Of a stretch of DNA of 64,000 nucleotides, positions 1 to 64,000 are shown in pieces. The position numbers and the translations under genes were made by a program. The DNA is from Paenarthrobacter nicotinovorans (GTDB taxonomy: Bacteria; Actinomycetota; Actinomycetes; Actinomycetales; Micrococcaceae), in contig NZ_CP089293.1 in assembly GCF_021919345.1 (NCBI RefSeq), forward strand, positions 930,001 through 994,000, written 5' to 3'. The number at the start of each line of letters is the position of its first letter. The stretch's first letter is position 1. A model generated the notes under the pieces. That model was not told where the DNA came from and searched no databases. It saw only the letters and a program-made list of their open reading frames with translations.

Positions 1-199
1 TCAACGGCTTCTGGAAGGCGAACCTCCGCCCCTGGGTCCCTTCCGGACCTTCCAGGTCCCTATCGGGGAGATCGCCGACCTAACCGGGCTGAGCCTCAGC
101 CGCCTCGCGAACGCCGACCGTCTTGGCAGTGGCCAGCGTGAACTGGGGAAGCAGCCGAAAGCCATCGAACTGGAGAGCATGGAGCAGATCAGGCTCTAG
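1..199 (+). CDS. DNA/RNA non-specific endonuclease, C-terminal fragment (5' end outside window)
   Basis: An open frame enters from the left edge (first full codon at base 2) and stops with TAG at 197-199, giving 65 residues. The segment with FRTFQVPIGEIADLTGL resembles the C-terminal end of secreted DNA/RNA non-specific nucleases, where the last strand and helix follow an F/YxxFQVP motif. The catalytic DRGH region would lie upstream, outside the window, so activity cannot be judged. The next gene is convergent, 24 bases away. The family call rests on a short tail and is moderate. Confidence 0.6.
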   Translation, partial: QRLLEGEPPPLGPFRTFQVPIGEIADLTGLSLSRLANADRLGSGQRELGKQPKAIELESMEQIRL

Positions 200-223
200 G
201 CTCGCCCACTTGGTGGAACGGGG

Positions 224-739
224 TCACAGCTTGGCCATGATCAGATCCAGGTAGGCGCCCTTCGCCAGATCCGCAGGGCTGATTCCCAGGGCTTCCATGA
301 GTTGATGGGCCTGTTCGGTGGCCTCTTCGGGTCCGAACACTCCACCCACGGCCACTTCCAGCTCGAGGAAGTCACCGAGCCCGTCCACGGAGTCCAGATG
401 GATCCTGGCCTCTCCCACCTGGACCACGGCACGGTGCTTGCGAACGCGCCCAAGTTCCCCGTAAGCGTCGGCCAGGACCTGACGCAGACCATCCGGATCG
501 GACGTTGTTGAATGAACATAGTAGGAAGACTTCGGACCGGGTTCGTCTGCCCTGCGGTAGAAGATCAGCACTCCGTGGCCATCGCCGGTCACGCGCAGCT
601 TGAGCCGGCCGCCCGGACACTCAAAGAAAGTATCGTCCTGCGAGCTGTGCCCGGGTTCCGAGCCACCCAGGGAAAGCACGGTGGGCAGCAGACGTTCGAT
701 GCTGTCTACATGCGCTTTGATTTCGATGTTCGTTGGCAT
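224..739 (-). CDS. CYTH domain protein (class IV adenylate cyclase-like / triphosphatase)
   Basis: 171 residues. The N-terminus carries the family EIKA signature (an ExExK variant) at residues 6-9. Alternating charged strands follow (KLRV, FYRR, KHRAVVQ, RIHLD, FLELEV), the pattern of the CYTH triphosphate tunnel. Relatives hydrolyse inorganic or nucleoside triphosphates, or make cAMP or thiamine triphosphate phosphoryl transfers in the cytoplasm; the substrate cannot be told from sequence. ATG at 739 is preceded by GGGGA at good spacing. It stands alone, convergent with the nuclease and divergent from the FemAB gene. Confidence 0.75.
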   Translation of the reverse strand: MPTNIEIKAHVDSIERLLPTVLSLGGSEPGHSSQDDTFFECPGGRLKLRVTGDGHGVLIFYRRADEPGPKSSYYVHSTTSDPDGLRQVLADAYGELGRVRKHRAVVQVGEARIHLDSVDGLGDFLELEVAVGGVFGPEEATEQAHQLMEALGISPADLAKGAYLDLIMAKL

Positions 740-950
740 GGATTTCCCCGGATCAGCTGTGGACGATGTACGCAGTGGAACGAGTGGATGGTGGCTTCCA
801 AGCCTAGCGAACCCCTTGCCGGGCTTGTGCTGAGCGTTTCGTTTGCCCGGTCCGCCCGGGAATCAGCCCGATTTTTCTCGGCCCGATAGACTTGGGGCTG
901 CATGTCCGCATGCGCACGATGCTTTTGAACACTGCACCAAAACCCTGAGA

Positions 951-2039
951 TTGGACACGGCCACCTTGCGAGAATTTACCGCCCGCTTTGCCACTGCCGA
1001 GGAAATCGATAATTGGGACAAGCACGTCACTGCCAACCCGAACGGTGGCAACATGCTGCAGTCGGACGCCTATGCGGCAGTCAAGGACGGCAATGGGTGG
1101 CTTGTCCGCCGGCTCGTCATCGAGACCGCTGACTACGCCAGCTACAACCTCCTGCTGGAGAAGAAGTTCCCCGTCCTGGGACGGCTCTGGTACCTGATCA
1201 AGGGTCCGGACGCCGGGTCCGTTGACGACATCAAGCCCATGCTGGACGCCGTCGCTTCCTTGGCGCGGGAACAGAAGATGAACGTCTTCACCATCAAGAT
1301 AGAGCCCGACGTCGTGGAGTCGCCTGAGGTAGCCGCTCACCTGAAGGCCAGTGGCCTGGTCAAGGCCCCGAATATCCAGTCCAACGACTCCACCGCGCTG
1401 CTGGACATCTCAGCGCCTGCCAATGAAGTGCTTCGGAGCATTTCCTCCCGGGCCCGCAACGCAGTCCGCCGTGCAGAGCGCGAGGGCTGCGTTGTCCGGC
1501 AGGAAGAGGCCGGCGAGGAAAGCTACCGCAAGCTCTACGCCCTCATGCAGAACACCGTGAACGCCAAGGGCGCCATGCCTCTGCGGAGCTATGAGTACTA
1601 TGCCGCGTTCTGGGGTGCATTCTGCAGTCGTGGACAGGGACAGTTCTTCTTCGTGTACGAGGACGATGCCCCGAGCGTAGGCGCGTTTGTGATCAATTAC
1701 GGTTCCAAAGCCACCTACAAGGATGGCGGGTCGACGCAGGACCGCAAACAGTATGGCGACTCGCACCTGGTCCAGTGGGCTGCCATTCAGCGCATGCAGG
1801 AACTTGGCTGCGTCGAGTATGACTTCTGCGGCACCCCTCCAGGAGCCCGGATCAAGGACAAGACCCACCCGCTGTATGGCCTGGGATCGTTCAAGACAAG
1901 CTTCACCAAGACGGTCACGGACTTCGTGGGCTGCTACGACCTCGTGCTGGGTCCGGTCCGTTACAAGCTGTGGCTCAAAGGGGCCGAGCGGGTGTTCCGT
2001 CGACTTGAAACCATGCGCACCGGAGGCCAGTTCTACTGA
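951..2039 (+). CDS. FemAB/FemX-family peptidoglycan cross-bridge aminoacyltransferase (first of a pair)
   Basis: About 362 residues from TTG 951. The frame is open from TTG 843, but the N-terminal region upstream of 951 is low quality; TTG 966 is another option. The fold is of GNAT-like FemABX enzymes, which use aminoacyl-tRNA to add amino acids to the lipid II stem peptide at the inner membrane face. Visible family segments include a basic SSRARNAVRRAEREG stretch and a C-terminal YKDGGSTQDR...YDFCGTPPGARIKD...SFKTSFT block that resembles the FemX acyl-acceptor region. It lacks the coiled-coil arm of its neighbour. The second paralogue starts 85 bases downstream. Confidence 0.8.
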   Translation: MDTATLREFTARFATAEEIDNWDKHVTANPNGGNMLQSDAYAAVKDGNGWLVRRLVIETADYASYNLLLEKKFPVLGRLWYLIKGPDAGSVDDIKPMLDAVASLAREQKMNVFTIKIEPDVVESPEVAAHLKASGLVKAPNIQSNDSTALLDISAPANEVLRSISSRARNAVRRAEREGCVVRQEEAGEESYRKLYALMQNTVNAKGAMPLRSYEYYAAFWGAFCSRGQGQFFFVYEDDAPSVGAFVINYGSKATYKDGGSTQDRKQYGDSHLVQWAAIQRMQELGCVEYDFCGTPPGARIKDKTHPLYGLGSFKTSFTKTVTDFVGCYDLVLGPVRYKLWLKGAERVFRRLETMRTGGQFY

Positions 2040-2123
2040 CCGGCAGCAAAAGCCAACAAGCCAGCGAAAAGGCCCGCCCCGGCCACCAACGGGCGCAAAT
2101 CTAACTTAGGCGAGGTAATTTCT

Positions 2124-3467
2124 TTGACTCCGATCGAGGCTGGAACCGACATGGAATTCGTGATTCTCAGCGACGCTGATTTCGAGACGTTTGCCAAGGG
2201 ACACCCGCAGGGGAGCTTCATCCAGTCCATGGACCTGACGCGTTTCCAGCGCGCCCGCGGACAGGAAGTCGAGCTCTTCGGCGTGACCCGGGGCGGGAGC
2301 CTTATCGCAGCAGGAAAGCTCGTGTACACGTCCAACCGTTTTGGCTACAAGACAGCCGACTGCGCTAAGGGACCACTGATGGACTACAGCGACCCGGCAG
2401 TGGTTCGCTTCGTCGTCGGGCAGTTGAAGAAGCACGCGGCCTCGAAGAAGGCCGCAGAGCTACGGATATCACCCAACCTCCGGTACATCGCGCGCGATGA
2501 GGACGGCGCGGAGCACCCGGAAGTCGAGGACAACCGTCCATTGCTCAAGGAACTGGAAGGCCTTGGCTTCCAGCACCAGGGCTTCGACATGAACTTCGCC
2601 AACATCAACTGGATGTTCATCAAGCAGCTCGACGGCATCGCCGATTCCGAAGAGCTCATCATGGGTATGAACTACCGCACCCGCAAGGCCATCAGGAAAG
2701 CGGAGAAGAACGGCGTGTACCTGGAACAGGCCACGCTGGAAACGCTGGATGACTTCTACAGCGCGCTGAGCACTGCCGGCGACGAGAAGGGCTTCACGTA
2801 CCGCGAACGCGAGTACTACGAGCAACTCCTCAGGAACACCTCCGATGAGTTCACCAAGCTCATGATGGCCAAGATCAACATCCCCGAGTACCGGGCCTCC
2901 ATTACCGAACGCCTGGAAGCTGAATCCGCTACCCTTGCTGACCTCAAGCGGGAGGTTGAGGAAACCGGCAGCAAGAAGAAAGCCAACCGCGTCAAAGTGG
3001 TCCAGGATCTCGTGGACAGCTACGAGCGAAGCCTGAAGGACATCGAGCGCTTCCCGGACTCCGTGGGCGTGGCTACCGTAGCTGCCATCCACTTTGCGTG
3101 TTCAGGTGACGAACTCACGTGCGTCATCGGCGGCACCGTGCAGGACTACATCTACTTCAACGGCGCAACGTCCCTTTACTGGGGCATGATGTTACACGCG
3201 CTGAACAACGGCTACTCCCGCTACAACTTCTACGGGACTTTCGGCATCCAGGGCCAGGACGAAACCGGGCACGGTGGCTATGAATTCAAAAAGGGATTCG
3301 GTGGCGAGGTAGTCCAGCTGCTGGGTGACTTCGTTGCTCCGGTCAGTCCCTTGAAGTACACGGCGTACCGTGTGGCCAGGAAGCTCGCAGGGGCCGCCCA
3401 GACAGTTCTGGGACGATTGCCGCTGGGCAAATTGCCGGTAGTACGAAACCTGCGGGGTAACCGCTGA
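2124..3467 (+). CDS. FemAB-family peptidoglycan cross-bridge aminoacyltransferase with coiled-coil arm
   Basis: 447 residues. TTG 2124 is preceded by GCGAGG at 8 nt spacing; ATG 2151 is the alternative. Two GNAT-like halves are split by a charged helical insertion at about residues 255-310 (ITERLEAES...LKREVEETGSKKKANR...), the helical arm that Staphylococcus FemA/FemB share with seryl-tRNA synthetase. The C-terminal YNFYGTFGIQG...GHGGYEFKKGFGGEVVQLLG block is typical of the family. It probably adds a residue to the same lipid II bridge after or before the upstream paralogue. It runs into thrE 26 bases later. Confidence 0.85.
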   Translation: MTPIEAGTDMEFVILSDADFETFAKGHPQGSFIQSMDLTRFQRARGQEVELFGVTRGGSLIAAGKLVYTSNRFGYKTADCAKGPLMDYSDPAVVRFVVGQLKKHAASKKAAELRISPNLRYIARDEDGAEHPEVEDNRPLLKELEGLGFQHQGFDMNFANINWMFIKQLDGIADSEELIMGMNYRTRKAIRKAEKNGVYLEQATLETLDDFYSALSTAGDEKGFTYREREYYEQLLRNTSDEFTKLMMAKINIPEYRASITERLEAESATLADLKREVEETGSKKKANRVKVVQDLVDSYERSLKDIERFPDSVGVATVAAIHFACSGDELTCVIGGTVQDYIYFNGATSLYWGMMLHALNNGYSRYNFYGTFGIQGQDETGHGGYEFKKGFGGEVVQLLGDFVAPVSPLKYTAYRVARKLAGAAQTVLGRLPLGKLPVVRNLRGNR

Positions 3468-3493
3468 TCAAACAGCCAAGGGAGGATCGCCGC

Positions 3494-4981
3494 GTGACTG
3501 AACGCCCCGATGGGTCCGCCAGCCGGCCCCAGACCGACGGGTTGCCAAAGACCCAGCCGTTGCGCCCGTCGCAGGTCCGGCAGAACGTCAACGCCAAACG
3601 CATGCTGATGCGCCTGGTGCAGGGCGATAGTCCGCCTACCGCTCCCATGAACATCGTGGACCGGCTCGCCGGGAGTCCTTACGCCAATCCCACCATCCAG
3701 GTGGTTGGCGTGGACGCCTCGGCCCGCAAGACCATCGACTTCGCGCTCCATTTGGCCGAAGTGATGTTCCGTTACGGTGCGGGTGCGTTGGAAGTAGAGA
3801 CGAGCATGATCGCTGTCACGGCCGCGCTCGGACTGAAGAACGTGGAAGTGGACATCACCAACCAGTCGGTGGCCATCAACTACGCTCCCAAGGACCAGAC
3901 CCCCATCACCCTGCTGAGGGTGGTGCGCTCCTGGACCAACAACTACGCCGGATTGGCTCAGGTCCATCAACTGGTCACCGACATCGTGGCCGGGGGAGTT
4001 GGCCGTGACGAAGCCGTTCGCCGGCTGAACGGCATCATCCGCAGTGCCAAACCCTTCCCCCGGTGGATGGTGACGATCGCCTTCGGTATCTTCGCCGCAG
4101 TCTTTGTGGGTGTGTTGGGTGGCGGCATTGGTGCCTCGGCGGTGGCTTTCGGTTCCAACATCCTCATCAGCCTGCTGTCCCGCCAGCTTGTTAGATGGCG
4201 GACGGCGGACTTCTTCAACACCATGGCCTGCGCCTTCCTGGTTACGTTCGTTGCCCTGATGCTCCGTTGGGCGGGGGTGGAGATCGCCCCATCCATTGTG
4301 GTGGCCGGTGGAATCCTGCTGCTCCTTCCCACGGGCCGGCTGGTGTCCTCGGTGCAGGATGCCATCAACGGCTTCCCGGTTACTGCCGCAGGCCGGTTCC
4401 TCTCCACGCTGCTGACCTTTGGCGCGATCGTGGCGGGCATTGGCGTGGCCGTGGTGGTCGGGACACTGATGGGCAGTGCCGTCCTCGACGTCACCCAGAC
4501 GTTCCCCGACGCGTACCCGCTGTGGGGCCAGGCCATCCTGATCGCCGTCGCCGTGGTGGCAATCGGCGTGACGGAACAGACCCAGATGCGGTTGTTGATT
4601 CCGACGGCGGCAGTCGGGTTGGTAGGTTTCTTCGTTTTGTGGGGGGTCGGCCAGGCCGGCCTGGGGGACCGTTTGTCTCCAGCCGTTGCGGCCGTGGCCA
4701 TTGGCCTCCTGGCCCGTGTGGTGGCGTTGAAGCTGGGTGCCCCGCAGCTGGTGGTGGCTGTTCCGGCCGCGCTCATCCTGCTGCCGGGGCTCACCATTTT
4801 CCGGTCAATGTATGCCTTGACCGTGGAAGGCGGCAACATCCTGCTGGGTGCGGGCGGAATGCTGAATGCAGGCGCGATCGTACTCGGGGTAGCCGCTGGA
4901 ATCGTGCTCGGCGACAACCTCGCCAGGCCGCTGACCAAGGGTCTTTCCAGCAACGAACGCCGCCGGGTGCGCCGGCGCTAG
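3494..4981 (+). CDS. thrE: ThrE-family threonine/serine exporter
   Basis: 495 residues. GTG 3494 has GGGAGG upstream. A soluble DUF1212-type N-terminal half (to about residue 180) is followed by about ten hydrophobic helices, the one-chain architecture of Corynebacterium ThrE, which exports threonine and serine with proton-motive force. The Arg-rich tail NERRRVRRR is cytoplasmic. Lying directly behind two FemAB genes, it may balance the serine/threonine pool used for bridges, but that link is inference. A strong palindromic terminator follows 20 bases later. Confidence 0.87.
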   Translation: MTERPDGSASRPQTDGLPKTQPLRPSQVRQNVNAKRMLMRLVQGDSPPTAPMNIVDRLAGSPYANPTIQVVGVDASARKTIDFALHLAEVMFRYGAGALEVETSMIAVTAALGLKNVEVDITNQSVAINYAPKDQTPITLLRVVRSWTNNYAGLAQVHQLVTDIVAGGVGRDEAVRRLNGIIRSAKPFPRWMVTIAFGIFAAVFVGVLGGGIGASAVAFGSNILISLLSRQLVRWRTADFFNTMACAFLVTFVALMLRWAGVEIAPSIVVAGGILLLLPTGRLVSSVQDAINGFPVTAAGRFLSTLLTFGAIVAGIGVAVVVGTLMGSAVLDVTQTFPDAYPLWGQAILIAVAVVAIGVTEQTQMRLLIPTAAVGLVGFFVLWGVGQAGLGDRLSPAVAAVAIGLLARVVALKLGAPQLVVAVPAALILLPGLTIFRSMYALTVEGGNILLGAGGMLNAGAIVLGVAAGIVLGDNLARPLTKGLSSNERRRVRRR

Positions 4982-5000
4982 GCCGCCTCCCCCTCTCGAG

Positions 5001-5057
5001 TTTTTGTACAGATGTTGCCCCTAAAAGGCCTTTTTAGGGGCAATATCTGTACAAAAA
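5001..5057. terminator. Long bidirectional intrinsic terminator between thrE and the siderophore-interacting gene
   Basis: Two arms of about 26 nt (5001-5026 and 5031-5057) are complementary apart from one G.U/A position, with central GGCC. Each arm begins or ends with a TTTTT/AAAAA run, so the hairpin has a U-tract in both directions, ideal for the convergent genes on either side. It is unusually AT-rich and long for this genome. Confidence 0.9.
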
Positions 5058-5062
5058 GTCGG

Positions 5063-5902
5063 CTAGATCTGGCCGACGGGAAGCTTCTTCTCAGCTTGGA
5101 ACACTTCTTCCACGCGGCCCTGCGCCCAGTACCCGGACAACGAAACCTGCGAACGCTCCAGGCCGCGCTGGACGAAGAAGATCTCCCTGAGGCCCTTCAT
5201 GTACCCCCGCTCGCCGTGCGCGAAGACGTCGACGCGTCCCGGCAGCCATTCGGTGCTGCGCAGGGCGTCCAGGAGCAGGGGGCTGGAGCCGGCCGGCGTG
5301 CCCTTGCGCAGCAGCCAGTGCAGTTCGACGCCGTGGGGCGCTGCGAGGGGAAGAATGTCGGCTTCGCTGTCCACCTCGAGGTAGGCGGTTCCCCGGGCGT
5401 CGGCGTCCAGGGCCTCAATGCATGCGGCGATCGCAGGGATCGCTGCGTCATCTCCGGCAAACAGGTACCAGTCGGCGTCGGGGGATGGGTTGTAGCCGCC
5501 GCCCGGACCAGTGAAAATCAGCGAATCCCCGGGCCCGGCCTTGGCCGCCCAAGGACCTGCAAGGCCTTCATCCCCGTGCACCACGAAGTCGATGGCCAGT
5601 TCCTGTGCCTCCAGGTCCACCCAGCGGATGGTGTAGGTCCGGGTATGCGGCCACTGTTCGCGTGGCATGGTCTCGCGGATGGCCCACAAGTCCAGGGGCT
5701 GCTCGTAGTCGAAGCCGTCCTGCGGGAAGACGATCTTGACGTAGCGGTCCACGTAGTCGTTGTTGACGTAGTCGTTGAACCCCGGACCGCCGGCCACGAT
5801 CCGCACCATGTGGGGTGAAAGGCGCTCGTTCCGCAAGACGGTCAGGTTGACCTGCGGACGGCTTTTGCGTGTGGCGGACGAGGTGACGGGGAGAGCAGTC
5901 AT
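5063..5902 (-). CDS. Siderophore-interacting protein (FAD/NAD(P)H ferric-siderophore reductase)
   Basis: 279 residues. The N-terminal flavin-binding barrel contains RTYTIRW near residue 90 (the RxYT FAD motif). A SIP-type NAD(P)H domain follows, with FAGDDAAIPAIAACIEAL at about 145-165 and a C-terminal GYWAQGRVEE, close to the ViuB/YqjH family end. These cytoplasmic enzymes reduce Fe(III)-siderophores to free the iron. The ATG has no SD; an iron box and a TANNNT hexamer sit directly upstream (next entry), so the mRNA is probably leaderless and repressed by a DtxR-type protein when iron is plentiful. Confidence 0.88.
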   Translation of the reverse strand: MTALPVTSSATRKSRPQVNLTVLRNERLSPHMVRIVAGGPGFNDYVNNDYVDRYVKIVFPQDGFDYEQPLDLWAIRETMPREQWPHTRTYTIRWVDLEAQELAIDFVVHGDEGLAGPWAAKAGPGDSLIFTGPGGGYNPSPDADWYLFAGDDAAIPAIAACIEALDADARGTAYLEVDSEADILPLAAPHGVELHWLLRKGTPAGSSPLLLDALRSTEWLPGRVDVFAHGERGYMKGLREIFFVQRGLERSQVSLSGYWAQGRVEEVFQAEKKLPVGQI

Positions 5903-5921
5903 ATAGGTAAGCCTAAGCTAA
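5903..5921 (-). promoter_or_regulatory. DtxR/IdeR iron box over a leaderless promoter
   Basis: On the minus strand the 19 bases just before the ATG read TTAGCTTAGGCTTACCTAT, close to the DtxR/IdeR consensus TTAGGTTAGGCTAACCTAA. The hexamer TAGGCT inside it is spaced 7 nt from the start codon, as expected for a -10 of a leaderless transcript. Metal-bound repressor would cover both the -10 and the transcription start. A dtxR-family gene lies at 27596-28291. Confidence 0.85.
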
Positions 5922-5966
5922 TGGACTGGGCCCCGGCCGGGTATGAGTCGAAGGTTACAAACCCTC

Positions 5967-6040
5967 CCTCACGTTCCGCGTGCTTGGGCCGCACGCTTCC
6001 TCACGTTCCGCGTGCTTGGGCCAAACGCTTCCTCACGTCC
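5967..6040. repeat. Short tandem repeat, period 32 bp, about 2.3 copies
   Basis: A 24-base core ending in GCGTGCTTGGGCC occurs at 5967-5990 and 5999-6022, followed in each case by a spacer ending ACGCTT. A truncated third copy (CCTCACGTCC, 6031-6040) touches the stop end of the uracil-DNA glycosylase gene. It is non-coding and of unknown role. Confidence 0.8.
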
Positions 6041-6807
6041 TACAGGACCGGGAGTTCCCAGTCGACAGGTTTCGCGCCTTGTTCGACCAACAATGCGTTG
6101 GTCCTGCTGAAGGGTTTGGAACCGAAGAAGCCCCGGGACGCCGAGAGCGGGCTTGGATGGACGGAGACCACCGACGGCGCCCCCTCCAGCAGCGGCACGA
6201 CACTTTCGGCGTCTTTGCCCCACAGGATTGCGACCAGCGGCTTCTGCCGTCCCGCACCGTCCGTCCGCAGTGCAACGGCGGTGACTGCCGCCGTCGTGAT
6301 GGCCTCCCATCCTTTCCCCCGGTGGGCGCCGGCATTGCGGGCCTCGACGGTGAGGACGCGGTTCAAGAGGAGGACGCCTTGCTCCGTCCATGCGCTGAGA
6401 TCGCCATGGACGCGGGGTGGGAGGCCGAGGTCGTCATGAAGCTCTCGGTAAATGTTGGCAAGGCTGCGGGGGATGGGCCGTGTTTCGCGCGAGACGGAGA
6501 AGGAAAGTCCCACGGCGTGTCCCGGTGTCGGATAGGGATCCTGGCCCAGGAGGAGGACTTTGACGTCGGACAAGGGTTGCTGGAACGCCCGGAGGATGTT
6601 CCCGGAGGCGGGGAGGATCTGTTTGCCGTCGTTGGCACGCCGGGCGGCAAAGGACAGGGCATCGCGCAGTTGGCCTTCGACCGGACGCAGGGCATCGGCC
6701 CAGTCGGGAGCCATCAGCTCCTCAATCGGACGGTCAAGCAGCGCAGCCAAGCCCGCGTCCTCCGGGCCCGCAGGTTCAAGATCAAAGAGAGCATCCTCGC
6801 CAGTCAC
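6040..6807 (-). CDS. ung: Uracil-DNA glycosylase, family 1
   Basis: 255 residues from GTG 6807. Motif A, GQDPYPTPGHAVGLSF, holds the water-activating Asp. Motif B, HPSPLSASRGFFGSKPF, holds the catalytic His and the minor-groove Leu loop. Both are complete, so the enzyme should excise uracil from DNA as the first step of base-excision repair. The N-terminal 30 residues are acidic and variable. It is a single gene, divergent from the DUF3263 gene; the SD (GGGAGA) lies about 11 nt from the start. Confidence 0.95.
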   Translation of the reverse strand: MTGEDALFDLEPAGPEDAGLAALLDRPIEELMAPDWADALRPVEGQLRDALSFAARRANDGKQILPASGNILRAFQQPLSDVKVLLLGQDPYPTPGHAVGLSFSVSRETRPIPRSLANIYRELHDDLGLPPRVHGDLSAWTEQGVLLLNRVLTVEARNAGAHRGKGWEAITTAAVTAVALRTDGAGRQKPLVAILWGKDAESVVPLLEGAPSVVSVHPSPLSASRGFFGSKPFSRTNALLVEQGAKPVDWELPVL

Positions 6808-6915
6808 CCGGCCATTGTCTCCCGCGTGGCGGAGGTCGGGCGAATGACAGTGATGTTATTCGCCCGTAACATGGGGGTAGGACATTTTCCCCAACAAGCG
6901 TCGAAGGAGTGTGCC

Positions 6916-7251
6916 GTGGCAGAACCAGCACCGGAACCAATGGCGCCGCAGGCCGACGGGTTGGCCTTGGAAGATCTCACGGCCGGTACCCGAAGCGACT
7001 CCCCGTTGAGTGAGCGTGATCAGCAGATGTTGGCGCTGGAACGGCAGTGGTGGAAGTATGCCGGCGCGAAAGAACAGGCTATCCGGGAGCTCTTCGACCT
7101 CTCTGCCACCCACTATTACCAGATCCTGAATGCACTGATCGACACCGAGGACGCGCTGGCCCACGACCCCATGCTCGTCAAGAGATTGCGTAGACTACGT
7201 ACGTCCCGCCAACGCGCGCGGACAGCGCGGCGCTTGGGGTCGGACGCGTAA
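6916..7251 (+). CDS. DUF3263 protein
   Basis: 111 residues. GTG 6916 has AAGGAG at 6 nt. Frames extending further upstream are shadows. The DUF3263 core runs from LSERDQQMLALERQWW through ATHYYQILNALID to MLVKRLRRLR, a predicted all-helical, HTH-like fold found only in Actinobacteria and of unknown function. The tail is strongly basic (RRLRTSRQRARTARR), consistent with nucleic-acid binding. It lies 49 bases before a LytR_C protein; this pairing is common in actinobacteria and suggests co-transcription. Confidence 0.85.
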   Translation: MAEPAPEPMAPQADGLALEDLTAGTRSDSPLSERDQQMLALERQWWKYAGAKEQAIRELFDLSATHYYQILNALIDTEDALAHDPMLVKRLRRLRTSRQRARTARRLGSDA

Positions 7252-7300
7252 ATCGCCAGGCTGATCTGTCAGCAGCAACCAGCAAGGACAACGCTTCACC

Positions 7301-7921
7301 ATGACCAAATATGCCAGGGACGAATTCGACCAGGTCCCACAGAACACCTCCCGGCAGGGCGTTCATCGCGACGGCCAGGACATCGCGCGTCCCACCTTGT
7401 GGCCGGTTCTGACTGTTGGAGCTGTGGCTCTGGTGCTCGGCCTCGTAGCGTTCCTCATCCTGCCGAACCTTGGGCTTGTCGCGCCCAGCGCGTCGTCAAA
7501 CGTCTCGACGCCGGTACCCCAGCAAACATCCACCTCGCCGTCCGCTGCGCCTTCCGAATCGAGCAGCGCCCCGCCCGCTTCCAGCGAACCGAGCACCCAG
7601 CCGACGCCGTCGAGCACTCCGTCAGCGACGCCGTCATCGGCGCCGGTAGACAAGAGCGTTCCGGTGGCGGTTTACAACGGGGCAGGTACTGCCGGCTTGG
7701 CGGGCAGGGTTGCAGGCCTGGTGCAGGGCGGTGGCTGGACGCTCAGCACGGTAGCCAACTGGGGCGGCATTCCCCAGCAGACCTCGGTGATCTTCTACAA
7801 CGCTCCGGCGCAGAAGGCCAATGCAGAGGCCTTGGGAACCCTCCTGGGCATCCAGACGATCATTGAGACCCCGGATGTGCAGCAGCCGCTGGTTGTCGTA
7901 GCGGGACCCGGCTACCAGTAA
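7301..7921 (+). CDS. Membrane-anchored LytR_C domain protein
   Basis: 206 residues. One transmembrane segment at about 33-56 (LWPVLTVGAVALVLGLVAFLIL) is followed by an extracytoplasmic Ser/Pro/Thr-rich linker of about 55 residues. The C-terminal LytR_C domain (VPVAVYNGAGTAGLAGRVAGLV...) is the accessory domain found at the end of LytR-CpsA-Psr wall-glycopolymer transferases. Here it stands without the LCP catalytic domain. A role in wall-glycopolymer attachment is inference. Confidence 0.8.
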   Translation: MTKYARDEFDQVPQNTSRQGVHRDGQDIARPTLWPVLTVGAVALVLGLVAFLILPNLGLVAPSASSNVSTPVPQQTSTSPSAAPSESSSAPPASSEPSTQPTPSSTPSATPSSAPVDKSVPVAVYNGAGTAGLAGRVAGLVQGGGWTLSTVANWGGIPQQTSVIFYNAPAQKANAEALGTLLGIQTIIETPDVQQPLVVVAGPGYQ

Positions 7922-8089
7922 CGGCGCGGCTCCACGGCCCAAAACGGCCAACTCGGTTAAGCCTCAATAACAAAACCAGCACCCCGCCCATTGGGGGCAG
8001 CGCCGGCGGAGTGACTGTGGTTACAGTGGACTAATTCCGGTCCGGAGATCCCGGCAACCGGTCTTGGCTACTGCGAAAGTGTGGGCATC

Positions 8090-8293
8090 ATGGCATTGGG
8101 AACCGTCAAATGGTTCAACGCCGAAAAGGGCTACGGATTCATCACTGTGGATGAGTCCGGCGACGACGTCTTCGTGCACTGGTCGGCTATCCAGATGGAT
8201 GGCTTCCGTGCCCTCGAGGAGGGCCAGAGGGTTGAGTTCGAACTGGGGGAGGGCCAGAAGGGACCGCAGGCCGAGGGTGTTCGCGTCGCCTGA
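8090..8293 (+). CDS. Cold-shock protein, CspA type
   Basis: 67 residues from ATG 8090; a GTG nine bases upstream is in frame but would exceed the usual length. RNP1 (KGYGFI) and RNP2 (VFVHWS) are intact in a single OB fold, so it should bind single-stranded RNA/DNA and loosen mRNA structure. It stands alone between LytR_C and groEL. It differs from the longer cold-shock protein at 23704, which has a C-terminal helical extension. Confidence 0.93.
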
Positions 8294-8368
8294 CTTTCAG
8301 GGTTGTCCCGCATCGCCATCAGCTATCGGCTGAAACCCGTGTTTTTACTGCGAAAAGTGGAGACTCTG

Positions 8369-8395
8369 CTTGCACTCTCCCCGGTCGAGTGCTAA
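8369..8395. promoter_or_regulatory. CIRCE element 1 (HrcA operator), upstream copy
   Basis: A perfect right half GAGTGCTAA is separated by exactly 9 nt from CTTGCACTC, a left half with two changes from the consensus TTAGCACTC. It lies 219 bases before groEL. HrcA binds such inverted repeats to repress chaperonin genes until heat stress. Confidence 0.88.
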
Positions 8396-8403
8396 TTATT
8401 GAT

Positions 8404-8430
8404 TTAGCACTCCTGCGGTTCGACTGCTAA
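8404..8430. promoter_or_regulatory. CIRCE element 2 (HrcA operator), downstream copy
   Basis: A perfect left half TTAGCACTC is followed by 9 nt and GACTGCTAA, a right half with one change from GAGTGCTAA. Only 8 bases separate it from the first copy. The rest of the groEL leader (8431-8613) is about 180 bases in which no gene or clear hairpin was seen; an SD-like GAAAGGA lies 11 nt before the start. Confidence 0.9.
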
Positions 8431-10239
<1,809 letters not shown>

Positions 10240-10290
10240 GCCCCACAGCTGTAGCGATACAGCGCCAGGCTCACGCTTGAAAACACGCGA

Positions 10291-10322
10291 CGGCGGTCCC
10301 CACTCCGGTGGGGGCCGCCGTT
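10291..10322 (+). terminator. Hairpin terminator after groEL
   Basis: A 14-bp stem (10291-10304 with 10309-10322, one G.U pair, loop TCCG), very GC-rich, lies 51 bases past the groEL stop. There is no clear U-tract after it, so it may stall polymerase or protect the 3' end rather than act as a classical intrinsic terminator. Confidence 0.65.
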
Positions 10323-10416
10323 GTGCGTCTGCGGCCAGGTTTTCTGGAGCCTGCTGCTGCTGGCTGCCGGGGCGCGGGCGCGTTTAAGTGTCGGTGCGGT
10401 CTGGCAGGATTAATGC

Positions 10417-11481
10417 ATGACGATTATTGCTGCCGCCGATGGGTCTGCCCTCGGTAATCCTGGACCGGCCGGCTGGGCCTGGTACGTTGATGACTCCTGT
10501 TGGCGCGCGGGAGGGTGGCCGCACGGCACCAACAACCAGGGTGAATTGATGGCTGTGCTTGACCTTTTCCGGTCAACAGCCCACGTACCTCACGAAGAAC
10601 TGCTGATCCTTTGCGACAGCCAATACGTCATCAATTGCATAACCAAGTGGATGCCGGGCTGGAAGCGAAAGGGTTGGCGGAAGGCCGATGGGAAGCCCGT
10701 CTTGAATGTGGACCTCCTCAAAGAGATCGACCACGCGATCGCGGGACGCAAGTACACGTTTGAGTGGGTCAAGGGCCATGCTGGCCATGACCTCAATGAG
10801 GCAGCGGACGAGCGCGCACGCGCGGTGGCCACGGCTTATCAGCAGGGCATAGCGCCGCGCAGTGGCCCCGGCTTCCCTGGAGCCCAGGAGAAGGCAACCG
10901 CTGCCGGCGAGGGATCTCCGGCAGCGACGACGGTATCGGAGGTACCGGTCCGGCCCGAGCCCGTTGCCGTGGCCTCCGGGGTCGCTTCTGTGTCCGGCTC
11001 GAATGCACTTCCGGCGTCCGCGCGTCCTGACCGGAGCATCCGGCCACATTTCGAGCCCACCCTGTTTGGCGAGGCGGGCCTTTTCGGCCAGCCCGACCTG
11101 TTCAGCGAACTGGGAGATGACACTTCAGCGCCCGAGCTCTCGGCTGAGGACACCGTCCTTGCCTTGGAACGCGAACTGCTCAGGCCGGACGTCAGGGCCG
11201 ACATCGGAAGGATCGGAGTTCTCCTTCACCCGGACTTCGCCGAGATCGGCAGCTCGGGACGCTACTGGACACGCGATGCCATGATGATGGCCCTGGAAGA
11301 AGACCCGGGAGAGGCAACGGAACTGGAACTCCTGAGCGCGGACCGGCTCAGCGAAAACACCATCCTGCTGACTTACCGCAGTTTCAGCCATTCCGGTTCA
11401 GCGCTCCGCAGCTCCGTCTGGACGCTCGACCGGGGCCAATGGCGGCTGCGGTTCCACCAGGGCACGCTCGAAAAACAGTAG
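10417..11481 (+). CDS. RNase HI fused to a C-terminal DUF4440/NTF2-like domain
   Basis: 354 residues. The N-terminal RNase H domain (1 to about 140) has all catalytic carboxylates, D8 (ADGSALGNPGPAGW), E43 (NNQGEL), D67 (LCDSQYV) and D131 (NEAADERA), plus the H121 loop (KGHAGH), so it should cut RNA in RNA-DNA hybrids. A disordered Pro/Ala/Ser linker of about 95 residues leads to a C-terminal domain at about 245-354 (LALERELLRPDVRADIGRIGVLLHPDF...), which matches DUF4440 proteins of the NTF2/SnoaL fold. The role of that domain is unknown. The gene is monocistronic. Confidence 0.88.
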   Translation: MTIIAAADGSALGNPGPAGWAWYVDDSCWRAGGWPHGTNNQGELMAVLDLFRSTAHVPHEELLILCDSQYVINCITKWMPGWKRKGWRKADGKPVLNVDLLKEIDHAIAGRKYTFEWVKGHAGHDLNEAADERARAVATAYQQGIAPRSGPGFPGAQEKATAAGEGSPAATTVSEVPVRPEPVAVASGVASVSGSNALPASARPDRSIRPHFEPTLFGEAGLFGQPDLFSELGDDTSAPELSAEDTVLALERELLRPDVRADIGRIGVLLHPDFAEIGSSGRYWTRDAMMMALEEDPGEATELELLSADRLSENTILLTYRSFSHSGSALRSSVWTLDRGQWRLRFHQGTLEKQ

Positions 11482-11500
11482 CTGAGACAGCCCGGTATAA

Positions 11501-11545
11501 CCTGCAGGGCCGGATGCACAGGGGGAAGACAGCCGGCCCCGCAGG
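11501..11545. terminator. Possible bidirectional terminator between the RNase H and WXG100 genes
   Basis: CCTGC-AG-GGCCGG (from 11501) can pair with CCGGCC-CC-GCAGG (to 11545), with an internal mismatch and a long loop. It sits between two convergent genes. There is no U-tract, so the call is tentative. Confidence 0.4.
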
Positions 11546-11588
11546 AAATCGAAGCGTCCTGGATCGGGACGTTTGGTCCGAGGGGATC

Positions 11589-11879
11589 CTAGTAGGCGAA
11601 GCGTTGGGTATTGCCTTGTTCCACCTCTGAGTAGCTGGTTGCGGCCGAGGCCAATGCCATGGTGATGGAATCCAGAGAGGCTTCGACCTTGCTTTGGGTG
11701 AGCGACCATTCCACCAGGAGGGCCTGGAAGTTGTTGGCCGCTGAGCCTTTCCAGCTGGCCTGCAGTTCTTCCAGGCCGCGTCTCATGGTGTGCACGTCTG
11801 TACTGATGCGGTCCACAGTTCCTTTGACGTTGGCGGACTTGAGCTGCAGCAGCTCGGTATCAACGGAGATGACGGTCAT
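11589..11879 (-). CDS. WXG100-family (ESAT-6-like) secreted protein
   Basis: 96 residues from ATG 11879, with AAAGG upstream; upstream in-frame codons are not needed. This is the normal WXG100 length. The helix-turn-helix hairpin has the turn motif SWKGSAANNF (WxG) near the middle and a C-terminal YSEVE fitting the YxxxD/E export signal. Such proteins leave the cell as dimers through the type VII secretion system. No EccC ATPase is in this window. A larger WXG-type protein lies at 52832-54286. Confidence 0.9.
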   Translation of the reverse strand: MTVISVDTELLQLKSANVKGTVDRISTDVHTMRRGLEELQASWKGSAANNFQALLVEWSLTQSKVEASLDSITMALASAATSYSEVEQGNTQRFAY

Positions 11880-12023
11880 GGATGGTGCCTTTCGATGAAG
11901 ATGTCCCGCCGTATGCGCGGGCTGCTTGGGAAGCGTGGCCACTGCATTCAGCCTAGGGACTGCGCCTGCAGCCCGTAACGGCCCTTCATCGCTATGTGGA
12001 TAAGACTGCTATGTGCAAAAGCA

Positions 12024-13487
12024 CTATGCGGACGGCACCTCGGCCGGTTCTTCACGGAAGGGGAGGCTGACCACCAAAGTGGCGCCGCCGCCGTCGGTCT
12101 CTGTCACCTGGACCGAGCCACCGTGGGAGCCGACGATCGCCGCCACAATCGCCAGTCCCAGGCCGCTGCCACCGGTTTCCCGGGTCCGCGAGGTGTCTGC
12201 CCGGTAAAAGCGTTCGAAGATCTTGTTGGTTTCCGACTCCGGAATCCCGGACCCGTGGTCGCGGATCTCAATGACGGACATTTTCCCGGCGGGGGTGGTG
12301 CTTACGCCGACGGCGAGCTCAATCGGGCTTCCCTCCGGCGTGTACCGCAAGGCGTTGCCCACCAGGTTCCCAATCACTTGGCGAAGTTTCGCTTCATCCC
12401 CCTGGACCGGCGCCGCAGAGGGGGAATCGCCGTCGAGACCTGTGAGGGTGATGGTCCGGTCGCCGGAGGACGCCTTGGTGTCCACCATGGCGTCGTGGGC
12501 AAGGAGCTGCAGGTCTACAGGCTTGAGCTGGAGCGGCCGCTGTTCGTCCAGGCGCGCCAGAAGCAGCAGGTCTTCCACCATTGAACCCATCCGCTTGGCT
12601 TCGCTTTCGATCCTCCCCATGGCCATGGCCACGTCTTCCTCGGTGGAGAGGGCTCCGTGCCGGTACAGCTCGGAGAAGCCTCGAATAGTCACCAGGGGAG
12701 TCCGCAGTTCGTGGGACGCGTCCGCGGCAAAGCGGCGCATCCGGCCCTCAGAGGCGGCACGTGCGGCGAACGAGGCTTCGATGTGGGCGAGCATGGCGTT
12801 GAGGGAACCGCCGAGCCTGCCCACTTCGGTATGCGGATTGTCTACTTCCACACGGCGGGAGAGGTCGCCTGCGGCAATGGCCGCTGCGGTCTTTTCCACC
12901 TTGGCCAGGGGGCGGAAGGACCGTGCAACTGTCCAGGTGGCTATGAAGAACGCCAGGACCAGCGTCAGCAGGCCGACGCCCACCACCACGAGGACGGCGT
13001 GCTCCATGACCTTGTCCACGGGAGTCAGCGGCAGCCCAATGATGACCACGCCATTCTGCCCGTTGGCCACGACTCCCACAGCAACAACCCGCCAGTTGGT
13101 TCCGGCGGTTCCCTTGACCTGGAAGGGCGCATTGGCGCGCTGCTTCGCTTCCAGCGGGGTGATGTTGGAAATCGCCGGACGATCGCTCTGGCTGCCGCCG
13201 AATGGATACGGTGCAAGGTCAGGGACGTAAAGCGTCAGGGAATAGTCCGTGGGAACCGCGGTGTCTGCGGGCACGGCGCTGTTAGGCTCGGTCAGCCTGT
13301 CGAAGGACTGGCGGTCCTGGGCCAAGGCGACAGCGGCCTTGAGCTTGTCGTCGACTTGGCCCTGCAGGTAGCTCTTGACGAGCGTCAGGGTACCCGCGCC
13401 GGTCGCCGCGAGGGCAAGCAGGAGCAGGCACATGATGATGGCTACCAGCTGCGACCGCAGGGAAGCCGACTTCCAGCGTTGCAGCAA
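12024..13487 (-). CDS. Sensor histidine kinase
   Basis: 487 residues from TTG 13487, which begins 3 bases after the response-regulator stop; the longer upstream frame overlaps that gene and is rejected. Order: TM1 at about 13-35, an extracytoplasmic sensor of about 130 residues, TM2 (VLVVVGVGLLTLVLAFFIATW), HAMP, the HisKA H-box DASHELRTPL with the phosphorylated His, and HATPase boxes N (NLVGNALRYTP), G1 (DHGSGIP) and G2 (GSGLGLAIV). It resembles the MprB/TrcS-type kinases of actinobacteria. The signal is unknown. Confidence 0.92.
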   Translation of the reverse strand: MLQRWKSASLRSQLVAIIMCLLLLALAATGAGTLTLVKSYLQGQVDDKLKAAVALAQDRQSFDRLTEPNSAVPADTAVPTDYSLTLYVPDLAPYPFGGSQSDRPAISNITPLEAKQRANAPFQVKGTAGTNWRVVAVGVVANGQNGVVIIGLPLTPVDKVMEHAVLVVVGVGLLTLVLAFFIATWTVARSFRPLAKVEKTAAAIAAGDLSRRVEVDNPHTEVGRLGGSLNAMLAHIEASFAARAASEGRMRRFAADASHELRTPLVTIRGFSELYRHGALSTEEDVAMAMGRIESEAKRMGSMVEDLLLLARLDEQRPLQLKPVDLQLLAHDAMVDTKASSGDRTITLTGLDGDSPSAAPVQGDEAKLRQVIGNLVGNALRYTPEGSPIELAVGVSTTPAGKMSVIEIRDHGSGIPESETNKIFERFYRADTSRTRETGGSGLGLAIVAAIVGSHGGSVQVTETDGGGATLVVSLPFREEPAEVPSA

Positions 13488-13489
13488 GG

Positions 13490-14209
13490 TCAGCGCTTCT
13501 CTGCCGTTCGCAGCACGTAGCCCACGCCGCGCTTGGTCTGGATGAGGGCTGCGGCATCGGGATCGATGTCCACCTTGCGGCGAAGGTAGGAAATGTAGGA
13601 CTCGACGATCGAGGCATCTCCGTTGAAGTCGTATTCCCACACGTGGTCAAGGATCTGGGCCTTGGACAACACGCGGTTGGGGTTGAGCATCAGGTAGCGG
13701 AGCAGCTTGAATTCGGTGGGGGACAGCTCGATCACGGTGCCGCCGCGGCGCACTTCATGGGCGTCGTCGTCGAGTTCAAGATCGTCAACGCGGATGACGG
13801 CGTCATCGTCCTCCAGCGGCTGCGTGCGGCGGAGTACGGCGCGGATCCGGGCCACAACCTCGTCAAGGCTGAACGGTTTGGTGACGTAGTCATCGCCGCC
13901 CACCGTCAGGCCGGTGACCTTGTCTTCGGTGTCATCCTTCGCGGTCAGGAAAAGCACGGGGAAGTGCTTGCCGGCCGCGCGGAGGCGGCGGGTGACGGTG
14001 AAACCGTCCATGTCCGGAAGCATGACGTCCAGGACCGCCAGGTCCGGGGCATGAAGGTCGGCGGCGGCGAGGGCTTCGCGACCGTTGGCCGCGGCCACCA
14101 CCTCGAAGCCGGCGAAACGCAGAGACGTGGAAAGAAGCTCGCGAATGTTGGGCTCGTCGTCAACCACAAGGAGCTTGGCTTCAGGACCGTTCTTTTTCAT
14201 GACACCCAT
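13490..14209 (-). CDS. OmpR/PhoB-family response regulator
   Basis: 239 residues from ATG 14209 with GGGAG four bases before; ATG 14200 is a weaker alternative. The receiver domain has the VVDDEPN acidic pocket, the phospho-acceptor Asp in LAVLDVMLPDMDG, and the conserved Lys in TKPFSLDE. The C-terminal winged helix ends with ISYLRRKVD...RGVGYVL. It partners the kinase immediately downstream. An exact inverted repeat overlaps its SD region (14214-14230), possibly for autoregulation. Confidence 0.93.
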   Translation of the reverse strand: MGVMKKNGPEAKLLVVDDEPNIRELLSTSLRFAGFEVVAAANGREALAAADLHAPDLAVLDVMLPDMDGFTVTRRLRAAGKHFPVLFLTAKDDTEDKVTGLTVGGDDYVTKPFSLDEVVARIRAVLRRTQPLEDDDAVIRVDDLELDDDAHEVRRGGTVIELSPTEFKLLRYLMLNPNRVLSKAQILDHVWEYDFNGDASIVESYISYLRRKVDIDPDAAALIQTKRGVGYVLRTAEKR

Positions 14210-14213
14210 AGTG

Positions 14214-14230
14214 CTCCCAGAAACTGGGAG
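14214..14230. promoter_or_regulatory. Perfect inverted repeat overlapping the response-regulator ribosome-binding region
   Basis: CTCCCAG-AAA-CTGGGAG, a 7-bp perfect palindrome with a 3-base spacer, sits 5 bases from the start codon. On the minus strand it contains the SD GGGAG. It could be a protein operator or an RNA hairpin hiding the SD; the loop is short (AAA/TTT) but possible. Confidence 0.5.
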
Positions 14231-14283
14231 TTCTCTGAATGCTGCATGTGAGCCCCCCAAGTGCCAACGGCGTGTCAGGTTGG

Positions 14284-14925
14284 TTATGCCTGCAGGACCA
14301 ACCCGACTCCCAGCGCCACCATGGTCACGGCAATCCCGCCGTCCAGGAACCGCCAGGACAACGGACGGGCGAAGAAGCCGCGGAGGAACCTCGCACCGAA
14401 TCCCAGGGAACAGAACCAGAGAATACTGCCCACCATGGCGCCGGCCCCGAACCACCACCGCAGGGGACTGCCTTGGGCGTTCGCCAGCGAGCCGATGAGG
14501 GCGATGTCCAGGTAGACGTGCGGATTGAGCCAGGTCAGTGCGAGGACGGTGGCTACCGCGGCCAGGGCACCGCCCTTGCGGCCGGTACCACCGTTACCAC
14601 TGGTGCTTTCGCCCGTCGTCAACGACTGCGGCCGCATGGCGCGCCTGGCCGCCATCACGCCGTACGTCACCAAAAATGCGGCGCCTACATAGCGGAGGAC
14701 GACGACGGCGGCAGGCGCTGCCGTCATCAGCGCACCTGTACCGAAAACTCCGGCCGCGATCAGGACGGCATCCGAAAGCGCACAGACAGCGACGATGGGG
14801 ACGAGGTGTTCGCCCCTGATGCCTTGGCGCAGCACGAACGCATTCTGGGCGCCGATGGCAACAATGAGGGCAAGACCCGTGGCCAGGCCGAGGCCTGCGG
14901 AATGGAAGTAGTCAAGGGAAGTCAC
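14284..14925 (-). CDS. lysE: LysE/ArgO-family basic amino acid exporter
   Basis: 213 residues. GTG 14925 is the only workable start. Six hydrophobic helices are present with the LysE signature IGAQNAFVLRQG near the N-terminus and TWLNPHVYLDIALIGS in the second half. LysE exports lysine and arginine across the inner membrane. It is divergent from its likely activator lysG, 69 bases apart. The hexamer TAACTT lies 7 nt before the GTG, so the mRNA is probably leaderless. Confidence 0.93.
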   Translation of the reverse strand: MTSLDYFHSAGLGLATGLALIVAIGAQNAFVLRQGIRGEHLVPIVAVCALSDAVLIAAGVFGTGALMTAAPAAVVVLRYVGAAFLVTYGVMAARRAMRPQSLTTGESTSGNGGTGRKGGALAAVATVLALTWLNPHVYLDIALIGSLANAQGSPLRWWFGAGAMVGSILWFCSLGFGARFLRGFFARPLSWRFLDGGIAVTMVALGVGLVLQA

Positions 14926-14994
14926 CCTCCCGAAGTTACGGCGGTCCCAAACCTAAGACCAGCTAAAGTTTCTGAATCTGCGTAAGCTGAGCTT
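14926..14994. promoter_or_regulatory. Divergent lysE-lysG control region with start-overlapping palindrome
   Basis: Leftward, TAACTT (plus-strand 14933-14938) is 7 nt from the lysE GTG. Rightward, TAAGCT (14983-14988) is 6 nt from the lysG ATG. Both fit the TANNNT -10 of leaderless actinobacterial mRNAs. TAAGCT-G-AGCTTA (14983-14995) is a perfect palindrome covering the lysG -10 and the A of its ATG, a good place for autorepression. Confidence 0.6.
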
Positions 14995-15918
14995 ATGAGC
15001 CAGTTTCCATCCGAACAGTTGCTGACCTTTGCCACTGTCCTCTCCGAGGGCACGTTGGAAGCGGCGGCGCGCATGCTTCACATCACGCCGTCGGCGGTGT
15101 CCCAAAGGCTGAAAGCACTGGAACAATCCACGGGCCGGGTCCTGCTGCAACGCAGCAACCCCGCCCTGGCAACTGAAGCCGGCGAGGTTGTCCTGCGGCT
15201 GGCGCGGCAGGTGGGACAGCTGGAAGCCGACGCGGGCAAGGAACTGGGTCTGGATGGTGGCCAGCCCCAACTGGCCCTGCCGATCGTGGTCAACGCGGAT
15301 TCTTTGGCGGTGTGGTTCCTGAAGGCGCTTGCCCAAGTGCCCGGCAGCCATAACGTCACGTTCGATCTCCACCGTGACGACGAGCAGCACTCCACGTCGC
15401 TGCTCCGGTCAGGCACGGTCATGGCTGCTGTGACGGCCACGCCCGAGCCCGTCCAAGGCTGCCGCGTCGAAAGCCTCGGCATCATGCGGTACCTCCCCGT
15501 GGCCGCTCCGACGTTCGTGGAACGTTGGTTTCCGGGCCTTCCCAAGGGCCTCGACGGCGCAGCACTCAATGCTGCGCCAACAGTGGACTTCGACCGCAAA
15601 GACACCTACCAATGGGCCTTCGTCCAGTCCGTGATCAACGCCGAGGGGCGGCCGGTTCCCGAGAGGAAAGGCCCGCGCCACTATGTCCCGGCATCCCAGG
15701 ACTTTGGCGATGCGATCCGGCTAGGACTCGGCTGGGGTCTCATCCCGGAAGTCCAATGCGGTCCCGACATTGCGGACGGGCGGCTGATAGAGCTCGCTCC
15801 GGAGCAGCCTTTCGATGTGCCGCTGTACTGGCAGCGGTGGAGCACGGCGTCCTCTGCACTGGACACGCTCAGCGAGACGGTCCGCCGGGTGTCGGCACAA
15901 TACCTCCGCCAGTCCTGA
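14995..15918 (+). CDS. lysG: LysR-family regulator, LysG/ArgP type
   Basis: 307 residues. The N-terminal winged HTH (LTFATVLSEGTLEAAARMLHITPSAVSQRLKALE) and effector domain match the IciA/ArgP/LysG branch, which senses lysine/arginine and activates lysE or argO. ATG 14995 has no SD but has a TANNNT hexamer 6 nt upstream. It is arranged head-to-head with lysE, as in Corynebacterium, which supports the functional link. Confidence 0.93.
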   Translation: MSQFPSEQLLTFATVLSEGTLEAAARMLHITPSAVSQRLKALEQSTGRVLLQRSNPALATEAGEVVLRLARQVGQLEADAGKELGLDGGQPQLALPIVVNADSLAVWFLKALAQVPGSHNVTFDLHRDDEQHSTSLLRSGTVMAAVTATPEPVQGCRVESLGIMRYLPVAAPTFVERWFPGLPKGLDGAALNAAPTVDFDRKDTYQWAFVQSVINAEGRPVPERKGPRHYVPASQDFGDAIRLGLGWGLIPEVQCGPDIADGRLIELAPEQPFDVPLYWQRWSTASSALDTLSETVRRVSAQYLRQS

Positions 15919-15986
15919 AGACGCTAAATCCGAACACGCCCGCCGATGCTTCCAAAAATGTCGGTGCCCCGTTCCACACTTAAAAC

Positions 15987-16205
15987 ATGGCAAACTCAGC
16001 AGCTCCAGTCAGCATCCATCACCTCACCGGTGAGGTCGAATTCCATGTCACCTACCTGGACACGGACACCGGACGGGTCCGGCGTGAAGACTTCCAGGAC
16101 CTCATGGAGGCAGAACGCTTCGCCAATGCGCAGCTCCGCGACGCGGACTCCTGGGCCGTCATTGATCAAGTGGACACCACGCCCTCAAACCGGATGGTCG
16201 CCTGA
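15987..16205 (+). CDS. Small conserved-type hypothetical protein
   Basis: 72 residues (MANSAAPVSIHHLTGE...). Predicted alternating strands and one helix; no signal peptide or membrane segment. A YLDTDTGRVRREDFQDLMEAERFANAQL stretch suggests an alpha/beta fold. Codon use matches its neighbours, which supports it as a real gene. Function is not recognised. It lies between lysG and the convergent multicopper oxidase. Confidence 0.6.
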   Translation: MANSAAPVSIHHLTGEVEFHVTYLDTDTGRVRREDFQDLMEAERFANAQLRDADSWAVIDQVDTTPSNRMVA

Positions 16206-16230
16206 ACCCCTGGCGGGTCGCCTGAACGCC

Positions 16231-18315
16231 TTACTCGGGCCGGTTCCCGGCGTGGCCGCCGTGGACGAACGGTGATGACACGCCTTCGTATTTGAGCATC
16301 ATCATCATGCCCTCGGCAGCATGATCCAGATTGTGGCAGTGATCCATCCAAATTCCCGGGTTGTCGGCATGCAGCAGTACTTCCCATACTTCGCCGGGCA
16401 GCACATCCACGGTGTCCAGGACCAGCGGTGAGCCGCTGGGTGCCACGCCGTTCCTGCTCAGGACCTGCACGTGATGACCGTGCGGATGCATCGGGTGGGG
16501 TTCGGCGGTCCTGTTCACCACCGTCACTTTCACGGTGTCACCCTCCGCCACCTCAATGGACGGCACCAGCGGGTACGCCGCCCCGTTCACAGTGAAGGCA
16601 TACCGCGGGACACCATCCACAAAACGAAATTGCCGGTCCAGCACCACTACCTCTTCGCGGGTGACAGCAGAGGCAGGTGGACCGGACGCCTCTGTCGGAG
16701 TCCCGGCCAGCGTATTCCCGGCCAGCGTATTCCCGGCGGACAGTGGACTGCCATAATCCAAAAGGTCCAGCACAGGAGTGGTGGCAAAAACGCCTGACGG
16801 CGCCCGCCCTTGGGCCGTTGTGGGGAATCCGGGTGGGGCAATGACCACCACGGCGTCGGCTGCCGAATCCGAGCGCAGGGTGACGGGGGAGTCCGGCATG
16901 CTGAAAGCAACATCCACCCGGCCGCCCGCTCCCAGCCGCACCAACTTTCCCTTGATGTCCCCGGGCTCATTGACGTCGGTACCGTCCACGGCCACGGCCT
17001 TGAAGGACGTGCCTTCCACAAGGTAGCGCTGGGGCAAGGAATCGGTGTTCACCAGCCGCACCCGCACACTCGTCCCCGGGGCGGCCCGGTATTCGCTGCT
17101 GCGGTCTGAGGAGCCCAGCAACCCCAGACCGCTGAGGTCGTGCCCCGCCACCACGATATCCGTGTCAGCACGGACCTTCGCGGGATGGTGCACGACGAAT
17201 GCGCCGTAGAGGCCCTTGCGGACCCCCTCGGCCGAATCCTGATGTGTGTGATACCAGTACGTACCGGCCTGTGCTGCGGTGAAGCGGTAGGTGGTGGACT
17301 GGCCAGGCATCACTGCGTCCTGTGTTGCGCCAGCCACTCCGTCCATGGCATTGGGGACGTCGTAGCCGTGCCAATGGACAGTCACACCGGCGGCGACATC
17401 CCGGTTCTTGAGAACCACCTCCACTACCTCGCCCAGCGTGGCTTCTATCATCGGGCCAGGAACGCTCCCGAAGGTCCAGGCTTCCGTGGTTCGTCCGGAT
17501 GGCAGGGTCAGCTGCTCCACCCGGGCTGTCAGTTCGTAGTGCCGGACCACCGCATCTTTGGGTGTCTCACCCACAAGGCTGGTCACCGGCGTCGGGTCCG
17601 CGACCGTGGCGGCGCTGTTACCGCGGTGATGGCTTACAGCGGCGGCTATCGCCGCGCCATCGGCGGAGCGGCTCCCGAGCCATGCAAAGACTCCCGACCC
17701 CAACACTGTGCAAAGCATAAGGGCGGCCACGGCGGCCGACGCCGTCGTCGAACGTCTGCCATGGGTTCGCGCGACGCCGGTGCCGGCCGGCTTTCCCAGG
17801 GCGATCCAGGCGATCAGCATTGTTCCGCCCACCATGAAGAGTAGTACTGCGATGCTCCACGGTGCGGGGAACGGTCCGAGGACCAGGACTAGAACCAGTG
17901 CGGCGGCAGCGGACGAGGCCGCCGCCACCATTGCCATCACCGCCCCTCGGCGGCTTCGCCCGAACCACCACCGGGCCCTGGCAGGTTTGGCGCCGGTGTT
18001 CCGCCTCCTCAGCAAGAACGGAACACCGGCCATCGCGGCCCAAGCCGCGGGGATGGCGGTCAGAGGCAGACTGATGATTATGCGTTCGCTGGCAAACCAC
18101 CAACCGCCGGCCACCAAAGACGGAAGCAAGGCATAGCGTGACACCGTCACGATCACGGCAACACCCACCAACAGCAAAGCCAGGTCAATCCCGCGGCGCG
18201 GCCCCGGCTTCGGGTCAGTGCTTGAAACAACAGTCATCCACACGGCAGCCGTCCAGGCTGCGGCCGCGAGGATGGACAACACCAAATCCACCGCCAGCAG
18301 CTGCGAGGTATTCAC
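16231..18315 (-). CDS. Multicopper oxidase with six-helix N-terminal membrane domain
   Basis: 694 residues from GTG 18315 (AAAGG five bases before). The first about 215 residues hold six hydrophobic helices; the rest is an extracytoplasmic cupredoxin oxidase. Copper ligands are complete: HWHG, YWYHTH, HPMHPHGH and DHCHNLDHAAEGM. So four coppers should bind and oxidise a substrate (copper, phenols or similar) while reducing oxygen to water. The AAGNTLA-type linker contains an in-frame 15-bp tandem duplication (16702-16731, GNTLAGNTLA). The DUF6220 gene directly upstream is probably co-transcribed and may act as a membrane partner. Confidence 0.92.
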   Translation of the reverse strand: MNTSQLLAVDLVLSILAAAAWTAAVWMTVVSSTDPKPGPRRGIDLALLLVGVAVIVTVSRYALLPSLVAGGWWFASERIIISLPLTAIPAAWAAMAGVPFLLRRRNTGAKPARARWWFGRSRRGAVMAMVAAASSAAAALVLVLVLGPFPAPWSIAVLLFMVGGTMLIAWIALGKPAGTGVARTHGRRSTTASAAVAALMLCTVLGSGVFAWLGSRSADGAAIAAAVSHHRGNSAATVADPTPVTSLVGETPKDAVVRHYELTARVEQLTLPSGRTTEAWTFGSVPGPMIEATLGEVVEVVLKNRDVAAGVTVHWHGYDVPNAMDGVAGATQDAVMPGQSTTYRFTAAQAGTYWYHTHQDSAEGVRKGLYGAFVVHHPAKVRADTDIVVAGHDLSGLGLLGSSDRSSEYRAAPGTSVRVRLVNTDSLPQRYLVEGTSFKAVAVDGTDVNEPGDIKGKLVRLGAGGRVDVAFSMPDSPVTLRSDSAADAVVVIAPPGFPTTAQGRAPSGVFATTPVLDLLDYGSPLSAGNTLAGNTLAGTPTEASGPPASAVTREEVVVLDRQFRFVDGVPRYAFTVNGAAYPLVPSIEVAEGDTVKVTVVNRTAEPHPMHPHGHHVQVLSRNGVAPSGSPLVLDTVDVLPGEVWEVLLHADNPGIWMDHCHNLDHAAEGMMMMLKYEGVSSPFVHGGHAGNRPE

Positions 18316-18327
18316 AGCTGCCTTTGC

Positions 18328-18801
18328 TCAGGCTGCGCTGGAGGAGGCAGAAGCATCCGAAGCAGCAGCTTTCGGAGGCAACGGCTGCGGATTGAGGGCC
18401 GCTGCGCGTGCGCGGTTGAAGAGCCAGTAGGACATGAAGATCATCAGCACACCGGTGATCGGGTGGATAGAGACAACCCATGATCCGGCAGGGGTGATGA
18501 AGTCTTCCGAAGAACCGGTCAACATGCCGCCGATGATGAAAATGAACAGCTGGACCCAGGAAAGCAGGAAAATTCCGGCTGCCAGCCAGATTGTCCGGGC
18601 GCCCATCCGGGCGATGGCGGCCACAATGGCGGCGAGGAGCGCCGAGTAACGCAGCACATACTGGCCGTTCATCACGTGGAAGACACCAGCTTCGCGCTGG
18701 GCTTCAATGGTGTTCTGGAAGTGGAAGTATCCTGCGAAAAACAACTGCGCGAGTGCTGACAACAGGACGATTGCGGAAATGACCAGGAGGGCTTTACGCA
18801 T
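18328..18801 (-). CDS. DUF6220-type four-helix membrane protein
   Basis: 157 residues. Four hydrophobic helices (LLVISAIVLLSALAQLFFAGY; YSALLAAIVAAIARM; IWLAAGIFLLSWVQLFIFIIGGM; ITGVLMIFMSYWLFN) with conserved-looking His at HFQN, FHVMNG and HPITG, a possible haem or metal ligand pattern. An Ala/Pro/Ser tail follows. It ends 12 bases before the multicopper oxidase, so the two form an operon. The function of DUF6220 is unknown; an electron-transfer or copper role is inference from context. The 209 bases upstream (18802-19010) show no gene. Confidence 0.75.
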   Translation of the reverse strand: MRKALLVISAIVLLSALAQLFFAGYFHFQNTIEAQREAGVFHVMNGQYVLRYSALLAAIVAAIARMGARTIWLAAGIFLLSWVQLFIFIIGGMLTGSSEDFITPAGSWVVSIHPITGVLMIFMSYWLFNRARAAALNPQPLPPKAAASDASASSSAA

Positions 18802-19010
18802 GGGGAATCCTCTGGGGAAAACTTCTTTTCGGATTCTTCTAGGCCTTCGAACCGCCGGCTCCCTGGCTGCGGGCTACCCCCACCGCCGACGGCTGGCCGC
18901 CGGATTGCCTGGACCAGGGGCAACCACGTAGGGCGGAGAGCTTCACTAGGAATCGTAAATTCGCTGGAGGTGAATAGCAAGGGTCCTGAGGTACATTCCC
19001 GGAAGGGCCG

Positions 19011-20669
19011 CTACTGTTCCTGACCCACGTCCTTGCCGACGTCCTTCGAATCCATGATCCGGTAGGCGTAGCCCTGTTCGGCCAGGAACCGTTGGCGTTT
19101 GGCGGCAAAGTCCTGGTCGAGCGTATCCCTGGCCACCAGTGAGTAGAACCGGGCAGCCCTGCCGTCCTGCTTCGGACGCAGGAGGCGCCCCAGCCGCTGC
19201 GCCTCTTCCTGCCGGGAACCGAAGGAACCTGACACCTGGATGGCCACGGACGCTTCGGGGAGATCAATGGAGAAGTTGGCTACCTTGGAGACCACCAGGG
19301 TTTGGATCTCGCCTTTGCGGAAAGCATCAAAGAGTTTCTGGCGGGCCTTGACAGTGGTTTCGCCCTTGATCAGGGGCGCGTCCAGGCGCTCGGCAATTTC
19401 ATCCAGCTGGTCGATGTACTGTCCGATCACCAGCAACTGCTCGCCCTTGTGGACGGCCACCAGGTCTTCCACCAGTTTGGTTTTGGTTTCGGAGGTAGCG
19501 CACAGGCGGTACTTGTCGGCATCATCGGCCATGGCGTAGGCCACGCGTTCGTCGCGGGGGAGGTCCACCCGCACTTCGACGCAGTCCGCGGGTGCGATGT
19601 AACCCTGTGCTTCGATGTCCTTCCATGGCGCGTCGTACCGCTTGGGACCAATAAGGCTGAAGACTTCGCCTTCCCGGCCGTCCTCACGGACCAGCGTGGC
19701 GGTGAGGCCCAGACGACGGCGGGCCTGCAGATCCGCCGTCATGCGGAAGATCGGGGCAGGCAACAGGTGGACCTCGTCGTAGATGATGAGTCCCCAGTCG
19801 TGCCCATCCACGAGTTCCAGGTGCGGATACAGGCCCCCGCGCTTGGTTGTGAGGACCTGATAGGTGGCGATCGTGACGGGCCGGACTTCCTTGACGGAGC
19901 CGGAGTACTCACCGATTTCGTCTTCGGTGAGGGACGTCCGCTTGAGGAGTTCGTGCTTCCACTGCCGCGCCGAAACAGTGTTGGTCACCAGGATCAGGGT
20001 TGTTGTGGAGGACGTCGCCATGGCTGCCGCGCCCACCAGTGTCTTCCCGGCACCACAGGGGAGCACGACGACGCCGCTGCCGCCGGCCCAGAAGTTCTCC
20101 GTGGCCAGCTTCTGGTACGGCCGCAGCTGCCAGCCGCTCTCGTCCAGCATGATGAGGTGTGGCTGCCCGTCAACGTATCCAGCGAGGTCTTCGGCGGGCC
20201 AGCCCAGTTTGAGGAGCAACTGTTTCAACTGTCCCCGCTGCGAGGAATGCACCACCACGGTTTCACCGTCGATCCGCGGCCCCAGCAGGGGAGCGATCTT
20301 CTTGGCGCGGATGACTTCCTCGAGTACCGGATAGTCGTCGGTGCGCATCACCAGGCCGTGTTGGGGGTCCTTCTCCAACCGCAGGCGGCCGTAGCGGGAC
20401 ATGGTTTCTTCAATGTCGATCAGTAGTGCGTGCGGCACGGGGAAGCGCGAGTACTTCAGCAGGGTATCGAGTACCTGCTCGGCGTCCAGGCCCGCAGCGC
20501 GTGCATTCCACAGGCCCAGTGGCGTGAGCCGGTAGCTGTGCATGTGTTCCGGGGCGCGCTCCAGTTCGGCGAAGGCCGCAATGGCGTGCCGGGCTTCGGT
20601 GGCGAGCTCGTGGTCGACTTCGAGCAGTATGGTCTTGTCACTTTGCACGATCAGCGGACCGTCGTTCAC
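19011..20669 (-). CDS. XPB/Ssl2-type DNA repair helicase
   Basis: 552 residues from GTG 20669. An N-terminal damage-recognition-like domain (to about 180) is followed by two RecA folds: Walker A PCGAGKTLVGAA, the DEVH box in IIYDEVHLL, and LTATLVREDGREGEVFSLIG, the XPB RED motif. Motif VI is QRLGRLLRPK. Actinobacterial XPB unwinds DNA 3'-5' with a presumed role in excision repair or transcription. The next gene upstream encodes the helicase-associated protein. A 20-bp tandem duplication covers the start region (separate entry). Confidence 0.94.
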   Translation of the reverse strand: MNDGPLIVQSDKTILLEVDHELATEARHAIAAFAELERAPEHMHSYRLTPLGLWNARAAGLDAEQVLDTLLKYSRFPVPHALLIDIEETMSRYGRLRLEKDPQHGLVMRTDDYPVLEEVIRAKKIAPLLGPRIDGETVVVHSSQRGQLKQLLLKLGWPAEDLAGYVDGQPHLIMLDESGWQLRPYQKLATENFWAGGSGVVVLPCGAGKTLVGAAAMATSSTTTLILVTNTVSARQWKHELLKRTSLTEDEIGEYSGSVKEVRPVTIATYQVLTTKRGGLYPHLELVDGHDWGLIIYDEVHLLPAPIFRMTADLQARRRLGLTATLVREDGREGEVFSLIGPKRYDAPWKDIEAQGYIAPADCVEVRVDLPRDERVAYAMADDADKYRLCATSETKTKLVEDLVAVHKGEQLLVIGQYIDQLDEIAERLDAPLIKGETTVKARQKLFDAFRKGEIQTLVVSKVANFSIDLPEASVAIQVSGSFGSRQEEAQRLGRLLRPKQDGRAARFYSLVARDTLDQDFAAKRQRFLAEQGYAYRIMDSKDVGKDVGQEQ

Positions 20670-20703
20670 AGTTGAATCCTCACGTTCACAGCTGAATCCT
20701 CAC
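20664..20703 (-). repeat. 20-bp tandem duplication covering SD and start codon of the XPB gene; creates a 7-codon uORF
   Basis: GTTCACAGYTGAATCCTCAC occurs twice in direct succession (20664-20683 and 20684-20703), differing at one base. On the minus strand each copy holds AGGA and GTG at start spacing. From the upstream GTG (20689) a frame of seven codons ends in a TGA (20668-20666) that overlaps the true GTG start as GTGA, a translational-coupling arrangement. Confidence 0.75.
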
Positions 20704-20743
20704 TTGGCACCGTCAAAGCGCCGTTTGGCTGGCAGCGCTGTTT

Positions 20744-23209
20744 TCATGAACGCATTTCTCCGGCGGGTTCCACATCGATGATCCGGTGGATGGACAACAC
20801 CCGTTCGGTGTCCCTGGCAGGATCGAACACCCTGACCCGTCCGCCGGAGACGGATACAGGAACAACGGTTTCGGTGTTGGCATTCCCCAGGCTGTCCACC
20901 ACGTTCATGGTGACCGCCTGTTTGAGCCGGATCGCGGTTTGGAGCGTCTCCAGGCCCAGCTGCGTGGATGCCTCGCCCGTCGCCTCGGCCGGGACGCCGC
21001 GGTGCTGACGAAGAACCGTCAGCTGCGCCTCGACGTCGTCGTCCGGGGGTGCGGTCCTGGGGGCGGTGTAGACAGGCCGCGCGCTGCCCGGCACCGCGGT
21101 GGTCCGCTTGAAACGCACGACGGCGGGTTCGGCCTCCTGCACGGCCGGCGAAAGTCCCAGCTCGCGCAGGACGCGGGCCGTTTCACGGGGGCTGGCCGAG
21201 GACGTGAGCACGGTGGGGGCGATGCGTACCAGGCTCAGCACGGAGGTCCTGGCTTCCTGCAGGAGATCGGAGATGGCGGTTTCGTCGTCACTTTGGATGA
21301 AGCTGGCACTGGTTCCGATCCGGAGGCGGCCGTGGCGGGAGGCTGTGTCCTGGATGAGGTACGCCAATGGCTGGGGTACCTCGGTGGCCGAGTGCTCGCG
21401 AAGGAAAGCCAACAGCGACTCCGCGTCCTGTCCGGCGTCGAGGGCCCTGCGGATGGTGATGGCAGAGAAACGGTAGATCGACGCCGGCCCCTGGCCTTCG
21501 GCGTCGGCCATCAGCAACAGCGTCTCGCTGAGCTCCGGAGCCAGGTAGCCCGGGGCGACGGCCGTCAGGTCGGCCTGCAGGAGGATGTGGTTGACGGCGG
21601 CCGGCAGATGCTCGCCGAGGATGGTGATGGCCTGCTCCGGCTGGGCATCGGCAATGGCTGAGCCCAGTTGCGTCAACGCCCCGGAACCCATCAAACCCAG
21701 CAGGGCGGCCTCGTCGAGGATGCCGCGGACCAGGGAGCTGAAACGGCGGGACATCCTCGGCTGAGCCCACTCGGCGCGTTGGAGTACGGCCCTGGCGTCC
21801 AGGACAGGTGCTTTGCCGTCGGGCGCGGCTGCCTCGACGGTCAGCTCGTTCAGGATTTCAAGGACACGACGCCGGACCACCGGGGCATCCGGCCGCTGGG
21901 CCTCTGCGGACAGGGCGTTGATGGTGGTGCCCGCTGCACCATGATGGGCCGTCGAGGACGAAGGGCCCGTCAGCGGCTGCCCCACCAGCGAAGGGGCGCG
22001 CTCGCTGGCAAGCCAGGCATTGACCAGCCATAGCCATTGTTCCTGCCGGGGCAGACTGAGCCATTCCAGGGACGGCGGCTGGATCCACGTTGAACTGTCG
22101 ACGTCCAGGCGCAGCAGGCCGGACAAGGCACACAGCTCCAGGAGAATCGCCGTTTCGTGCACACCCAGGCGGATCGACTCGGCAAGGCGACGCAGTTCCC
22201 GGACGCCCACGCCACCGCTCCGGAGCGTGGTGAGGGGCTGCTCCCGGACAGCGAACAGCAGCTCGTTGGCCAACCGCAGTGTTTCCGCGATGGCACCCAT
22301 GGCCGCGTTGCGCCGCAGTGCCGCACTGGTGTGCCCCAACTCCGGAACCGGCGGGGAAAGAGTGAAGTCGTCAATGATGGCGCCGCCCCGGAGTGCAAGG
22401 CCCACGCTGTGGGGCAATTCGACGTGGCCGGCATCCAGGGGAACCAGCAGGCCGCGCGCCAGCAACCAGTCAATGGGCCCGACGTCGTGGCTTTCGTGCG
22501 TAACGGAAGCCCGCCGCTGTGCCTGGGGTACTGCGCCCATGGCCCAGCTGCCGAACTTGTTCAGCAGGCCAAGCGTCCGTTCGGGCGCTGACGAAAGGAT
22601 GGCCCGCAGGTTCTCGGGGGTGGCCGTCCATCGCTGCAGGGCCAGGGCCGCATCCATGGGTGTGCTGGCCGGATGGATTCCCAGGCCGCTTTGGTGCAGC
22701 TCGGCGACCAACTGGACCACCCGCTGGGCGAAAGCGGGTTGCAACCGCACAAGTTCCGTGTAGCTCCTGCCCAGTCCAGCCGGGTAGATGCCGATCACGT
22801 CCTTGAGGCTGCCCACCGGAAGGTAGAAACGCTGGCGCGACGAGGTGGGCGGAGAACCCTGGGGCGGGTCAGCCCGGTGGATCAAGGCCAGCTCCTGCAG
22901 CTTTGCGAGGATCGGATCCAAGGCCGAAAGAGTGGAACCGGCGATGACCTTCTTCAACCCTGCCGCCGAAACGCTGTGCCCGGTATCGGTGTTGGTACAC
23001 AGATGGAGGGTTTCCAGGACCTGCATTTCCGGCTTGTTCAGGCGTTCAAGTGCCCGCTGCACACTGACGCGTGCGCTCGCCCTCGCAGCCAATGCCGCAA
23101 AGTCCGGCGCCATGGGGGAAATGAGATCAGGCCGCGCGGCAAACAAGGCCCGCAGCGAATTGTCGCTGCGCGCTTCCAGTTCCTTGCTGAGCGCGCGAAT
23201 AAGGGACAT
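20744..23209 (-). CDS. Large helicase-associated protein (XPB/Ssl2-like helicase family, no visible ATPase motifs)
   Basis: 821 residues from ATG 23209; TTG 23236 is possible, and neither has a clear SD. The N-terminus is a run of helical repeats (LSKELEARSDNSLRALFAARPDL...). A C-terminal half shows helicase-C-3-like features (DEAALLGLMGSG..., IGTSASFIQSDDETAISDLL) and a final WYL-like segment (VSGGRVRVFDPARDTERVLSIHRI). No Walker A or DEAD box was found. Its fixed position beside XPB suggests an accessory or regulatory subunit in the same repair task; this is inference. Confidence 0.75.
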   Translation of the reverse strand: MSLIRALSKELEARSDNSLRALFAARPDLISPMAPDFAALAARASARVSVQRALERLNKPEMQVLETLHLCTNTDTGHSVSAAGLKKVIAGSTLSALDPILAKLQELALIHRADPPQGSPPTSSRQRFYLPVGSLKDVIGIYPAGLGRSYTELVRLQPAFAQRVVQLVAELHQSGLGIHPASTPMDAALALQRWTATPENLRAILSSAPERTLGLLNKFGSWAMGAVPQAQRRASVTHESHDVGPIDWLLARGLLVPLDAGHVELPHSVGLALRGGAIIDDFTLSPPVPELGHTSAALRRNAAMGAIAETLRLANELLFAVREQPLTTLRSGGVGVRELRRLAESIRLGVHETAILLELCALSGLLRLDVDSSTWIQPPSLEWLSLPRQEQWLWLVNAWLASERAPSLVGQPLTGPSSSTAHHGAAGTTINALSAEAQRPDAPVVRRRVLEILNELTVEAAAPDGKAPVLDARAVLQRAEWAQPRMSRRFSSLVRGILDEAALLGLMGSGALTQLGSAIADAQPEQAITILGEHLPAAVNHILLQADLTAVAPGYLAPELSETLLLMADAEGQGPASIYRFSAITIRRALDAGQDAESLLAFLREHSATEVPQPLAYLIQDTASRHGRLRIGTSASFIQSDDETAISDLLQEARTSVLSLVRIAPTVLTSSASPRETARVLRELGLSPAVQEAEPAVVRFKRTTAVPGSARPVYTAPRTAPPDDDVEAQLTVLRQHRGVPAEATGEASTQLGLETLQTAIRLKQAVTMNVVDSLGNANTETVVPVSVSGGRVRVFDPARDTERVLSIHRIIDVEPAGEMRS

Positions 23210-23263
23210 CAATCCAACGTTACCGCCCCGCGGCAACTCGTGCCCGATCCTGGGCCGGCCGCC

Positions 23264-23479
23264 CTACTGCCGGCGGCGTTGCCGGACTGCGTCCAGCATC
23301 AGGACCATCGCGAGCGTGAAGGCCACAGGCAAACCATAAAGGGCAGTGGAGGTAACCCAAACGGGTGCCACGCCACCGTAATATGCCACTGCTATGACCA
23401 CCGCAACAGCTGCCAGGGAAAAGGCGGCAATGGCGACGGCGGCAATCATAAGGGGGCGGCGGTAACCCGGGGAAGTCAT
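23264..23479 (-). CDS. Small two-helix membrane protein
   Basis: 71 residues from ATG 23479; the longer upstream frame is low quality. Two hydrophobic helices (LMIAAVAIAAFSLAAVAVVIAVAYYGGV and WVTSTALYGLPVAFTLAMVLML) and a basic tail (RQRRRQ). The SD (GAAGG) is too close to the start, so the start is uncertain. Function unknown. The upstream 224 bases hold the promoters for this gene and the cold-shock gene. Confidence 0.6.
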   Translation of the reverse strand: MTSPGYRRPLMIAAVAIAAFSLAAVAVVIAVAYYGGVAPVWVTSTALYGLPVAFTLAMVLMLDAVRQRRRQ

Positions 23480-23703
23480 GCCTTCAACGCTAGCAGCAGA
23501 CAGTCCGGGGCTGCGCGCCGCAGGAAATGAAGCCGCAGCTTGCCCGTGCATGGCCGACAAAGCGGGATTAGGGGGTCCGGCAGGATAACCTTGAAGGAAC
23601 AGACCAACACGGACCGGACTGTCACCCTCGATCCCGTAGCTATCTGCGGATGCGGTAACGGCCCGGCGTGTCTCCCACAGCAAGAACGAAGAAGGTTGAT
23701 TAC

Positions 23704-24087
23704 GTGCCTACCGGCAAGGTCAAGTGGTATGACAAGGAAAAGGGCTTCGGCTTCCTCGCAGCTGAAGACGGCCAGGAAGTCTTCCTGCCCAAGACGTCCC
23801 TGCCTGCGGGCGTAACGGAGCTCAAGGCCGGTACCCGCGTGGAGTTCGGCGTCGCCGACGGCCGCCGCGGTGCCCAGGCACTGGGACTTCGCGTCCTGGA
23901 GAAGACTCCGTCGATTGCCAAGGCCAAGCGCATGAATGCCAGGGACCTCGCTCCGATGGTGCAGGATCTGGTCACCGTCCTGGACAACCTCTCCGGTTCG
24001 TTGTCCTCCGGCAAGTACCCCGATGGCAACAAGGCCAAGGCCATCAGCATGGCGCTGCGCAAGGTTGCCGACGAGCTGGAAGCCTAG
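23704..24087 (+). CDS. Cold-shock-domain protein with C-terminal helical extension
   Basis: 127 residues from GTG 23704 (GAAGG, 9 nt). The cold-shock domain at 1-65 has RNP1 KGFGFL and RNP2 VFLPKT, the latter changed from the usual VFVH, so RNA affinity may differ. Residues 75-127 form a helical extension (MNARDLAPMVQDLVTVLDNLSGSL...ALRKVADELEA) typical of long actinobacterial cold-shock proteins. The DUF3027 gene begins 8 bases later and is probably in the same operon. Confidence 0.9.
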   Translation: MPTGKVKWYDKEKGFGFLAAEDGQEVFLPKTSLPAGVTELKAGTRVEFGVADGRRGAQALGLRVLEKTPSIAKAKRMNARDLAPMVQDLVTVLDNLSGSLSSGKYPDGNKAKAISMALRKVADELEA

Positions 24088-24095
24088 GACCGGCC

Positions 24096-24716
24096 ATGAC
24101 CTCGGAATCCGCACAGGAAACAACGCCCGCACAGGATGTCCTGGATAACGCCGGGGCAGGTCCTCGTGGTGCCCAGGCTCCTGGCAACGGGGAAGCTCCC
24201 GCGCGGAAGCCCACGGCCACCAAGCCGCGTGCCGGTTTGCCCGTGTGGCGCACAGGCAAGCCGGACGCCTTCCTGGCAGCCGCCGTCGATACTGCCCGTG
24301 AGGCTGTGGAGGGCATCGCCAAACCGGGCGAGGTGGGCGCGCACCTTGGCGCCAAATCCGAAGGTGACCGAGTGGTCACCCACCTGTTTGAGTCCAGGCT
24401 TGCCGGATACGGCGGCTGGCAGTGGTATGCCGTGGTGACCCGCAACTCGCGTTCCAAGATCGTCACTGTGAGTGAGCTCGGGCTGTTGCCTTCCGAGGAT
24501 TCCATCCTGGCGCCGGAGTGGGTGCCTTGGGCCAAGCGTGTCCGGCCCGAGGACGAGACGCCCTTGGTGGAGGAGACAGAAAGTGACGTTTCCGAAGAGT
24601 CCGTGCAGGCTGCCGAAGACGAGGCAACCGGCCCGGCCGCCGAAGACGACGACGAACCGGACGAGTCCGGGGACGAAGACATCGCTGTGGACAGCGACGA
24701 AGCCGGGGCTGAATAA
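24096..24716 (+). CDS. DUF3027 protein with long acidic tail
   Basis: 206 residues. A Pro/Ala-rich N-terminus precedes a folded core at about 45-150 (DAFLAAAVDTAREAVEGIAKPGEVGAHLGAKSEGDRVVTHLFESRLAGYGGWQWYAVVTR...LLPSEDSILAPEWVPW), the DUF3027 pattern known in actinobacteria downstream of cold-shock genes. The last about 55 residues are almost only Asp, Glu, Ala and Ser and are likely disordered. Function unknown. RNA or ribosome contact is a guess from its neighbour. Confidence 0.78.
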   Translation: MTSESAQETTPAQDVLDNAGAGPRGAQAPGNGEAPARKPTATKPRAGLPVWRTGKPDAFLAAAVDTAREAVEGIAKPGEVGAHLGAKSEGDRVVTHLFESRLAGYGGWQWYAVVTRNSRSKIVTVSELGLLPSEDSILAPEWVPWAKRVRPEDETPLVEETESDVSEESVQAAEDEATGPAAEDDDEPDESGDEDIAVDSDEAGAE

Positions 24717-24759
24717 GCATTGCGGAAACACTGGGTGACTCAATGGATGGCGGACACTG

Positions 24760-26070
24760 ATGTCCACGTTTAGGTCGCTCGGAATCCTCAACTACCGCAT
24801 CTGGTTCTTCGGTGCGCTGATATCCAACATCGGGACCTGGATGCAGCGCACAGCCCAGGACTGGCTGGTGTTTGACCACCTGACAGCGCATGACGCCGGG
24901 GCGATGGGCATTACCTTGGCCCTGCAACTGGGGCCTCAACTGTTCCTTGCGCCCTGGGCGGGCCTGCTGGCTGACCGCTACAGCCGCCGCAAGCTGCTGT
25001 TCATCACGCTCATAGCCATGGCCTTGCTCAGTACCGGCCTGGGCATCCTGGTATTGCTGGGGGTGGCTGAGCTGTGGCACGTGTACATTTTCGCGTTGCT
25101 CCTGGGAATCGTGACTGCCCTGGACGCGCCGGTGCGCCAGACGTTCGTCTCCGAGCTGGTTACCGACGACTACCTGTCCAATGCGGTGGCCCTCAACAGC
25201 GCTTCGTTCAACGTGGCACGCATGATCGGACCCGCGGTCTCGGGCGTGTTGACGGTGGTGGTGGGCCCCGGCTGGGTTTTCCTTATCAACACGGTCTCGT
25301 TCGTGGCCATGCTTGTGGCATTGAAGCTGATTCCGGTGTCGTCGCTTCGTGCCCAACCCCGTGCCGCCGCCGGGAAGGGACGAATCCGGGAAGGGCTGCG
25401 CTACGTGCAGAGCCGGCCCGATATCCAGGTGGTCCTGGTGGCCATTTTCATCGTGGGCACTTTCGGACTTAACTTCCCGCTGTTCATCGCAGCCATGGTG
25501 GGTACGCAGTTCGGCATGGATGCAGGCGCATTCGGGCTGCTGAACTCCGTCATGGCCATCGGCTCAGTGACCGGGGCGCTGCTGGCCGCGCGCCGTGGCC
25601 GGCCCCGCCTTAGGCTGATCTTCGCTGCAGCCGGTGGTTTCGGCGTGGCAAGTGCCCTCGCAGCCCTGGCTCCCAACGCCGTGATGTTCGGGCTCGCCCT
25701 GGTCCCTTGTGGCCTGTTCGCCTTGACCCTGATTACCAGCGCCAACGGTTACGTACAGTCCACCACCGAGGCAGTCATGCGTGGCCGCGTGATGTCCCTC
25801 TATATGGCTATTTTCATGGGCGGCACACCAATTGGCGCTCCGCTGGTGGGCTGGGTGGCCAATGTGGGCGGCCCGCGCTGGGCTGTCGGCGTCGCGGCCG
25901 TAGCCGGCGTCAGCACCGCCGTCGTGGGTTTGGTGTGGATCATCAGGGCCAAGCAGCTGCGCCTCCGCTTCGATCGCAGGGCCCGCGGCCTGCGGCATTT
26001 CCGGGTGGAGTCGCTGCTGTCCGGTCCGGTTACTGAGGATGGCGACGGCGGCCCTGGGCCGGTCCGCTAA
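24760..26070 (+). CDS. MFS transporter (EntS/MFS_3-like exporter)
   Basis: 436 residues with 12 predicted helices. The loop 2-3 motif GLLADRYSRRKLL fits the MFS signature, and the N-terminal IWFFGALISNIGTWMQRTAQDWLVF is typical of the MFS_3 (enterobactin-exporter-like) branch. A proton-driven efflux role is expected; the substrate is unknown. It follows DUF3027 by 43 bases and may be the last gene of the cold-shock operon. The tail after residue 410 is polar and variable. Confidence 0.86.
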   Translation: MSTFRSLGILNYRIWFFGALISNIGTWMQRTAQDWLVFDHLTAHDAGAMGITLALQLGPQLFLAPWAGLLADRYSRRKLLFITLIAMALLSTGLGILVLLGVAELWHVYIFALLLGIVTALDAPVRQTFVSELVTDDYLSNAVALNSASFNVARMIGPAVSGVLTVVVGPGWVFLINTVSFVAMLVALKLIPVSSLRAQPRAAAGKGRIREGLRYVQSRPDIQVVLVAIFIVGTFGLNFPLFIAAMVGTQFGMDAGAFGLLNSVMAIGSVTGALLAARRGRPRLRLIFAAAGGFGVASALAALAPNAVMFGLALVPCGLFALTLITSANGYVQSTTEAVMRGRVMSLYMAIFMGGTPIGAPLVGWVANVGGPRWAVGVAAVAGVSTAVVGLVWIIRAKQLRLRFDRRARGLRHFRVESLLSGPVTEDGDGGPGPVR

Positions 26071-26078
26071 GGCGCCTT

Positions 26079-26106
26079 GGGGGATTTAAACGTGGGGGAT
26101 TTAAAC
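26079..26106. repeat. Two direct 13-bp repeats
   Basis: GGGGGATTTAAAC occurs at 26079-26091 and again at 26094-26106 (period 15) between the MFS stop and the terminator. The AT-rich core is unusual here. Function unknown. Confidence 0.8.
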
Positions 26107-26109
26107 GGG

Positions 26110-26155
26110 GGAGCCGCCCGGGCATGACCCAGGCGGCTCCGTTCGATCCTTTTTT
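26110..26155. terminator. Terminator between MFS and serC
   Basis: GGAGCCGCC (26110-26118) pairs with GGCGGCTCC (26132-26140), with a further GGG/CCC pairing inside. A T6 run at 26150-26155 follows. It serves the MFS gene and, in reverse, may help end serC transcription. Confidence 0.8.
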
Positions 26156-26162
26156 GGGGGAG

Positions 26163-27595
<1,433 letters not shown>

Positions 27596-28291
27596 ATGAC
27601 GGATCTGATCGATACCACTGAGATGTATCTTCGGACCATTTTGGAGCTTGAAGAAGAAAACATTGTGGCTCTCAGGGCCCGCATAGCCGAACGCCTGCGG
27701 CACTCCGGCCCCACGGTCTCCCAGACCATCGGCCGGATGGAGCGCGATGGCCTGGTGATTGTGTCCAACGACCGCCACCTGGAGCTGACCGAAGTCGGAC
27801 GCAAGCGTGCCACCGAAGTCATGCGGAAGCACCGTCTGGCGGAGCGGCTCCTGGCCGATGTCATCGGACTCGACTGGGCGTACGTGCATGATGAAGCCTG
27901 CCGCTGGGAGCACGTGATGAGCGAGCGCGTGGAGCGCCGGCTCTATGAACTGCTTGAGCATCCCACCGAGTCACCTTACGGAAATCCGATTCCGGGACTG
28001 GAAGCACTGGGAGGCCTGGCCGGAACACAGTTCCCCCGGATCGACGTGAACCTCCTGCAGGCCATGGACGGCTACGCCTCCGACTCCCGGGTGGTTGTCA
28101 CGCGGCTGGCCGAGCCCATCCAGGTGGAGCCGGAACTGCTCACCCAGTTGGATGAGGGTGGAATCCGGCCCGGGGCGCCGGTCTCCCTCGAGCGCGTGGG
28201 CGAGTACATCTCCGTCCGGGTGCCCGGCATCGAAGGAGCCTTGGAGCTCCCGCCTGAAGTTGCAGCGCACGTCTTCGTGTCCCTCAACTGA
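27596..28291 (+). CDS. DtxR/IdeR-family metal-dependent repressor
   Basis: 231 residues from ATG 27596. Residue numbering matches DtxR exactly: M10, C102, E105 and H106 of the regulatory metal site, and H79, E83 and H98 of the ancillary site. The recognition helix ([18 protein letters not shown]) and C-terminal SH3-like domain are intact, so this is the iron-responsive form rather than MntR. With Fe(II) it should bind iron boxes such as the one at 5903-5921 and repress uptake genes. It stands alone, divergent from serC. Confidence 0.94.
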
Positions 28292-28451
28292 CAGTCTTCC
28301 GGTCCGACAACCCTCCCGGCAGTGTCAAACCTCACTTTGAGGGGCTTTGGCGCGCGTGTGACCTGCGGTTTTTCGAAATTGATGATAAGGGCCCGCCGCC
28401 GCAGGCGTCTTTCTGTTGATAACGAATTTATTACCAAGGGCCTTAATCCCC

Positions 28452-28457
28452 TATAGT
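28452..28457 (+). promoter_or_regulatory. Candidate -10 box ahead of the first riboswitch
   Basis: TATAGT lies 40 bases before the aptamer in an AT-rich patch. No clean -35 was identified. Between the dtxR stop (28291) and here no gene was seen. Confidence 0.35.
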
Positions 28458-28496
28458 TATCTACTAGCGCTGATACCAAAGCGTTACCTGATCCGG

Positions 28497-28712
28497 AGCC
28501 GAGCTCTGCCAGCGGATCGGGTGAACCATCACCACTGGCAGAGGCGGGGGAACCACAAGCGGCTGTCTAAAGAAGCAGCCTTGGGGTGAAGTCCGCAGCA
28601 GAAGTGCCCATTGATGCAAGTCCCTCCTTGGATACCTGTGTGCCGTGAGCGCTTCGTGCGGACCGGGTCTTTGAACTCTCTGACCCGAATCCGACAGCTA
28701 ACTTCGCAGGCT
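28497..28712 (+). promoter_or_regulatory. c-di-AMP riboswitch (ydaO/yuaA type), copy 1
   Basis: The 5' strand AGCC (28497) pairs with GGCT (28709-28712) as P1. CTCTGCCAG (28504-28512) pairs with CTGGCAGAG (28535-28543). The conserved GGCGGGGGAACCAC and CTTGGGGTGAAGTCC blocks and the 3' block CCGACAGCTAACTTCGCAGG follow in the right order. It precedes a secreted peptidase, as actinobacterial ydaO elements do. A stem CGGGTC/GACCCG (28664-28687) has a loop containing CTCTCT, complementary to the SD AGAGAG at 28717. Confidence 0.92.
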
Positions 28713-28731
28713 TTTCAGAGAGGAACAGAGT

Positions 28732-29568
28732 TTGACATCGCAGAACGTCAGGGGCCGCCGCCGTGCGTCCGGCCCCGCTACTGAGCTGCGGCCAGCCCGC
28801 GTCGTAACGGAGATCCGGCCCCGCGACACCGAACGCCAGGTGCGCCGCCGTAAGAGCCCGTTGCGCCAGGTTGCCGACTTCGCCGCAGCAAGTGGCGTCG
28901 GGCAGAAGGCCGGAGTTGCGCTTGCCGCCACCGGACTTGCCCTGACTGTCGGCCTGCCGGCCACCAGCCCCGTCATGGCCACCTCGGAATCGGGACAGTC
29001 CGAATCTGCCCTGGCCGTTGGCGGCACTGTGGGAAGCCAGCCCGAGGTTTCCGCGGCAGCATCAGCCAAAATCGACTTCAGCCGCGCAGCTGTAGCCACC
29101 GCTGCGGACCCTGACGGAAAACTGAAGCAACTGCTCAGCGCCCAGTCGGCCGGCAGCATCCAGCGTGCTTCTTCCGTGGGCACCCTGGGCAGCCCCCTCG
29201 ACACGCTCACCACCGCTTCCCCCTTCGGTTACCGCGTCAGCCCCCTCACGGGCGGCACCGGCGACTTCCACCGCGGCCAGGACTTCGTGGCACAATGCGG
29301 AACTGCCGTGCATGCAGCTGCAGCAGGCAAAGTGACTTTTGCCGGGTGGCACGAGTACGGCGGAGGCAACCGTGTGGTTGTGGATCACGGCAACGGCCTG
29401 GAGACCACGTACAACCACCTGTCGTCCTTCAACGTCCAGGTGGGCCAGACGGTCAACCGCGGGGACACCGTAGCCCTGAGCGGCACCACAGGCGCCTCCA
29501 CCGGCTGCCACCTCCACTTCGAAGTACAGGTCAACGGCGAGGTCGTTGACCCCATGGGCTGGCTCTAA
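28732..29568 (+). CDS. Secreted M23-family peptidase (LytM-type wall endopeptidase)
   Basis: 278 residues from TTG 28732; the SD AGAGAGG lies 8 nt before. The N-terminus is long, basic and Arg-rich, then a hydrophobic stretch (GVALAATGLALTVGLP) acts as a signal peptide or anchor. The C-terminal M23 domain has the zinc motifs HRGQD and HLHFE, so the zinc site is complete and cleavage of peptidoglycan cross-links is expected. The c-di-AMP riboswitch links its synthesis to turgor/wall signalling. Its N-terminal region resembles those of the next two genes. Confidence 0.92.
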   Translation: MTSQNVRGRRRASGPATELRPARVVTEIRPRDTERQVRRRKSPLRQVADFAAASGVGQKAGVALAATGLALTVGLPATSPVMATSESGQSESALAVGGTVGSQPEVSAAASAKIDFSRAAVATAADPDGKLKQLLSAQSAGSIQRASSVGTLGSPLDTLTTASPFGYRVSPLTGGTGDFHRGQDFVAQCGTAVHAAAAGKVTFAGWHEYGGGNRVVVDHGNGLETTYNHLSSFNVQVGQTVNRGDTVALSGTTGASTGCHLHFEVQVNGEVVDPMGWL

Positions 29569-29692
29569 GCCAGTTGATGGTGCTCTCTCGCATTGATGAC
29601 AGGCCTCGTGACCTGAATGTGACATTCGCTTTCAATTGTTATAACCTTCAGAGCGCATCGGCTTTTTAGGGGGCCGGTGCACTTGAGTGGAT

Positions 29693-29861
29693 TGCCTAGC
29701 TCTGCCACCACTCGAGGTCCGTTCGCAAAATCGTCTGGCAGGGGCGGGGGAACCACTTCTGGTCTTCGAATGAAGGCCTTGGGGTTAAGTCGCAAAGTTT
29801 CCCAGTGAAGCAGCGCGGCCGGATGACTCCCATCCGAATCCGACAGCTCACCTCGCAGGCA
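29693..29861 (+). promoter_or_regulatory. c-di-AMP riboswitch (ydaO/yuaA type), copy 2
   Basis: TGCC (29693) pairs with GGCA (29858-29861) as P1. CTCTGCCA pairs with TGGCAGGG. GGCGGGGGAACCAC, CTTGGGGTTAAGTC and CCGACAGCTCACCTCGCAGG match copy 1. A stem GGATG/CATCC (29821-29835) has loop ACTCC, complementary to the SD GGGAGAGG (29864-29871). TATAAC at 29640 is a candidate -10, so this copy may have its own promoter. Confidence 0.92.
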
Positions 29862-29879
29862 TTGGGAGAGGCTACCTAC

Positions 29880-30611
29880 GTGTCATCACGCACTACCCCT
29901 GCGCGCCATCGCGCTGAATCGGTTCGTTCGAACCCGTTGAACACTCTTTCGAAGGCTGTTTCCTCGAACGCCGGTACCGTTGGCCGCCAGGCCGCCGTGC
30001 TGGCAGCAGCCTCAGGCCTCGTCCTTACTGTCGGGTTGCCGGCTCACGCCGCTGACACCGACGTCTCCACCTCGGAAGTCTCCAGCACCCAGCAGCTGGC
30101 TGCCACCGCAGTGGTCACTGCAGAGCCAACAGCCACCGTCTCCTTCGAGAGCCCCGTCGTGGCCACCAAGGAAGCCCCCAAGGTTGTCCAGCGTGCGGCC
30201 CTGGTCACAGAGCGCACGGCGGATGAAGCCACTGCAGTCACTGCCCAGTCCTCCGAAGCCAAGGAGTCCGCCTCCAGCGCGGCAGCATCCGGGCTCGCAG
30301 CGATTGCCTACACAGGAATCGGCTCGCCTTACGTATGGGGCGGCACTACTCCGAGCGGCTGGGACTGCTCCGGCTTCACCCAGTGGGTCTACGCCCAGGC
30401 CGGCATCAGCATCCCCCGCGTCAACGCCTGGACGGCCATGAAGCCCACCAGCGCCCCCCAGCCCGGTGACCTGGTCATGCAGAACGGCGGTGCGCACGTA
30501 GGCATCTACGTCGGCAACGGCATGATGATCAGTGCTTTGAACCCGGGCCAGGGAACCCTGCTGCACTCCGTGGCCTCCACCGGCACGTCTTCGTTCTTCA
30601 CCCTCCGCTAG
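29880..30611 (+). CDS. Secreted NlpC/P60-family wall hydrolase
   Basis: 243 residues from GTG 29880 (SD GGGAGAGG, 8 nt); the in-frame codons upstream lie inside the riboswitch. A basic N-terminus and hydrophobic segment (QAAVLAAASGLVLTVGLPAHAA) form a signal peptide with an AHA-A cleavage site. A disordered Ala/Thr/Val-rich region leads to the NlpC/P60 domain: catalytic Cys in WDCSGFTQWVY and His in GGAHVGIYVG. It probably cleaves D-Glu-to-diamino-acid bonds in stem peptides. Confidence 0.92.
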   Translation: MSSRTTPARHRAESVRSNPLNTLSKAVSSNAGTVGRQAAVLAAASGLVLTVGLPAHAADTDVSTSEVSSTQQLAATAVVTAEPTATVSFESPVVATKEAPKVVQRAALVTERTADEATAVTAQSSEAKESASSAAASGLAAIAYTGIGSPYVWGGTTPSGWDCSGFTQWVYAQAGISIPRVNAWTAMKPTSAPQPGDLVMQNGGAHVGIYVGNGMMISALNPGQGTLLHSVASTGTSSFFTLR

Positions 30612-30705
30612 AAACAACCCGATTCGGGGCCGGCTGACGTACCCCTGCCAGCTGACCCACTACCCACAGGTACCCCAACTGCCTGCGGATACGAAAGAGA
30701 AAACA

Positions 30706-31488
30706 ATGACCAGTGCACACAAAGTTGCACGGCACCGCGCTGAGGCCCCCAAGACCAGCTCGCTTGCCGTCATCGCAAAGGCCGTCACCGTCAACGCCGG
30801 TGGCGTCGGCCGCCAGGCAGCAGTCATCGCCGCAGCTTCAGGCTTGGTGCTGACCAGCGGTATCGCTGCCAATGCTGCTGAGACGAATGTCGACCGCGAA
30901 TCGACGTCGACGTCCGCCCTCGATGTCCAGTCTGTTGCCCAGGCCACCATCGCTGCGGACTCCACGGTTGCCATCTCTTACGAGCGTCCCGTGGTCACCA
31001 CCGTGGAAGCTCCGGCTCCCGTGGTTGAAGAGGCTCCGGCAAAGGTTGAGGCCAAGGCATCGACCAAGTCCACCGCCACCGCGGCTCCGGCCACGAACGC
31101 CTCATTGGCCGTCAGCACTGCCACCCCTGCACCCGCTGCTCCGGCTGCGTCCAGCGGACTCGGTGCAGCAATTGCTGCCGCCGCGTACGCCCAGCTCGGT
31201 GTCACGCAGGACTGCACCATGCTGGTCACCAACTCCCTGGCAGCAGTGGGAATTCACTTCCACGACTGGCCCGCCGGTTACCTTTCGCTGGGCCGCACCG
31301 TGAGTGCAGCAGAAGCGCAGCCCGGGGACCTCGCCTACTACGCCAACGGCGGTTTGGCCGGACAGGCACACATTGCTGTGTACGTCGGCAACGGCATGGC
31401 AGTCCACGGTGGATGGAACGGATCCACCACGGCACTGTTCAGCGTCAACGTCGGCTCCGGCCCGGTCTTCATCCGCGTCAACGGCTGA
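30706..31488 (+). CDS. Secreted NlpC/P60-like or CHAP-like wall hydrolase, paralogue
   Basis: 260 residues from ATG 30706 (AAAGAGA upstream). Signal peptide (GRQAAVIAAASGLVLTSGIAANAA) is nearly the same as in the preceding gene, showing recent common origin. A low-complexity Ala/Pro/Val linker follows. The C-terminal domain has Cys in QDCTMLVTNSL and His in GQAHIAVYVGNG, a Cys-His papain-like layout, but the SGF after Cys is replaced by TML, so substrate range may differ. It has no riboswitch of its own; a strong terminator follows. Confidence 0.85.
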   Translation: MTSAHKVARHRAEAPKTSSLAVIAKAVTVNAGGVGRQAAVIAAASGLVLTSGIAANAAETNVDRESTSTSALDVQSVAQATIAADSTVAISYERPVVTTVEAPAPVVEEAPAKVEAKASTKSTATAAPATNASLAVSTATPAPAAPAASSGLGAAIAAAAYAQLGVTQDCTMLVTNSLAAVGIHFHDWPAGYLSLGRTVSAAEAQPGDLAYYANGGLAGQAHIAVYVGNGMAVHGGWNGSTTALFSVNVGSGPVFIRVNG

Positions 31489-31502
31489 CAATCAGCTCCC
31501 GG

Positions 31503-31542
31503 AACACCCCGCAGGCAGATGCCTGCGGGGTGTTTTGCTTTA
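31503..31542 (+). terminator. Intrinsic terminator after the wall-hydrolase cluster
   Basis: A perfect 15-bp stem (31503-31517 with 31520-31534, centre GA) lies 15 bases past the stop, followed by a T-rich TTGCTTTAA tail. It closes the three-gene cluster. Confidence 0.92.
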
Positions 31543-31704
31543 ATCACGCGTGAACTTTTGCCGACACTGTGAGCGAAACGACAAATAAATTCGTTGATAC
31601 GGCATATAAGTGCTTACCCTTGTGTTGTCGATCCACAGCCCGTACATGCAGAGGGCAGCCGGCCCTCGTGCCCCTGACGGGTGCGGCCGTGAAGAGGTAC
31701 GTGC

Positions 31705-32205
31705 ATGCGCACACTCGTTCTGAATGCTGGATATGAACCGCTGGCGGTAATAACATTCCGCCGGGCGCTGGTCCTTGTGCTCACTGGGAAAGCAAGCGTA
31801 GTGGCCGAAGGCGACGAGCCTGTCGTCGGGCCACAGGAGATTCTCGGACGCCCCTCCGTGATCCTCCTTAACCGCTACATCCGCCCCAAGTACAACAAGA
31901 TCACTGCCGTGAGTCGCCGCGGGGTTCTTCGCCGCGACGGTCACCGTTGCGCCTACTGCGGGAAAACAGCCCACACCATAGATCACGTCCACCCCAAGTC
32001 CAGGGGCGGCGCGGATTCCTGGGAAAACCTGGTTGCGGCGTGCTTGAAATGCAACAACGCCAAGAGCGACCACACGCTTGCCGAAATGGGCTGGAAACTC
32101 CGTTTCAAACCCGGTGTGCCCCAGGGGACCATGTGGCAGATCAAAGAACTCGAGAAACCTGCGCCGGACTGGGACCCGTTCCTTCTGCCGGAATCCGCTG
32201 CCTGA
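31705..32205 (+). CDS. HNH endonuclease
   Basis: 166 residues (SD GAAGAGG, 7 nt). The N-terminal third (MRTLVLNAGYEPLAVITFRRALVLVLTGKA) is the common actinobacterial HNH lead domain. The HNH zinc-beta-beta-alpha fold follows: CAYCG, the catalytic IDHVHPKSRGG, and WENLVAACLKCNNAK. All metal and catalytic residues are present. This ubiquitous actinobacterial type has no settled function. It is probably transcribed alone, ahead of the Mo-cofactor operon. Confidence 0.92.
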   Translation: MRTLVLNAGYEPLAVITFRRALVLVLTGKASVVAEGDEPVVGPQEILGRPSVILLNRYIRPKYNKITAVSRRGVLRRDGHRCAYCGKTAHTIDHVHPKSRGGADSWENLVAACLKCNNAKSDHTLAEMGWKLRFKPGVPQGTMWQIKELEKPAPDWDPFLLPESAA

Positions 32206-32247
32206 TCGATTTCTGCTGACCTCCCGCCGTCCGGGTACGCTGGGCGG

Positions 32248-33144
32248 ATGGAGTTCAACGCCGTTGTTTTGGCGGGTGGCAGGGCCACCCGCCTCGGTGG
32301 CGTGCCCAAGCCCACGTTGAAGTACGACGGCGGCACCCTCCTTTCGCACGCACTGGAGGCTGCCCGGGCTGCTGCGGCCACCGTAGTGGTGGGTCCCGGC
32401 GAGCACGGAGTGCATTTGCCCGGATCCGTGCTGCTCGCGCGTGAGGAGCCGGCCTATGCGGGCCCGGCAGCGGCGATCGCCGCAGGGTTGTCGGCACTTG
32501 ATACGGCCGGGATGAGATCCCCCTGGACACTGGTTTTGGCCTGCGATATGCCCAAGGCATCGCAGGGGATCGGCCGCCTGTTGGAAGTGCTCGCTGGGCA
32601 CCCCGGGGTAGAGGGTGTCATGGCGGTATCCGCTGACGGGCGGAAGCAGCCGTTGTTGGGCATTTACAGCACGGCTGCTCTGGACCGGGAGGTGGCCTCG
32701 GCCATCCGGGGTTCCGGGTTAACGAACTCTTCAGTGTTCAAGCTGCTTGCTAGGCTGAACCTGCTGGACGTTGACGTCCCCGCGGGGTCCACAGACGACG
32801 TGGATACGTGGGAGGACGCCGCGGTGCTGGGTATTGACTACGAGTTGGAGGCGGACGTGAAGAGCCAGGAAGAAACGCTCGAGGACTGGTGCCGCATATT
32901 GCTGCAGGCGTTTGAGCTTGAGGGCGTGGAAATAGACATCAACGAGGTACTGGCCGTGGCAGGAGTGGCCGCGCATTCGGTGGTTCGCCCGGCCGCGCCG
33001 CTCACCACCTTCATTGCAGGCTTCGCGGCGGGAATGGCCCGTGGTATTGGCCAGGCCAGCGATGACGCCTCCATGAAAGCGGCCCTGGACCTGGCCCGCA
33101 AAATCGCCAAGGAGTACTCGGAGACCGGGACTGACGCCGAATGA
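32248..33144 (+). CDS. mobA: MobA-like molybdenum cofactor guanylyltransferase fused to DUF6457
   Basis: 298 residues. The N-terminal nucleotidyltransferase (1 to about 195) has the NTP-binding VLAGGRATRLGGVPKP and the metal-binding ACDMPK motif, and should attach GMP to the molybdopterin cofactor. The C-terminal 95 residues (TLEDWCRILLQAFELEGVEIDINEVLAVAGV...FIAGFAAGMARG) match DUF6457, usually a separate small protein beside molybdenum genes. The moeA start overlaps its stop by 4 bases (ATGA), so they are translationally coupled. Confidence 0.88.
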   Translation: MEFNAVVLAGGRATRLGGVPKPTLKYDGGTLLSHALEAARAAAATVVVGPGEHGVHLPGSVLLAREEPAYAGPAAAIAAGLSALDTAGMRSPWTLVLACDMPKASQGIGRLLEVLAGHPGVEGVMAVSADGRKQPLLGIYSTAALDREVASAIRGSGLTNSSVFKLLARLNLLDVDVPAGSTDDVDTWEDAAVLGIDYELEADVKSQEETLEDWCRILLQAFELEGVEIDINEVLAVAGVAAHSVVRPAAPLTTFIAGFAAGMARGIGQASDDASMKAALDLARKIAKEYSETGTDAE

Positions 33145-34484
33145 CGGAGGCCCCCGGCGAGGGCCACCACGCGGCACACACATGGCAGGAAGCCCGGCAG
33201 CGCGCGTTCGACGCCGCCACGCCCATACCCCCGGGGCCGGTTCCCCTGGCAAAAGCCCTTGGCCGTACCCTGGCCTCTGATGCCCTGGCTATCCAGGACA
33301 TGCCCCACTACGCCTCCTCCGCGATGGATGGATGGGCAGTGAACGGCAGCGGCCCGTGGATCCTCAGTGAACCCGGTCAGCGTCTGGCGCCCCACCAAGC
33401 GAGCCCGATAGTCACCGGCGGACTCATTCCGCCCGGCGCCAAGGCCGTCTTGCGAAGCGAGAGCGGTATCATCACCACCGACGACGACGGTCTGCCGGTT
33501 CTCGCGCTTGGCGGCGCCGCCAAGCCGGGGGAGCCCCGCAACGGCCAGCACATCCGCAAGGCCGCAGAAGAAGCGGCCGAAGGTGACGTCCTGCTCAAGG
33601 CCGGAACACGCCTGAACCCCGCGCACATTGCCCTAGCGGCCCTTGCCGGCCTGGATCACGTGGATGTTCTGGGAAAGCCCTTGGTCCGCTTCCTCCTGAC
33701 AGGCTCGGAAGTGGTGGAGCGCGGCATCCCGCAACCGGGTCAGGTCAGGGACACTTTCGGGCCACAATTAGGTGCAGTAGTGGAACTCCTGGGCGGAATC
33801 GCCGGCGAACAACTCCGGGTGGGTGACAGCTACGAGGAATGGATGGCCGCGCTTCAGGATACTGAGCCGGAACCAGGCGGACCGGACGCAGAAACAGAGC
33901 CGCCGGCCGACGTCGTCATCACGACCGGCGGGACCGGGCGCTCCGGAACGGACCACTTCCGGAGGGCCGTGGCCGAACTCGGCGGCCGCCTGCTGATCGA
34001 TGGCATCGCGATGCGGCCAGGGCACCCGGCCGTTTTGGCGGAACTTCCTGATGGAAGGTTCGTGGTGGGGCTGCCGGGCAACCCTTTGGCCGCGATGATG
34101 GCTCTCTTCACTGTCGGGGCGCCGTTGCTTGCAGCCCTCGGGCATGCCCGCCCGGCTGACGTGGGAGAAGTGCCGTGCGGCACCACCATCGATGCTGATC
34201 CGGGGCGAACGCGTCTGATGCCCTTCAGGCTGGTCTATGGCCTGGCGTCGCCGGCCCAGCACACAGGTCCGGGAATGATGCGGGGATTGGCCGGCGCTGA
34301 CGGGGTCATGATTGTGCCTCCCCATGGAGTCCAGCTGGGGGAACTGGTCCCTGCTTTCCCTTTGCCCTGGGCGAAGCCGTTGCCCGCGCCGAAGCCGCCG
34401 GAGGACAAACCGCGGAAGACGCAGGCCCGGCCTCCGCGCAAGGCTCCCGCTGGTCCTGTCGATTGGAGCGGACTGGACGCCTGA
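33141..34484 (+). CDS. moeA: Molybdopterin molybdotransferase MoeA
   Basis: 447 residues; ATG overlaps the mobA stop. Hallmarks include MPHYASSAMDGWAV near residue 55, IVTGGLIPPGA, and the MPT-binding TTGGTGRSGTDHF. It inserts molybdate into adenylylated molybdopterin. A GLPGNPLAAMM segment and a C-terminal beta domain are present. A Pro/Lys/Arg-rich tail after about residue 410 is unusual for the family and probably disordered. It is the second gene of the Mo operon. Confidence 0.9.
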   Translation: MTEAPGEGHHAAHTWQEARQRAFDAATPIPPGPVPLAKALGRTLASDALAIQDMPHYASSAMDGWAVNGSGPWILSEPGQRLAPHQASPIVTGGLIPPGAKAVLRSESGIITTDDDGLPVLALGGAAKPGEPRNGQHIRKAAEEAAEGDVLLKAGTRLNPAHIALAALAGLDHVDVLGKPLVRFLLTGSEVVERGIPQPGQVRDTFGPQLGAVVELLGGIAGEQLRVGDSYEEWMAALQDTEPEPGGPDAETEPPADVVITTGGTGRSGTDHFRRAVAELGGRLLIDGIAMRPGHPAVLAELPDGRFVVGLPGNPLAAMMALFTVGAPLLAALGHARPADVGEVPCGTTIDADPGRTRLMPFRLVYGLASPAQHTGPGMMRGLAGADGVMIVPPHGVQLGELVPAFPLPWAKPLPAPKPPEDKPRKTQARPPRKAPAGPVDWSGLDA

Positions 34485-34514
34485 CCGCAGGATGCAAGAT
34501 GCAATGATGGACCT

Positions 34515-36821
34515 ATGAACAGGCACGCTCCCGAACAGGACATCAATGAAGATGACCTGCAAATCCATCCGCCCAAACGAGCCGCAGCAGGTGTCAAGGC
34601 CGTCACGGTCGCCCTCGAGCGCGGTTATGCCCAAGCCGGTGTAACCCGGACTGTCCGGTCCATGCTGCGGGTCAACCAGCATGACGGCTTCGATTGCCCC
34701 GGCTGTGCGTGGCCGGAATCGATCACCGGCAGGCGGAGCCCGGCAGAGTTCTGCGAGAATGGCGCCAAAGCCATCGCCGAGGAAAGCACCACCCGTACAG
34801 TGGGTGCCGGATTCTGGGCTGAGCACCCGATTGCCGAACTGGAAGGCAAAACCGAGTACTGGCTGGGCAGCCAGGGCCGCATCGCCGAGCCTGTCGTCAT
34901 CAGGCCGGGGGACACGCACTACTCACCGATCAGCTGGACCGATGCTTTCGCCTTGATCGGCGAACACATCAATGCCACCACCCCGGATAAGTGTGTGTTC
35001 TACACCTCCGGCAGGACAGCCAACGAGACCGCCTTCATGTACCAGCTGTTCGCACGAAGCCTGGGCACCAACAACCTGCCGGACTGCTCCAACATGTGCC
35101 ATGAGTCCTCAGGCAGTGCGTTGAACCCCACCATCGGGATCGGCAAGGGCACTGTTTCGCTGGACGACATCCACCACTCGGAGCTGGTGCTGGTAGTGGG
35201 CCAAAACCCGGGCACCAACCATCCGCGGATGCTGTCCGCCCTGCGGGACTGCAAGAACAACGGCGGCAAAGTGGTGGCCGTAAACCCGCTTCCCGAGGCC
35301 GGACTCCTGAATTTCAAGGACCCCCAGTCCCTCAACGGCGTGATCGGTGGCGGCACCACCATTGCCGATGAGTTCCTCCAGATCAAGGTCGGTGGCGACC
35401 TCGCGCTGTTCCAGGCCCTGGGCCACCTGCTCCTGGAGGAAGAGAAGCGCAACCCGGGCACCGTCGTCGACCATTCCTTTATCGAGAGCCAGACCGAAGG
35501 CTTTGACGCCTACCGGGAAGCGCGTTCCGTGCTGGACTGGGCTGAGACAGAACGGGCCACCGGACTCTCGTGCGCGGAGATCACCAAGGTTGCCGGGATG
35601 ATGGCAGCTTCCAAGGCCACGGTCATTTGCTGGGCGCTCGGGCTGACCCAGCAGCCGCACTCGGTGGACACGCTGCGCGAGATCATCAACCTGCTCTTGC
35701 TGCAGGGCAACTTCGGCAAGCGCGGCGCTGGTGCTTGTCCGGTTCGTGGCCACTCCAACGTGCAGGGCGACCGCACCATGGGGATCTGGGAGAAACCCAA
35801 GGAATCCTTCCTGGCTGCCCTGGACCAGGAATTCGGCTTCCACATGCCCCGGGACCACGGCTACGACTCCGTGGAAACACAGCACGCCCTGGAAAAGGGA
35901 GACGTGGACGTGTTCGTCTCCATGGGCGGGAACTTTGCCGCTGCCGGCTCGGACACGGCGGCGTTGGAGGAGGGCCTGAAGAGGGCCGGGCTGACCGTGC
36001 ACATCTCCACCAAACCCAACCGCGCCCACATTGTCCATGGCCGGACGTCGCTGATCCTGCCGACACTGGGGCGGACCGACACGGACGACAAGCACCCCAA
36101 AGGCAAGCAGTTCCTTTCGGTGGAAGACTCCATGTCCGTCATCCATAAGACACAAGGCAGGCTGGAACCGGTCTCCGAACACCTGCTCAGCGAACCCGTG
36201 ATCGTAGCCCGCATGGCCCAGGCCACCTTCGGTGACGACCACAGCGTGGACTGGCGGGCCATGGCCGAGGATTACGACGTGATCCGGGACCACATCTCGC
36301 GCGTCATACCTGGATTTGAGGACTTCAACGCAAGGGTCCGGACAAAGAACGGCTTCGTACTGCCGAACCCGCCCCGTGATTCCCGCACCTTTGCTACGGA
36401 TATCGGAAAGGGCCGGTTCTCCGTGCGGCCGCTGGAGTACCTTGAAGCGCCCGAGGGCCACCTGATCCTGCAAACCGTGCGCAGCCACGACCAGTACAAC
36501 ACCACGTTCTATGGCCTGGATGACCGTTACCGTGGCGTCTCGGATGGGCGCCGGGTGGTCCTGGTCCACCCGGACGACCTGACGGAGCTGGGTTTCAATG
36601 ACCGTGATCTGGTGGATGTCATCTCCACCTTCGCCGGAACCGAGCGCCGGGCCGACAAGTTCCGGCTCATCGGTTACCCGACCGCCAGGGGATGCGCTGC
36701 GGCGTACTTCCCGGAAGCCAATGCCCTGGTGCACCGTGAGCTGGTGGCCCGGGAATCAAACACCCCCGGTTACAAGGCCATGACTGTGCGCTTTGTAAAC
36801 CATGAGGAGAACGGATCCTGA
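34515..36821 (+). CDS. FdhF/YdeP-family molybdopterin oxidoreductase
   Basis: 768 residues, normal for this family. Three cysteines near the N-terminus (C61 and C64 in DCPGCAWP, and C80) could hold an Fe-S cluster. Mo-bis-MGD binding regions follow (VFYTSGRTANETAF, LVLVVGQNPGTNHPR, NFGKRGAGACPVRGHSNVQGDRTMG), then a C-terminal molydop-binding barrel. There is no selenocysteine codon. The YdeP group is related to formate dehydrogenase H but its substrate is unsettled. FdhD downstream supports maturation by sulfur transfer. Confidence 0.9.
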   Translation: MNRHAPEQDINEDDLQIHPPKRAAAGVKAVTVALERGYAQAGVTRTVRSMLRVNQHDGFDCPGCAWPESITGRRSPAEFCENGAKAIAEESTTRTVGAGFWAEHPIAELEGKTEYWLGSQGRIAEPVVIRPGDTHYSPISWTDAFALIGEHINATTPDKCVFYTSGRTANETAFMYQLFARSLGTNNLPDCSNMCHESSGSALNPTIGIGKGTVSLDDIHHSELVLVVGQNPGTNHPRMLSALRDCKNNGGKVVAVNPLPEAGLLNFKDPQSLNGVIGGGTTIADEFLQIKVGGDLALFQALGHLLLEEEKRNPGTVVDHSFIESQTEGFDAYREARSVLDWAETERATGLSCAEITKVAGMMAASKATVICWALGLTQQPHSVDTLREIINLLLLQGNFGKRGAGACPVRGHSNVQGDRTMGIWEKPKESFLAALDQEFGFHMPRDHGYDSVETQHALEKGDVDVFVSMGGNFAAAGSDTAALEEGLKRAGLTVHISTKPNRAHIVHGRTSLILPTLGRTDTDDKHPKGKQFLSVEDSMSVIHKTQGRLEPVSEHLLSEPVIVARMAQATFGDDHSVDWRAMAEDYDVIRDHISRVIPGFEDFNARVRTKNGFVLPNPPRDSRTFATDIGKGRFSVRPLEYLEAPEGHLILQTVRSHDQYNTTFYGLDDRYRGVSDGRRVVLVHPDDLTELGFNDRDLVDVISTFAGTERRADKFRLIGYPTARGCAAAYFPEANALVHRELVARESNTPGYKAMTVRFVNHEENGS

Positions 36822-36822
36822 C

Positions 36823-37686
36823 GTGGGACGCGTGACGCAACGCCGCAAGGTGCACAAGTTCGTCCTTGACGGTTCGCCCCAGGCTTTGGAGCATCCCGTC
36901 CGTTTCAAGGAAGATGTCCTGGCGGTGGAGGAGCCCCTGGAAATCCGGCTTGGAGACATGTCCTTCTCGGTGACCATGCGGACCCCGGGGGACGACTTTG
37001 ACCTGGTGGCGGGCTTCCTGGTGTCGGAGGGCATTGTGTGGGAGCCTTCGCAGCTGATTTCCGAGCGTTTTTGTTCGGGGGAGGACGAGAACGGGGTTCA
37101 GACATTCAACGTCGTGGATGCCCAGCTCCGTCCTGACGTGGACCGCCCTGACACGGGCAGGAACGTGTACACGTCCAGTTCGTGCGGCATTTGCGGCACG
37201 GACTCGATCGAGGCCGTCCGCAAGTCCTCCCGCCACAGCCCCAAGGAGGACGACGTCACCATCCCCGTGGCGGCGCTGGCCGCACTTCCGGACCGGCTCC
37301 GCGAGGCACAGGCGGTCTTTGACAAGACGGGCGGCGTCCACGCTGCCGGACTCTTCCGGATTCACGACGACGGCACCACCGAGCTGCTGTGCCTCCGGGA
37401 AGATGTCGGCCGGCATAATGCGGTGGACAAGGTGGTGGGCTGGGCACTGCGCGCCGGCAAGCTGCCCTTGCGCGGTACCGTGCTGCAGGTTTCCGGGCGG
37501 GCATCTTTTGAGCTGGTGCAGAAAGCGGCCATGGCCGGGATCCCCGTCCTGGCCGCGGTCAGCGCGCCCTCCAGCCTTGCTGCTGAACTTGCCGTGGAGT
37601 CCGGCATCACCTTGGTGGGCTTCAGCCGGGGATCGAGCCTGAACGTGTACGCCGGCCGGGACCGGATAGTCGGGCAGCCAGGTTAA
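36823..37686 (+). CDS. fdhD: Formate dehydrogenase accessory sulfurtransferase FdhD
   Basis: 287 residues from GTG 36823, immediately after the fdhF stop; a frame from 36802 lies inside that gene and is rejected. The CGICG loop (SSSCGICGTDS, near residue 115) carries the sulfur-accepting cysteines. DVGRHNAVDKVVGWAL and SGRASFELVQKAAMAGIPVLAAVSAPSSLA are family signatures. FdhD passes sulfur from IscS-type desulfurase to the Mo cofactor of formate dehydrogenases. It ends the operon mobA-moeA-fdhF-fdhD. Confidence 0.93.
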   Translation: MGRVTQRRKVHKFVLDGSPQALEHPVRFKEDVLAVEEPLEIRLGDMSFSVTMRTPGDDFDLVAGFLVSEGIVWEPSQLISERFCSGEDENGVQTFNVVDAQLRPDVDRPDTGRNVYTSSSCGICGTDSIEAVRKSSRHSPKEDDVTIPVAALAALPDRLREAQAVFDKTGGVHAAGLFRIHDDGTTELLCLREDVGRHNAVDKVVGWALRAGKLPLRGTVLQVSGRASFELVQKAAMAGIPVLAAVSAPSSLAAELAVESGITLVGFSRGSSLNVYAGRDRIVGQPG

Positions 37687-37859
37687 AGCTGGTGGGTGCC
37701 TGGGGATAGTGTCCAATCACTTGGCTATTGTCCGCGAACGCCGTAGATTTTATCCATCGATTGGAAGCGCGGCGAAAACCATAAATGCCGTCCACGCCAA
37801 GCACGCCGGGGCCGGGTCACCAAGCCTGGCCGCCCAGCCAACGCCCAAAGGGGAAATAA

Positions 37860-40800
37860 TTGCACGACGACCGCCGGATCACTGAACAGCGTCTCGACCG
37901 ATTTGTTCGGGACCGCATTCTTCCGGCCATTTACGGCAGGGCGATACCGCTTGAACTCAGCAGCTGGGATGTACCCGGAGAACCGGTGCCGGCCGCAGAA
38001 GCGATGCGCCAACTGTTCACACCGCAGGAGCCCGGGGCGCCCTGGGGTAAGGCATGGAGCACCAAGTGGTTGCGTCTGCAGGGCGAGGTTCCGCCGGACT
38101 GGGGCATGTCCGATGCCACCGCTGTGGAGATCATCGTGGATCTGGGCTTCAACAGCGACGTCCCGGGATTCCAGTGCGAAGGAACTGCCTGGCGTGCCGA
38201 TGGAAGCATCATCAAAGCAATATCGCCCCGGAATTACCACGTTCCGCTGAAGCTGCTGGGTGGCGGACAATCCGTTGACTTCTATGTGGAAGCGGCGGCC
38301 AACCCGGATGTGGCGCAGGGCTGGTCCTTTGCCCCCACTCCGCTCGGGGACAAGGCCACTTCCGGCGATGAGCCACGGTACCGCCTTGGCAGGATCGCCA
38401 TCGCCGAGCTCAACGAGACCGTCTGGGAACTCAACCAGGACATCTGGACGCTCACCGGCCTGATGCATGAGCTGCCCATGGAGCTGCCCCGCCGCCACGA
38501 GATCCTGCGCGCCCTCGAACGCATGCTGGACATCATGGACCCGGACGACGTCGCCGGAACCGCCGCAGCCGGCCGTGAGGCCCTCAGGGAGGTGCTGGGC
38601 CGTCCCGCGTATGCCTCAGCCCACGAACTCCTGGCGACGGGCCATGCACACATCGACTCAGCCTGGCTGTGGCCTGTCCGCGAAACCATCCGCAAGTGCG
38701 CCAGGACGTTCTCCAACGTGGTGGCGCTCATGGACGAAGATCCGGACTTTGTGTTCTCCTGCTCCTCGGCACAGCAGATGGCCTGGATCAAGGAATACTT
38801 CCCCGAGCTCTTTGTGCGCATCCGCGAGAAAGTGAAGGCCGGCCAGTTCGTCCCCGTGGGTGGCATGTGGGTGGAATCGGACACCAATATGCCCGGCGGC
38901 GAGGCCATGGCGCGGCAGTTCGTGGAAGGCAAGAGCTTCTTCCTCAAGGAGTTCGACATCGAATGCCGGGAAGCCTGGCTCCCCGATTCCTTCGGCTATT
39001 CCGGCGCGATTCCGCAGATCGTCAAGGAAGCGGGATCCCGGTGGTTCCTCACGCAGAAGATTTCCTGGAACAAGGTCAACCGCATGCCGCATCACACCTT
39101 TTCCTGGGAAGGCATTGACGGCACCCGCTTGTTCACCCACTTCCCACCGGTGGACACCTACAACGCCGAGCTTCATGGCCGCGAGCTGGCGCACGCCGAG
39201 CGCAACTACCGTGAGCACGGCCGCGGCACCATGTCGCTGGTGCCCTTCGGATACGGCGACGGCGGTGGCGGACCCACGCGCGAAATGGTGGCTGCGGCAC
39301 ACCGCACGGAGAACCTGGAAGGCTCACCGAAGGTCCGGATGGGCACGGCCAAGGACTTCTTCACCAAAGCGGAAGCCGAGTACACCAACCTTCCCGTTTG
39401 GGTGGGGGAGATGTACCTGGAGATGCACCGAGGAACCTACACGAGCCAGGCCAAGACCAAGAAGGGCAACCGGCGCAGCGAACACCTCCTTCGCGAGGCT
39501 GAGCTGTGGTGCACCACGGCTGCTGTCCGGCTGGGCAACGAATACGAGTATCCCCGCGAGGAACTGAAGCGGCTGTGGCGGCTGGTTCTCCTCCAGCAAT
39601 TCCATGACATCCTTCCCGGCAGCTCCATCGCGTGGGTCCATCAGGATGCCGAGCGGAATTATGAGGCCATTTCCCGCGATCTTGAACGGATCATCACCCA
39701 CGCGGCCCAGGCGTTGGCAGGGCAGGGCACCGAGGAGTTCCTGCTCAACGCCGCTCCGCACCAGCGTCATGGCGTGCCCGCTCTTGGCATCGGGAAGATC
39801 AGCCAGGACGATTCCGTGGTTGAGGTGGACCAGTCCGGCGATGGTTTCGTACTGGATAACGGACTGATCCGGGTTGTGGTGGACGCAAACGGCCTCCTGA
39901 CCTCCGTGGTGGACCATGCCAGCGGCAGGGAAGCCATCGCTCCGGGGCAGGCCGGCAATCTGCTCGAATTGTTCCGGGACACCCCCAATGAATGGGACGC
40001 CTGGGACATCGAGGAGTTCTACCGCCGCAACGTCACTCCGTTGACCCAGGCAGAAGGAATTGAGCTGGAGCGGACACCCAACGGTGCCGTCGTCGTGGTT
40101 AAGCGCGCGGTGGGCAGCTCAACCATTACCCAACGCCTGACGCTCGACGCCGGCGCCAGGTCGCTGGGGATCTCCACTACGGTGGACTGGCAGGAACGGG
40201 AGAAGATGCTGAAGATCGCCTTCCCCCTGGACGTCAGGGCGGACCGATCGGCCTCGGAGACCCAGTTCGGCCATGTCTTCCGGCCTACCCACACCAATAC
40301 CTCGTGGGAAGCGGCGAAGTTCGAGATCTGCGCGCACCGTTGGATCCACGTGTCCGAACCCGGCTACGGCGTGGCCATCAGCAACGCTTCCAGTTACGGA
40401 CACGACGTCACCAGGGCGGTCCGCGACGACGGCGGAACTACGACGACGGTCCGCACCTCGCTGCTGCGTTCGGCCCGTTTCCCGGATCCGGAAGCAGACA
40501 GGGGCGAGCACACGCTCGAGCTGTCCATCAGGCCCGGCGCCGCAATCGCCGACGCCGTGGAGGAGGGCTACCGCACTAATCTCCGTCCGCGGTTCGTTAC
40601 CGGCGGACATGCGGTGGACCCAGTGGTTCTCGTATCCAACCCGGCAATCGTGGTCGAAGCCGTGAAGCTGGCTGAGGACGGTTCGGGTGATGTCATAGTG
40701 CGGCTCTACGAATCACTGGGGGAGCGGTCAGTTGCCCTGGTTAAGCCTGGCTTCGATGCCAGGCGAGCCACTGCCACGGACTTGCTGGAGCGCGCCACCG

Positions 40801-40889
40801 ACGCCCCTGGCGTGACGGTGAAGGACGACTCCACTGCCAGCCTGGTGCTGCGTCCGTTCCAGCTGGTCACGCTGCGTTTTTCCAGGTAG
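37860..40889 (+). CDS. Alpha-mannosidase, glycoside hydrolase family 38
   Basis: 1009 residues from TTG 37860 (AAAGGGG upstream), a normal length. The GH38 active site is intact: zinc ligands in GHAHIDSAWLWPVRET, the nucleophile Asp in WLPDSFGYSG, and His in QQFHDILPGSS. Beta-sandwich domains follow to the C-terminus. No signal peptide, so it acts in the cytoplasm on imported mannosides or host/fungal glycan fragments. No sugar transporter or regulator adjoins it. The 173 bases upstream hold no gene. Confidence 0.93.
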   Translation: MHDDRRITEQRLDRFVRDRILPAIYGRAIPLELSSWDVPGEPVPAAEAMRQLFTPQEPGAPWGKAWSTKWLRLQGEVPPDWGMSDATAVEIIVDLGFNSDVPGFQCEGTAWRADGSIIKAISPRNYHVPLKLLGGGQSVDFYVEAAANPDVAQGWSFAPTPLGDKATSGDEPRYRLGRIAIAELNETVWELNQDIWTLTGLMHELPMELPRRHEILRALERMLDIMDPDDVAGTAAAGREALREVLGRPAYASAHELLATGHAHIDSAWLWPVRETIRKCARTFSNVVALMDEDPDFVFSCSSAQQMAWIKEYFPELFVRIREKVKAGQFVPVGGMWVESDTNMPGGEAMARQFVEGKSFFLKEFDIECREAWLPDSFGYSGAIPQIVKEAGSRWFLTQKISWNKVNRMPHHTFSWEGIDGTRLFTHFPPVDTYNAELHGRELAHAERNYREHGRGTMSLVPFGYGDGGGGPTREMVAAAHRTENLEGSPKVRMGTAKDFFTKAEAEYTNLPVWVGEMYLEMHRGTYTSQAKTKKGNRRSEHLLREAELWCTTAAVRLGNEYEYPREELKRLWRLVLLQQFHDILPGSSIAWVHQDAERNYEAISRDLERIITHAAQALAGQGTEEFLLNAAPHQRHGVPALGIGKISQDDSVVEVDQSGDGFVLDNGLIRVVVDANGLLTSVVDHASGREAIAPGQAGNLLELFRDTPNEWDAWDIEEFYRRNVTPLTQAEGIELERTPNGAVVVVKRAVGSSTITQRLTLDAGARSLGISTTVDWQEREKMLKIAFPLDVRADRSASETQFGHVFRPTHTNTSWEAAKFEICAHRWIHVSEPGYGVAISNASSYGHDVTRAVRDDGGTTTTVRTSLLRSARFPDPEADRGEHTLELSIRPGAAIADAVEEGYRTNLRPRFVTGGHAVDPVVLVSNPAIVVEAVKLAEDGSGDVIVRLYESLGERSVALVKPGFDARRATATDLLERATDAPGVTVKDDSTASLVLRPFQLVTLRFSR

Positions 40890-40941
40890 TAGGCGGTTGG
40901 GGGTCCCGCACGGAAGTGCAGGGCCCTCAACGACTGCCTAC
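40889..40941. terminator. Hairpin overlapping both stop codons of the mannosidase and the convergent gene
   Basis: GTAGGC (40889-40894) pairs with GCCTAC (40936-40941), and inner GC-rich parts around CCCGCA/TGCAGGG pair further with small bulges. It includes the last base of the mannosidase TAG and the stop of the leftward gene. No U-tract is visible. Confidence 0.5.
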
Positions 40942-41969
40942 TTGGTGGTCAACTCGACGTCGATCGTGTCTTTGAGGATCTGCTCCCTGGCCGGGATCAC
41001 CGCGTCGAAGTGCTTGATGTCGGCTGAGACCTCTTTGGAAAAGACATTCTCCACTGTGGAGGGCATCTCCTTCACTCCGGCCAGGTAGCGCTTGGCTGCA
41101 AAGTCGAACTCGGAGCGGTTTGTACGTATTTGGGCGTTGACTGCCTTGGCGTCATCGGCAATTTTCTGCACTTCCGCCTCCGGGGCGTTGCGTGCCTCAG
41201 CATCATCCGCCCTTTTGACGAGGTCGTCCTTGAGCCGGACAAACCCAGCGTAGTTTTCTTCGCCCTTGGCCGTAACTTCGGCGCGTTCCTGCAGCTCAGC
41301 TACCTTGTTGTCGAACGTCCGGGCGAACTCCACGTAGGCATTGTTCTTTGACTGCAACAGATCGCTTGCCGCCTTCCGGCAAGGCTCCGCGGCCTGGGCA
41401 AGCAGGGTTTGGCGTTCCCGGAGGGTGGATGCTTTCGAGCCGACGAACAGGCCGTTGCATCGGGCCGCGTCGTCATCGCGGAAGAGGCCCTCAAATTGCG
41501 GGTAGGACTCCACCAGGCCTTCCATGTAGTCAAAGTAGTCCTCGTGGGATTCGACCAGCTGGTGAACAGCGACGCCGACGGGAGTGTCGACGGAGTCATT
41601 CCCTGACTTCAGCTCCTGCAGGGCAGAGCGGGCGGACTTCGATGCCTGCTGGAATTCGTCCTTTTCCTTTTGGCTGTCCTTCACGGCCTGGTCCCGCGAG
41701 GCAGGGGCGTTCCGGGCCTTCTTGTAGGCGGCCAGGTACGCATTGGCTGCCGGCTGGACCTTGCCCCTGGCGTCGCCCAGTGCGTTGAGGCGGTCTCCCT
41801 TCAACGCGGAAAGGCTTTCGGCCTTTTGCTGTCCGGCGAAGTTGTTGACGGCCACAAGGGCGCTGACGGCGATCGCCAGCACGGCAAGGACAATGCAGGT
41901 CACCAGGATGACGGGGCGGCGGCGTGAGCGGGCGGGTTCGGGGGTGACCCCGGGGTTCTCGTAGGTCAT
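40938..41969 (-). CDS. Membrane-anchored helical protein of unknown function (importer operon, last gene)
   Basis: 343 residues. A short cytoplasmic Arg-rich start (ARSRRRP), one membrane helix (VILVTCIVLAVLAIAVSALVAV, about 19-41), then about 300 extracytoplasmic residues, almost all helical and Lys/Glu/Ala rich, with two Cys (ARCNG and EPCRKA) that could pair. Same layout as the neighbour at 41973, from which it is separated by 3 bases, so probably a distant paralogue. It is at the end of a five-gene cystine-type ABC importer operon. Not recognised as a known family. Confidence 0.7.
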   Translation of the reverse strand: MTYENPGVTPEPARSRRRPVILVTCIVLAVLAIAVSALVAVNNFAGQQKAESLSALKGDRLNALGDARGKVQPAANAYLAAYKKARNAPASRDQAVKDSQKEKDEFQQASKSARSALQELKSGNDSVDTPVGVAVHQLVESHEDYFDYMEGLVESYPQFEGLFRDDDAARCNGLFVGSKASTLRERQTLLAQAAEPCRKAASDLLQSKNNAYVEFARTFDNKVAELQERAEVTAKGEENYAGFVRLKDDLVKRADDAEARNAPEAEVQKIADDAKAVNAQIRTNRSEFDFAAKRYLAGVKEMPSTVENVFSKEVSADIKHFDAVIPAREQILKDTIDVELTTK

Positions 41970-41972
41970 GGT

Positions 41973-42884
41973 CTATTTCCCCTCCTGGCCGGAGGCCTTG
42001 AACTGGTCCAGCCGGGATTTCAGGACACGTTCGAGCTCGGCATTGGCGGCATTTGCGTCGTCGACGAGTTTGGTTGAGCTGGCCTTCACGGCGTCCTCAT
42101 ACGTGGTGCGGACCTTGTTCAGTGCATCATTGATGTCGAGCAAGGCCACTCCCGCGGTGGTGCTTTTGGCGAGGCGTCCGAGGTCATCCGTCGCGTCCAG
42201 GACTTCCTGCTGCTTGTCGCGTTGTCCTTTGACGATGCCTTCGATCCCCTGCAGGAGTTGGACCGTGTCCGCATCTGCCTTGTCCTTGGCACCTGCCAAG
42301 GCCAGCAGGCAGGAATCGGCCGTCTTGACGTACGCCTGCGCATAGTCGCCACCGCTGACGTTCAGGTCCCTGTGGAGCGGGGCGCACGGTCCACCCACAG
42401 AACGGGTGATGTTGGCCGTATTGATAAGTCGTTGGTCGTTGTAGGCGATCACCGCTACGTATTGGTCCTTGAACCGCCGGAACGCCTCGGCAATCTCCGG
42501 CTCCTGCGCCACGGGAGAAGCGGCCATGGCGTCGAGCCTGCCGGTGTTGGCGGCCGACTCGCGTTTGATCACATCGCTTTCCCGGGTGAACACCTGCTCT
42601 TTTTCCTGATCGCCCTCTTCCTCGGCGACCACGTTGGTGTACCGTGCCGTGAACTCCTCAAGCAAGGGGTCGTAAAGGTTCATGGAGCGATCCACGATGC
42701 CCCGTTGCTTGTCCAGCCGCTCCACGTCCGCGCGCTGCACTCCGGTTGGCCGGAGAAAGGCGAACCAGGCGCCGACCCCCCCGGCGGCCAAGGCCAGGAC
42801 CACCACGACAACAATGATGCCTGTACGCCGGGAATTGCTGCGCCCGGAGTCCTTGTTGGTCTCTTCCAAAGTCTGATCCCCCAT
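41973..42884 (-). CDS. Membrane-anchored helical protein of unknown function (importer operon, fourth gene)
   Basis: 303 residues. An Asn/Ser/Arg-rich cytoplasmic start, one membrane helix (TGIIVVVVVLALAAGGVGAWFAFL, about 22-45), then a long helical extracytoplasmic region with two Cys (GGPCAPL and DSCLLAL). The start is preceded by an AT-rich stretch (CTTTTTCAAAAAT) and has no SD, odd for this genome, though it lies only 14 bases after the ATPase stop. Function unknown; association with the importer suggests a periplasm-side accessory or sensor, which is inference. Confidence 0.7.
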   Translation of the reverse strand: MGDQTLEETNKDSGRSNSRRTGIIVVVVVLALAAGGVGAWFAFLRPTGVQRADVERLDKQRGIVDRSMNLYDPLLEEFTARYTNVVAEEEGDQEKEQVFTRESDVIKRESAANTGRLDAMAASPVAQEPEIAEAFRRFKDQYVAVIAYNDQRLINTANITRSVGGPCAPLHRDLNVSGGDYAQAYVKTADSCLLALAGAKDKADADTVQLLQGIEGIVKGQRDKQQEVLDATDDLGRLAKSTTAGVALLDINDALNKVRTTYEDAVKASSTKLVDDANAANAELERVLKSRLDQFKASGQEGK

Positions 42885-42898
42885 ATTTTTGAAAAAGG

Positions 42899-43687
42899 CT
42901 ATACGTCGTGTTGGAGCCGTTTCACGAAGAGCTTGGTACGTTCCTGCCGTGGCGCCCGCAGTACCTCGGCGGCCGGGCCACGTTCGACCACGACTCCACC
43001 GTCCATGAAGATCACCTCGTCGGCAACGTGCTGGGCGAAGGCGAGTTCGTGCGTCACGATCACCATGGTCCAGCCTTCCTCGGCCAACTCCTTGATGACG
43101 CCCAGGACATCACCCACAAGCTCCGGGTCCAAGGCGGACGTGGGCTCGTCGAACAGCAGGAGCTGCGGCTTGAGGGCGAGGGCCCGGACGATGCCAACAC
43201 GCTGCTGCTGGCCGCCGGAAAGCTCGAACGGATAGGCATCGCGTTTGTCCGCCAGGCCCACGCGTTCCAGGAGCCGCTCGGCCTCGGCTATGGCTTCCGC
43301 CTTCGGCCGCTTCTGCACCTGGACGGGCCCCTCGATGACGTTCTTGAGCACCGTCATGTGCGGGAACAGGTTGTAGTGCTGGAAAACCATGGCGCTGCGG
43401 TCGCGGAGCGCTGCGATCTCCTTCTTGCCCACCTTGGCCCCGAAATCAATGGCCAGCCCGCTTGAGGCATCGCCGCTGCCGAAGGTGACCGTACCGGCGT
43501 CGGGAACTTCCAGGCCGTTGAGCGAACGCAGGACCGTGGTCTTACCGGAGCCGGAAGGCCCGATCAGGGCCACCACCTGGCCGCGGCGGATGGTGATATC
43601 GATGTCCCGCAATACTGTGTTGCTGCCGAAGGCCTTGGCGAGGTTCCTTGCCTCCAGGACCATGGATGACGGATCAGTGGGCGACAT
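42899..43687 (-). CDS. Polar amino acid ABC transporter ATPase (cystine type)
   Basis: 262 residues. Walker A GPSGSGKTT, signature LSGGQQQRVGI, Walker B LLLFDEPTSALDPE and the H-loop VTHE are all present. It belongs to the GlnQ/TcyC/YecC group that powers import of polar amino acids. It overlaps the permease gene by 14 bases. The residues LGVIKELAEEGWTMVIVTHE match the C-terminal part of the domain; no regulatory extension. Confidence 0.93.
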   Translation of the reverse strand: MSPTDPSSMVLEARNLAKAFGSNTVLRDIDITIRRGQVVALIGPSGSGKTTVLRSLNGLEVPDAGTVTFGSGDASSGLAIDFGAKVGKKEIAALRDRSAMVFQHYNLFPHMTVLKNVIEGPVQVQKRPKAEAIAEAERLLERVGLADKRDAYPFELSGGQQQRVGIVRALALKPQLLLFDEPTSALDPELVGDVLGVIKELAEEGWTMVIVTHELAFAQHVADEVIFMDGGVVVERGPAAEVLRAPRQERTKLFVKRLQHDV

Positions 43688-44333
43688 AGCGGTCCAATCT
43701 TCTTTCGACCGCGGACTGCGCCGTGGACAGAACCAGGCAGATCACCCAGTAGACCAGGGCTGCCTGCAGGTACAAGGCCATGAACTCCTGGCTGAAAGCG
43801 GCGATCTGCTGGGCGTTCCGGAACAGTTCGGTGACCAGGATCAGTGATGCGAGGGACGTGTCCTTCACCAGGGAAATGAAGGTGTTGGACAACGGTGGAA
43901 CCGAGACCCGGGCAGCCTGCGGAAGGATGATCCGTACCAGCGTCTGCCGGTTGGACATGCCGATGGTGTGCCCGGCTTCCCATTGGCCCTTGGGCACGGA
44001 AAGGATGGCGGCGCGGATGATCTCGGCGGCGTAACCACCCACATTCAACGAAAACGCGATGATGGCACTGGGCCACGGATCAAGCCGCACACCGATGCTG
44101 GGCAGTCCGAAGAAGATCACGAACAGCTGCACCAGCAGGGGAGTGCCGCGGATGACCGAGACATAAAACCGGCCAATGCCGGACAACAACCGGTTGGGGC
44201 TCAGGCGCATCAGGGCCACTACCAAGGCCAGCAACAAGCCAAAGGCGAAGGAAGCCAGTGTCAGGGGGATGGTCCCTGTCACGGCGCCGGTGATGAGTGG
44301 TCCGAAGGAACTCCAGATGAGGTCCCAGTTCAT
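43674..44333 (-). CDS. Amino acid ABC transporter permease (cystine type)
   Basis: 219 residues, five membrane helices. The EAA loop reads EAGHTIGMSNRQTLVRIILPQAARVSVPPLSNTFI, typical of HisM/TcyB/YecS permeases, and the N-terminal half has LTLASFAFGLLLALVVALMRLS. The start follows the binding-protein stop directly. It presumably forms a homodimer pore for the binding protein at 44334-45149. Confidence 0.93.
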   Translation of the reverse strand: MNWDLIWSSFGPLITGAVTGTIPLTLASFAFGLLLALVVALMRLSPNRLLSGIGRFYVSVIRGTPLLVQLFVIFFGLPSIGVRLDPWPSAIIAFSLNVGGYAAEIIRAAILSVPKGQWEAGHTIGMSNRQTLVRIILPQAARVSVPPLSNTFISLVKDTSLASLILVTELFRNAQQIAAFSQEFMALYLQAALVYWVICLVLSTAQSAVERRLDRYVAH

Positions 44334-45149
44334 CTATTTGGTGACGTCCGCGCCGAAGTACTTGTCCGAAATCTTCGCCAGGGTTCCGTCCGCGCGGAGG
44401 TCTTCAAGAGCCTTGTCCACGGCCTTGGTGAGCTCGCTGGAACCCTTGCGGAAGACGAAGGCACTCTCAGTCTTGTCCGGTGCTTCGGCTGCCACCTTCA
44501 AGCCGGAGTCGGGAGTGGTCTTGGCATAGTCCAGGTAGGTGAGCTTGTCGTTCACCGTGGCGTCCACACGACCCTGCTGGACCAGCGTGGCGGACTGGGC
44601 CCATCCTTCAACGGCCTGGACATTGGCGCCGGCTTCCACGGCCATCTTGTAGAAGTTGCTCGTGAGGGACTGGGCGGTGGTCTTGCCCTTGAGGTCGGCG
44701 AAGCTGTTGATGCTGGAGTTGTCCGACTTGGTGACCACTACGCCGGTGGAGATCGTGTACGGGGTGGAGAACTCGTACTTGGCCTTGCGGTCGTCGTTGA
44801 TGGAGATCTGGTTGGCGATGGTATCGAAACGCTTGGAGTCGAGGCCTGCGAAGATGCCGTCGAACTGGGTCTCCTGGAAAGACGCCTTGACGCCGAGCTT
44901 CCCGGCGACGGCCTGCGCAATCTCGACGTCGAATCCGGTGAGGTCGCCGGCTCCCTCGGCGTGGAAGCTGAACGGGCGGTAGGTGCCCTCGGTGACAATT
45001 ACCAGTTCGCCCTTGGACTTCACGTCAGAGAGGGAGGTGTCCCCGCCGGACTGCGCCGGCGTTGAGCCACCACCGCACGCCGAAAGAGCGAGGGCAGCGG
45101 AAGCCAAGGTGGCGGCAAGGATGGAACGTCGGGTGCGGAGGCTGTTCAT
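44334..45149 (-). CDS. Amino acid ABC transporter substrate-binding lipoprotein (cystine-type, TcyA/FliY-like)
   Basis: 271 residues with lipobox ALSACGGG. Family features include the N-terminal TEGTYRPFSF, LTGFDVEIAQAVAGKLGV, the DGIFAGLDSKRFDTIANQISI block, and the C-terminal FGADVTK, which I recall as the end of E. coli FliY/TcyJ. Hence a cystine ligand is likely, but other polar amino acids are possible. No SD is visible; TAAGAT lies 6 nt before the ATG, so transcription may be leaderless. First gene of the operon. Confidence 0.88.
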   Translation of the reverse strand: MNSLRTRRSILAATLASAALALSACGGGSTPAQSGGDTSLSDVKSKGELVIVTEGTYRPFSFHAEGAGDLTGFDVEIAQAVAGKLGVKASFQETQFDGIFAGLDSKRFDTIANQISINDDRKAKYEFSTPYTISTGVVVTKSDNSSINSFADLKGKTTAQSLTSNFYKMAVEAGANVQAVEGWAQSATLVQQGRVDATVNDKLTYLDYAKTTPDSGLKVAAEAPDKTESAFVFRKGSSELTKAVDKALEDLRADGTLAKISDKYFGADVTK

Positions 45150-45216
45150 GGAGCCATCTTAGTCACCGGAGGGAACGGGCACGGCGGTGGACACCAGTGC
45201 CAGGTAAAGGTGCGTT

Positions 45217-45249
45217 AAAAAGGCTGAGTGGGGGCGGTCCCCAACAGCC
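45217..45249 (-). terminator. Leftward intrinsic terminator between the HTH/7-helix operon and the importer operon
   Basis: On the minus strand GGCTG (45249-45245) pairs with CAGCC (45226-45222), with GGGG/CCCC pairing inside, then a T5 run (plus-strand AAAAA, 45217-45221). It most likely ends the transcript from 46813. It could also be an attenuator in the importer leader. Confidence 0.7.
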
Positions 45250-45386
45250 GGCCACCACTCATCCCCCCAATTGTGATCCCGTGGGCGCCACATCCACCGG
45301 AAACCCGTTCTCTGATTCCGGTGTCAGGCTGCAGCCGCGTTCACACATTCATGATTGTGCCACGATCTAATGGTTTTGTGAAAGTC

Positions 45387-46094
45387 TTACGCTGAGAGAC
45401 GCCGTTTTCGACGCGCAACTGCTTTCGAGAACCAGATTCCGGCCAATCCGATGCACGTGAACATGGCTGCGGAGTAGTTGATCAGCACCCGCAGCCAGGC
45501 CTCCGAAAACGGGATCAGCGGAAAAAGCTGTGACAGCAAAAGCAACGAAAGTCCCAGCAAGAGCAGGCCCGAGGCGACGCGCAGCAACACAGGCGCCTGG
45601 CTCGCCACCGTGCGCCAGATGGCCGGCACCAGGCAGGCAGCAACGAATCCCGGGTAGAAGCGGCCCATAAAGGCATAGGCCTCCAACGACGGCCCCCACA
45701 CCAGCCCGCTCATCCCCGCCGACGAGCCCCGGGTGTCGGTGATGAGGAAAAAGTAGATGGTCAGCACGCCCACGATTGCGGCAACCGTGATACCCAGTGG
45801 CCCGCGGATGGCCCGCACTGCCGATTGGGAGCCGAACGCGGTGGCGATCTTGATGCCCATGAAGAAGAACGTCGCATACAGCAGGAAACGCAGAATCAGG
45901 TTCCCAACGTTCATCCCGCCAAGCCAGCCGTCGATGACAAGGTAGGGCGCCTCGATGCTGATGAAGATGCTCAGTGAGATCAACGAAAAGATGTAGAAGA
46001 CAACGCGGTTCTCCCCACGCAGTGCGCTCGGAATCCGTGCGATCGTAATCGCCAGGCAAACTGCCAGCGTGACCCAGGGCAGGACAGCCGTCAT
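45387..46094 (-). CDS. Seven-helix membrane protein linked to an HTH regulator
   Basis: 235 residues from ATG 46094, which overlaps the preceding stop as ATGA; ATG at 46109 would overlap more. About seven hydrophobic helices (AVLPWVTLAVCLAITIARI; VVFYIFSLISLSIFISIEA; LILRFLLYATFFFMGIKIA; GPLGITVAAIVGVLTIYFFLI; GRFYPGFVAACLVPAIW; GLLLLGLSLLLLSQLFPLI; LINYSAAMFTCIGLAGIWF) and a basic tail. It is not a recognised transporter. Tight coupling to the HTH gene suggests a membrane sensor or a partner whose level tracks the regulator. Confidence 0.72.
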   Translation of the reverse strand: MTAVLPWVTLAVCLAITIARIPSALRGENRVVFYIFSLISLSIFISIEAPYLVIDGWLGGMNVGNLILRFLLYATFFFMGIKIATAFGSQSAVRAIRGPLGITVAAIVGVLTIYFFLITDTRGSSAGMSGLVWGPSLEAYAFMGRFYPGFVAACLVPAIWRTVASQAPVLLRVASGLLLLGLSLLLLSQLFPLIPFSEAWLRVLINYSAAMFTCIGLAGIWFSKAVARRKRRLSA

Positions 46095-46813
46095 CCGAGG
46101 TTCTCCCAAATTCGTTCAGTTCGTTCGTGGTCTTGTTCCTGGCGGCGGAGGGTTTTTCCCAATGCCAGCAGCCGCTCACCGGCAAGGGTCACCAGTGCAC
46201 TTTGGGACATTGCGTCCAAGGCCTCCCGGCGTGCATTGGGTGGCCAGCCGGCTTCGGCTTCGGTGATCAGTCCTCCGGCCACCAACCCTCCTGCCGGTCC
46301 CACCCCGGCCGCACGGGAGGTGGCAATCGCCAGCTCCGGCGGAAGCCTGTTGGCTGTCAGGTGGGCCGAGAAATTCTGGGGCGCGATGCCGGTGGTGTCG
46401 CTGACCCGGTGCCGCAACTCGCCGTCGTCGATTGCGTCCACCCAGTTGCGCACGGAGGTGGGGTGAGGTGGTTCCGAAAGGCGGGCCACGGGCGCGGAGC
46501 CGGGCTCGCTGCGCTCCACTACGGCACGCAGAAGATCGATCGTGGCAACCTGGCTGACCAGTTCGCAGCCCGTGGGCGGAACGGGGTCGCCGCGGAGATC
46601 GGAGTAGAGGTCGAAAGTGGCCAGGGCCTGCACAGGGTTGATGTTGAAGCCCCGGCTGATGCTCACCAGCGTGGACTCGGCCACCTTGCCGCGGACCAGC
46701 TGCTGGGCCAGGGTTGTCCGTTTGATGCCGGCGATCCTGCAGACGTCCGCCGTGCTGGCATCGGGCGCAACGCCATGAAGCCAGCGCTGGAACGCCTTGG
46801 ACTGTAAGGGCAT
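46091..46813 (-). CDS. HTH (XRE-like) transcriptional regulator
   Basis: 240 residues from ATG 46813 (SD AGAGAG, 6 nt). The frame continues upstream but those residues lie in the intergenic promoter. The N-terminal HTH (ADVCRIAGIKRTTLAQQLVRGKVAESTLVSISRGFNINPVQALATF) looks XRE-like, and a second helical region with FSAHLTANRLPPELAIATSRAAG may be another HTH. The effector is unknown. It is divergent from the ABC-F gene and coupled to a 7-helix protein. A role in controlling either is inference. Confidence 0.75.
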   Translation of the reverse strand: MPLQSKAFQRWLHGVAPDASTADVCRIAGIKRTTLAQQLVRGKVAESTLVSISRGFNINPVQALATFDLYSDLRGDPVPPTGCELVSQVATIDLLRAVVERSEPGSAPVARLSEPPHPTSVRNWVDAIDDGELRHRVSDTTGIAPQNFSAHLTANRLPPELAIATSRAAGVGPAGGLVAGGLITEAEAGWPPNARREALDAMSQSALVTLAGERLLALGKTLRRQEQDHERTERIWENLG

Positions 46814-46880
46814 GTGGAACTCTCTGTGATGTGGGGCGCGGCAAACCGGCAAATTGCGGTAAGTGGGAGTACAGATCGAT

Positions 46881-46909
46881 TTTACGCCGACGCCACATTG
46901 AATTATGCT
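46881..46909 (+). promoter_or_regulatory. Candidate promoter for the ABC-F leader
   Basis: TTTACG (46881-46886) and TATGCT (46904-46909) are separated by 17 bases, which fits a sigma-70-type promoter. Transcription would begin near 46915, at the base of the terminator hairpin. The AT-rich patch before the -35 (GATCGATTTTA) is notable in this GC-rich genome. Confidence 0.4.
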
Positions 46910-46918
46910 TGATGATTG

Positions 46919-46964
46919 AACCCGCTGGTCCGTACACCCCCCAAGTCCGGACCAGCGGGTTTTT
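46919..46964 (+). terminator. Intrinsic terminator/attenuator in the ABC-F leader
   Basis: A perfect 14-bp stem (46919-46932 with 46948-46961) is followed at once by T5 (46960-46964). It lies 59 bases before the ABC-F start, in the space between divergent genes, where no upstream rightward gene needs ending. Two small frames touch it: ATG CTT GAT GAT TGA (46905-46919), whose stop sits at the stem base, and ATG 46912, which reads through it in frame with the ABC-F gene. Confidence 0.85.
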
Positions 46965-47022
46965 CCATGCCCGCGGGAATCGGGGCCTGATGATCTGCGT
47001 TTCCTTGCTGGAGGATAGACAA

Positions 47023-48684
47023 ATGACTGCAACCTTGGTGGCCAAGGAACTGGCCGGTGGGCATGGCCACCGCACACTCTTTTCCAAGCTGTCCCTCACG
47101 GTGGCGCCCGGCGACGTGGTGGGCGTAGTGGGAGCCAACGGCGCCGGAAAATCAACGCTGCTCCGTATCCTGGCGGGCGTCGACCAGCCGCAGGAAGGCA
47201 GCCTCAGCCTTGCACCCTCGGATGCGTTCGTGGGTTGGCTGCCGCAGGAACACGAGCGCACCGAAGGCGAAACCATCGCCGGCTACATCGCCCGACGCAC
47301 CGGTTGCGCGCAAGCCACCACCGAGATGGAATCCACTGCCGAAGCCCTCGGCTCAGGTGCCGCAGGAGCCGACGACGCCTACTCCCTTGCCTTCGACCGC
47401 TGGATGGCCTCCGGCGCGGCAGACCTGGAAGACCGCATTCCGGCCGTTCTGGCCGATCTCGGGCTGGAGGTTGGCACCGAGGCACTGATGACCGGCCTTT
47501 CCGGTGGCCAGGCCGCCCGCGTGGCTCTGGCGGCGCTGCTGCTGAGCCGCTTCGATGTAGTGCTCCTGGACGAACCCACCAATGACCTGGACCTCGACGG
47601 GCTGGCACGCCTTGAAGCCTTCGTCCAGGGCCTGCGCGGCGGAGTGGTGCTGGTTTCCCACGACCGCGAATTCCTGGCCCGCTGCGTCACCACAGTGGTG
47701 GAGTTGGACCTGGCCCAGAGCTCGGTAGCTGTCTACGACGGCGGCTACGAAGCCTTCCTCGAAGAGCGCGCGGTGGCCAAACGCCACGCCCGGGAGCGCT
47801 ACGAGGAGTTCGCCAATACCAAAGCGGACCTTGTTTCCCGCGCGCGCACCCAGCGGGAGTGGAGCTCCCAAGGTGTCCGCAACGCCATGAAGAAGAACCC
47901 GGACAACGACAAGATCCGCCGGGCCGCCAGCGTCGAATCGTCGGAGAAGCAGGCGCAGAAGGTCCGCCAGATGGAGTCCCGCATTGCCCGGCTCACTGAG
48001 GTGGAGGAGCCCCGCAAGGAGTGGCAGCTGCAGTTCAGCATCGGCCAGGCACCCCGCTCAAGTGCCGTCGTCGCGACCTTGCGTGACGTCGTCGCGCGCC
48101 AGGGCGACTTCACGCTGGGACCGGTGAACCTCCAACTCAACGGTGGGGAGCGGATCGGCATCACGGGTCCGAACGGCGCCGGCAAGTCCACCTTGTTGCG
48201 CCTGCTGCTGGGGACGCAACAACCCGACGACGGCGTTGCCTCCATGGGCGCGTCCGTCGCCATCGGCGAAATCGACCAGGCACGCGGATTGCTCGACGGC
48301 GGGCAGCCGCTCGGCGACGCGGTGGAAGCCGTGCTCGTGGACTGGAACAGCGCAGACGTCCGCACCCTCCTGGCCAAATTCGGGCTCAAAGCGGACCACA
48401 CCTCACGCACTGTGGACTCGTTGTCCCCGGGGGAGCGGACCCGGGCTGCGCTCGCATTGCTGCAGGCCCGCGGCGTGAACCTGCTGGTGCTGGACGAGCC
48501 CACCAACCATCTGGACCTTCCGGCGATCGAACAGCTTGAAGAAGCGCTGGAGAGCTACGACGGTGCGCTCCTGCTGGTCACCCACGACCGCCGGCTGCTG
48601 GAAAACGTCCGTCTCGATTCGCGGTGGCACCTGGACAACGGACAAGTCCGGGAACTCCACCACACCCCAAGCCAGGAGAAGTAA
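47023..48684 (+). CDS. ABC-F protein (ribosome-associated, possible antibiotic resistance type)
   Basis: 553 residues from ATG 47023 (GGAGG, 8 nt). Two ATP-binding cassettes lie in one chain without membrane helices: Walker A GANGAGKST and GPNGAGKST, signatures LSGGQ and LSPGE, Walker B LLDEPTNDLD and LDEPTNHLD. A long charged linker (AVAKRHARERYEEF...KKNPDNDKIRRAASVESSEK) joins them. ABC-F proteins act on the ribosomal E site, either in translation control or to displace antibiotics. An attenuator in the leader favours the drug-inducible kind. Next gene starts 3 bases after its stop. Confidence 0.92.
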   Translation: MTATLVAKELAGGHGHRTLFSKLSLTVAPGDVVGVVGANGAGKSTLLRILAGVDQPQEGSLSLAPSDAFVGWLPQEHERTEGETIAGYIARRTGCAQATTEMESTAEALGSGAAGADDAYSLAFDRWMASGAADLEDRIPAVLADLGLEVGTEALMTGLSGGQAARVALAALLLSRFDVVLLDEPTNDLDLDGLARLEAFVQGLRGGVVLVSHDREFLARCVTTVVELDLAQSSVAVYDGGYEAFLEERAVAKRHARERYEEFANTKADLVSRARTQREWSSQGVRNAMKKNPDNDKIRRAASVESSEKQAQKVRQMESRIARLTEVEEPRKEWQLQFSIGQAPRSSAVVATLRDVVARQGDFTLGPVNLQLNGGERIGITGPNGAGKSTLLRLLLGTQQPDDGVASMGASVAIGEIDQARGLLDGGQPLGDAVEAVLVDWNSADVRTLLAKFGLKADHTSRTVDSLSPGERTRAALALLQARGVNLLVLDEPTNHLDLPAIEQLEEALESYDGALLLVTHDRRLLENVRLDSRWHLDNGQVRELHHTPSQEK

Positions 48685-48687
48685 CCC

Positions 48688-50601
48688 ATGAGCATGGACC
48701 GCGTGGCCTGGAGCTCGCTGTACAACATCACCACTGCCAAGAGCGGCTCCAAGCCGTTCTCCAAGGAAACCCTCAAACGGGTCCTCGCCTTCGCTGCCCC
48801 TCACAAGGGGAAGCTGATTGCGTTCGTCATAGCTTCCATCGCGGGCGCCTTCCTGGCAGTGGCCACCCCGGTGCTTGCCGGACAAGTGGTGGATGCGATC
48901 ATCGCGAACGCAGGCGTAGGAACGGTCATCTGGCTGGCCGTCCTCATTGCGATCGTTGCGGTGGGTGAGGCCGGAGTGGGCCTGCTGACGCGCTGGTTGT
49001 CGTCGATCATTGGTGAAGGCGTCATCGTGGACCTGCGCACGCGGGTGTTCGACCACGTGCAGCGCATGCCCATCGCGTTCTTCACCCGGACACGGACCGG
49101 CGCTTTGGTGAGCCGGTTGAACAATGACGTCATCGGGGCACAGTCCGCCTTCGCCGGCACGTTGTCCGGTGTGGTCAGCAACGTAGTGGCCCTGGCGTTG
49201 ACCCTCGCCGTGATGCTCAATACTTCCTGGCTGGTGACGGTGCTCGCCATGGTGCTGCTGCCGATCTTCCTCATCCCCGCGCGGCGCATGGGCTCCAAAC
49301 TGGCAGATCTTCGCCGTGAGGCTGCAGCCCACAACGCCGCCATGGGCACGCAGATGACGGAGCGTTTCTCGGCGCCCGGTGCCACGCTGGTGAAACTGTT
49401 CGGCCGCCCGGACGAGGAATCGCGTGAATTTGCCGACCGGGCTGGACGGGTGCGGGATATCGGCATCCGCACCGCCATGCTGCAGTTCACCTTCGTCACC
49501 GCCCTGACCCTGGTCTCGGCGTTGGCACTGGCCCTCGTGTACGGCCTGGGCGGTTGGTTGGCCCTCAGCGGCCAGCTGGCACCGGGCGATGTGGTGGTCC
49601 TGGCGCTCCTGCTCACCAGGCTTTACGCGCCGCTGACCGCGCTGTCCAACGCGCGGGTGGAAATCATGAGCGCACTGGTCAGCTTTGAACGGGTCTTCGA
49701 AATCCTGGACCTGAAGCCGCTCATCACCGAAAAGCCGCATGCCATTGAGGTCGCTCCGGGCCCTGTCGCGGTGGAATTTGATGACGTCCGCTTCTCCTAC
49801 CCCTCAGCAGACAAAGTTTCCCTGGCCTCCCTGGAGGAGGTATCCACGCTGGACACCCGCGGCGGAGAGGAAGTGCTGCACGGGGTGAGCTTCCGGGTGG
49901 AACCGGGCCAGACAGTGGCCCTGGTGGGTTCCTCGGGTGCCGGCAAGTCCACCATCGCCCAGCTGCTGTCCCGCTTGTACGACGTCGACTCCGGAGCAGT
50001 GCGCCTGGGCGGGAACGGGCCCCGGACGGGTGCCGATGTGCGGGACATCAGTTTCGATTCCCTGCGCGACACGCTGGGCATGGTGACCCAGGACGGCCAC
50101 CTGTTCCACGAAACCATCGCCTCCAACCTGCGCCTGGCACGGCCGGATGCTACCGAGGACGACATGTGGGATGTGCTCAGGCGCGCCCGCCTGGAACCGA
50201 TGATCCGTTCCCTGCCCGATGGCCTGGAGACAGTGGTGGGAGAGCGTGGCTACCGGCTCTCCGGCGGCGAGCGCCAACGCCTTACCATCGCACGTTTGCT
50301 CATCAAGCAGCCGCGCGTGGTGATTCTGGATGAGGCGACGGCGGCGCTGGACTCCACCAACGAAGCCGCCGTGCAGGCGGCCCTGGGTGAGGCGCTCGAG
50401 GGACGTACCGCCGTCGTGATTGCGCACCGCTTGTCCACCATCCGCGCCGCTGACGCGATCCTGGTGGTTGAGGACGGCAGGATCGTGGAGCGTGGCACGC
50501 ATACCGAGCTGCTGGCGGCGGACGGGCGCTACGCCGAGCTGTACCAGACCCAGTTCGCGGAGGCCACGGCAGTGGCGCAGGAAGCTGTCCCGGAGCTCTA
50601 G
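48688..50601 (+). CDS. ABC exporter half-transporter (fused permease-ATPase)
   Basis: 637 residues. The N-terminal six-helix domain (about 40-330) is of the type I exporter fold; the C-terminal ATPase has Walker A GSSGAGKST, signature LSGGERQRLTIARLLI, Walker B VVILDEATAALD and H-loop AHRLS. It likely works as a homodimer to expel a hydrophobic compound or drug. It is 3 bases after the ABC-F gene, so the pair may give combined efflux and ribosome protection, though the substrate is unknown. Confidence 0.93.
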   Translation: MSMDRVAWSSLYNITTAKSGSKPFSKETLKRVLAFAAPHKGKLIAFVIASIAGAFLAVATPVLAGQVVDAIIANAGVGTVIWLAVLIAIVAVGEAGVGLLTRWLSSIIGEGVIVDLRTRVFDHVQRMPIAFFTRTRTGALVSRLNNDVIGAQSAFAGTLSGVVSNVVALALTLAVMLNTSWLVTVLAMVLLPIFLIPARRMGSKLADLRREAAAHNAAMGTQMTERFSAPGATLVKLFGRPDEESREFADRAGRVRDIGIRTAMLQFTFVTALTLVSALALALVYGLGGWLALSGQLAPGDVVVLALLLTRLYAPLTALSNARVEIMSALVSFERVFEILDLKPLITEKPHAIEVAPGPVAVEFDDVRFSYPSADKVSLASLEEVSTLDTRGGEEVLHGVSFRVEPGQTVALVGSSGAGKSTIAQLLSRLYDVDSGAVRLGGNGPRTGADVRDISFDSLRDTLGMVTQDGHLFHETIASNLRLARPDATEDDMWDVLRRARLEPMIRSLPDGLETVVGERGYRLSGGERQRLTIARLLIKQPRVVILDEATAALDSTNEAAVQAALGEALEGRTAVVIAHRLSTIRAADAILVVEDGRIVERGTHTELLAADGRYAELYQTQFAEATAVAQEAVPEL

Positions 50602-50603
50602 CG

Positions 50604-51002
50604 CTACTTGAGGGCCGGAAGGACGTGGTCCGTGAGCAGCGGCGCCAGGTCCGCGGGCAGGGGTGCTGAGAGGTCCAGCCAGCGGATTTCCGCGATCTCG
50701 GCGGAGGGGTGCGCGTCCCAGGTTCCGGGCGCCGTGAAGACGGTGGCTTCGATGTTCGTGGCGGCTTCGTTGGCGGCTACGGCGAGCCAGACACCCAGGG
50801 GTTCCAGCTGCTCCGGTGATACCTCGATGCCGACTTCCTCGGACAGTTCCCGGGCAGCGGCCTGGGCGGCGGTTTCACCCGGTTCGGGTTTGCCGCCGGG
50901 GTGCATGAATTTGTCCGTGCCGCGCTTGCGGACGGTCAACAGCTGCCCTTCGTTGTTGTAGACGCACACGGCGCTGACCACGATCAGGTCCGTTGTTGTC
51001 AT
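50604..51002 (-). CDS. Nudix hydrolase
   Basis: 132 residues. The Nudix box is complete: GGKPEPGETAAQAAARELSEEVGIEV, matching Gx5Ex7REUxEExGU. It hydrolyses a nucleoside-diphosphate-linked substrate, which cannot be told from sequence (MutT-like sanitation is possible). It overlaps the DUF6314 gene start/stop by 4 bases, so the two are coupled. It ends 2 bases from the convergent ABC exporter with no terminator. Confidence 0.9.
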   Translation of the reverse strand: MTTTDLIVVSAVCVYNNEGQLLTVRKRGTDKFMHPGGKPEPGETAAQAAARELSEEVGIEVSPEQLEPLGVWLAVAANEAATNIEATVFTAPGTWDAHPSAEIAEIRWLDLSAPLPADLAPLLTDHVLPALK

Positions 51003-51457
51003 TCATGCCTCCTGGCGTCGATGCGGACCAGATGCGATTCCAGCAGCAAGTCCTTGGCGGGCCCTGTGACGTCCCAGGTGAAGCTGAACGAATCCGGCCC
51101 CTCGTAGCGGTAGTTGACGTGATAGTCGTCGGGATCGCACCAGTGCTTGTCCTGGTGGCCCTTTTCGGAGAATCCCATGACGTGGAAAGGCCTGCCGTCG
51201 GGGAAGGACACGTCCATGGTGTCCGGTGCGGCGCCGGGTGTCAGGACGTATTCACGGAAGGCGGGGCCGGTGTGGGTGGGCCAGTGCATGGTGCCGTCTT
51301 CGCGGTAGTCCAGGCCGCCGTCGGGGTTCGGTCTGTAGTGCACGACGCCGGTGAAGGTTCCGCGGGTGCCGGAGGCGCGGTCCAGGAGGTTTCGCTCCAC
51401 CCTCCAGCTGCCGGCCAGGTAGGCCCGCAAGTCCTGGATGCGCTGCTGGTGCTTCAA
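50999..51457 (-). CDS. DUF6314 family protein
   Basis: 152 residues if the TTG at 51457 is used; that codon lies 2 bases from the tRNA 3' end and has no SD. TTG at residue 10 is an alternative. Conserved-looking strands include YLAGSWRVERNLLD, GTFTGVVHYRP, GGLDYREDGTMHWP, REYVLTPG and HWCDPDDYHVNYRYEGPDSFSFTWDVTGPAKDLLLESHLVR, a lipocalin-like or DUF6314 beta-barrel. Function unknown. The 4-base overlap with Nudix suggests a joint role. Confidence 0.75.
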   Translation of the reverse strand: MKHQQRIQDLRAYLAGSWRVERNLLDRASGTRGTFTGVVHYRPNPDGGLDYREDGTMHWPTHTGPAFREYVLTPGAAPDTMDVSFPDGRPFHVMGFSEKGHQDKHWCDPDDYHVNYRYEGPDSFSFTWDVTGPAKDLLLESHLVRIDARRHE

Positions 51458-51458
51458 G

Positions 51459-51531
51459 TGCCCTCGATTGGAATCGAACCAACGACACCGGCTTTAGGAG
51501 AGCCGTGCTCTATCCACTGAGCTACGAGGGC
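51459..51531 (-). tRNA. tRNA-Arg (anticodon CCU)
   Basis: 73 nt on the minus strand. The acceptor arm is GCCCTCG/CGAGGGC with discriminator A. The D-arm is GCTC...GAGC, the T-arm is GTTGG TTCGATT CCAAT, and the anticodon stem is CGGCT/AGCCG with loop CTCCTAA. CCU decodes AGG. The CCA end is not encoded. It is the only tRNA seen in the window. Confidence 0.96.
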
Positions 51532-51639
51532 CTGTGTGTCCATGGCTCGGAATCCCACTGCTGGAGCTCAAGGGCCCGGACACGACTACAAGCATACAAG
51601 CTGCCGGGGCGATGCCCGAACACAGCTAGGCTGGCCACC

Positions 51640-52470
51640 ATGAACGGGCGTGCAACGGCGTCGGCACCGGCGGGATGGTTCCTTCCGGATGTCCGCAGCA
51701 TCAGGGCAAATATTGGGGGATGGGCGCAACTGAGCGTCGTCCAGTACTTCGTGGCCGAGGCGGCTGTGATCGAGGCTTGGGCCGGTCCGGAGCCCTACAG
51801 CAGGGCCACGGGCTTCATCAGCGACCTGGGCGCTGTTTCCTGCGGACTGTATGAGGACCGGTCAGTCTGTTCGCCCTTGCATTGGCTGATGAATGCCTCT
51901 TTCGTGGTCCAGGGGCTGGCGTTGGTCCTCGGGGCAATCCTCCTGACGGCCGGGCTCCTGTGCGTCGCGGCGAGGCCGGAAGTCCAGGCAAGGCGTTTCC
52001 GGGCGACGCAGGAGGGTGAAACGCCCATCCGCGTGCTGGCCGTGCCCTGGATCATGGCGGTCGCCATCCGGATCCTGACGGGCGTTGCGGGGGTGGGCAC
52101 GGTGATTGTGGGACTGGTACCCGAAGACCTGGGCTCGCCGTGGCATTTTGCAGGGGCTCTCATGTTCTTCATTGGGGGAGGGTTCGCCTTGCTCCTGCTG
52201 GCCGTATTGTGGTTCAGGCAAACCCCCGTCAGTTGGTTCCTCGGAATCTGCGGGATTCTCTGCCTTGGGGCGCTGGTCATTGGCGGCATCACCGCGATGG
52301 ATGTACCCCGGCCCGGAACTCTGGAACGCTTCATGGGGTATCCGGTCACTATCGGTCTGGCCACTGCAGGCCTTGTTATTGCCCAGCGGGTACGAACGGA
52401 ACGAAAAAGCGCTCAGGGCCGATTGAGGAAGTACTCGCGGAAGTCCACGAGTGAAGTCCCTCCCGCGTAG
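51640..52470 (+). CDS. DUF998-family membrane protein
   Basis: 276 residues from ATG 51640; the frame upstream overlaps the tRNA and is rejected. Six hydrophobic segments: LSVVQYFVAEAAVIEAW; SFVVQGLALVLGAILLTAGLLC; VLAVPWIMAVAIRILTGVAGVGTVIVGLV; FAGALMFFIGGGFALLLLAVLWF; WFLGICGILCLGALVIGGI; YPVTIGLATAGLVIAQRV. The ISDLG motif after the first helix is a DUF998 hallmark. Function unknown. Its last 58 bases overlap the convergent lipoprotein gene. Confidence 0.82.
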   Translation: MNGRATASAPAGWFLPDVRSIRANIGGWAQLSVVQYFVAEAAVIEAWAGPEPYSRATGFISDLGAVSCGLYEDRSVCSPLHWLMNASFVVQGLALVLGAILLTAGLLCVAARPEVQARRFRATQEGETPIRVLAVPWIMAVAIRILTGVAGVGTVIVGLVPEDLGSPWHFAGALMFFIGGGFALLLLAVLWFRQTPVSWFLGICGILCLGALVIGGITAMDVPRPGTLERFMGYPVTIGLATAGLVIAQRVRTERKSAQGRLRKYSRKSTSEVPPA

Positions 52471-52835
52471 CCGAGGTCGCCAGCACCCACCGAAACCGAG
52501 TCGTCGGGTGAAAAGATACTGACCGAGAAGGATCCCGAGTCCAAGTCCGTGGTCTTCTCCAGCATGTCCGGGAGGGCCTCTTCCAGGGCCTGTGCAAGCG
52601 CGGCGTGCTCGGAGCCGGTTCCTGTGAGCTTGGCGGTGATGAAGTTGCCGGACGTATTCATGTTCACGTGGACCTGGGCGTCCTTTACTCCCGGCACGGA
52701 CGCAGCAGCGTCCTGCATGTCCTTGCCGAGCCGCTCGGCTTTGGACGGGCCACCCACACCGCAAGCCGTGATGCCCAGAATCAGCATCATGATGATCAGG
52801 GCCGGCACCGGCTTGGGAAGTTTCTTCAAGGTCAC
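52413..52835 (-). CDS. Small lipoprotein, last gene of the WXG-hydrolase operon
   Basis: 140 residues. A signal with lipobox GITAC (LILGITACG) is followed by a mature domain of about 115 residues (SKAERLGKDMQDAAASVPGVKDAQVHVNMNTSGNFITAKLTGTGSEHAALAQALEEALPDMLE...), an alternating alpha/beta pattern. Its start overlaps the hydrolase stop by 4 bases (ATGA), so it is made together with it. Function not recognised; it could be an immunity or carrier lipoprotein, which is inference. Its 3' end overlaps the DUF998 gene. Confidence 0.75.
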   Translation of the reverse strand: MTLKKLPKPVPALIIMMLILGITACGVGGPSKAERLGKDMQDAAASVPGVKDAQVHVNMNTSGNFITAKLTGTGSEHAALAQALEEALPDMLEKTTDLDSGSFSVSIFSPDDSVSVGAGDLGYAGGTSLVDFREYFLNRP

Positions 52836-54286
52836 TGCTTTCGGGAGATGTTGGACACGGTTGAGGACACCTGGCCGGCATCGCTTGTGAGGAACTGCTG
52901 GGTGGATTCCTTTTGACTGTACTGGGCGATGGGACCCCCGGCTTCCTGCTGCGCTACCGAGTCAACGTAACGGTAGGAGTCGTGGTAGCTGATTCCGGCG
53001 AATCCCGGGTCGATGTCCGGATTGGGCAGCGTCACCACCAGGGCGTTGTTGTCCCGGCTCGTGGTGATGCTGCCGCCGGGAAGCAAAGTGGCATCCGCCA
53101 GGTCCACCTGCGGGACGGGGTCACCGGCGTGCTGAAGGGCCAGGACGTCGATGGATGCCGGGATGGGGGCCGAATCCACCGGCGATCCGTACGTGACAAC
53201 GTTGGTGACGTTGAACCTGTCGGTGAAGCTGCTGTCGGATGCCAAGGCCGTGGCGATCATGCCGCCCTGCGAATGACCTGACAGCATCACCGGTGCGTCC
53301 TGGGGAATGCCGGCTTTCTCCATGGCGATGCGGACCGCTTGGGCGGCAGTGGACAGGTTCCCACCGGCAAGTTCAAGGTTCCCGGTGAGATCGGTGGGGT
53401 TGGCCGCGCCGTCCGGCATCCACCGGGTGGTTCCTGGAATGCTGATGATGTAGGCAGGGGGACTGCCCGGCTTGTCGACTGTGGTGATCCGGATCCCGGT
53501 ATCTTCCGTGCCCGCGATTCCTGCGTCGGCGTAGGCTGCGTCGGTGGCGGCCAGGACGGAGCTGATGGTTGACGGCACGGGCGTGACCGGCCTGCCGTTC
53601 ACGTCGGCGGTTCCGGGTTTGCCAACGCTCAGGGGGTTGGGCTCGCCGGCCACCGGCCTGCCGTCATCCATCAAATGCGGATTGTGGAAGCCGAAACTCG
53701 TCACCGTCGCGGCTGTGTTCAGTGTCGCCGCTACGAACAGCACTCCGTTGGACACCAGCTGGGTGATCGACGGTGGCTCGCCCGAGGTCAGCCACCCCCA
53801 GCCCATGTTCACGAAGTCGCCCAGCCGCGAGGCACGGTTTTCCTCGGCATCCATGAGGTTCCCCACAGGGAGGGGAGCCAGGTCCTGGGCAAGGTTCCAC
53901 ATGGTGGACGCAGTGCCTGCCAACAGGCTGGTGACTTTTCCGCTGGCATCCCACAGGTCCCCAGCCTCCCCGGCGGCGGCGTCCAGGAGCCGGTCAAGGA
54001 CGGACGGATTCCCGGAGCCGGCCGCGGTGGTACTGGCGGCCATTTGCTCGTCGACGTTGCGTTGCACGGCACTGGAGGCGGCGGCGAGCGCATGCCCTGC
54101 CGCGATGAGCTGGCTGCGGTAGGCCATCCACTCCTGCGTGAAGCGCTTCCCGTCATCGCCGTGCCAGTCCACACCGGTGATCAAGGGAGTGAGGTTGCCG
54201 CTCAGGTCCAGCAGGCGTTGGCTGCTGCGGGCAAACTCTTTGCTGAGGCGTCGCCCGCCCTCCACATCCATTCCGTAAAGGCTCAT
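52832..54286 (-). CDS. WXG-type N-terminus fused to an alpha/beta-hydrolase (putative type VII effector)
   Basis: 484 residues. Residues 1-85 form a helical hairpin with a WHG turn (41-43), the WXG100/LXG-like export layout. A helical linker follows. The C-terminal domain has the nucleophile elbow GHSQGG (S339), a later Asp (HAGDPVP) and His (SYHDSYRY), a complete triad of lipase/esterase type. So it could be a secreted lipase, toxin or wall-lipid esterase. No Sec signal peptide. The start overlaps the upstream gene by 4 bases (ATGA). Confidence 0.82.
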   Translation of the reverse strand: MSLYGMDVEGGRRLSKEFARSSQRLLDLSGNLTPLITGVDWHGDDGKRFTQEWMAYRSQLIAAGHALAAASSAVQRNVDEQMAASTTAAGSGNPSVLDRLLDAAAGEAGDLWDASGKVTSLLAGTASTMWNLAQDLAPLPVGNLMDAEENRASRLGDFVNMGWGWLTSGEPPSITQLVSNGVLFVAATLNTAATVTSFGFHNPHLMDDGRPVAGEPNPLSVGKPGTADVNGRPVTPVPSTISSVLAATDAAYADAGIAGTEDTGIRITTVDKPGSPPAYIISIPGTTRWMPDGAANPTDLTGNLELAGGNLSTAAQAVRIAMEKAGIPQDAPVMLSGHSQGGMIATALASDSSFTDRFNVTNVVTYGSPVDSAPIPASIDVLALQHAGDPVPQVDLADATLLPGGSITTSRDNNALVVTLPNPDIDPGFAGISYHDSYRYVDSVAQQEAGGPIAQYSQKESTQQFLTSDAGQVSSTVSNISRKQ

Positions 54287-55080
54287 GAGCGCACGCTCCG
54301 ACCGGCGGCGCTGCCAAGGTATTCCTTTGCTCCCAGGAGGGACCAGGCGAATTCGAGCCCGGGGTCCGTGGATGGAACGGCGGTCAGGGCGGGCGCGGGG
54401 TTCTGTCCTGACCCGGTTTCCACGGAGTTCAGCTGGTCAACGGAGTACAGCTGGTCCGCGACGGTCCAAACGCGCCGGCTGGTATAGGGGCGGGAACCTG
54501 GCGCCGGAGTGCCTGGAACATCAAGGTGGCCTGACACGTCAAGGTGGATGGTGCAGCTGGTGTTGGCCGCTACCGCCTGCGGCGTCGCTTCGGGCAGCGG
54601 CTCCAGCTGATGGAACCGGGGAAAATGGCGGCTGAGGGCAGCCCACGCATTTTCCTCCTGGAAGAAGGAAACCTCGACGGCGTTGCGGACTTCCGTCACC
54701 ACCACACCGTTTGGCTGGTGGCTTATACGGCGTCGATAGGAGACGGCGACGCCCCGCCCTCCTGCCAGGCCGGCCCTGCTGTGGATGGACTGGTCTTGGA
54801 ACTGCACCACCGTGGTGGCCGTCAGGGGTGCCGATACAGCGAGGGTAACCGCCAGTATCCATTGCGGTGACAAGGTGCCCTGCGCATCGAGGATGCCGGC
54901 ACGGCGAAGTTCGTCCCCGGCGTCCTGGTGGTGCGCGTCCGGATGTGGAAAGTACTCCGGAAAGGCGGCGGCGTCGGCCTCGCTGCCCGTTGCTTCGGCC
55001 GCCCTGCGGACAGTTTCTGCCCAGGCGATTCCGCTGAGCTCAACGATGTTGAGCCTCGCATCGACGTGAATTTCCCCCAT
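54283..55080 (-). CDS. Hypothetical protein, possibly EspG-like chaperone (first gene of the operon)
   Basis: 265 residues from ATG 55080 (GGGGG at 5 nt; the codon at 55098 is upstream of the SD). The pattern AAGDELRRAGILDAQG-like followed by LSPQWILAVTLAVSAPLTATTVVQFQDQSI and a strand-rich remainder recalls EspG proteins that bind ESX substrates in mycobacteria. The resemblance is by pattern only and is weak. Its overlap with the WXG-hydrolase gene fits a chaperone role. A Pro/Ser-rich region lies in the last third. Confidence 0.5.
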   Translation of the reverse strand: MGEIHVDARLNIVELSGIAWAETVRRAAEATGSEADAAAFPEYFPHPDAHHQDAGDELRRAGILDAQGTLSPQWILAVTLAVSAPLTATTVVQFQDQSIHSRAGLAGGRGVAVSYRRRISHQPNGVVVTEVRNAVEVSFFQEENAWAALSRHFPRFHQLEPLPEATPQAVAANTSCTIHLDVSGHLDVPGTPAPGSRPYTSRRVWTVADQLYSVDQLNSVETGSGQNPAPALTAVPSTDPGLEFAWSLLGAKEYLGSAAGRSVRS

Positions 55081-55219
55081 TGATCCCCCAAGATCCACTT
55101 ACTGCGCGCCAGCACTTGGCGGCAAGCGCAACACTATCCGGGCGGGCCGGGACGCGGAATGGGGAGAGCTATCCTCAACGGTTGCTGCGGGGGCGGGGGC
55201 GGGGAGGTGGCCCCCCGTT

Positions 55220-55849
55220 TCAGGACGCGCGCTTCTTTCCCAGGAAGACGGCGACGACGCCACACACGAGGCTCACCAGGAAAAGTACCCAGGAGGCAAC
55301 GGTGACGGCCGATGCCACGGCGACCGAACCGGCGTCGGGCGTCTCTGCGGCCAGCACCGAATCAATGGCCACGTTCGACCACAAGTGGGCCACGGCAAAA
55401 AGCAGGGGAGCGGCCCACATGGCCCAGCGCCAGGACTTCCGCGCCACGTTGGTGCCGATGAGCAGCAGCCAGCTGAAGCCGAAGATCAATGGGAACAGCG
55501 TGCCGGCCGTCTTGTGGACGTAGTTGAGCTGGCCGCGTGCCGCGTCATCCATGGCTGCGCGCAGTTGGGCGATGTAGTCCGGGGAGAAACCGCCGATCAG
55601 GGAGTCCGGCATTGCCAGCCCGCCGGAAAGCTGGGTCATCTGGTTCAGGGTCAACAGGTGCAGGTACCAGAAGAGGAACAGGCTGGCCACCACGCCGGCA
55701 ATCACGATCAACCTAGAGTTGCTTTGTGCCTTCTGCGGCGTCCGCGCGGTGGTGCTGTTGATCACGGGAGGCAGTGTGTTGTTGGGAACCACTGCCTTCG
55801 CTCCGTGCTTTTTGATCCGCTGAGCTGGTGTCTTGGCCATGTCATTCAT
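55220..55849 (-). CDS. Four-helix membrane protein of unknown function
   Basis: 209 residues from ATG 55849 (ATG 55840 is the alternative; GGCGGG lies before both). A basic N-terminus (KTPAQRIKKHGAKA) is followed by four hydrophobic segments (LIVIAGVVASLFLFWYLHLL; TLFPLIFGFSWLLLIGT; AMWAAPLLFAVAHLWSNVAI; VASAVTVASWVLFLVSLVCGVVAVFL). Function unknown. It is divergent from the inositol-phosphatase gene with only 24 bases between the starts. Confidence 0.68.
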   Translation of the reverse strand: MNDMAKTPAQRIKKHGAKAVVPNNTLPPVINSTTARTPQKAQSNSRLIVIAGVVASLFLFWYLHLLTLNQMTQLSGGLAMPDSLIGGFSPDYIAQLRAAMDDAARGQLNYVHKTAGTLFPLIFGFSWLLLIGTNVARKSWRWAMWAAPLLFAVAHLWSNVAIDSVLAAETPDAGSVAVASAVTVASWVLFLVSLVCGVVAVFLGKKRAS

Positions 55850-55873
55850 TATCCCGCCACCTAAGCTAGATCC

Positions 55874-56728
55874 ATGACCACCGGCAGGCACACCGCAACT
55901 GAACTCGATCCTTCACTTGATGACTACCAGTTGGCCAGCGCCCTGGTCCGGGAAGCGGGGCAACTGGCGTTGCTCATGCGGATGGGCGGGTTGCAGGGCG
56001 AACGCAAGACGTCCGTCTCGGACGTCGTCACCGCAGCCGACCACGCAGCCGAGGCCTACGTCCTGGAGCAACTGCGCCGTTGCCGGCCGGAGGACGGCAT
56101 CCTTGGTGAAGAGGGTGCCTCGGTGGCCGGGACCAGCGGACGGACCTGGGTGATCGACCCCGTTGATGGCACCTACAACTTCCTGCACGGCTCTACCTAC
56201 TGGTGCTCGGCCATTGCCTTGAAGCGTGATGACACCGCCCACAGTGGCCAGTCCGGCATCCCGTTGGTGGACCCGTCGGTGTTGCTGGGGGCGATCTACC
56301 AGCCCGAACTGGACAAGCTCTGGCTGGGCGGCGAGGACCAGGCGGCGACGCTCAACGGAGAACCCATTTCCGGTTCCGGCGATGTTTCGGTGGCCGGGAT
56401 TTGCGCAGCCACGTACATCCATCCGACCTGGCTCGCGGATCCGCGCACGGCCATGCCGTGGCACGCGGCCGCCATCACCGCCGCCTCCTTGCGGATGTTT
56501 GGCTCAGGTTCCTGTGACCTGGGCCGGGTGGCCGATGGCGAACTCGGTTGCTGGTTCCAGCACAGTTGCCCCGAATGGGACTGGCTGCCCGGCAAGGCGA
56601 TCGTTCGCGCGGCCGGCGGGGACACCGCCGTCGTGAAGGTCAACGGGATGAACTGGTTCGTTGCCGGAAGCCCGACGGCGGTCCGCGAGTTGGGTGCCGC
56701 GCTCACCTCGGTTCCGCAGTTCGCCTAG
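55874..56728 (+). CDS. Inositol monophosphatase-family phosphatase
   Basis: 284 residues. Metal-site motifs are complete: GILGEEG, WVIDPVDGTYNFLHG and, near the C-terminus, PEWDWLPGKAIVRAAGG. It could remove phosphate from myo-inositol phosphate, histidinol phosphate or PAP; the last two are common for this group. In actinobacteria inositol is needed for phosphatidylinositol and mycothiol. It lies head-to-head with a membrane protein. Confidence 0.9.
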   Translation: MTTGRHTATELDPSLDDYQLASALVREAGQLALLMRMGGLQGERKTSVSDVVTAADHAAEAYVLEQLRRCRPEDGILGEEGASVAGTSGRTWVIDPVDGTYNFLHGSTYWCSAIALKRDDTAHSGQSGIPLVDPSVLLGAIYQPELDKLWLGGEDQAATLNGEPISGSGDVSVAGICAATYIHPTWLADPRTAMPWHAAAITAASLRMFGSGSCDLGRVADGELGCWFQHSCPEWDWLPGKAIVRAAGGDTAVVKVNGMNWFVAGSPTAVRELGAALTSVPQFA

Positions 56729-56753
56729 CTGCCGCCAACGTACCCCGCAAGGT

Positions 56754-56775
56754 ATTGCTAAGTAGCCTTAGTAAT
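56754..56775. promoter_or_regulatory. Imperfect palindrome upstream of the zinc-ribbon gene
   Basis: ATTGCTAAG and CTTAGTAAT flank TAGC; 8 of 9 positions are complementary. It is AT-rich compared with the surroundings, 80 bases before the next start, and could be an operator. It does not match the iron box well. Confidence 0.45.
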
Positions 56776-56854
56776 GGTTTCCTTGTACTGGGACGAATGG
56801 TTCGTCCCGCTGCCCAGGTGCTGACCGGTCAGCTGCCGAGCCCCAGGAGACGCC

Positions 56855-57280
56855 ATGCAAGGCATTGGTGGTCCCAGCCTTCCACGGCTGACGCAAGACA
56901 TGCGGCCCCTTGGCTGCCCGCACTGCGGAACGAACGAAAATGTTGCCATCGAATCCATCGAGTCCCTGCCGCCGCATCCGGGCGAACTGCAGGTCCAGGT
57001 CGGGTACGTCTGCCGCAAATGCCAAGGCAACTACCTGCACAGGGCACGGTTCCGTGATGTGGCAGCGGTCCTGAACAAGGTGCGCTCGCTGGAGGGATTG
57101 CTCCGCTTCGCAGGAGAGTACTTCCATTGCGGCGAAGCAATGTCCCTGGCAGGCTCCAACGTCAAGAGCATCTACGCGCCCTTGTCGACCGACGAACCCG
57201 GCGGCGACGCTTCGGCAGTCGACGTCGGCACGAAGTTGCTGCGGTGTCAGTGCGGCTTCCAGCTGGAACTGCCGGACTGA
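56855..57280 (+). CDS. Zinc-ribbon-like hypothetical protein
   Basis: 141 residues. Four Cys pairs, CPHCG (about 21-24), CRKC (near 53), FHCG (near 90) and CQCG (near 133), suggest two zinc-ribbon-type sites. There is no membrane segment. A helical middle (FRDVAAVLNKVRSLEGLLRFAGEYF) separates them. It is not a recognised transcription factor. Probably a DNA- or RNA-binding protein, by fold only. The gene before it and the surface-protein gene after it are separated by more than 100 bases each. Confidence 0.62.
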   Translation: MQGIGGPSLPRLTQDMRPLGCPHCGTNENVAIESIESLPPHPGELQVQVGYVCRKCQGNYLHRARFRDVAAVLNKVRSLEGLLRFAGEYFHCGEAMSLAGSNVKSIYAPLSTDEPGGDASAVDVGTKLLRCQCGFQLELPD

Positions 57281-57378
57281 CAGCAACTCAGTAAATAGAA
57301 CAACTATAGAACCAGGACGCCGGTTAACCCCTTCGGGTACCCCCGCGGACCTGGCCCCATTCCCCTTGTTATTTTGCA

Positions 57379-57432
57379 CCGGGGGGCGTTTGCCCCCACG
57401 GTCTCAGCTGCAGAACAGCCCTGTCCTGCAGC
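57379..57432 (+). promoter_or_regulatory. Two adjacent hairpins in the leader of the surface-protein gene
   Basis: CCGGGGGGC (57379-57387) pairs with GCCCCCACGG (57392-57401). Then GCTGCAGAACAG (57407-57418) pairs with CTGTCCTGCAGC (57421-57432), one mismatch. The second stem ends 8 bases before the SD GGGGGA (57441). There is no U-tract, so this looks like an mRNA stability or translation element. It matches no riboswitch I recognise. Confidence 0.55.
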
Positions 57433-57451
57433 GTTCGCAAGGGGGAAATAC

Positions 57452-58741
57452 TTGAACAGCAAGAGCAAGCTGTGGCCCACAGCCGTCGGCGTCACCGCCG
57501 TATCGGCCTTGGCAATCGGCCTCGTGGCCGCACCAGCCGCAAACGCAGCGCCCACCGACGTCATCTCGGTGGGCAGCGGACAGATCATCGATGGTTCTGT
57601 CCTGACACTTCCGAACTTTGCCAACCTGGCATCCAACGGAGCAGCAACTGCCCAGCAGATCGGCACCCCGCCGAGCGGCCCGGCAGTCATTGAGGCCACC
57701 GACCCGCTGGATCTCAGCGCAGTCTTCGGCGTCGTCAACGTGGGCGCGGGCAACATCCCGCTGCTCCAGAACAACGGCATCATCCAGGTTGGTGCTGTCA
57801 GCCAGTACGGCAAGGCAGTCAACGATGGTTCCTCGGAAGCATTCTCCGGTACCGTGAGCGGCGCTCCCGGTCTGGTGACCCTGCCCGGCGGCCTTCCCAC
57901 GTCCGGCGATCCTGCCATCCCGGCAGCCCGCGTCAGCCTCGGCACTGCAGCCATCCTCGGTGGCACGGACCTGGTCAACGTCAACCTTCAGGTGGCCACC
58001 CTCGCGGCGGCAGCCAAGAAGGACCAGGGTGCAGCCCCCCAGGGTGCCTACTCACTGGCCGGCGTTTCGGCTGAAGTCGGCGGCACTGTCATTGGCGGCG
58101 TCGCAGGCACCATCAGCACCGCCATCAACACGGCCAACGCCGTCCTGACCCCCTTGGGCGTCACGGTGGCCAACCCGGTGGCCGGTGGAACCATCTCCAT
58201 CACCGAGGCAGACCTGCTGGCCGTTGCCGGCGTGCCGGACCTGAACTCCCTGCCGGCCGGAACCGACCTGATCTCGTTCCTGCCGCAGGCTGTTGCCAAC
58301 AAGCTGACCTCCATCGTCAGCAGCACCCTGGCAACCGCCACGGCCGCCGTGAACGGTCTTGGACCGATCGCCCAGCTCGTCGCAGGACCTGCCCTGTCTG
58401 TCCTGACCACCACCCTGAACGGCGTGACCGGAGCAGTTGCTACCAGCGTTGTGGCTCCTTTGAGCACCGCGCTGACCGCCCTCGTTTCGGCCAAGGTCAA
58501 CGTCCAGGAAACCGCTCCGTCGGGGGCCTTTACCCAGCGCGCCCTGCAGATCGCCGTTGCCGGCGGCTCCATCGCCACCGTCAACCTGGCCAACGCAACC
58601 GTCGGACCCAACCTTGACGCAGCGGCGATCCCGCTGGTCAACGCCGACACCATGGCCATCAGCGGTGGCGTGGCCCTCCTGGCTCTGCTCACCTGGTTGT
58701 TCGTCCGCTCACGCCGCCGCACCGCGGTAGCCGCTGTCTGA
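57452..58741 (+). CDS. Choice-of-anchor G-type surface protein with C-terminal sorting signal
   Basis: 429 residues from TTG 57452 (SD GGGGGA). A cleavable signal peptide (VGVTAVSALAIGLVAAPAANA) is followed by an Ala/Gly/Val/Thr-rich beta-type ectodomain. It ends in a sorting-like tail: ADTMAISGG, a hydrophobic helix (VALLALLTWLFV) and RSRRR. This tripartite end is typical of sortase/exosortase substrates and fits the choice-of-anchor G family in actinobacteria. The exosortase-family gene lies 1.7 kb downstream in the same locus, so it is the probable substrate. Confidence 0.82.
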   Translation: MNSKSKLWPTAVGVTAVSALAIGLVAAPAANAAPTDVISVGSGQIIDGSVLTLPNFANLASNGAATAQQIGTPPSGPAVIEATDPLDLSAVFGVVNVGAGNIPLLQNNGIIQVGAVSQYGKAVNDGSSEAFSGTVSGAPGLVTLPGGLPTSGDPAIPAARVSLGTAAILGGTDLVNVNLQVATLAAAAKKDQGAAPQGAYSLAGVSAEVGGTVIGGVAGTISTAINTANAVLTPLGVTVANPVAGGTISITEADLLAVAGVPDLNSLPAGTDLISFLPQAVANKLTSIVSSTLATATAAVNGLGPIAQLVAGPALSVLTTTLNGVTGAVATSVVAPLSTALTALVSAKVNVQETAPSGAFTQRALQIAVAGGSIATVNLANATVGPNLDAAAIPLVNADTMAISGGVALLALLTWLFVRSRRRTAVAAV

Positions 58742-58780
58742 TCGCCCCGGCGATCACGCACGGCGAAAGGAGAACAGTCA

Positions 58781-58963
58781 ATGTACGGCAATAACTGGAC
58801 CGCAGGCGGTACCGCCGCCGGCGGTACCACGCTCGCTGTCACGGGAGCCCCAACCCTTGGTTGGGTCATCCTCGTGGGGGTAGCCCTGCTGATTACCGGT
58901 TTTGTAGTCCTGCGAAACAGCAGGCTCAAAGCCGCAAAGCGGGGAGCACATCCCAACTCGTAA
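58781..58963 (+). CDS. 60-residue protein that is almost only a sorting-signal-like tail (LAVTG, helix, basic end)
   Basis: ATG 58781 has a strong AAAGGAG SD. After a Gly/Ala/Thr-rich start comes LAVTG (18-22), then a hydrophobic helix (GWVILVGVALLITGFVVL) and a basic tail (RNSRLKAAKRG). LAXTG is the motif of actinobacterial class E sortases. There is no signal peptide upstream of it, so its topology is unclear. It lies between the choice-of-anchor protein and the glycosyltransferase. It may be a mini-anchor or a fusion partner. Confidence 0.75.
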   Translation: MYGNNWTAGGTAAGGTTLAVTGAPTLGWVILVGVALLITGFVVLRNSRLKAAKRGAHPNS

Positions 58964-59051
58964 TACCATCGGCGGGGCGGCTCTTTCCGGGCCGTCCCGC
59001 CATCCCCATTTTTCCCGGGCCTTTCCGGCCTCGCCCAAGCATCGGAAGTAA

Positions 59052-60413
59052 ATGTCGGTACTCGAATCCGCACAGGCGCTGGCTTTTGTGCTCCTGGTGG
59101 TTTTTCTGTCGTACATCCTGGTGATTCTGGTGCCCTTCCTCCGGCGCAAACCCGATCCCGAGGGCGATCCCGACTCTTTCTCGTGGCATGTGTTCATTCC
59201 GTGCCGCGATGAAGAAGTGGTGATCGGCGAAACCCTGGGATTGCTCCGCAGGCAATTCCCGCAGGCCCACGTATGGGTTGTCGATGACGACAGCGACGAC
59301 GCCACCGCCGACATCGTGGACGCGGCCTCTGAGCGCGACGCCATGATCCACCTCGTTCGCCGTCGCCGGCCACTGGCCCGCACCGGCAAGGGAGATGCGC
59401 TTAACGCGGCCTACCGCACTTTGGACGGTTGGCTGCCCGCCGACGTCGACCGGTCGTCGGTGATTGTCCTGGTGGTCGACGCCGATGGCCACCTGGCTGA
59501 CAATGCGTTCCGTCAGGCGGCTGGTCCCCTGGCGTTCGGTGACCCGGAAGTCGGCGCCGCCCAAACCGCCGTCTGGATGTCCAACCTGCAGGACCCGGCC
59601 CTCGAAGGCGGCACCGGGATGCAGCGTCTCAGGAAGTCCTTCGGACGGTACCTGGTCCTGATGCAGGACATGGAGTTCCGCACCACCATCGCGGCCATGC
59701 AGTCCCTTCGGCGGCACACCCTGACGGTCGGCCTGGGCGGCAACGGCCAGTTCACGCGGTTGTCCGCCCTGGATGTCATCGCCAGGACGTCCGGCCAGCC
59801 ATGGCACGGGGCGCTCCTTGAAGATTACGAACTCGCGATCCACATCATGCTGGGTGGTTACAAGACCGTCTACATGCATGACACCCACGTAGCCCAGGAA
59901 GCACTCCCTGACCTCCGCAGGCTCCTCACGCAACGCACGCGGTGGTGCCACGGCGGCATGCAGTGCAGCGTCTACCTCAAGCGGATCTTCGAATCGCCCT
60001 ACTTCAGCAACGTCGGCGCGATCGAATCCAGCTACTTCCTGGTCCAGCCTTTCATCCAGATTCTCGGCTTGGTCCTGTGGCCAACGCTGTTTATCACCAT
60101 GGTGGCGCAGGGCTCATTGACCATGGGCAGCTTTGGCGCCTGGATCAGTGCGGCATGGTTCATCATTCCCCTGATCTTCGCAACAGGCGTGCTGCCGTTC
60201 GCGCTGTGGGGCCTGGTGTACCGGAAGCAGGTCACACCGGAGAAGAACTTCATGCTCGGTGTCCTCTGGGGCTTCGGCTACTGGCTCTACATGTACCAGA
60301 ATTACGTCACGGTGCTCAGGGCAACCTACCGCCTCATCACAGGACGGCAGGGGTGGGCCAAGACCCGCCGCAACCAGGAGACAGACGTCAAACTCCTAGC
60401 GAAGGAAGCCTAG
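59052..60413 (+). CDS. Processive family-2 glycosyltransferase
   Basis: 453 residues. One N-terminal helix, then a GT-A domain with VFIPCRDEEVVIGETLG, the VDDDSDD loop, the DxD-like VVDADGH, the acceptor-side LLEDYELAI and the QRTRWCHGG motif (QxxRW), found in processive enzymes such as cellulose, hyaluronan or poly-GlcNAc synthases. Three or four membrane helices follow. It should build or extend a surface polysaccharide. The exosortase start overlaps its TAG stop (TAGTG). Confidence 0.92.
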   Translation: MSVLESAQALAFVLLVVFLSYILVILVPFLRRKPDPEGDPDSFSWHVFIPCRDEEVVIGETLGLLRRQFPQAHVWVVDDDSDDATADIVDAASERDAMIHLVRRRRPLARTGKGDALNAAYRTLDGWLPADVDRSSVIVLVVDADGHLADNAFRQAAGPLAFGDPEVGAAQTAVWMSNLQDPALEGGTGMQRLRKSFGRYLVLMQDMEFRTTIAAMQSLRRHTLTVGLGGNGQFTRLSALDVIARTSGQPWHGALLEDYELAIHIMLGGYKTVYMHDTHVAQEALPDLRRLLTQRTRWCHGGMQCSVYLKRIFESPYFSNVGAIESSYFLVQPFIQILGLVLWPTLFITMVAQGSLTMGSFGAWISAAWFIIPLIFATGVLPFALWGLVYRKQVTPEKNFMLGVLWGFGYWLYMYQNYVTVLRATYRLITGRQGWAKTRRNQETDVKLLAKEA

Positions 60414-61012
60414 TGGCCATGAGCGCCGAAGCCGGCAACATCAGCGTCCCCACCGGACCCCGTGCGATCCCCGTACGGAAGGCCCGTGGCGGGGGTCTCA
60501 TCGGGCTGGTCTTCATCGCTGCCGCGGCTGCGGCCATGCTGCAGCAGGAGCACATCAGGGCAGCCGAAGCCTGGCTCATGTCCGCCATTCTCGACGGCGT
60601 CCTCGGCGGGGCTTCCTACAGCGTGGGCGACATCATTTTCCACAATGTGGGCGGGGGCCAGCCCTTCGCCCTCCAAGTCACCGGGCTGTGCTCCAGCGCC
60701 GTCCTCCTCACGCCGATCGCAGGCCTCGCCGGGATTCTTTTCCTGATGGGACGCATCCCCGTCTCCCGGCTCATGCCCGCGGCCCTCATCGCACTCCTCA
60801 TAGTCTGCATCAGCAACGCAACCCGCTATTTCATGATCGCAGCGGCGCAACAGAGCTGGGGGCAGCAGGGATTCGATGTCATGCACCACTTCCTGGGTTC
60901 CTTCGTGGTGATTTTCGGCTTCGTCGCGGCCATCATCGTGCTGGTCCGGGCCGCCGTCGTCCGCAAAGACCGTGCAGCGACCCGCAGCAAGGGCCGGCGT
61001 GCGTCCTCGTAG
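60413..61012 (+). CDS. Exosortase/archaeosortase-family membrane protease
   Basis: 199 residues from GTG 60413, in the TAGTG overlap with the glycosyltransferase, AAGGA 6 nt before; ATG 60419 is the alternative. Several hydrophobic helices hold the family triad: C93 (VTGLCSSA), R138 (SNATRY) and H158 (HHFLGS, the HxxxG). Exosortases cleave C-terminal sorting tails and attach proteins to the surface. It is small for the family but complete. The likely substrate is the protein at 57452. Confidence 0.82.
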   Translation: MAMSAEAGNISVPTGPRAIPVRKARGGGLIGLVFIAAAAAAMLQQEHIRAAEAWLMSAILDGVLGGASYSVGDIIFHNVGGGQPFALQVTGLCSSAVLLTPIAGLAGILFLMGRIPVSRLMPAALIALLIVCISNATRYFMIAAAQQSWGQQGFDVMHHFLGSFVVIFGFVAAIIVLVRAAVVRKDRAATRSKGRRASS

Positions 61013-61880
61013 TCTGTTCCGGGCGTCGGCCGTCATGGCCGCGGTGATGATAACGGCAGCCTTGGCCGCCTGTGATGAAGGAAAACAAGGGGTGGACACG
61101 GCGAGTCCGGAAACAGGACTCTGCCATGCCGTGGTGTCCCCGGAAGAATTCGATGCCAGCAGCGAAGCCAGCCCGCCTGTTTCCTGCACCGAACGCCACA
61201 CCACCCAGACTTTCCTGGTCACGACGATGCCCGAACCCCTGGCCCGCCAGGAGTCACGTCCCAACCAGCAGCAGCTCAAGGCTGCCGGCAAACGGCTGTG
61301 CACCAGCGAGGACCTGCGTACTTATCTCTCCGCGTCCGACAGGGACGGGACCTTCGGACTGGCGGTCACCAGTTACTTCCCTGACAGGGACGCTTGGGCT
61401 GCCGGCAGCCGGGCGGTTCGTTGCGACGTAGCGGTCACGGACCAAGACGGCACCCCGCAGGAAACCGGCCTTGACCTCAAGGATGCTTTGGCGGGACCAC
61501 ACTCGGCAGCGGTACGGCTCTGCTACCGGCAGGAATACAAGGACGGCGTTCTTTCTGACGACGGAACCGATGTCCCGTGTTCGGAGCCCCATACCGCGGA
61601 GGACATCAGCGCATGGATCGCCCAGGACGCGTCACTGGCAACACCCGTGGCGCGTGAAGCGCGTTGCCTTCCCTATGCGCTCGAATTCCTCGGCACGCAA
61701 AAACTGCCGGCAGGCGTCACAGTCCATCCCATCATCCGGACGGTGGGCACTGCCCGGACCGTCCGCTGCGCCGTGGCTTCCGCCCGGCAGCCAGTACCGG
61801 GTGAAGCTCCGGAATTGGTGACTGGAACCCTGGCTCCCGTGCGCGTGCCTGTCACCGGGGGAGCAGTAAACAATGGCTGA
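60999..61880 (+). CDS. Lipoprotein with septum-formation-type (DUF) repeats
   Basis: 293 residues from GTG 60999 (AAGGG, 5 nt), overlapping the exosortase end by 14 bases. Signal with lipobox LAACDEG. Two related segments follow, each with Cys and CxE(P/R)HT (VSCTERHTTQTF and VPCSEPHTAEDI), the pattern of Septum_form-type domains, which may carry disulfides. Function unsettled; proximity suggests help in presenting the surface protein or glycan. The next gene overlaps its end by 8 bases. Confidence 0.8.
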   Translation: MRPRSLFRASAVMAAVMITAALAACDEGKQGVDTASPETGLCHAVVSPEEFDASSEASPPVSCTERHTTQTFLVTTMPEPLARQESRPNQQQLKAAGKRLCTSEDLRTYLSASDRDGTFGLAVTSYFPDRDAWAAGSRAVRCDVAVTDQDGTPQETGLDLKDALAGPHSAAVRLCYRQEYKDGVLSDDGTDVPCSEPHTAEDISAWIAQDASLATPVAREARCLPYALEFLGTQKLPAGVTVHPIIRTVGTARTVRCAVASARQPVPGEAPELVTGTLAPVRVPVTGGAVNNG

Positions 61881-63600
61881 TCAAGGATCCGGGAGCGCCA
61901 CGCAGCTCCGTGAACGTGGCGGGAAAGCGCAGAGAACGTTCACTCCTGCCCCTGTGCGCGGACGCAAGGGCACCAAGGCCCGTCCGCTCGGCAGCCTGGG
62001 ACGATACTTTGCGAGGACCTTCGGTCCCGGTACCTTGACGCTGGGACCAGTCCACGGCGCGGCCCTGATCGCGGGGCTGGTAGCGGCCGCCCTCATGATG
62101 GTCCGGCTGTTCATTCCGGAACCTGTGGGGATGGGGGACCAGGGCGAGGGGCATGGTTTGCTGTGCTCCCTGGGGGTCATGAACCAACGGCCCTGGGATT
62201 ACGCGGGGTTCACGAAGTACATCCACCCTTCCTGGGTCCCGCACCAGTTCTACGGTGAAGGCTGCGGCGCCAACGGCACCGGGGAGCCGTACTACTCTTC
62301 CCAGCTGCTGTTCCTGTGGTTGGGGAAACTGCTGACACCCCTCCTGGGCTGGGGACCGGGGCTGGACACCCGTGCCGTTGGAATCGTCTGCTGTGTGGTC
62401 TTCGGATTGCTGATCGCGGCCCTGATCAACGTGCTGCCTGGCCGGACCTGGTTCCGTATCCTCATCGCCGCGCTGGTCACCGGGGTGATGGCAGACGGCG
62501 TCTTCGCTGATTTCTTCGTCTCGCCCTACAGCGAACCCGCGGCCTTCCTTGGCGTTCTTGCCGTGTCCGTTGCGCTGCTCCACTACTGGAACGGCAGCGG
62601 TCCGCGGTGGCTGGCTTTGCTGCTGGTCGTCTTCGCGACGGTCTTTACCGTTGCGGCAAAAACACAAACTGTCTCGTGGCTGCCCGTTATTGCCCTGGCG
62701 CTGCTCTGGGTGCCGTGGCGGCGGGGCACAGCGGACGGTGAGGCGGCCGTCGTCGTGCCTCCGTCCGACGGCAAACCGGCCGACGGCGCGCTCGGCAGGG
62801 GTCGACAGTGGCGCGCGCTAATGCTGCCCGCGACGGCGGTGCTGCTCATCGTTGCGTTTTCGGTGGCATTCATCAACGTCCAACCCAAGCGCTTCTCGGA
62901 AGTGAACCTTTACAACGCCGTCTTTGTGGAGCTTCTTCCGTACAGCCCAACCCCTGAGGCAGACCTCGAATGGTTGGGGCTGGACCCAAGTTTCATCAAC
63001 TCCATGGACACTACGGTGGCCTCCACACGTTCGGCTGTTTACAACCCGCTGTACCCCCAGTTCCAGGAGAAGATCAGCCTGGGCACGATCGCCGGTTTTT
63101 ACGCCACGCATCCGGAACGGCTCATCACCATGGGCGAACGCGGAGTGACTGCCATGCTGACTCCGGAACTGGGCTATGTTGGCTCGTACCTTGAGGGTTC
63201 CGATCATGGCCCTTATGAAAAGGAACGGCGTTTTCCCGTGGTGTTGGGCTTGTTCAGCGCCGTAAAAGCTGCTCCGGTGGCCTTCGTCGGGATGCAGTTG
63301 GTGACGTTGCTGCTGGGCCTGGCCGTGGCTTTCCGGAAGCGGAGTGCCGTGGGAAGGCTGGCGGTCATCATGGTGCTGGGATGCTGGTTCCAGTTCTGGG
63401 CCGTCATGCTCAATGGCGGCCAGGCCGAAATTTACAAGCAGATGATCATTGCGGGCTACATGGCGGCTTTGTGCGGGCCATTGCTGGTGGCCCTGATCAG
63501 CATCCTGGCTTCGGATCCGGGGAAGGTGCCGGCGCGAAAGCGCAGGGGCCGGCGGGCCAAGGCACAGCAAGGGTCAGCTGATCCAGCCATCGTTGCTTAA
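61873..63600 (+). CDS. Polytopic membrane protein, possible GT-C-type glycosyltransferase
   Basis: 575 residues, about 11 hydrophobic helices. A large loop follows the first helix with GMGDQGEGHGLLCS, an acidic patch like the catalytic loop of GT-C enzymes using polyprenyl-linked sugars, and another extracytoplasmic loop has FVELLPYSPTPEADLEWLGLDPSFINSMD. It would transfer or polymerise sugar on the outer face. This is a fold guess only. It overlaps the lipoprotein gene by 8 bases and, convergently, the regulator gene by 27 bases. Confidence 0.6.
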   Translation: MADQGSGSATQLRERGGKAQRTFTPAPVRGRKGTKARPLGSLGRYFARTFGPGTLTLGPVHGAALIAGLVAAALMMVRLFIPEPVGMGDQGEGHGLLCSLGVMNQRPWDYAGFTKYIHPSWVPHQFYGEGCGANGTGEPYYSSQLLFLWLGKLLTPLLGWGPGLDTRAVGIVCCVVFGLLIAALINVLPGRTWFRILIAALVTGVMADGVFADFFVSPYSEPAAFLGVLAVSVALLHYWNGSGPRWLALLLVVFATVFTVAAKTQTVSWLPVIALALLWVPWRRGTADGEAAVVVPPSDGKPADGALGRGRQWRALMLPATAVLLIVAFSVAFINVQPKRFSEVNLYNAVFVELLPYSPTPEADLEWLGLDPSFINSMDTTVASTRSAVYNPLYPQFQEKISLGTIAGFYATHPERLITMGERGVTAMLTPELGYVGSYLEGSDHGPYEKERRFPVVLGLFSAVKAAPVAFVGMQLVTLLLGLAVAFRKRSAVGRLAVIMVLGCWFQFWAVMLNGGQAEIYKQMIIAGYMAALCGPLLVALISILASDPGKVPARKRRGRRAKAQQGSADPAIVA

Positions 63601-64000
63601 CTGCTTGCGGAGGCTGATGACATTGCCGAGCTTGATGCCGGCCGTGGCGTAGCGCTGCCGGATCCGGTGAAGGTGCGCCTTGACTGTTTGCTCGCTGATT
63701 CCCATGGCATCCGCAACGCCACGAACGGACATGGCGTCACTGCCGAGGTACAGCTCGGCAAGACGCTGTTCCCGGGGTGAAAGTGTGATGCGCAGCGGTG
63801 TGCTGTTGTCATGACCGGCCAGGACGTCAGGATGCAGATATTCCTGTCCGGATGCAGCGGCGCGGAGGGCGAGTTCCGTGTGCCGGGGGCCGGCTGCCTT
63901 GGGCACATAACCCAAGGCACCGGCAGAGCGGACCGCGCCCGCATCCCAGCGGTCCAGGGCGGTGGCAAGGACTACCACCCGCAATCCGGCCCGCACCAGC
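63574..64000 (-). CDS. LuxR/NarL-type response regulator, C-terminal part (5' end outside window)
   Basis: The frame is open to the window edge. Visible residues begin in the receiver domain (RVVVLATALDRWDAGAVRSAGALGYVPKAA, with the conserved Lys) and go through the LuxR HTH (LSPREQRLAELYLG...VADAMGISEQTVKAHLHRIRQRY). It overlaps the convergent membrane gene by 27 bases. The phospho-acceptor Asp is beyond the edge. Controlling the neighbouring surface locus is a guess from position. Confidence 0.85.
   Translation of the reverse strand, partial: LVRAGLRVVVLATALDRWDAGAVRSAGALGYVPKAAGPRHTELALRAAASGQEYLHPDVLAGHDNSTPLRITLSPREQRLAELYLGSDAMSVRGVADAMGISEQTVKAHLHRIRQRYATAGIKLGNVISLRKQLSNDGWIS

Follow-up and report, generated by a model that had tools for sequence, protein, structure and literature searches.

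A 64,000-nucleotide stretch of Paenarthrobacter nicotinovorans DNA (here called the window) carries a 60-residue protein with a sortase-type motif inside an exosortase locus, and the question raised by this arrangement is which partner the small protein serves. An earlier note had described six genes on the same strand, and their presence was confirmed by reading of the open reading frames and by family matches (all plus strand, 57452 to 63600). The neighborhood survey that it had suggested for Arthrobacter recovered a recurring block, imp - anchorG - mini - GT2 - xrt - lipo - WsfD - luxR, in 14 named Paenarthrobacter and Arthrobacter loci, a recurrence that exceeds chance. The genes for the mini-protein and the LuxR regulator were each present in 14/14 of these loci, and those for the lipoprotein and imp in 13/14; the lipoprotein gene was absent from L021, and imp was not seen in L022, the left flank of which is short. 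The surface protein of L010 and the WsfD protein of L018 each matched in two pieces and look broken. The compact locus probably clips and anchors a single surface protein and also produces a sugar chain for the cell surface.

The protease gene (60419 to 61012, plus strand) encodes exosortase S (XrtS), a name already used in NCBI records of Paenarthrobacter and Arthrobacter. The HMM check proposed earlier upheld the exosortase identity, as the protein scored 190.9 bits against NCBIfam exosort_XrtS (NF033767; cut-off, 145), 31.9 bits against the superfamily model TIGR04178 (cut-off, 23), and, marginally, 26.1 bits against Pfam Exosortase_EpsH (PF09721; cut-off, 25.7). Cys93, Arg138, and His158 were found at the positions first reported, numbered from the GTG at 60413, and were invariant in 31/31 aligned close sequences and in 19/19 more broadly sampled ones, among them 14 with 23 to 34% identity to the XrtS of the window. 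The possibility of a pseudo-member was ruled out by this invariance. The gene may well start at the ATG at 60419 rather than at the GTG; many relatives begin with MSA at the equivalent position, and some keep two extra residues. With the ATG start, XrtS follows GT2 by 5 bases without overlap. Consequently, the serial overlap described for the last four genes holds for exosortase and lipoprotein (14 bases, with GTG 60999 as the lipoprotein start) and for lipoprotein and WsfD (8 bases) but would be lost between GT2 and exosortase. No solved structure matched the XrtS profile by sequence (0 matches at E values up to 1), and no relative was confirmed among the viral contigs searched. A clean empty site was not found, as the LuxR gene did not lie within 1.5 kb of the left-flank gene in the 19 XrtS-less genomes carrying it (20 searched).

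The presumed substrate of XrtS is a choice-of-anchor G surface protein (57452 to 58741, plus strand; NCBIfam NF033766, 115 bits; cut-off, 45). Its TTG start is preceded by the stretch GGGGGAAA, and its N terminus (MNSKSKLWPTAVG...AANAA) looks like a signal peptide by eye. The sorting tail (58625 to 58735, plus strand) consists of an IPLVNADTM motif, a membrane helix, and RSRRR, and the protein scored 53.1 bits against PVV_CTERM (NF051874; cut-off, 27). In a whole-genome search, this tail was the sole PVV-CTERM match (59.8 bits). Strong matches (52 to 65 bits) were detected once each in 21/206 genomes of the genus, all within the 22 genomes with XrtS, in a survey that used a loose first look and scored at most 34 candidates per genome, so that copies can escape. 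The single dedicated substrate claimed previously is therefore borne out. The exceptions to this co-occurrence were G321, which has XrtS without a PVV-CTERM match, and G359, which has a 27.4-bit match without XrtS. An exosortase, a GT2, and a mini-protein occur together in G321 and G322, neither of which has a choice-of-anchor G match in its genome.

Both transferases exceeded the cut-offs of curated NCBIfam families, in agreement with the linkage of the exosortase to glycan genes reported previously. The GT2 glycosyltransferase (59052 to 60413, plus strand) belongs to glyco_with_XrtP (NF053846; 625.6 bits; cut-off, 520) and contains DDDS78, DAD143, EDY257, and QRTRW294, which we take to be motifs of polymer-making GT2 enzymes. 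XrtS-type GT2 genes over the cut-off were present in 23/206 genomes, namely, the 22 XrtS genomes and G322, whose XrtS-like enzyme reached 90 bits (XrtS cut-off, 145). The last gene (61873 to 63600, plus strand) encodes a WsfD-family hexose transferase (NF051875; 363.8 bits; cut-off, 80) with about 8 hydrophobic segments by hydropathy. The gene preceding it (60999 to 61880, plus strand; possible earlier start at 60972) encodes a Septum_form-domain lipoprotein (PF13845; 75.5 bits; cut-off, 25) with the lipobox ALAAC by eye. A LuxR-type regulator gene (63574 to 63999, minus strand; Pfam GerE, 27 bits) converges on the cassette and is cut by the window edge.

An exosortase with a single substrate and sugar enzymes is an already named kind of system, because NCBI families cover XrtS, the PVV-CTERM substrate, and both transferases. 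By curated cut-offs, the locus is a member of the exosortase S (NF033767)/PVV-CTERM (NF051874) system, with no difference seen in enzyme or substrate, and the exosortase/substrate pair therefore already has a name; the partnership with the mini-protein is not in the family names. Judged by title and abstract opening, no paper on the XrtS/PVV-CTERM system was found. The excerpted text on the XrtG/Firmicu-CTERM system of Firmicutes (TIGR03111) likewise describes a single CTERM substrate together with an exosortase and a pair of glycosyltransferases in Gram-positive bacteria and does not mention a LAxTG mini-protein (PMC12854382). Compared with that system, the window locus has another exosortase family, another tail, a WsfD-like second transferase, and an additional Septum_form lipoprotein (PMC12854382). 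With the Gram-negative PEP-CTERM/EpsH system, as excerpts of its description present it, the locus shares a membrane Cys/Arg/His protease, a tripartite tail, and exopolysaccharide neighbors (PMC1569441). However, PEP-CTERM/EpsH usually involves many substrates, an outer membrane, and an enzyme with at least eight helices, whereas the window locus has one substrate, no outer membrane, and an XrtS of about 200 residues (PMC1569441). Archaeosortase A, of the same superfamily as XrtS, is described as swapping a tail for a covalent anchor with a lipid as acceptor (PMC7157517), but the cassette in the window contains no lipid-head gene.

The new element of the system is the LAVTG mini-protein (MY-LAxTG; 58781 to 58963, plus strand), a regular partner of sugar-chain enzymes in related bacteria. 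It consists of a 17-residue uncharged Gly-rich N-terminal tail headed by Met1-Tyr2, LAVTG as the presumed class E sortase recognition site (58832 to 58846, plus strand), one membrane helix, and a basic end, and thus has the layout of a sortase substrate (pentapeptide motif, membrane helix, and basic tail). By hydropathy, there is no recognizable signal peptide, and the single hydrophobic stretch (residues 26 to 44) lies behind the motif. As judged from codon differences against eight relatives, which are mostly silent in each comparison (e.g., silent-to-changing counts of 8:0 for L016 and 23:5 for L012), the mini-protein is a real gene; a chance open reading frame is ruled out by these differences together with its recurrence. 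M1, Y2, L18, A19, T21, G22, and R45 were the only invariant residues in 23 hand-chosen divergent copies, an alignment that left out two decayed (L222 and L223), two LAYSG (L197 and L207), and one frameshifted (L206) copy. LAxTG, with M, L, V, Y, A, S, or F as the middle residue, was present in 116/120 homologues listed (of 160 found), although such counts lean upwards because the search profile contained LAxTG and the locus scans required L[AP]xTG. Likewise, the Met-Tyr start was assumed by scans and alignments where upstream in-frame starts exist (L010, L017, L018, L020 to L022, L076, L080, L172, L173, and others). The homologues listed are mostly recorded as hypothetical in public records. 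The mini-protein fell below the cut-offs of LAXTG_small_WW (NF058583, also a small LAXTG protein; 29.8 bits over mini-protein residues 8 to 50; cut-off, 65) and Microco_LAVTG (NF058582; 23 bits; cut-off, 27). LAXTG_small_WW had no over-cut-off match in the 206 genus genomes, in a search whose loose first look missed the mini-protein of the window itself. The mini-protein shares LAxTG, a helix, and a basic tail with class E sortase substrates such as chaplins, as these are presented in excerpts, but differs in having no recognizable signal peptide and only 17 residues before the motif (PMC5148588).

An adjoining mini-protein was found at 24/24 XrtS-type GT2 places in the genus (23/23 loci scanned plus L077) and at 0/7 weaker GT2 matches. 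A scan that likewise required L[AP]xTG was applied to loci of a second glycosyltransferase type, GT2b, where a second mini-protein form stood behind the enzyme in 40/40 loci examined (of 64 places at at least 61% identity), one of them frameshifted (L206). GT2b is nearest to PgaC/IcaA (78 bits, far under the cut-off of 422). An exosortase was found at 0/44 GT2b-type loci within the 4 to 13.5 kb examined per locus, a check whose positive controls were mostly members of the search profile, and 27 of the 40 loci sit in genomes without any XrtS match. The less similar paralogue was without a mini-protein in 10/10 loci examined (of 36 places). The genome of the window has two mini-protein matches, each adjoining a GT2, and in 5/5 genomes without XrtS and GT2b matches the mini-protein was also absent; family searches with a loose first look can miss copies. 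Among exosortase loci sampled in the order, 10/23 had a mini-protein, in four families and in differing gene orders. It was not found in the other 13, some of which are cut by contig ends: these were 9/9 GT2-bearing loci of families f7 and f14 together with 4/4 loci of another exosortase type in f15. It was also absent from L081 (GT2 plus exosortase) and L083 (a lone exosortase relic). A scan of f7, f14, and L081 revealed no small helix protein starting with Met-Tyr/Phe/Trp and having an uncharged N-terminal tail. The mini-protein is not peculiar to one locus; it occurs widely alongside glycosyltransferases of this type, including where no exosortase is present. This distribution points to the glycosyltransferase, or what that enzyme makes, as the probable partner, rather than the protease alone. 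A role as bystander is rejected in view of the constant GT2 pairing across gene orders, families, and both GT2 types.

We favor, at a probability of roughly one half, a dedicated exosortase cassette whose single locus combines two routes of covalent anchoring and in which the mini-protein serves as a wall tether or docking point. XrtS would act through Cys93/Arg138/His158 on the choice-of-anchor G protein after its export, removing the PVV-CTERM tail and passing the protein on to an acceptor on the outer side of the membrane, a predicted step that is well supported by the families. As family membership suggests, GT2 would make a surface glycan, the WsfD-type transferase would modify it, and the Septum_form lipoprotein may be an outer-face helper. 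The mini-protein would insert with its short uncharged N-terminal tail outside, a housekeeping class E sortase would cut its LAxTG, and the remaining Met-Tyr-Gly-rich peptide would stay on the wall as a glycan tether or docking point. The XrtS-processed protein could then be held at the wall via glycan on the mini-protein peptide. The only sortase match of the genome is class E (250.5 bits; cut-off, 160), and LAXTG is the recognition motif given for class E sortases in excerpts of the literature (PMC5148588). The mini-protein is associated with this kind of glycosyltransferase; that it is a class E sortase substrate tethering, or serving, a glycan at the wall, and that protein is joined to glycan, we infer.

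Several observations argue against this reading. Mini-proteins were not found in 13/23 exosortase loci of the order or in L081 and L083, and G321 and G322 combine exosortase, GT2, and mini-protein with no choice-of-anchor G match. A signal peptide, which the mini-protein lacks, is said in the excerpted source to be always carried by sortase and exosortase substrates (PMC3237569). Furthermore, LAxTG has decayed in 2/40 GT2b loci (L222 and L223) and is LAYSG in two more (L197 and L207). As Met-Tyr and the helix persist in GT2b mini-proteins whose LAxTG changed, the core function may lie elsewhere than in cleavage by a sortase.

Small partner proteins are needed by some polysaccharide synthases, such as PgaD for PgaC. 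The mini-protein could, with a likelihood well short of even, be such a small membrane subunit or regulator, with LAxTG being secondary or used for turnover. That it steadily accompanies GT2 enzymes of two distinct kinds, whether an exosortase is present or not, is consistent with this idea, as are the retention of Met-Tyr and the helix in L222 and L223 and the place of PgaC/IcaA as the nearest match to GT2b, though far under the cut-off. However, a LAxTG with a free middle residue in nearly all listed homologues, found with a profile that held the motif, is hard to explain without a sortase, and the mini-protein of L246 stands beside a protein that by eye ends in an exosortase-type tail, with no GT2 nearby. 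A broader form of the tether reading has a likelihood likewise well short of even: in Micrococcaceae and some related families, a sortase would fix a processive-synthase polysaccharide to peptidoglycan via the tiny mini-protein peptide, whose N-terminal Met-Tyr end would carry or capture the glycan (most obviously at Tyr2), with the class E sortase acting at LAxTG and, in XrtS loci, a surface protein being attached by the exosortase to that glycan as well.

It is improbable that the mini-protein is itself the exosortase acceptor, with XrtS joining the PVV-CTERM protein to its free N terminus and a sortase then fixing the pair to peptidoglycan. The mini-protein gene directly follows the substrate gene, overlapping it in L077 to L079; in G129, a copy outside the exosortase loci follows the exosortase-type-tail protein of L246; and Met-Tyr is invariant in the 23 aligned copies, all of which would fit. 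However, mini-proteins are equally constant behind GT2b, where exosortases were not found within the distances examined, most GT2b copies occur in genomes without any XrtS match, and G321 and G322 carry mini-proteins and an exosortase with no choice-of-anchor G substrate. The model of the earlier note, in which XrtS couples the surface protein to the GT2/WsfD glycan, taken together with the assumption that the mini-protein is an unrelated neighbor, fits excerpted accounts of exosortase loci often adjoining exopolysaccharide genes (PMC1569441) and of a Lactiplantibacillus XrtG system with a substrate, an exosortase, and two glycosyltransferases (PMC12854382) but is very unlikely, since a protein that occurs at every XrtS-type GT2 place of the genus, and across further families and gene arrangements, is hardly a bystander.

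Titles and abstract openings revealed no paper bearing on a LAXTG and glycosyltransferase partnership, and, in literature seen in part, none was found establishing what Gram-positive exosortases join their substrates to. With a single substrate and a single enzyme, joined in these soil bacteria by a very small and strongly conserved partner, the locus makes the acceptor question tractable by mass spectrometry. Should the mini-protein prove to tether polysaccharide to the wall, the sortase field would be linked to capsule or exopolysaccharide attachment; the broader reading, if true, would amount to sortase-dependent anchoring of a polysaccharide. Even if the tether reading fails, a family annotated mostly as hypothetical proteins acquires a well-defined genomic partner along with two fixed motifs.

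Two minor observations concern individual loci. G129 has three exosortase matches, and its L246 mini-protein lies outside those loci. Beyond luxR in L111 lies a gene for a protein without a Pfam match, followed by one for a protein with a HATPase domain.

The cassette comprises six genes on the + strand at 57452-63600. The first encodes a surface protein of the choice-of-anchor G type that ends in a PVV-CTERM tail, and the others encode a 60-residue LAVTG protein (the mini-protein, 58781-58963), a GT2 glycosyltransferase (59052-60413), an exosortase, a Septum_form lipoprotein and a WsfD-type transferase. Curated NCBI cut-offs were passed by four of the proteins (PVV_CTERM, glyco_with_XrtP, exosort_XrtS and WsfD), and these families fit an exosortase setting. 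Among the named loci fetched, that of Paenarthrobacter histidinolovorans was nearest (XrtS, 97%).

XrtS scored over its cut-off in 22 of the 206 genomes of the genus set. The earlier note had staked its reading on a Cys/Arg/His triad conserved among orthologues, and C93, R138 and H158 were indeed unchanged throughout an alignment of 31 close sequences that includes the window's copy. They were likewise unchanged in a wider alignment of 19 sequences from four families, 14 of which were just 23 to 34% identical to the window's XrtS. With XrtS matched over its cut-off and the triad invariant in both alignments, the two computable objections that the note had raised against itself, a lack of exosortase matches and variation in these residues, do not apply. 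A sequence search of solved structures with XrtS gave no match.

The note's proposal of a one-substrate system was borne out by a single PVV-CTERM match in the whole 4.48-Mb genome. Across the genus set, strong PVV_CTERM matches (52 to 65 bits) were present in 21 of 206 genomes, one per genome and all among the 22 with XrtS, while other matches did not exceed 27.4 bits. There were two exceptions: one genome without XrtS (G359) had a match barely over the cut-off, and another (G321) carried XrtS, GT2, mini-protein, lipoprotein and WsfD with neither a PVV tail nor a choice-of-anchor G match in the genome. The latter match was also absent from genome G322, although exosortase, GT2 and mini-protein are present in both G321 and G322 (loci L075 and L076, respectively). 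The co-occurrence of XrtS and PVV-CTERM is what a "dedicated sorting system" would show, as sorting enzymes with a single target are called in PMC3237569. At the substrate's position in G321 lie an acyltransferase-like protein and another with no NCBIfam match. The surface-protein gene looks broken in two places elsewhere, as it is matched in two frames in one (L010:6962-8299) and has an open frame of only 197 residues in the other (G326 C4:33414). The own genome also encodes a second choice-of-anchor G protein with no visible anchor tail (C1:510405-511298, L247), whose neighbor ends in an LGSTG-helix-basic tail.

Literature searches found no paper on XrtS with PVV-CTERM, though the pair carries NCBI names. 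The nearest described system is that of Lactiplantibacillus, in which XrtG is accompanied by a single CTERM protein and a pair of glycosyltransferases (PMC12854382); for an archaeal archaeosortase, the acceptor is given as a lipid (PMC7157517). The locus thus resembles known exosortase systems, and the mini-protein is its unexplained part.

In an alignment of 23 mini-proteins chosen as divergent copies, the only invariant columns were Met1, Tyr2, the four fixed residues of LAxTG (L, A, T, G) and a single Arg that follows the helix. Of 160 homologues found, 120 were listed; 113 of these have Met-Tyr (at the annotated start in 93 and within 40 residues in 20) and 116 have LAxTG. Codon 2 is TAC, or TAT in 3 of 35, so it is the tyrosine and not the codon that is kept. 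Hydropathy revealed no recognizable signal peptide. Insertion with the N terminus outside and without a signal peptide needs a short uncharged N-terminal tail and a basic C-terminal end; the stretch before the motif is charge-free in 80 of the 91 listed homologues with both a Met-Tyr start and the motif. Of the NCBI names shown, only two differ from "hypothetical protein": an "LPXTG cell wall anchor" and an odd label as a transferase.

XrtS-type GT2 scored over the cut-off at 24 places in 23 of the 206 genus genomes, namely the 22 with XrtS plus G322, whose exosortase reaches 90 bits on the XrtS model. The mini-protein adjoins this GT2 at all 23 scanned places and also at the 24th (L077), and was found beside none of seven weaker GT2 matches. 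Gene order varies (substrate-mini-GT2-xrt, substrate-mini-xrt-GT2 or mini-GT2-xrt). A sample of 347 genomes of the order, including some of the genus, contained exosortases in 22 genomes at 23 places. The mini-protein occurred in these neighborhoods in the own family (3/3) and in families f8 (2/2), f19 (1/1) and f13 (4/4). It was not found in f7 (0/4), f14 (0/5) or f15 (0/4), where certain stretches end at contig ends and the f15 exosortases are of another type, nor in locus L081 or the relic L083.

A related mini-protein (MYNN...LAMTG) lies directly 3' of a second glycosyltransferase, GT2b, in loci without an exosortase. The best NCBI match of GT2b was PgaC/IcaA at 78 bits, well under the cut-off. 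GT2b was located at 64 places at ≥61% identity, and a small Met-Tyr reading frame followed it in all 40 examined; of these frames, 35 have an intact LAxTG, 2 have LAYSG, 1 is frameshifted and 2 have a decayed motif. No exosortase was seen in 44 stretches of 4 to 13.5 kb (the 40 plus four longer ones), and 27 of the 40 loci came from genomes without any XrtS match. Of 36 less similar GT2 places, the 10 examined had no mini-protein. A single GT2b locus with a mini-protein is present in the own genome (C1:3584606-3587561, L105:4604-7561), with no exosortase seen. At all four loci drawn (L105, L108-L110), a convergent protein weakly resembles beta-glucanases (27 bits, under the cut-off). A whole-genome profile search of the own genome returned two mini-proteins, one per locus (XrtS cassette and GT2b), and the same search returned none in any of five genomes that have neither type of GT2.

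The most constant partner of the mini-protein is a polysaccharide-synthase-type GT2, whether or not an exosortase is present. Motifs of polymer-making GT2 enzymes (D,D,D and QxxRW) occur in the XrtS-type GT2. The only sortase match in the own genome is of class E, and class E sortases are described as recognizing LAXTG (PMC5148588); cleavage of the mini-protein by this sortase is therefore likely. As cleavage is likely and GT2 is the constant partner, we favor a reading in which the cut mini-protein would tether the synthase's glycan to the wall, or act as its docking peptide, and XrtS would add the surface protein to the same structure. Alternatives to a tether draw on three observations. Two GT2b loci with a decayed LAxTG keep Met-Tyr and the helix; the mini-protein gene lies close against the substrate gene in exosortase loci, overlapping it in L077-L079; and genome G129, with three exosortase matches, has a locus without the mini-protein (L081) and an extra copy elsewhere (L246). 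No GT2 lies near that extra copy, and the protein encoded ahead of it has a tail that, by eye, resembles the exosortase type.

As to the glycan, a UDP-N-acetylglucosamine 2-epimerase-like gene, called from sequence in L077, L078 and L082 and confirmed by Pfam for L077 and L082, follows GT2 or xrt in these three loci and hints at N-acetyl sugars there. Broken remnants of another XrtS-type GT2 adjoin an epimerase-like gene, by eye, in G322 (C1:2063758, L248) and G321 (C1:3381723, L249), and a mini-like frame persists in L248. In a locus of another family (L178, f14), in which the mini-protein was not found, exosortase and GT2 are accompanied by a Septum_form lipoprotein, a WsfD-like gene and a LuxR gene; the lipoprotein and WsfD-like helpers therefore belong to the module more widely.

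A LuxR-type regulator gene adjoins the cassette on the - strand (63574-63999 and beyond), and a LuxR gene is there in all 14 named loci. Two loci (L111:10129-13159 and L080:1558-4417) have three consecutive genes beside the cassette, for a LuxR-type regulator, a protein with no Pfam match and a HATPase-domain protein; this row may represent dedicated two-component control. A small gene whose product has CxxC pairs (56855-57280), zinc-ribbon-like by eye, lies between a phosphatase gene and that of the surface protein and matched no family over cut-off; among the 14 named loci compared, it occurs only in the own genome and L016. Farther upstream, a PGAP1-like alpha/beta hydrolase (52832-54286, - strand) has an N-terminal stretch that resembles WXG-type secretion domains by eye.
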